Assembly (NCBI GenBank): GCA_902613275.1
Contig: CACMGM010000014.1
Location: 1-15,947, forward strand
Length of the DNA stretch: 15,947 nt
Direction of reading: 5' to 3'
From: an uncultured Alphaproteobacteria bacterium
Lineage (GTDB): Bacteria; Pseudomonadota; Alphaproteobacteria; HIMB59; GCA-002718135
Below, one piece after another: positions 1 through 15,947 of this stretch (its first letter is position 1; each line of letters begins with the position of its first letter). The notes under the pieces are model-generated. The model had not been told where the DNA came from. It did no database searches and saw nothing but the letters and a program-made list of their open reading frames with translations. The translations under genes were made by a program, and so were the position numbers.

Positions 1-374
1 GTAGATGTTAAAATATTTATATCATTAGGCCAAATAATAATTCCAGAGTTATTTTTTAATCTTTGAATTGACCACTTTAATAAAAATGAATATACATTAT
101 TTCTTCTATATTTTTTTAAAACCATACTAGAATGTCTGGAGTAGATATTTTTTTTGGTTTTGTTTATTCTAAGATTTAATCTATATTCTACAAATCCTAT
201 ATGTCCAATTATTTGATTCCCAATTTTAGCTATAAATGAATTATATTTTTTATTATTAAAGTATCTCCATTTATAATAATTTTTACTTATATTTCGATTA
301 AATGTTTTTTTAAATAATTTTTTTGTTTGCAGAAAATCAGAGTCTATAAATCTATGAAAAGTTATTTTATTCAT
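1..374 (-). CDS. GNAT-family N-acyltransferase, partial (C-terminus beyond the left edge)
   Basis: An open frame of 124 codons starts at the ATG at 374-372 and reaches the window edge without a stop. The translation has the layout of GNAT acyltransferases found in polysaccharide clusters: a Trp-Arg-Tyr stretch (residues 36-38), then a beta strand, a Gln-Ile-Ile-Gly-His strand (54-58) and the likely acetyl-CoA segment 'VLKKYRRNNVYS' (85-96) followed by a helix. The usual Arg-x-x-Gly-x-Gly/Ala loop is represented only by RRNNVY, so its glycines are missing. A likely role is N-acylation of an amino sugar, inferred from context. It is the last visible gene of the run and follows the upstream stop by 42 bases. 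No clear Shine-Dalgarno is visible. The family call is moderately sure; the substrate is unknown, and the catalytic C-terminal half cannot be seen. Confidence 0.65.
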   Translation of the reverse strand, partial: MNKITFHRFIDSDFLQTKKLFKKTFNRNISKNYYKWRYFNNKKYNSFIAKIGNQIIGHIGFVEYRLNLRINKTKKNIYSRHSSMVLKKYRRNNVYSFLLKWSIQRLKNNSGIIIWPNDINILTS

Positions 375-416
375 TATAAATAGGAATGATGTTAATTAAA
401 ATAAACTTTATAATAT

Positions 417-1601
417 TTAGTTTATTTTATTTTGACTATTAATTTTGTCAAAATTAGATAGAAAAATAAGTAAAAAAGGAAGTATCATCCATTTTTGCCT
501 CATGCTAATACCATAATTTGATGTTCTTACTGAAAAAGCAATTAATAAACTTAAGAAAATTAAAAAAAGTGAAAATCTAAATAAATCGATATTTTTTATA
601 TTCTTATTTAAAATTAATATAATTATATATGTGAATAATAGTAAATTTTCAATTGATGCTATTTTATATAGAAAACTATCAATAAAAATATTTATGGGTC
701 CAAATAAATATATAAAAATTTGATAAATAATATTTAAATTTGTTTTATCTATACCTGCATTTTGTGTTAATGCTACATATTGAACATCCATTAATATAAC
801 TTTTATTTGTTCGATTAGCAAAAATGGATTGTTTAAATCAAATTGATATAAGTCAATTCCTGCATAAGCTAGTGATCTTTGCAAAATAATAAAAAAAGGT
901 AAGCTTGAAAATAAAACGGTAAGTATTTTTAAATATCTACTTATAGTATTATTAAAAATAAAATTCATATATGTAAAAGTCAATAAAAACGGTAATAAAT
1001 ATGGGCGTAATAAAAAAATAATAGTTAATGAAATTATTCCAAGATAAAAAAATTTAATTAGGTTTTTCTGAAATAATATAAATAAGGCTATACAAAAAAA
1101 TACAAGCGCATCCTTACTCATAGACATTTGCCAAAAGTGTAAAGAAGGGAAAAAAAAGAATATTCTCATTAAAATTATTTCAAATTTATTGTTACTATCA
1201 ATAGCTGATCTTAATAAACCATAAATTACAACCATACCGCTGAAGCTAATAATACCAAACAAAACAGTACTTGAAAAATAAGTCATTTGAAGAGGATAAA
1301 CTATAGATCTTAAAATTAGCACCATGAATGGTTGACCCAATTCTAGTTCAAATGTTGCTTTTTCTTGTTCGATAAAGTTATTAAAATCAGAAACAAATGA
1401 TAAATAGTATACTGTTTTTGAGTCAGAAATTTCAAAATGTGAATATAAAAAATATAATAAACAAAATAATAAATGGTAAAGGAATAAAATATTAATAAAA
1501 TTTTTTTCAATTTTTGAATTTTTAATGATCTGAATTAAAAATATATAATATATTATTATAATAACCGTTGATTGGATAAATGATAAGTAAATTTCATTCA
1601 T
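417..1601 (-). CDS. Multi-spanning membrane protein, candidate polysaccharide polymerase (Wzy-like)
   Basis: This 394-residue protein is almost entirely hydrophobic, with about nine to eleven likely membrane helices separated by short polar loops. Its most distinctive part is the segment 'FPSLHFWQMSMSKDALVFF' (residues 151-169), followed by a Leu-Arg-Pro in a helix near 198-200. A Pro-x-x-His-Phe-Trp...Lys-Asp pattern with a following Arg-Pro recurs, as I recall, in membrane proteins of uncertain class in exopolysaccharide clusters; I could not search for it. It lacks the His-x-His-Asn motif of the other polymerase-like protein in the window. The ATG at 1601 lies inside the end of the upstream glycosyltransferase, with an eight-base overlap (ATGAATGA), so the two are probably translationally coupled. 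Polymerisation of lipid-linked repeat units at the inner membrane is an inference from topology and neighbours; an acyltransferase or flippase is less likely. Confidence 0.6.
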   Translation of the reverse strand: MNEIYLSFIQSTVIIIIYYIFLIQIIKNSKIEKNFINILFLYHLLFCLLYFLYSHFEISDSKTVYYLSFVSDFNNFIEQEKATFELELGQPFMVLILRSIVYPLQMTYFSSTVLFGIISFSGMVVIYGLLRSAIDSNNKFEIILMRIFFFFPSLHFWQMSMSKDALVFFCIALFILFQKNLIKFFYLGIISLTIIFLLRPYLLPFLLTFTYMNFIFNNTISRYLKILTVLFSSLPFFIILQRSLAYAGIDLYQFDLNNPFLLIEQIKVILMDVQYVALTQNAGIDKTNLNIIYQIFIYLFGPINIFIDSFLYKIASIENLLLFTYIIILILNKNIKNIDLFRFSLFLIFLSLLIAFSVRTSNYGISMRQKWMILPFLLIFLSNFDKINSQNKIN

Positions 1602-2724
1602 TTTTGTTTATCCAAAGGTTTTGGTATTTTCTAAACATTTTTTCAATTGAATAGTTATTTTTAATATGCTCTCTAGATAACTCCGATAAAATTTCATAAG
1701 AAACTTGATTTTTATAAAGTTTATAATATTCATCTATTGCTATACTAAATCCATTACTATCATTTATTTTTACTAATTTTCCATATTGAAATAAGATATT
1801 TTTTGATTCACCAACATCAGTGGAAATACATGGTATTCCGCATAACATTGCTTCAGCTAATATATTTGGAAAAGATTCACCATATGATGAACTTAATCCT
1901 AAAAAATCAATATTTTTATATGCTATTCTTACATCGTCTATGTAGTCATTTAATTCAACAAATGAAGTTAATTTGTATTGTTTTATTTTTTTTACTAGTT
2001 CTACATTTTTTTTATTAATATCTCTACCATACATAATAAGTTTTAAATTCAGGTTAGACGAATATTTATGAACTAATAAAGATATAGCTTCTAAATACAT
2101 ATTGATATTTTTTTGAGGACTATATCTGCCAATGTAGCCAAATTTTATTATTTGGTATTTTTCATTATTTTTCTTAGTAATTTTTTTATAATAATTACTA
2201 TCATAACCATTATAAATTATTTTTTTAAACTCTGATTTATAACCAATACTTTTGTGAAAATCATATGATTTTAAAGAACAATAAACAATTTCATTTGGTA
2301 TAATCTTTGAAAGAAAAGCACATACCTTTACAACTAAAATCGTTAAAAACTTAGTTTTATTGAATTTATAATTTGAATGTCTTATGTTCCAAATTATTTT
2401 TTTAACTCCTAAATATTTTGATGCAATACCTCCAAGTAAAGAAGAGTGATACATCCAACATTGAACCACATCTGGATTAATAATTTTTAATATATTTATA
2501 AGTTTTAAAAAATAAATAAAAAAAAAGATTTTATTTTTGAAATTTATTTTAATAAATTCATAATTAAGGTTTTTAATTTTATTTTCAAAATAATTTAATT
2601 CAGAAAATGAAATTATATAATGCATATCTTCAGAGTTTATATCTTTAGAATATTTTAGTAATTTATAAAGAGTTGTCTCTGCCCCACCCTTATTCATACT
2701 AGTAATAATATGAACAATTTTCAT
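1594..2724 (-). CDS. GT4-family glycosyltransferase
   Basis: This 376-residue protein has both Rossmann domains of a GT-B, GT4-type retaining glycosyltransferase. The N-terminal 'ITSMNKGGAETTLYKLL' loop (residues 7-23) contains the Gly-Gly-Ala-Glu typical of the acceptor-side domain. The C-terminal domain opens with 'GYIGRYSPQKN' (196-206), the usual nucleotide-sugar contact, and carries the E-x7-E signature at E283 and E291 within 'GESFPNILAEAMLCGIP'. The enzyme should act at the cytoplasmic face of the inner membrane, adding one sugar to a lipid-linked glycan; donor and linkage cannot be read from sequence. Length is normal for the family. Its ATG overlaps the stop of the methyltransferase before it as ATGA (2721-2724), and its own stop overlaps the next gene by eight bases. 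The family call is secure. Confidence 0.92.
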   Translation of the reverse strand: MKIVHIITSMNKGGAETTLYKLLKYSKDINSEDMHYIISFSELNYFENKIKNLNYEFIKINFKNKIFFFIYFLKLINILKIINPDVVQCWMYHSSLLGGIASKYLGVKKIIWNIRHSNYKFNKTKFLTILVVKVCAFLSKIIPNEIVYCSLKSYDFHKSIGYKSEFKKIIYNGYDSNYYKKITKKNNEKYQIIKFGYIGRYSPQKNINMYLEAISLLVHKYSSNLNLKLIMYGRDINKKNVELVKKIKQYKLTSFVELNDYIDDVRIAYKNIDFLGLSSSYGESFPNILAEAMLCGIPCISTDVGESKNILFQYGKLVKINDSNGFSIAIDEYYKLYKNQVSYEILSELSREHIKNNYSIEKMFRKYQNLWINKNE

Positions 2725-3473
2725 TTCTGGATAATTCCAATATGTTTAGTTTCAAATTTATAAATATAATATTTTACATTAATATATTCTGCAAAATCTA
2801 CGAACGCACTGTTGTCAGAGACATCATCTGAAATTAGAAAGCCTTTATCATTTAATAAGTTCCAAATAACATTGAAGGATTTAGTTTTAGAATGGTAATT
2901 CTTATCACTATCATAATGAATTAAATCAAATTTAAGTTTTTTTTTCTGAAATCTAATAAGAATTTCATAATCTATACCAAGTATTAGTTTCCATTGTTTT
3001 TTTTTCAAAATTTTAGGTATTGCTGAGCCTATATATTTTTTGCTATTTTTGTAAGGGTAAGGCAAATCAATTGATGTAAGAGTTTTATTTTTATCTTTTC
3101 TTATTGCCAATAAAATAGATAATGTAGACCATCCATTAGCAACACCAGTTTCTAAAATATTTTCAATTTTTTTATTTTTAGAAATATTAAATAAAAGTTC
3201 TTGGTCTGCTCCACCGCCAAATTTATATGGGTTTTCATTTAATTTAGTTCCTTGATGAAGATAAAGTTTTTTATAAATTTTTGATGGGTGTACAGGTTTG
3301 TTTATATTAAATATATTTTTGAGAATATAATCTCTATTATAAATATTATTTTCACTAAATTTGAATGGCTTTTCAGATGTTAGACCAATGATTTTTTTAA
3401 TTTTTCTTAAAATAATTTTTAAAATTATCTTTCTTAGATTATGATCTAAAAAATAATAAAAATATTTATTCAT
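2721..3473 (-). CDS. Class I SAM-dependent methyltransferase (Methyltransf_24-like)
   Basis: This 250-residue protein has the elements of a Rossmann-fold methyltransferase. Motif I is 'ETGVANGWSTLSILLAI' (residues 108-124), which holds the Glu-x-Gly-x-x-x-Gly SAM loop. The acidic end of strand beta-2 is D136 in 'SIDLPYP', and 'FDLIHYDSDKNYHS' (182-195) and 'FLISDDV' (212-218) correspond to the later beta strands. The first 30 or so residues are basic and partly hydrophobic, perhaps binding the membrane surface or a partner. Relatives with the beta-4 'D-x-I/H-x-D...H' arrangement include sugar O-methyltransferases of polysaccharide and glycopeptide loci, so methylation of a hydroxyl on the glycan is the likely role. 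It is coupled by ATGA overlaps on both sides to GT4 genes, which supports action on the same product. The fold is well supported; the substrate is inferred. Confidence 0.78.
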   Translation of the reverse strand: MNKYFYYFLDHNLRKIILKIILRKIKKIIGLTSEKPFKFSENNIYNRDYILKNIFNINKPVHPSKIYKKLYLHQGTKLNENPYKFGGGADQELLFNISKNKKIENILETGVANGWSTLSILLAIRKDKNKTLTSIDLPYPYKNSKKYIGSAIPKILKKKQWKLILGIDYEILIRFQKKKLKFDLIHYDSDKNYHSKTKSFNVIWNLLNDKGFLISDDVSDNSAFVDFAEYINVKYYIYKFETKHIGIIQK

Positions 3474-4561
3474 TTAATTAATGCCTCATATTTCTTACCA
3501 ATATAATCAAGAGAATACTTAGAGTATAAATGAGTTTTTGGTATTATTTTTATTTTTTCATTAAATGCAAAATTTAATAATTTTAATAGCTCTTCTTTAT
3601 CTCCTAATTTGCATAATAATCCATATTTGCCACCTTCTAAAATTTCGTACGGTCCAAATTTACAATTATAAGAAATTATTGGAATGTTATTACTAGCTGC
3701 ATCTAAAAGAACATTAGGAAAACCTTCCCACAATGAAGTAGATACATATAAATTAGAAATTTTAAAAAAAGGAGTTAAATCATTTTGAAAGTTAAAAATA
3801 AAAATATTATTTTTTAAATTTTTTTTATTAATTAATTTTTGAATATTTTTTTTTAATGGACCATTACCAATCAATAATAAGCATGTATTTTTAATATTTT
3901 GAATTTGAGAAAATACATTAATTAAATCTTTATGATTCTTTTGTTTAGTAAATGATCCTATATTTATAATGATATTACTGAAATTATTTTTAATCTTTTC
4001 AATTTTTTCTAAAATTGTATAATTTATTTTGTCATTTATTTTTATTGAAATTGGATTATTGATAACAAATTTATTTTTATCTAAGATATTATATTTATTT
4101 AGAATGGATTTTTTTAAATATTCACTTGGATATATAACAATACTATTTTGGCTTATTTTTTTTATAAAGAATTTATAAAATAGTTTTTTAACATAGTACA
4201 TATCATTTAAGCTTAAATCAGTATTGTTGGATTCTCTAAAAATTATTTTTTTTTTAAAAAAAAAATTTAATACATAAAGGATTATGTTAACATGCGTAAA
4301 TGTAGTAAAAATTATATTGCTTTTAGTATTCTTTAAATAAAAGAAAATATTAAAAAAACTTTTGAAACTTCTTTTCTTATTAAAGTTGATATAATTTATT
4401 TTTAATTTACTGAAATTTATTTTATAATCGTTTTTGTTTTGTAAGGTTACAAGTTCTACAGTATAGTTCTCTTTTGCAAGATAATAAGCTATATTAATAA
4501 AAACTTTTTCAGCACCTCCACCTTTTAGTGAGGGTAATATAAATGTCACAAATTTATTCAT
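3470..4561 (-). CDS. GT4-family glycosyltransferase
   Basis: I place the start at the ATG at 4561-4559, giving 363 residues and an eight-base overlap with the stop of the gene before it (ATGAATAA). An upstream in-frame TTG at 4594 and ATG at 4582 would add up to 11 residues ahead of the conserved N-terminus and lengthen the overlap. 'FILPSLKGGGAEKVFINIA' (residues 7-25) is the glycine-rich acceptor-domain loop; 'NIGSFTKQKNHKDLI' (200-214) begins the donor domain. The E-x7-E signature appears as E279-x7-D287 in 'EGFPNVLLDAA', a conservative change in the second acidic residue. 'FGPYEILEGGKYGLL' (302-316) resembles the Gly-Pro-x-Glu-Ile-Leu region of HexNAc-transferring GT4 enzymes, which hints at, but does not prove, a HexNAc donor. 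A T10A10 tract lies within the gene. Confidence 0.9.
   Translation of the reverse strand: MNKFVTFILPSLKGGGAEKVFINIAYYLAKENYTVELVTLQNKNDYKINFSKLKINYINFNKKRSFKSFFNIFFYLKNTKSNIIFTTFTHVNIILYVLNFFFKKKIIFRESNNTDLSLNDMYYVKKLFYKFFIKKISQNSIVIYPSEYLKKSILNKYNILDKNKFVINNPISIKINDKINYTILEKIEKIKNNFSNIIINIGSFTKQKNHKDLINVFSQIQNIKNTCLLLIGNGPLKKNIQKLINKKNLKNNIFIFNFQNDLTPFFKISNLYVSTSLWEGFPNVLLDAASNNIPIISYNCKFGPYEILEGGKYGLLCKLGDKEELLKLLNFAFNEKIKIIPKTHLYSKYSLDYIGKKYEALIK
4246..4265. repeat. T10A10 self-complementary homopolymer pair inside a glycosyltransferase gene
   Basis: Ten T are followed directly by ten A, a perfect 20-base palindrome with no loop. It reads the same on both strands and encodes Phe-Phe-Phe-Lys-Lys-Lys in frame (residues 101-106 of the GT4 gene read from 4561). 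Runs of nine or ten A or T do occur elsewhere in this AT-rich sequence, so it may be chance, but slippage in either run would frameshift the enzyme. Confidence 0.9.
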
Positions 4562-6341
4562 TAACTTTGGATAACTTTTCATTAAATTTTTCAATAATCT
4601 TAAATCTTAAAGAAATTCTATTTTTATCTTTTGCAGAATAAATTGAGAGACTATTCGTATTATCAAATTTTGTATTTTTTTGTAACTTTTTTGATAATTC
4701 ACTATCTGAAATTTTAAAATCATTTATTGGAACATTAAAGCCCTTTTTTGATGGTTCAATTAAGTTAATTGGCAAATAATTTTTTAATAGATTTCTTAAA
4801 GGAGTTTTATTACCTTTTGTAAAAAAACATTCACTTTTAAATTGATTAGTAAATTCAAAAAGATCTTTAGATAAAAATGGAGATCTCGTTTCTATACTAG
4901 CTCGCATACTGCCTAAATCATTTGCTAGTATATAGTTTGTAGGAAGAGTAACATTTCTTTCAAAATTAATTGTTTGTTTTAATAAATCTTTTTCAACATT
5001 AAAATAATCATTTTTAATATTTTCATTTTCAAATAAATCAGGTGCTATTCTGTTATTTATATATAGATATTTATTCTGATAATTATAATTAGTATATTTA
5101 ATCAAATTACTAATTTTTTTATATTTTTTTAATAATGATTTATTGTTTAAAAAATTAGTGATAAATTTTAAATAATTAGTTTCGGTAATTTTTTGTAAAT
5201 TTGAGTTTATAAAATTATATTTATTATAACCGATAAATGCTTCATCACCACCTAGCCCAGTTAAAGCTACTTTAACATTTTTATTTATAGCCTTAGACAT
5301 TAAAAATATTGAAAGTGCAGTTAAATTATCATTTGGATATCCAAATATTGACATTAAGTTTTCACAATTATAAAAGTTTTTACTATTTGCTTTAATAATA
5401 TTATTTTTCAAACCCAAAAATTCAGCAATTTTTTTAGACATAGTTGTTTCATCGTTTTTTTTAAAAGAAACAGTAAATGTTTCTAAATTTAAATTTAATT
5501 CTTTTTTTACTATTGCTGCAATTAAGGAACTATCAATTCCAGATGAAAGAAATAAACCTATTGGCACATCAGATATTAATCTTAATTCAATTGAATTTAT
5601 CAGAATTGATTTTAAATTTTCATAATCTTTTTTTTCAAAAACTCCTTTTAATTCTTTTTCATTATTACGACTAATATCCCAGTATTTTTTTTGCTTAAAA
5701 TTAGTAGGATTTTCGAACTCTATTATAGTTGCTGGTGGAATTAACTTAATCTGATCAAAACCAGTATTAAAATTTACATCATAACCATATTGTAGAAAAT
5801 TTTTAAGAAATTCTCTATTTATTTTGTTTCTATTTTTATTTATTAATAATAAAGGCTTGATTTCAGATGAAAAATATACACCTTTATTATTTTTTAAATA
5901 AAATAATGGCTTCTCACCAAAATGATCGGTAACCAATGACAATTTTCTTTCATGAAAAATTGCAAAAGCATACATCCCATCAATATATTTTACAGATTCA
6001 TGTTTCTTTTCTTTCCATAGATTTATAAGAACTTCAGCATCACCTGAAGATTTAAAATTATATTTTTTATAAATTAAATCTTTTCTCAATGATTGAAAAT
6101 TGTAGATTTCACCGTTAAAAATCAAAGATGAGTTACTTCTAATCATAGGTTGATTTGAATTTTCAGATAAATCTATTATGGATAATCTTCTAAATCCAAA
6201 ATATAATCCATTATTTACATCATACCAATTTTTTTGATTATCTGGTCCTCTATGCTCTAAATTTTTTGTAAGATTATCGCCATACGATATATCATCAGTT
6301 GTCAATTTTCTATTTAACCAGAAACCAAAAATTCCACACAT
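4554..6341 (-). CDS. Glutamine-dependent asparagine synthase (AsnB) family amidotransferase
   Basis: This 595-residue protein has both halves of class B asparagine synthase. The N-terminal Ntn glutaminase domain begins Met-Cys-Gly-Ile-Phe-Gly, so Cys2 can act as nucleophile after Met removal, and it keeps 'RRLSIIDLS' (residues 51-59), 'FNGEIYN' (75-81) and 'SSGDAE' (98-103). The C-terminal ATP-pyrophosphatase domain has the PP-loop 'SSGIDSS' (266-272) and 'TGLGGDEAF' (361-369), and later the 'ETRSPFL' stretch. All expected catalytic residues are present, so it should hydrolyse glutamine and transfer ammonia to an AMP-activated carboxylate. Aspartate is the textbook substrate. Inside a polysaccharide locus, homologues such as WbpS of Pseudomonas aeruginosa are linked to amidation of uronic acids, which I consider more likely here. 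It follows the second homologue with a TAATG overlap at 6341. Confidence 0.9.
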   Translation of the reverse strand: MCGIFGFWLNRKLTTDDISYGDNLTKNLEHRGPDNQKNWYDVNNGLYFGFRRLSIIDLSENSNQPMIRSNSSLIFNGEIYNFQSLRKDLIYKKYNFKSSGDAEVLINLWKEKKHESVKYIDGMYAFAIFHERKLSLVTDHFGEKPLFYLKNNKGVYFSSEIKPLLLINKNRNKINREFLKNFLQYGYDVNFNTGFDQIKLIPPATIIEFENPTNFKQKKYWDISRNNEKELKGVFEKKDYENLKSILINSIELRLISDVPIGLFLSSGIDSSLIAAIVKKELNLNLETFTVSFKKNDETTMSKKIAEFLGLKNNIIKANSKNFYNCENLMSIFGYPNDNLTALSIFLMSKAINKNVKVALTGLGGDEAFIGYNKYNFINSNLQKITETNYLKFITNFLNNKSLLKKYKKISNLIKYTNYNYQNKYLYINNRIAPDLFENENIKNDYFNVEKDLLKQTINFERNVTLPTNYILANDLGSMRASIETRSPFLSKDLFEFTNQFKSECFFTKGNKTPLRNLLKNYLPINLIEPSKKGFNVPINDFKISDSELSKKLQKNTKFDNTNSLSIYSAKDKNRISLRFKIIEKFNEKLSKVNE

Positions 6342-8179
6342 TATTTTTCAGATAACTCTATAAATCTGTTAAGAGAAATTAGACAAAACCAAAAAATTGG
6401 ATCAAATTCATCCCCCTTTTTCCAATTTAAATAAATAATCCTTAACTTATCCCAATCAATGGAGTCTACATTTTTGATTAAAAATTGATTATTTAAAGCC
6501 TTTTCAATTTCATTTAATAAAAAATTACTATTTATTAAATAATCATTAAGATTAGGCCATGTTCTATCTTTTAAACTTGGGGATGCATATTTTTTATTTC
6601 CGGTAATTAGTCTTCTAATTTTCCTAATTACTAATTTGATTGTTTTCATCTTATCAGAGTCACCTGCTAAGAAACCATGATTTGCGGTTGGAATACTTCC
6701 TATTTTTGGACCAATATTATTTAATGCATAAATTCTAATTTCATCAGTTAATCTTTGTTTTGCAGGTATAGAAAGATAAAAGTTTAGAATATCATTGTCG
6801 AAAGCTGGTGTCCTTACTTTAGCACATGTTAATTTTGATGTAATATTAATATTAGTAAAATGCCTGCCAAAAGCATTAAGCATAAGATATTCCCATTGAT
6901 CAATTTTTGATTTACAACAATCTTTTCCTCTATCTAAATCTTTTTTAATCGCAACTTTTATAGAATTTATTTTTGTATTAACTTGATTTTTTTTTATTAC
7001 ATTTTTTAGATCAAGTGTTTTATTTGTCCATGTTAATCGTAGAGGATTATATTTATAATATAATTCAACGATATTATCTATTTTCATTAATTTTCTAATA
7101 AATGTCTGACTTCCAAATAATTTTAAAAAATATGATGGCAAATAATTACCATAGTGCCAAAAATCTAGTGCGTGTCCGTGAAATACAACATCTACATCTT
7201 TTTTTATCTCATCTTTTAATCCGGTGAACAAAGCATCGTGTATTGAATACATTGCCCCACATATAATAACATTTGTGTCAAAATTATTTTCAAAATGATT
7301 TTTTTTAAGTTTAATGAATTTATGCTCTGAACCTGCTAATGTAGCCGCTTTACGAGCATATTTAACTTCTAAATTTTCACTAAAAGCAACTGTGAAACTT
7401 TTTAATTTTTTGTTTACTAAAGATACTGCGGTTGAAACTGTCCTGCTATCAAGTCCACTTGAAAAAAAATATCCATATCTATTTTTTTTATTCTCGCTAG
7501 TTAATTTTTTTATAGAATTAATTAATAAATTTATATACTTTTGTCCTGCTTCTTTTTTAGATCTTTTAATTTTATTAAAATTTGGCCTCCAGTAGTTTTT
7601 AGTTGAAAAATTTGCATTTTGTATTTCCAAAATTGAAGCAGGTAATAAATATTTAGAAAAATTATCATGGGTAGCATCACCCATAATTCTTGACATCCAC
7701 AAAAATTGTAAAATACTATTTTGATTTAATTTAAAATTATTATATTTTTTAAGTACTTTGAAGAGGTCAAAGTACAAAAAAGAGCCAAAAAATTTTCCTT
7801 CTATATATCCCCAATAAAAATGTATTGAGTTAAATCTATCATTAATAATTTTTAAAGAATTTTTATCTATATCATAAATTATTAATAAAAATTGACCATT
7901 TATTTTTGAAATTAGATTTTCTGAAAGTTTATTTTGTAAAATAAAACTAGCTGTTGAATTTAAATCTACTTGTTTATCAATAATAGGACTTCCAATTATA
8001 GTTACAATTTTCTCAGAATTTTTAATTGAAACAAAGTCAAAACAATTTTCATTTATTTCTAAATGTAAACCATTCTTATAAGAATTAAAATTTTTACTTT
8101 TAATAGTGCTCTGGATATTGATATTTTTAACTTTATCTGATGACCAAAACAAATTTAAATGAGGAATATTAAAATTCAT
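6341..8179 (-). CDS. Asparagine-synthase-like protein without glutaminase cysteine
   Basis: This 612-residue protein is a divergent AsnB homologue. The N-terminal portion still looks like an Ntn domain ('KINGQFLLIIYD' at residues 92-103, 'FFGSFLYFDLF' at 130-140), but it starts Met-Asn-Phe-Asn with no Cys2, so the glutaminase should be dead. The C-terminal domain keeps a PP-loop, 'SSGLDSR' (240-246), followed by a strand and 'FTVAFSE' (262-268), and a C-terminal 'RTPAFDND' (456-463) like the Arg-x-Pro-Phe-Leu-Asp region. The Gly-x-Gly-Gly-Asp-Glu motif is replaced by 'HGHALDFW' (334-341). It could adenylate a carboxylate and use free ammonia, an amine or the neighbour's ammonia, or be a regulatory partner. 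The ATG at 8179 lies three bases after the preceding stop, and the gene ends in a TAATG overlap with the canonical homologue. Family placement is secure; the reaction is open. Confidence 0.82.
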   Translation of the reverse strand: MNFNIPHLNLFWSSDKVKNINIQSTIKSKNFNSYKNGLHLEINENCFDFVSIKNSEKIVTIIGSPIIDKQVDLNSTASFILQNKLSENLISKINGQFLLIIYDIDKNSLKIINDRFNSIHFYWGYIEGKFFGSFLYFDLFKVLKKYNNFKLNQNSILQFLWMSRIMGDATHDNFSKYLLPASILEIQNANFSTKNYWRPNFNKIKRSKKEAGQKYINLLINSIKKLTSENKKNRYGYFFSSGLDSRTVSTAVSLVNKKLKSFTVAFSENLEVKYARKAATLAGSEHKFIKLKKNHFENNFDTNVIICGAMYSIHDALFTGLKDEIKKDVDVVFHGHALDFWHYGNYLPSYFLKLFGSQTFIRKLMKIDNIVELYYKYNPLRLTWTNKTLDLKNVIKKNQVNTKINSIKVAIKKDLDRGKDCCKSKIDQWEYLMLNAFGRHFTNINITSKLTCAKVRTPAFDNDILNFYLSIPAKQRLTDEIRIYALNNIGPKIGSIPTANHGFLAGDSDKMKTIKLVIRKIRRLITGNKKYASPSLKDRTWPNLNDYLINSNFLLNEIEKALNNQFLIKNVDSIDWDKLRIIYLNWKKGDEFDPIFWFCLISLNRFIELSEK

Positions 8180-8182
8180 ATT

Positions 8183-9262
8183 TTATAATTTTTTTAATAA
8201 TGTGTTCAAGCGATTTACAAAAACAGAATCAGAATTATTATCATAAGTGAACTTTCTATAATTTTCAAATCCATTAGTAGCGATATCATTTATTTTATTA
8301 AAATTTGTAAGTATATAATCAATTTTAGTATTTAAATCTTCAAAGTCCCACTTAAAATCTATATAGGTTTCATTTTCCTTGTAAAGGTTGGGCCAAGTAT
8401 AGATATGATTCATATTTGGCTTTAGCAAAATAGTTTTTTGTAAAAAAGTTTCAAAGTCTCTATAGGCTATTTCACCCCATCCAAAAGGAGATATAGAAAT
8501 TTTACTTTTGGATAGTTCTTTTAAATAATTAATTCGATTTATTAGTTTAAAATTATTTTTTTCATAAAGTTTTAGATGTTTCAAAATAGAAATTCTATGA
8601 AATTTAATAGTTTCTCTATATTTATTAAAATTAAATTTTGCAAAAATTTCATTAGTTTTAATAATTCTTTTGCTACTAGTTTCTCTTTTAAAATTTATTA
8701 AAAAATTAAATTTCAGATATTTATATATTTTTTTATAGTAATGAGAATATTTTGAAAAATCAGCCATAGATGAATTCCAAAATACTTCAATTTTTTGTAA
8801 ATCTTCTTCTTTTAAATTTCCATCAGAAAAATCAGGAAAATCATCTTTTATTAGAAATTTTTTATAATAATAATCTGTATATATTCTTCTGTCATACATT
8901 CTTGTTAAATATTTTTCTTTATCTTTTAAAATTTGTAATTTCCAGTATCTATCAATAAACTGAAAAACCTCTGACTGTATCCATCCAGATGAATCTGCAG
9001 TATCACAATAAATAATCTTGTTAAATTTTTTTTTAAGAAATGAAAAATCTTTGAAAATTTTTTCTTGGTTTTCTATCCATTCATTTCTATGAAATTTACT
9101 ATCTAATATAACCAGGTCACCTTCTAAATAATCTGAAATATTTTCACTAAATTTAAAATTAAAACCAGCTTCACTAATTTGATTCTGCCAAATTAATAAA
9201 GGTGTTAATAATGCAATTGAATTCTGATGTTTAAAACCAGGTGTTACAATATAAATATTCAC
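8183..9262 (-). CDS. Putative glycosyltransferase, CgeB/exostosin-like C-terminal region
   Basis: This 359-residue protein starts at GTG (9262-9260), overlapping the previous stop as GTGA; no other early start keeps the beta-strand N-terminus 'NIYIVTPGF'. The C-terminal third has the strongest signal: 'SPFGWGEIAYRDFE' (residues 258-271), then 'LLKPNMNHIYTWPNLY' (279-294) and 'FKWDF' (303-307). This Ser-Pro-x-Gly...Arg-x-Phe-Glu...Lys-Pro-x-Met arrangement matches the donor-domain end of GT-B proteins that are usually annotated as CgeB/YkvP-like or exostosin-like glycosyltransferases. The middle is rich in Lys, Tyr and Phe and unfamiliar, and the N-terminal half shows no clear Gly-rich loop. 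No E-x7-E signature is present. Its place between GT4 genes and the amidotransferase pair fits a transferase for the same glycan. A role in sugar transfer is likely but not demonstrated. Confidence 0.62.
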   Translation of the reverse strand: MNIYIVTPGFKHQNSIALLTPLLIWQNQISEAGFNFKFSENISDYLEGDLVILDSKFHRNEWIENQEKIFKDFSFLKKKFNKIIYCDTADSSGWIQSEVFQFIDRYWKLQILKDKEKYLTRMYDRRIYTDYYYKKFLIKDDFPDFSDGNLKEEDLQKIEVFWNSSMADFSKYSHYYKKIYKYLKFNFLINFKRETSSKRIIKTNEIFAKFNFNKYRETIKFHRISILKHLKLYEKNNFKLINRINYLKELSKSKISISPFGWGEIAYRDFETFLQKTILLKPNMNHIYTWPNLYKENETYIDFKWDFEDLNTKIDYILTNFNKINDIATNGFENYRKFTYDNNSDSVFVNRLNTLLKKL

Positions 9263-10461
9263 TTCAAGTTTTGATAAAAAAAATCTTCATATTTTAATGA
9301 TATATTTTTAGAATTAAAATCTTTAGATCTTTGAATTGAATTAATTGAATAATGTTCTAAAATTTTTTTATCACTCATAATTTTATGCATCAATTTAGCT
9401 GCAGTTTTATAATCATTTCTCTGGAAGATTAATCCATGATTTTCATTCTCAACAACATCTCTACAACCTGGGGCATCTGATGTTATAATAGGTAATCCTG
9501 CCATCATTGCCTCAACCAGAACTATTCCAAATGTTTCAAGATTTGATGGAAAAATAAAACAATCTGATAAACCATAGTATTTACTCAATTTATTACTAGG
9601 GAATACGAGATCAGGTAGAATTTCATTATCAATTTCATCAACCAATATAAAGTTTTCTTCTAAACTCTTATTTTTTATTAATTTTTTAAGTAATTTTACA
9701 TCTTTACCAACAATTAAAATTTTGTATTTTTGTTTGGTATATAAATTTAATTCTTCAGAAATATAAATTAGTAACTCAAAATTTTTTTTTGGATGATTTC
9801 TACCTACGCATAAAAATATAAAAACCTTGTCATCTAATTTCAAATCTTTTCTAAGTTTAAATTTATCAAAAGGTCCAGATAAATTAATTGACTCAATACC
9901 ATATGGAATTTTTACTATTTTTTTGTTGTTTACACCTAACTTAATATATTCATCTTTTACACTTTGAGTTAATGCAATAAAATGATTAATTTGCTTCAAA
10001 TATTTTCTAATTTTATTATCAATGTTTTTATCTAATCTAATACCATAGGAAATTTGTTCATCGACTTGTATATCTTCTCCAGGACATAATACTAAATTTT
10101 TTTTAAATAAATTATTTTCTGATAGCTGACTTAACATTACTCCAGAAGGGTATGCTAAATTTGCAAAACAATAATCTATTTTAAAAAAAAGATTAATTAG
10201 TTTAAAATATAATTTGATTATTAATAATGCAATTTTTGAATATCTATAATAAATTCCAAATATTTTTGGAGGTAATGGTAGAACCGTATAATCTAAAATC
10301 CATTTTTTTCTTTTAAGTTTAATGAAAGTTTTAAAAGGAACAAAAACTATTATTTTGTGACCCAATACATTTAAGCTCTTAGCAATAACATGAAGTCCAA
10401 TTTGTGAACCACCAATCGAGGGTAAAAATGTTGAAGTTAAAATACCTATTTTTAATTTCAT
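9259..10461 (-). CDS. GT4-family glycosyltransferase
   Basis: This 400-residue protein is a full-length GT-B retaining glycosyltransferase. 'LTSTFLPSIGGSQIGLH' (residues 8-24) forms the acceptor-side glycine loop, 'KIPYGIE' (184-190) marks the hinge, 'CVGRNHPKKNFELL' (218-231) begins the nucleotide-sugar domain, and E309-x7-E317 in 'ETFGIVLVEAMMAGLP' is the catalytic signature. 'SDAPGCRDVVENENHGLIF' follows at 328-346 as usual. The Tyr-Gly-Ile-Glu hinge is common in GT4 enzymes that use hexose or HexNAc nucleotides, but the donor cannot be named. It starts at ATG, overlapping the stop of the GT4 before it as ATGA (10458-10461), and it ends in a GTGA overlap, so it is probably translated in coupled fashion with both neighbours. 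No truncation or missing catalytic residue is seen. Confidence 0.93.
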   Translation of the reverse strand: MKLKIGILTSTFLPSIGGSQIGLHVIAKSLNVLGHKIIVFVPFKTFIKLKRKKWILDYTVLPLPPKIFGIYYRYSKIALLIIKLYFKLINLFFKIDYCFANLAYPSGVMLSQLSENNLFKKNLVLCPGEDIQVDEQISYGIRLDKNIDNKIRKYLKQINHFIALTQSVKDEYIKLGVNNKKIVKIPYGIESINLSGPFDKFKLRKDLKLDDKVFIFLCVGRNHPKKNFELLIYISEELNLYTKQKYKILIVGKDVKLLKKLIKNKSLEENFILVDEIDNEILPDLVFPSNKLSKYYGLSDCFIFPSNLETFGIVLVEAMMAGLPIITSDAPGCRDVVENENHGLIFQRNDYKTAAKLMHKIMSDKKILEHYSINSIQRSKDFNSKNISLKYEDFFYQNLK

Positions 10462-11621
10462 TTTAATACTTTATTAATATTTGTAATATCGTTATATTTT
10501 GCATTAATAAGGTATTCTAATGATTTCAATATTTTATTATCAATATCTGTTGATGAAACTTTTGACATAATATTTTGATAAATTTTAAATTCATTAAAAT
10601 TGTTATGACTATGAATTTTAATTATTTCTTTAGCCCACAATTCTGGATCCAACTCTAATAATTTACCATTAAAATTATCAATTATGTACTCTTTAAATAC
10701 ATATTCATTTTTGTTAGCTAAAACTGGAATACCGCATGCTAGGCTCTCAAGTAATGTTGTTCCTAAACCCTCATTGTAGGATGGCAGTAGATATAAACTT
10801 GAATTTTTAATAAATTTATCAGATTCAACAAATGATGAAATTATTTCAATATTTTTAAATAAATTATTTTCTTTGATTTTTAATTTTATTTTATCTAAAT
10901 ATTCACTATCTCTAATTGAGTTTTTTCCTTCGAGAGAAACTGGCCCAGCAAGAATTAATTTATAGTTTTTTGGTAAATATTTCATAACTTCAACTAAAAA
11001 AATTTGATTTTTTCTTGGAAGAAACTGACTAATATATAAAAGACTGAATTTTTTATTACTCTTATTTTCTAAGTTAAAAACATTTAAATTAACTGGATTG
11101 GGTTTTATCCAAACATTATGTAATAAATTTATATCATAACATTTTTTTGCTAAATGATGTGATAGACAAACAATTATACAATTAGCTCTTAAATCTAACT
11201 TGAAGAAAAAATCTAAAATTCTATTTTTTTGATATGGTTGCGCACTTGCATTAACTAGTTCATAAAATAAGGGTTTTTTTTTAAGTCTAGATACATAAAG
11301 AGCTGCATTAGTAATCTGAGAATTTCCAACAACATGAAAAATATCATACTTTTTTGAAATAAAGTAAATTTTAAATAATAAATAAAAAAAATAGAATTGT
11401 TTAATAATTTTTTTAAATATCTTACTATTTATTGATTTAAATCTTTTAACCTTAAAACCATTATATTCATACTCTTCATAATATAATTTCTCTTCGCTTT
11501 GACATATAATTTCTATATGAATTTTTTTTTTATCTAAAATTCTTTTATATGTATTAAATATTCTATATGCTGGACCAGAATATTCTGGTAAAAACTTACT
11601 TATTACCAATAATATTTTCAT
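10458..11621 (-). CDS. GT4-family glycosyltransferase
   Basis: I choose the ATG at 11621-11619 (387 residues, beginning MKILLVISKFLPE) over an in-frame GTG at 11627, because the conserved first strand starts there. Either way the gene begins inside the end of the polymerase gene, overlapping it by 26 bases, the longest overlap in the window. 'SKFLPEYSGPAYRIFN' is the acceptor-side loop, 'YISQFLPRKNQ' (residues 196-206) opens the donor domain, and E284-x7-E292 in 'NEGLGTTLLESLACGIP' is the catalytic pair. This is a typical GT4 enzyme that would add one sugar at the cytoplasmic membrane face. A Ser in place of a second Gly in the 'YSGPA' loop is the only feature I would call divergent. Its direct linkage to the polymerase fits assembly of the same repeat unit. 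Donor and acceptor are unknown. Confidence 0.9.
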   Translation of the reverse strand: MKILLVISKFLPEYSGPAYRIFNTYKRILDKKKIHIEIICQSEEKLYYEEYEYNGFKVKRFKSINSKIFKKIIKQFYFFYLLFKIYFISKKYDIFHVVGNSQITNAALYVSRLKKKPLFYELVNASAQPYQKNRILDFFFKLDLRANCIIVCLSHHLAKKCYDINLLHNVWIKPNPVNLNVFNLENKSNKKFSLLYISQFLPRKNQIFLVEVMKYLPKNYKLILAGPVSLEGKNSIRDSEYLDKIKLKIKENNLFKNIEIISSFVESDKFIKNSSLYLLPSYNEGLGTTLLESLACGIPVLANKNEYVFKEYIIDNFNGKLLELDPELWAKEIIKIHSHNNFNEFKIYQNIMSKVSSTDIDNKILKSLEYLINAKYNDITNINKVLK

Positions 11622-12894
11622 TTTCACTTTTATTTGTAATCTCGTACATTATGAAACCTAATGGTAGATAATATATTGCATTTAACCAATTACTAAAAAA
11701 ATTTCCAGTTGGTATAAATGGAAATAATGTAATGAACAGACATGTTAGAAAACATATATTTGGATCTGACAAAATATGATTTGATTTAGAAAACTTATAA
11801 TATAATTGACTTGAAAATGTGAATATTAAATAAATAAATAACAAAAAAACTATAAGAGTAGTTATTAACCCTGTTTCAGCCAATAATTGTAAGTAGGTAT
11901 TATGAGGATGAGTATTGCAATTCTCTTTTCCTTCAATTTTATAAATATTTTTTTTACATTCCTCTCTATATAATTTTGGACCTACTCCAAATATTGGATT
12001 GTGTTTAAACATCTCTAGAGAAGTCAATAGGTATCCATGATGTGTTGAGGTAAAAAAATAAAATTTGTTCAAAAAACTCAAATTTAAATTTTCAGCGTGT
12101 AATTCACTTTGATCATTTTTTGAGATATCTCTTATAGTCTTTGAATAAATTCTTTCAGTAATTGTTGGAGAATTTAAAATAATTATTAATATTAGAAATG
12201 AGGAGATAATTATAGTTAAAATCCTAATTAATTGAAATCTTTTAGTGAGACATACAATAATTAATGAAGATAATAGTAAATAAAATGCAGCAGTTCTATC
12301 ACCTGATATTACTACTAATACATCTGATAGTATAAAACCTATAAATGCTAAAGAAATTATAAATTTATCTTTGTAATAGTAACTTGCTAAACCAAAAAAA
12401 AATGGGTAGGTTCTAGATAAAAAACTTCCCAATATCTTTTCTTCACCAAAAATGCCACTCAATCTATCTCCATCATATTTATAACCAAGGATATTATAAC
12501 CATTAAAAAATTGATAATAACCATCAATAAAAATTAAAATATATACAAGGATAAATATATAAATTAGGTATCTGATATTCAAAAATTTAAGTTTTAAAGA
12601 TAAAAATATACCTATAGAAAATAGAAAAAATCTAAAATAAACTAATGAATATTCGTATGAAAAAAAATAATTATTTGAAATAATACTTGAAATATTAATC
12701 AATAAAAAAAAGATAATAAATAAAAAAATAATAAAAATAATTGGATATGTAATTAAGTTTTTATTAAAATTAAATATTAAGTAAATTAAAGTCATTAAGG
12801 ATATAAGTGAAATATTAAAATCAGTAGGCGCAGGTCCAAATATTAAACTTATTGGTAGTAGATATATTGGTATGGCAAATATTTTGTATGCCAT
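11596..12894 (-). CDS. O-antigen polymerase/ligase family membrane protein (Wzy_C/WaaL type)
   Basis: This 432-residue protein has about ten to twelve hydrophobic helices and one large periplasmic loop (roughly residues 242-340) containing 'HPHNTYLQLLAETG' (329-342), the His-x-His-Asn...Leu-Gln...Glu-x-Gly signature of the Wzy_C domain. Earlier marks of the family are 'DRLSGIFGEEKILGSFLSR' (143-161) and 'SGDRTAAF' (197-204), including conserved arginines thought to contact undecaprenyl-pyrophosphate glycan, and 'NPIFGVGP' (299-306). The family covers both polymerases, which join repeat units, and ligases, which move glycan to lipid A core or protein; sequence alone cannot separate them. The adjacent Wzz-like gene favours a polymerase. 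The start overlaps the preceding stop by one base (TAATG at 12894). Its C-terminus is shared with the first 26 bases of the following GT4 gene. Confidence 0.88.
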   Translation of the reverse strand: MAYKIFAIPIYLLPISLIFGPAPTDFNISLISLMTLIYLIFNFNKNLITYPIIFIIFLFIIFFLLINISSIISNNYFFSYEYSLVYFRFFLFSIGIFLSLKLKFLNIRYLIYIFILVYILIFIDGYYQFFNGYNILGYKYDGDRLSGIFGEEKILGSFLSRTYPFFFGLASYYYKDKFIISLAFIGFILSDVLVVISGDRTAAFYLLLSSLIIVCLTKRFQLIRILTIIISSFLILIIILNSPTITERIYSKTIRDISKNDQSELHAENLNLSFLNKFYFFTSTHHGYLLTSLEMFKHNPIFGVGPKLYREECKKNIYKIEGKENCNTHPHNTYLQLLAETGLITTLIVFLLFIYLIFTFSSQLYYKFSKSNHILSDPNICFLTCLFITLFPFIPTGNFFSNWLNAIYYLPLGFIMYEITNKSENENIIGNK

Positions 12895-13874
12895 TAATTC
12901 TCAAATTTAATTTTATTAATTTGCTTTTGTAAATATAAAAAGAGAATAGGTAGAAGTAAACAAAGAGCAATTAAAAATATTACATAGGTGAAAATATTAT
13001 AATGTGGTTTACTTAAAATATAATAATTTTGATCATCCAAATTAACATAGAAATTTTCTCTTTCATTAATATTATTTTCAAAAAATTCTTCAATTTGAAT
13101 TTTAAAATTTATTATATCTCTTGTTGATCTTTCAATATTTTTTCTTTTTTGAAATGAATCAAATAGAGTATGATTATACCATTCAAAAAAAACAGCTGTA
13201 TCAGTTATTTCTAAATCAACTGATAGATCAACATAGTCATTTAAATTATTTTCATTTAGCTTGTGGTATTGCCCCAAATCTTTTAGATTTGTTATAATCC
13301 TGTTAACAGTATCCAATGTTTCGTCTCTTAATTTGTTAAATAATGCTGTATTTGATAATTTGATTATTTTTTCTAACCTTAACAAAGTATCATTTTCATT
13401 AATTCCATATAAATTTATCTTCATATCAAGAGTTCTTAAATAATGATTAAGGTTAGATTTTGATATAACATTTTCAAAAACGATATCAGTTTCTTTATTA
13501 ATTTCCCTCATATAATCCCAAAGCAAATTTTGAGTTGATGATGTAAAGTCTGCATTTAAAAGATTAAATCTTTTTGTATTACTATTTGTATTGAATAATT
13601 TATAAAACATGGAATCATCGTTTTCAGGTAATATTTTTAAAAAATCAATAAATATTGGGTTATTAATAAAGTTGAAATTTAAATTTGAAATTAGGTTATT
13701 TTCAACTAACTTAAAATATTCCAAAATCGTAGATTGATTTATCTCATCAAAATTAACTATTTTTTCAATTTTTATCAATTTCTTATTAGTATTATAAAGA
13801 TATAAAATAAAAAACAATGATAAAGAAACACAAATTAAAAAATATTTTAGATAAGATAATAAATATTTTTGCAT
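12894..13874 (-). CDS. Membrane protein with a helix at each end; Wzz-like topology, family not recognised
   Basis: This 326-residue protein has one hydrophobic helix near each end (about residues 9-27 and 293-315) and a soluble middle of some 265 residues rich in Asn, Asp, Leu and Lys, predicted largely helical. Short basic tails (KKLIK after the first helix, KQINKIKFEN after the second) suggest that both ends face the cytoplasm and the middle faces the periplasm. That is the topology of Wzz-type polysaccharide co-polymerases, which set chain length. I do not see the Pro-rich motif usually found before the second helix of Wzz; only Ser-Lys-Pro-His at 288-291 is present. It sits two bases after the epimerase stop and overlaps the polymerase start as TAATG, which supports pairing with the polymerase. 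The function is inferred from topology and position only. Confidence 0.5.
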   Translation of the reverse strand: MQKYLLSYLKYFLICVSLSLFFILYLYNTNKKLIKIEKIVNFDEINQSTILEYFKLVENNLISNLNFNFINNPIFIDFLKILPENDDSMFYKLFNTNSNTKRFNLLNADFTSSTQNLLWDYMREINKETDIVFENVISKSNLNHYLRTLDMKINLYGINENDTLLRLEKIIKLSNTALFNKLRDETLDTVNRIITNLKDLGQYHKLNENNLNDYVDLSVDLEITDTAVFFEWYNHTLFDSFQKRKNIERSTRDIINFKIQIEEFFENNINERENFYVNLDDQNYYILSKPHYNIFTYVIFLIALCLLLPILFLYLQKQINKIKFEN

Positions 13875-13876
13875 TA

Positions 13877-14857
13877 CTACTGTTTATTTTTAATGTAATA
13901 CTCTTTATACCATTCAACGTAATTTTTTATACCTTTAATTAAACTAATCTTAGGTTTAAAATTATAAGTTTTAGAAATTTTTTTTATATCACTTAAAGTT
14001 TTAAATACATCGCCACTTTGTAAATTAAGTTTTTTTTCTTTTGGAGTAATTTTAAATTGTTCAGATATTAGCTTTATATATTTACTTAGGGAATGAGATT
14101 TACCATAACCAATATTGTATATATTATGAATTGATTTCAACTTAATTTTACTAAATATAATTTTGTTCAATGCGTTTGTTACATCTTGAATATGTGTAAA
14201 GTCTCTGTAATGTTTTCCATAATTAAATAATTTTATCTCTTTTTTATTATAAATAGATTCAGCGAAATTAAATAATGACATATCTTCTCTTCCAAAAGGT
14301 CCGTATACTGTAAAAAATCTTAATCCAGTGGCTCTTAAACCAAAACTAGTTGAATATGATTGCGCTAATACTTCATTGGTTTTTTTCGTTGCTGCATAGA
14401 ATGACTCAGGATGATCAGTATTAATTTTTTCTGATTGTGGAAATTGCTTACTATTACCATAAACTGAACTTGATGAAGCATAAATAAAATGATCAACTTT
14501 AAAATTTTTAGAAATTTCTAATAAATTATAAAAACCAATTACATTTGACTCAAAAAAATTTTTAGGAATTTTATGCGAGAGTCTTACGCCTGCTAATGCA
14601 GCTAAGTGGACCACATATTTAAATTTATTTTTTTTAAATAGTTTATTTAAGGAATTATAATTATTAATATCAATTTTTTGAAAATTAAATTTTTTATTTT
14701 TTTTTAATATTTTAATTCTATCATTTTTGATCTGTAACTGATTAGAAACATTAGTTAAGTTATCAATTCCATAAACAGTAAAATTTTTATTATCTAAAAT
14801 ATCTTTAGCTATACTAAAGCCTATAAACCCTCCTACACCAGTAATTAAAATTTTCAT
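13877..14857 (-). CDS. Extended-SDR nucleotide-sugar epimerase, probably UDP-glucuronate 4-epimerase
   Basis: This 326-residue protein is an extended short-chain dehydrogenase. The NAD loop is 'GVGGFIG' (residues 7-13), with D32 at the end of beta-2 binding the ribose. 'HLAALAGVRLSHKIP' (84-98), 'YASSSSVYG' (126-134) and the catalytic 'YAATK' (Y154, K158) follow. 'TGLRFFTVYGPFGREDMSLF' and a later 'HYRDFTHIQDV' match the UDP-glucuronate 4-epimerase (GAE/LspL-like) subfamily, where GlcA becomes GalA; the Ala-Gly-Val-Arg-x-Ser loop is particularly typical of that group. UDP-glucose or UDP-GlcNAc 4-epimerase activity is the main alternative. Start is the ATG at 14857; the ATG five bases upstream meets a stop at once. 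It follows a 56-base gap, the longest in the run, and sits two bases before the Wzz-like gene. A UDP-GalA product would supply the amidotransferases downstream with a carboxylate substrate. Confidence 0.88.
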   Translation of the reverse strand: MKILITGVGGFIGFSIAKDILDNKNFTVYGIDNLTNVSNQLQIKNDRIKILKKNKKFNFQKIDINNYNSLNKLFKKNKFKYVVHLAALAGVRLSHKIPKNFFESNVIGFYNLLEISKNFKVDHFIYASSSSVYGNSKQFPQSEKINTDHPESFYAATKKTNEVLAQSYSTSFGLRATGLRFFTVYGPFGREDMSLFNFAESIYNKKEIKLFNYGKHYRDFTHIQDVTNALNKIIFSKIKLKSIHNIYNIGYGKSHSLSKYIKLISEQFKITPKEKKLNLQSGDVFKTLSDIKKISKTYNFKPKISLIKGIKNYVEWYKEYYIKNKQ

Positions 14858-14913
14858 TTCATTTATAAATATATTTTAAGTGTATAACTTTTAATAAATA
14901 AAGATGTAACATT
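14858..14913 (-). other. Intergenic gap ahead of the epimerase
   Basis: This 56-base spacer is the only one of note between genes in the window. Read on the minus strand it contains GTTACA, 18 bases, then TATACA, each matching the sigma-70 consensus at four of six positions. In sequence of this composition that is not significant. I see no hairpin terminator and no strong Shine-Dalgarno before the epimerase ATG. It may hold an internal promoter, or be plain spacer. Confidence 0.25.
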
Positions 14914-15947
14914 TTATTCTATAAATTTATCTAATTTATCAAAATTAGATAAACTTGCTGACTCTTCTATCCCATTTTTGAGATCAATATAATTGTAATT
15001 TAAGTCAATTTTATTATCAGAATTAAAAGTATTTATAAATTTGCATCTAGATTTTAGAGTTTTAATAGTATCATCATCTAGATCAATTAATTTATCATTA
15101 TATAAAAATAACATTGGTTTGTTTGAAAACAAAGCTTGTCCAAAAGAAGTTGTATGGTGATGAATAAAAATAATTAAATCAAAATTTTCAATTACATCAG
15201 CTAAATAATTATTTTCAATTTTAATGTCTAATTTATCTAGTATTGTTGACATTTCTAATATTCTTTCAGGATGATTTTTATAAGTGACATCAAGATTCAA
15301 TTTTTTTAAATCTTTTAACAATCTGAATTCTAGATTTAACATTGAAAATTGATGATAATGTAAATTATTAAAATTAAAGTCAATAATTTTAGGGAAACCT
15401 AAAACGCAAACTTTTTTTATTTTTTTGTTGGTAATAGAAATTTTAGAAAATTTTTTTTTATCAAATATATTTTTTTGGTATTGTATATTAGATAAATCAA
15501 AAGTATTTTTGTATTTATCTAATTTTTTATTGTACAAATTTTTATGTTTTGATGATGATAATAATAATTTATCTAAAATTGTACATCCATCAGAAGTAAT
15601 GTCTGGCGGAGTATTGGTAAGTTCTGTACCTCCATGTGAAAACCCAATTGATTTTTTACCAATGAGTTTTAAAGATGAAATCATGTTTCTGTATGGAGGA
15701 AAGCCTGAGGCAGTAAAAAAAAATTCATTAAATTTATATTTCCTAAAAAAATTAGAATATGTGATTATATTTGAATATGAGTAAAAAAATATTTCTTTTA
15801 TTTCATTATACAAATTTTTTTTTAAAGATAAATTATTATTGCCTTCTAAAATTGATTCGACAAAAAAATTTATTTTATCATTCAAATATATTTTATCAGC
15901 TTTATCAGGAAAATATATTTTAGTATCAAAAGGTGTTATGTTAATTA
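14914..15947 (-). CDS. GT-B-like surface-carbohydrate protein (LIC12162-like), partial (N-terminus beyond the right edge)
   Basis: The frame is open from the right edge, with 343 codons visible before the TAA at 14916-14914. A TTG at 15885 could be mistaken for the start, but 20 further in-frame codons without a stop precede it, so the true start lies outside the window. Visible features are 'FTASGFPPYRNM', then 'GFSHGGTEL' (a His-Gly-Gly loop), a second Rossmann-like domain opening with 'KVCVLGFPKI', 'TYKNHPER' (a His-Pro motif), and 'FIHHHTTSFGQALFSNKP' before a hydrophobic strand. The His-Gly-Gly, His-Pro and Thr-Ser...Ala...Lys-Pro arrangement is seen in capsule and LIC12162-type transferases. 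The family call is tentative. A role in the same glycan is likely because it leads the run of genes upstream of the epimerase. Confidence 0.55.
   Translation of the reverse strand, partial: INITPFDTKIYFPDKADKIYLNDKINFFVESILEGNNNLSLKKNLYNEIKEIFFYSYSNIITYSNFFRKYKFNEFFFTASGFPPYRNMISSLKLIGKKSIGFSHGGTELTNTPPDITSDGCTILDKLLLSSSKHKNLYNKKLDKYKNTFDLSNIQYQKNIFDKKKFSKISITNKKIKKVCVLGFPKIIDFNFNNLHYHQFSMLNLEFRLLKDLKKLNLDVTYKNHPERILEMSTILDKLDIKIENNYLADVIENFDLIIFIHHHTTSFGQALFSNKPMLFLYNDKLIDLDDDTIKTLKSRCKFINTFNSDNKIDLNYNYIDLKNGIEESASLSNFDKLDKFIE

What the first reader, a model, noticed from the sequence alone, without database searches (positions are those of the whole stretch)
4554..8179. Tandem asparagine-synthase homologues, one with an intact and one with a dead glutaminase
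Two AsnB-family genes are joined by a one-base overlap. The second (4554-6341) has Cys2 and all canonical motifs. The first (6341-8179) lacks Cys2 and has HGHALDFW where Gly-Gly-Asp-Glu is expected, yet keeps the PP-loop. The pair could be a two-subunit system in which the intact protein provides ammonia and the degenerate one has its own acceptor, or two independent amide- or ester-forming enzymes. Such a pairing inside a glycan locus is unusual and I do not recall a characterised example.
Basis: partly seen in the sequence, partly recalled or inferred. Interest (0 to 1): 0.75.

Follow-up and report, generated by a model that had tools for sequence, protein, structure and literature searches.

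The report
Conserved enzyme pair in glycan locus
Two neighbouring genes for asparagine-synthase-like enzymes, one complete and one with its ammonia-making half dead, are kept side by side in very different bacteria, which points to an uncharacterised two-component enzyme system for decorating cell-surface sugars.

Summary
The degenerate protein (here "d", 612 aa) is not a decaying copy. It belongs to a distinct AsnB-fold family: in 80 members thinned to under 70% identity, PP-loop residues S240, G242, D244, the following R246, D339 and N500 are 100% conserved, while the glutaminase residues and (but for one Tyr in 34 rows) the Glu-Tyr catalytic dyad are gone.

Outside a Lentisphaeria-type clade, 11 of 11 core d genes (window plus ten loci, four phyla) abut an intact AsnB of one subfamily at -1 to +8 bp; a more divergent d gene does so at 12 bp. 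Order is reversed in one locus. In the Lentisphaeria-type clade 3 of 7 abut another AsnB type and 4 of 7 none; 8 of 9 complete weaker relatives also have none. The intact subfamily occurs without d in 5 of 6 cases in an Alphaproteobacterial sample, so dependence is one-sided. d and AsnB divergence correlate (r = 0.85). The partner keeps glutaminase and synthetase residues but has Leu where human asparagine synthetase needs Glu-364.

Best reading: a glutamine-dependent glycan amidotransferase plus a dedicated glutaminase-less ATP-dependent ligase acting as one unit. Interaction and both reactions are unshown.

The parts
6341..8179 (-). d: glutaminase-less asparagine-synthase-fold protein, 612 aa, upstream gene of the pair
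4554..6341 (-). Intact glutamine-hydrolysing AsnB-family amidotransferase, 595 aa, downstream gene of the pair
   Evidence: residue table
6339..6343 (-). TAATG junction: stop of d and start of the AsnB share one base
7442..7462 (-). PP-loop of d, SSGLDSR (residues 240-246); S240, G242, D244, R246 80 of 80 in the thinned family set
7157..7180 (-). HGHALDFW of d (residues 334-341); D339 80 of 80; His at the position of human Glu-364, aromatic at the position of Glu-368
6680..6682 (-). N500 of d, 80 of 80; by the GF anchor it lies where the catalytic Lys of AsnB is expected (alignment uncertain)
6336..6338 (-). Cys2 of the intact AsnB
   Evidence: Cys2 in 52 of 52 partner-type rows
5526..5546 (-). 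PP-loop of the intact AsnB, SSGIDSS (residues 266-272)
5241..5258 (-). GLGGDE of the intact AsnB (residues 362-367); Leu where the 12 other AsnBs compared carry Asp, Glu or Gln
8183..9262 (-). GT-B-fold glycosyltransferase-like protein, frequent third member of the module; abuts d in window, L001, L002 and L003
9259..11627 (-). Two group 1 glycosyltransferases (PF00534) upstream, in the same order as in L001

Best explanation
The two genes encode one functional unit of surface-glycan assembly. The downstream protein is a glutamine-dependent amidotransferase of a subfamily whose acceptor is probably a glycan carboxylate such as a uronic acid, not aspartate. The upstream protein d is a catalytically competent ATP-pyrophosphatase-fold ligase that has lost its own glutaminase and been re-tooled in its acceptor site. 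It activates a carboxylate or amide of the same glycan precursor with ATP and joins it to a nitrogen that it does not make itself: either an amine on the substrate, as in beta-lactam and lasso cyclases, or ammonia or an amide made by its partner. Shown by computation: the fold, loss of the glutaminase site, conservation of the ATP site, a fixed new acceptor-site signature, adjacency and correlated divergence. Inferred: that d is an active enzyme, its reaction, the uronic-acid substrate, and any physical complex.
For: Adjacency: 11 of 11 core d genes outside the Lentisphaeria-type clade abut one AsnB subfamily, same strand, gaps -1 to 8 bp; the more distant L043 does so at 12 bp; order reversed in L008. 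Four of 4 Pelagibacterales genomes in which d was found (of 297) have the pair. Metagenome source headers give d at 1026-2780 (P0269) and AsnB at 2781-4520 (P0042), both with longest contig 13769, consistent with one abutting pair; 7 longest-contig lengths are shared between the two hit lists (119 and 144 lengths), against 0-4 at 14 shifted controls. Distance correlation of 12 pairs r 0.845, 0 of 10000 permutations. Not decaying: in 80 members thinned to under 70% identity S240, G242, D244, R246, E271, F318, D339, G344, H440, N462 and N500 are 100%. Glutaminase residues absent: Cys2, Gln-binding Arg, NGE and Asp columns each 0 of 34 d rows. Some family members persist without an adjacent AsnB, which argues for chemistry of their own. 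NDP-sugar 6-dehydrogenase homologues lie in 4 of 12 paired loci (L001, L009, L041, L043), and L009 also holds 3-dehydrogenase-like and aminotransferase genes. Precedent for AsnB-type uronamide synthesis: WbpS/PGN_1234 (PMC7468200, passages).
Against: d has lost the Glu-Tyr pair that matters in PesC (Y368F no activity, E363A reduced; PMC13060819 section 10): Glu column 0 of 34, Tyr column 1 of 34. The essential Lys is probably replaced by invariant Asn500, though that alignment is unsure. It could therefore be catalytically dead. 4 of 7 Lentisphaeria-type and 8 of 9 complete weaker relatives have no abutting AsnB. No model of the complex and no ligand data. Part of the mirror-tree signal must be shared vertical or horizontal inheritance of the pair. 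The intact partner passes the asparagine synthase equivalog TIGR01536, so aspartate is not excluded. No uronate-forming dehydrogenase was recognised in the window or in the other seven of the 12 paired loci without one, some of them short.
Confidence: 0.42

Rival explanations
1. Channelled heteromer: d binds the AsnB directly and takes glutamine-derived ammonia from the AsnB's glutaminase, a split amidotransferase with two synthetase sites per glutaminase.
For: Tight gene coupling (gaps -1 to 12 bp in 12 loci), one-sided dependence of d on the AsnB in the window's clade, correlated divergence. Human asparagine synthetase is seen as a head-to-head dimer (PMC11615228 and PMC6748925, passages), so a hetero-dimer is conceivable. 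A dedicated ammonia supplier for a PP-loop sugar amidotransferase (WbpG with HisH/HisF) is recalled, not checked here.
Against: The partner keeps its own synthetase site and its own tunnel should lead there. 4 of 7 Lentisphaeria-type relatives and 8 of 9 complete weaker ones have no adjacent AsnB.
Confidence: 0.2
2. d is a pseudoenzyme: an ATP-binding regulatory or scaffold subunit of the AsnB, with no reaction of its own.
For: Loss of the whole glutaminase site, the catalytic Glu-Tyr pair and probably the catalytic Lys; in the window's clade d was not seen without AsnB (11 of 11).
Against: PP-loop and D339 100% conserved over 80 divergent members, with new fixed residues (R246 and N500 80 of 80, Y346 79 of 80). 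The partner subfamily exists without d elsewhere, and relatives of d persist without an adjacent AsnB.
Confidence: 0.22
3. Two independent enzymes that merely sit in the same operon and modify different sugars of one glycan.
For: Glycan loci often hold several AsnB-type genes: three in one Rubrivivax cluster (PMC3684757, passages); L006, L007 and L014 hold four AsnB-like genes each, d included.
Against: The same AsnB subfamily abuts d in 12 loci, while the further AsnBs of L002, L004 and L041 lie kilobases away and outside that subfamily; order reversed but adjacency kept in L008; correlated divergence.
Confidence: 0.13

Closest known systems
WbpS-type uronamide amidotransferases (Pseudomonas O6, PGN_1234)
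   Same: Intact AsnB-family amidotransferase inside a glycan locus; four of 12 paired loci also hold uronate-forming dehydrogenase homologues.
   Different: No degenerate AsnB partner is mentioned in the passages read. Sequence membership of the window's AsnB in that subfamily was not tested.
Beta-lactam synthetase and carbapenam synthetase
   Different: 11-13% identity; d has His where these have catalytic Tyr (recalled) and probably Asn for Lys443 (recalled); different genomic setting; no dedicated intact AsnB partner recalled.
TsnB9 hydroxyamidotransferase
   Different: Sequence starts MCG, with SGGLDSS and EAADE motifs (alignment), so the Cys and the motif Glu that d lacks are present; a natural-product enzyme (listing).
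TIGR01536 asparagine synthase (glutamine-hydrolysing)
   Same: The intact protein passes the cut-off (353.2 against 267.1 bits).
   Different: d fails it (92.8). The partner subfamily has L24 I15 M5 T3 V2 A2 S1, never Asp or Glu, in 52 rows at the human Glu-364 position.

Membership tests
Glutamine-hydrolysing asparagine synthase (for d) | N-terminal Cys nucleophile and Gln-binding Arg, Asn-Gly-Glu, Asp | tested here: not met
   Cys2, Arg, NGE and Asp columns each 0 of 34 d rows; NCBIfam 92.8 bits against cut-off 267.1. In the 80-row set one row begins MC, and 2 of 8 distant relatives have Cys in the column
Asparagine synthase superfamily fold, PF00733 (for d) | Pfam gathering score and two-domain fold | tested here: met
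ATP-pyrophosphatase (PP-loop) enzymes (for d) | SxGxDS loop and the Asp of the GxxxD motif | tested here: met
   S240, G242, D244 and D339 80 of 80; position 245 S 73, T 7 of 80
Catalytically active AsnB-type synthetase (for d) | Glu-Tyr dyad (GGDE Glu and GY Tyr) | tested here: not met
   Glu column F/Y/W in 34 of 34; Tyr column Tyr in 1 of 34
Catalytically active AsnB-type synthetase (for d) | Catalytic Lys (human Lys-466) | tested here: inconclusive
   GF anchor in the alignment gives N500 (80 of 80); global MAFFT places the column at residue 530, Lys in 17 of 34
Glutamine-dependent amidotransferase (for the intact AsnB) | Cys2, Gln-binding residues, PP-loop, GGDE, GY, Lys | tested here: met
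   Of 52 partner-type rows: Cys2 52, Arg 52, N 52, G 52, E 51, D 52, GGDE Glu 52, Tyr 51, Lys 50
Aspartate-specific asparagine synthetase (for the intact AsnB) | Acidic residue at human Glu-364, required for activity in human ASNS | tested here: not met
   Leu in the window; 0 of 52 partner-type rows acidic; E364A and E364Q inactive in human ASNS (PMC6748925, passages). TIGR01536 is nevertheless passed, and 4 of 12 other AsnBs have Gln there
WbpS uronamide synthase (for the intact AsnB) | Sequence clade and uronic-acid substrate | not tested
   No WbpS sequence was fetched; only the locus context was examined
Beta-lactam synthetase / carbapenam synthetase (for d) | Tyr-Glu base dyad and Lys443 (recalled) | tested here: inconclusive
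   His in 31 of 34 at the motif position, Tyr in 2, but the Tyr348 correspondence is recalled, and Glu382 and the Lys were not placed

The most novel reading that the evidence does not exclude
A two-protein AsnB machine: a complete glutamine-dependent amidotransferase and a glutaminase-less, chemically re-tooled sister form a hetero-oligomer and carry out two successive ATP-dependent N-couplings on one glycan carboxylate, for example amide then a further acyl, nitrile or amidine-type step. That would be a new split architecture in the asparagine synthetase superfamily and a new glycan modification.
Probability: 0.22. Interest if true: 0.82.

Novelty: new variant of a known kind. Interest (0 to 1): 0.6.

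Why it matters
AsnB-fold enzymes make amides, lactams, lasso rings, hydroxamates and nitriles. This family has a strictly conserved ATP site but has lost the checked catalytic residues of the acceptor site, so it may do something undescribed. The fixed gene pair makes that testable, because the partner, a likely substrate class (uronic acids, inferred) and a named culture-collection strain (Salidesulfovibrio brasiliensis JCM 12178, L008) are now in hand. If the pair is a heteromer it would show how a class II amidotransferase can be split or shared between subunits.

Tried and rejected
Viral contigs: 150 pattern stretches, no relative confirmed. PDB by sequence with d alone: no hit at 1e-3; with the A1 profile 11 distinct sequences at E up to 1, AsnB-superfamily and other PP-loop enzymes. 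Plasmid records: 28 records with a match, all under 60% identity, the ten listed at 17.6-22.6%.

Decayed copy of the neighbour: rejected, because the family is divergent and has its own fixed residues.

Annotation artefact or frameshift: rejected, because similar lengths and tight junctions recur in independent loci.

Fusion of the two genes as Rosetta-stone evidence: not answered. The query returned only proteins of 544-643 aa in the 120 listed of 331, so the absence of fusions is not shown. A complex model was not obtained: MAFFT laid the rows of both kinds onto one half of the joined query, so that job was not run.

PDB sequence search for the 8183 family profile: no hit under E 0.1; its fold search gave GT-B enzymes.

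Limits of the neighbour counts: the 450-bit line for core members was drawn after seeing the scores; AsnB neighbours were recognised at over 60 phmmer bits to the window's AsnB, so very distant ones could be missed; L001's AsnB is cut off by the contig end; L011, L012 and L039 lie near contig ends; the line between partner-type (518 bits and more) and other AsnBs (440 and less) was drawn at the score gap.

Literature: searches listed no paper that, by title and abstract start, describes a tandem intact/degenerate AsnB pair. One search returned no paper; one search listed 15 of 613 papers and one search listed 8 of 155. Most subscription papers are not held, so this is not proof of absence. Papers were seen as passages (PMC7468200, PMC11615228, PMC6748925, PMC6025236, PMC3684757) or passages plus section 10 (PMC13060819); the others as listings only.
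Full report
What is there. The window looks like a minus-strand glycan operon: glycosyltransferases, a Wzy_C-type protein, an epimerase-family protein and a methyltransferase. Transcription runs from high to low coordinates, so the degenerate gene d (6341-8179) is upstream and the intact AsnB (4554-6341) follows. They share one base in TAATG.

What d has lost and kept. In a joint alignment of 34 d rows, 52 partner-type AsnB rows and 12 other AsnB rows (recounted), d has none of the glutaminase residues: Cys2, Gln-binding Arg, NGE and Asp columns each 0 of 34. It keeps the PP-loop S, G and D in 34 of 34, S or T in 34 of 34, and the motif Asp in 34 of 34. The residue after the PP-loop is Arg in 34 of 34 d rows, mostly S, T or A in partners and Ser in 12 of 12 other AsnBs. 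The Glu of GGDE is F, Y or W in 34 of 34. The Tyr of the GY motif is Tyr in 1 of 34. The position of human Glu-364 is His in 31 of 34. That correspondence is also seen in the profile alignment to human ASNS, where FSGEGSDE stands under fhGhalDf. With 156 proteins thinned to 80 below 70% identity, S240, G242, D244, R246, E271, F318, D339, G344, H440, N462 and N500 are 100% conserved; one of the 80 begins MC. This looks like constraint on a new active site that still has its ATP loop. N500 probably stands where the essential Lys was, by the GF anchor in the alignment, but the global alignment disagrees, so this is marked uncertain.

What this means for chemistry. Human ASNS E364A, E364Q and D367A are inactive and Lys-466 contacts the acyl phosphate (PMC6748925, passages). 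In PesC the Glu-Tyr dyad matters (Y368F no activity, E363A reduced) (PMC13060819, passages and section 10). d keeps the equivalent of D367 but not E364, E368 or the dyad Tyr. Either d uses a different set of residues (R246, H336, the aromatic at 340, Y346, N500) for a related reaction, or it binds ATP without turning it over. Strict ATP-site conservation, and the persistence of relatives without any adjacent AsnB, favour the first.

Neighbourhood, d side. Twenty-eight d-family genes were examined with flanks: the window, 14 loci and 13. L012 is a contig-edge fragment. Eighteen score at least 450 bits and are complete (a line drawn after seeing the scores). Eleven of these (window, L001-L005, L008-L010, L041, L042; by record title Alphaproteobacteria, Bacteroidota, Desulfovibrionaceae and Chloroflexota) abut a partner-type AsnB on the same strand at -1 to 8 bp. 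Three (L006, L007, L014) abut another AsnB type upstream. Four (L011, L038, L039, L040) have no abutting AsnB. These last seven form a Lentisphaeria-type clade (100* support). Of the ten weaker rows including the fragment, one (L043, 345 bits) abuts an AsnB at 12 bp and nine have none in the held DNA; some of those contigs are short. In L008 the order is reversed. On the d tree the paired label needs 2 changes against a shuffled mean of 9.8.

Neighbourhood, AsnB side. The partner-type AsnBs form a clade against the 13 other AsnBs found in the same loci (99*) and against a further sample (99/97*), with SSG or SAG in the PP-loop in 50 of 52 rows and a mostly hydrophobic residue before GGDE. Among 297 Pelagibacterales genomes, the 26 listed A4 matches split into three at 647 bits and more and the rest at 419 bits and less; all three of the upper group abut d. 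These three were in the profile, so their scores are inflated. The divergent partner in G538 (L043) was not listed by that search. Among 289 Alphaproteobacteria genomes, six places scored 518 bits or more, the next 440, and only one of the six (G002) abuts d. A whole-genome search with the d profile found no d in four of the other five, and one distant d about 20 kb away in G173. These lone AsnBs nest inside the partner clade. So the AsnB does not need d, whereas d of the window's clade was not seen without the AsnB.

Independent support. The d and AsnB hit lists of the protein database share seven longest-contig lengths, against 0 to 4 for 14 shifted controls; four of the seven are under 8 kb, where coincidence is likelier. 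One pair carries source headers with abutting coordinates, 1026-2780 and 2781-4520, and the same longest contig (P0269, P0042); that it is one contig was not verified. Distances among the 12 pairs correlate at r 0.845, with 0 of 10000 permutations as high; relatedness of the hosts and joint transfer contribute to this.

Frequency. The family is rare. At E 1e-60, d was found in 4 of 297 Pelagibacterales genomes, 6 of 385 Alphaproteobacteria, 1 of 296 of the phylum of G010, 6 of 148 of the class of G006 and 1 of 247 of the phylum of G008; each set includes its seed genome. Only the best few candidates per genome were scored, so these are lower bounds. Of the seven places in the 385 Alphaproteobacteria, one (G002:C31) abuts an AsnB and six weaker ones do not.

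Third gene and substrate. The gene at 8183-9262 has a GT-B fold. Homologues abut d in L001, L002 and L003, and lie within 9 kb in L004, L007, L010, L011 and L041. Window and L001 share the five-gene order GT, GT, GT-B, d, AsnB. NDP-sugar 6-dehydrogenase homologues lie in L001, L009, L041 and L043, 4 of 12 paired loci (Pfam checked for L001 and L041, NCBIfam for L009). L009 also has a UDP-GlcNAc 3-dehydrogenase-like and an aminotransferase gene, both below equivalog cut-offs, a set that I read as Wbp-like. A uronic acid is therefore the best guess for the AsnB's acceptor, by analogy with WbpS (PMC7468200, passages; PMC6025236, passages). In the window itself no such dehydrogenase was recognised.

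Verdict. The joint-system idea is well supported as a functional link for the window's clade (I put any functional partnership there at about 0.85). The specific mechanism is open; I favour d as an active glutaminase-less ligase that works with its AsnB on one glycan precursor. It is a new, as far as the searches show uncharacterised, variant inside a known superfamily, not a new kind of system.

Noticed in passing
L010:6088-9660: Two related ORFs of 524 and 526 aa upstream of d; the second begins with about 60 residues of a d-type N-terminal domain (46.5 bits), as if a d fragment had been captured.
   Followed up: partly
L006:12486-14240, L007:11717-13480, L012:982-3084, L038:999-2771: In the Lentisphaeria-type clade d is next to or near a carbamoyltransferase (PF02543/PF16861 in L006; homologues in the others) instead of, or besides, an AsnB.
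   Followed up: partly
L006, L007, L014: Four AsnB-like genes (d plus three intact ones of different subtypes) lie within about 17 kb of one locus.
   Followed up: no
window:14914-15945: ORF without Pfam hit that runs off the window end; 79-bit relative at L001:964-2379 and weak ones in L004 and L010, so it may be another frequent neighbour.
   Followed up: partly
L005:8153-9943: 596-aa ORF without Pfam match 6 bp upstream of d, and without homologue in the other 27 stretches compared.
   Followed up: no
L048:5978-8882, L013:6669-7820, L049:9601-10287: Distant SGGxDSR relatives of d sit next to a NeuB-family gene (L048) or near ORFs that look WbqC-like by their first residues (recalled look, not scanned).
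   Followed up: no
L036 and L031: The genome search reported one in-frame stop inside the match of each of these d relatives; the loci held open frames of 609 and 576 aa.
   Followed up: no
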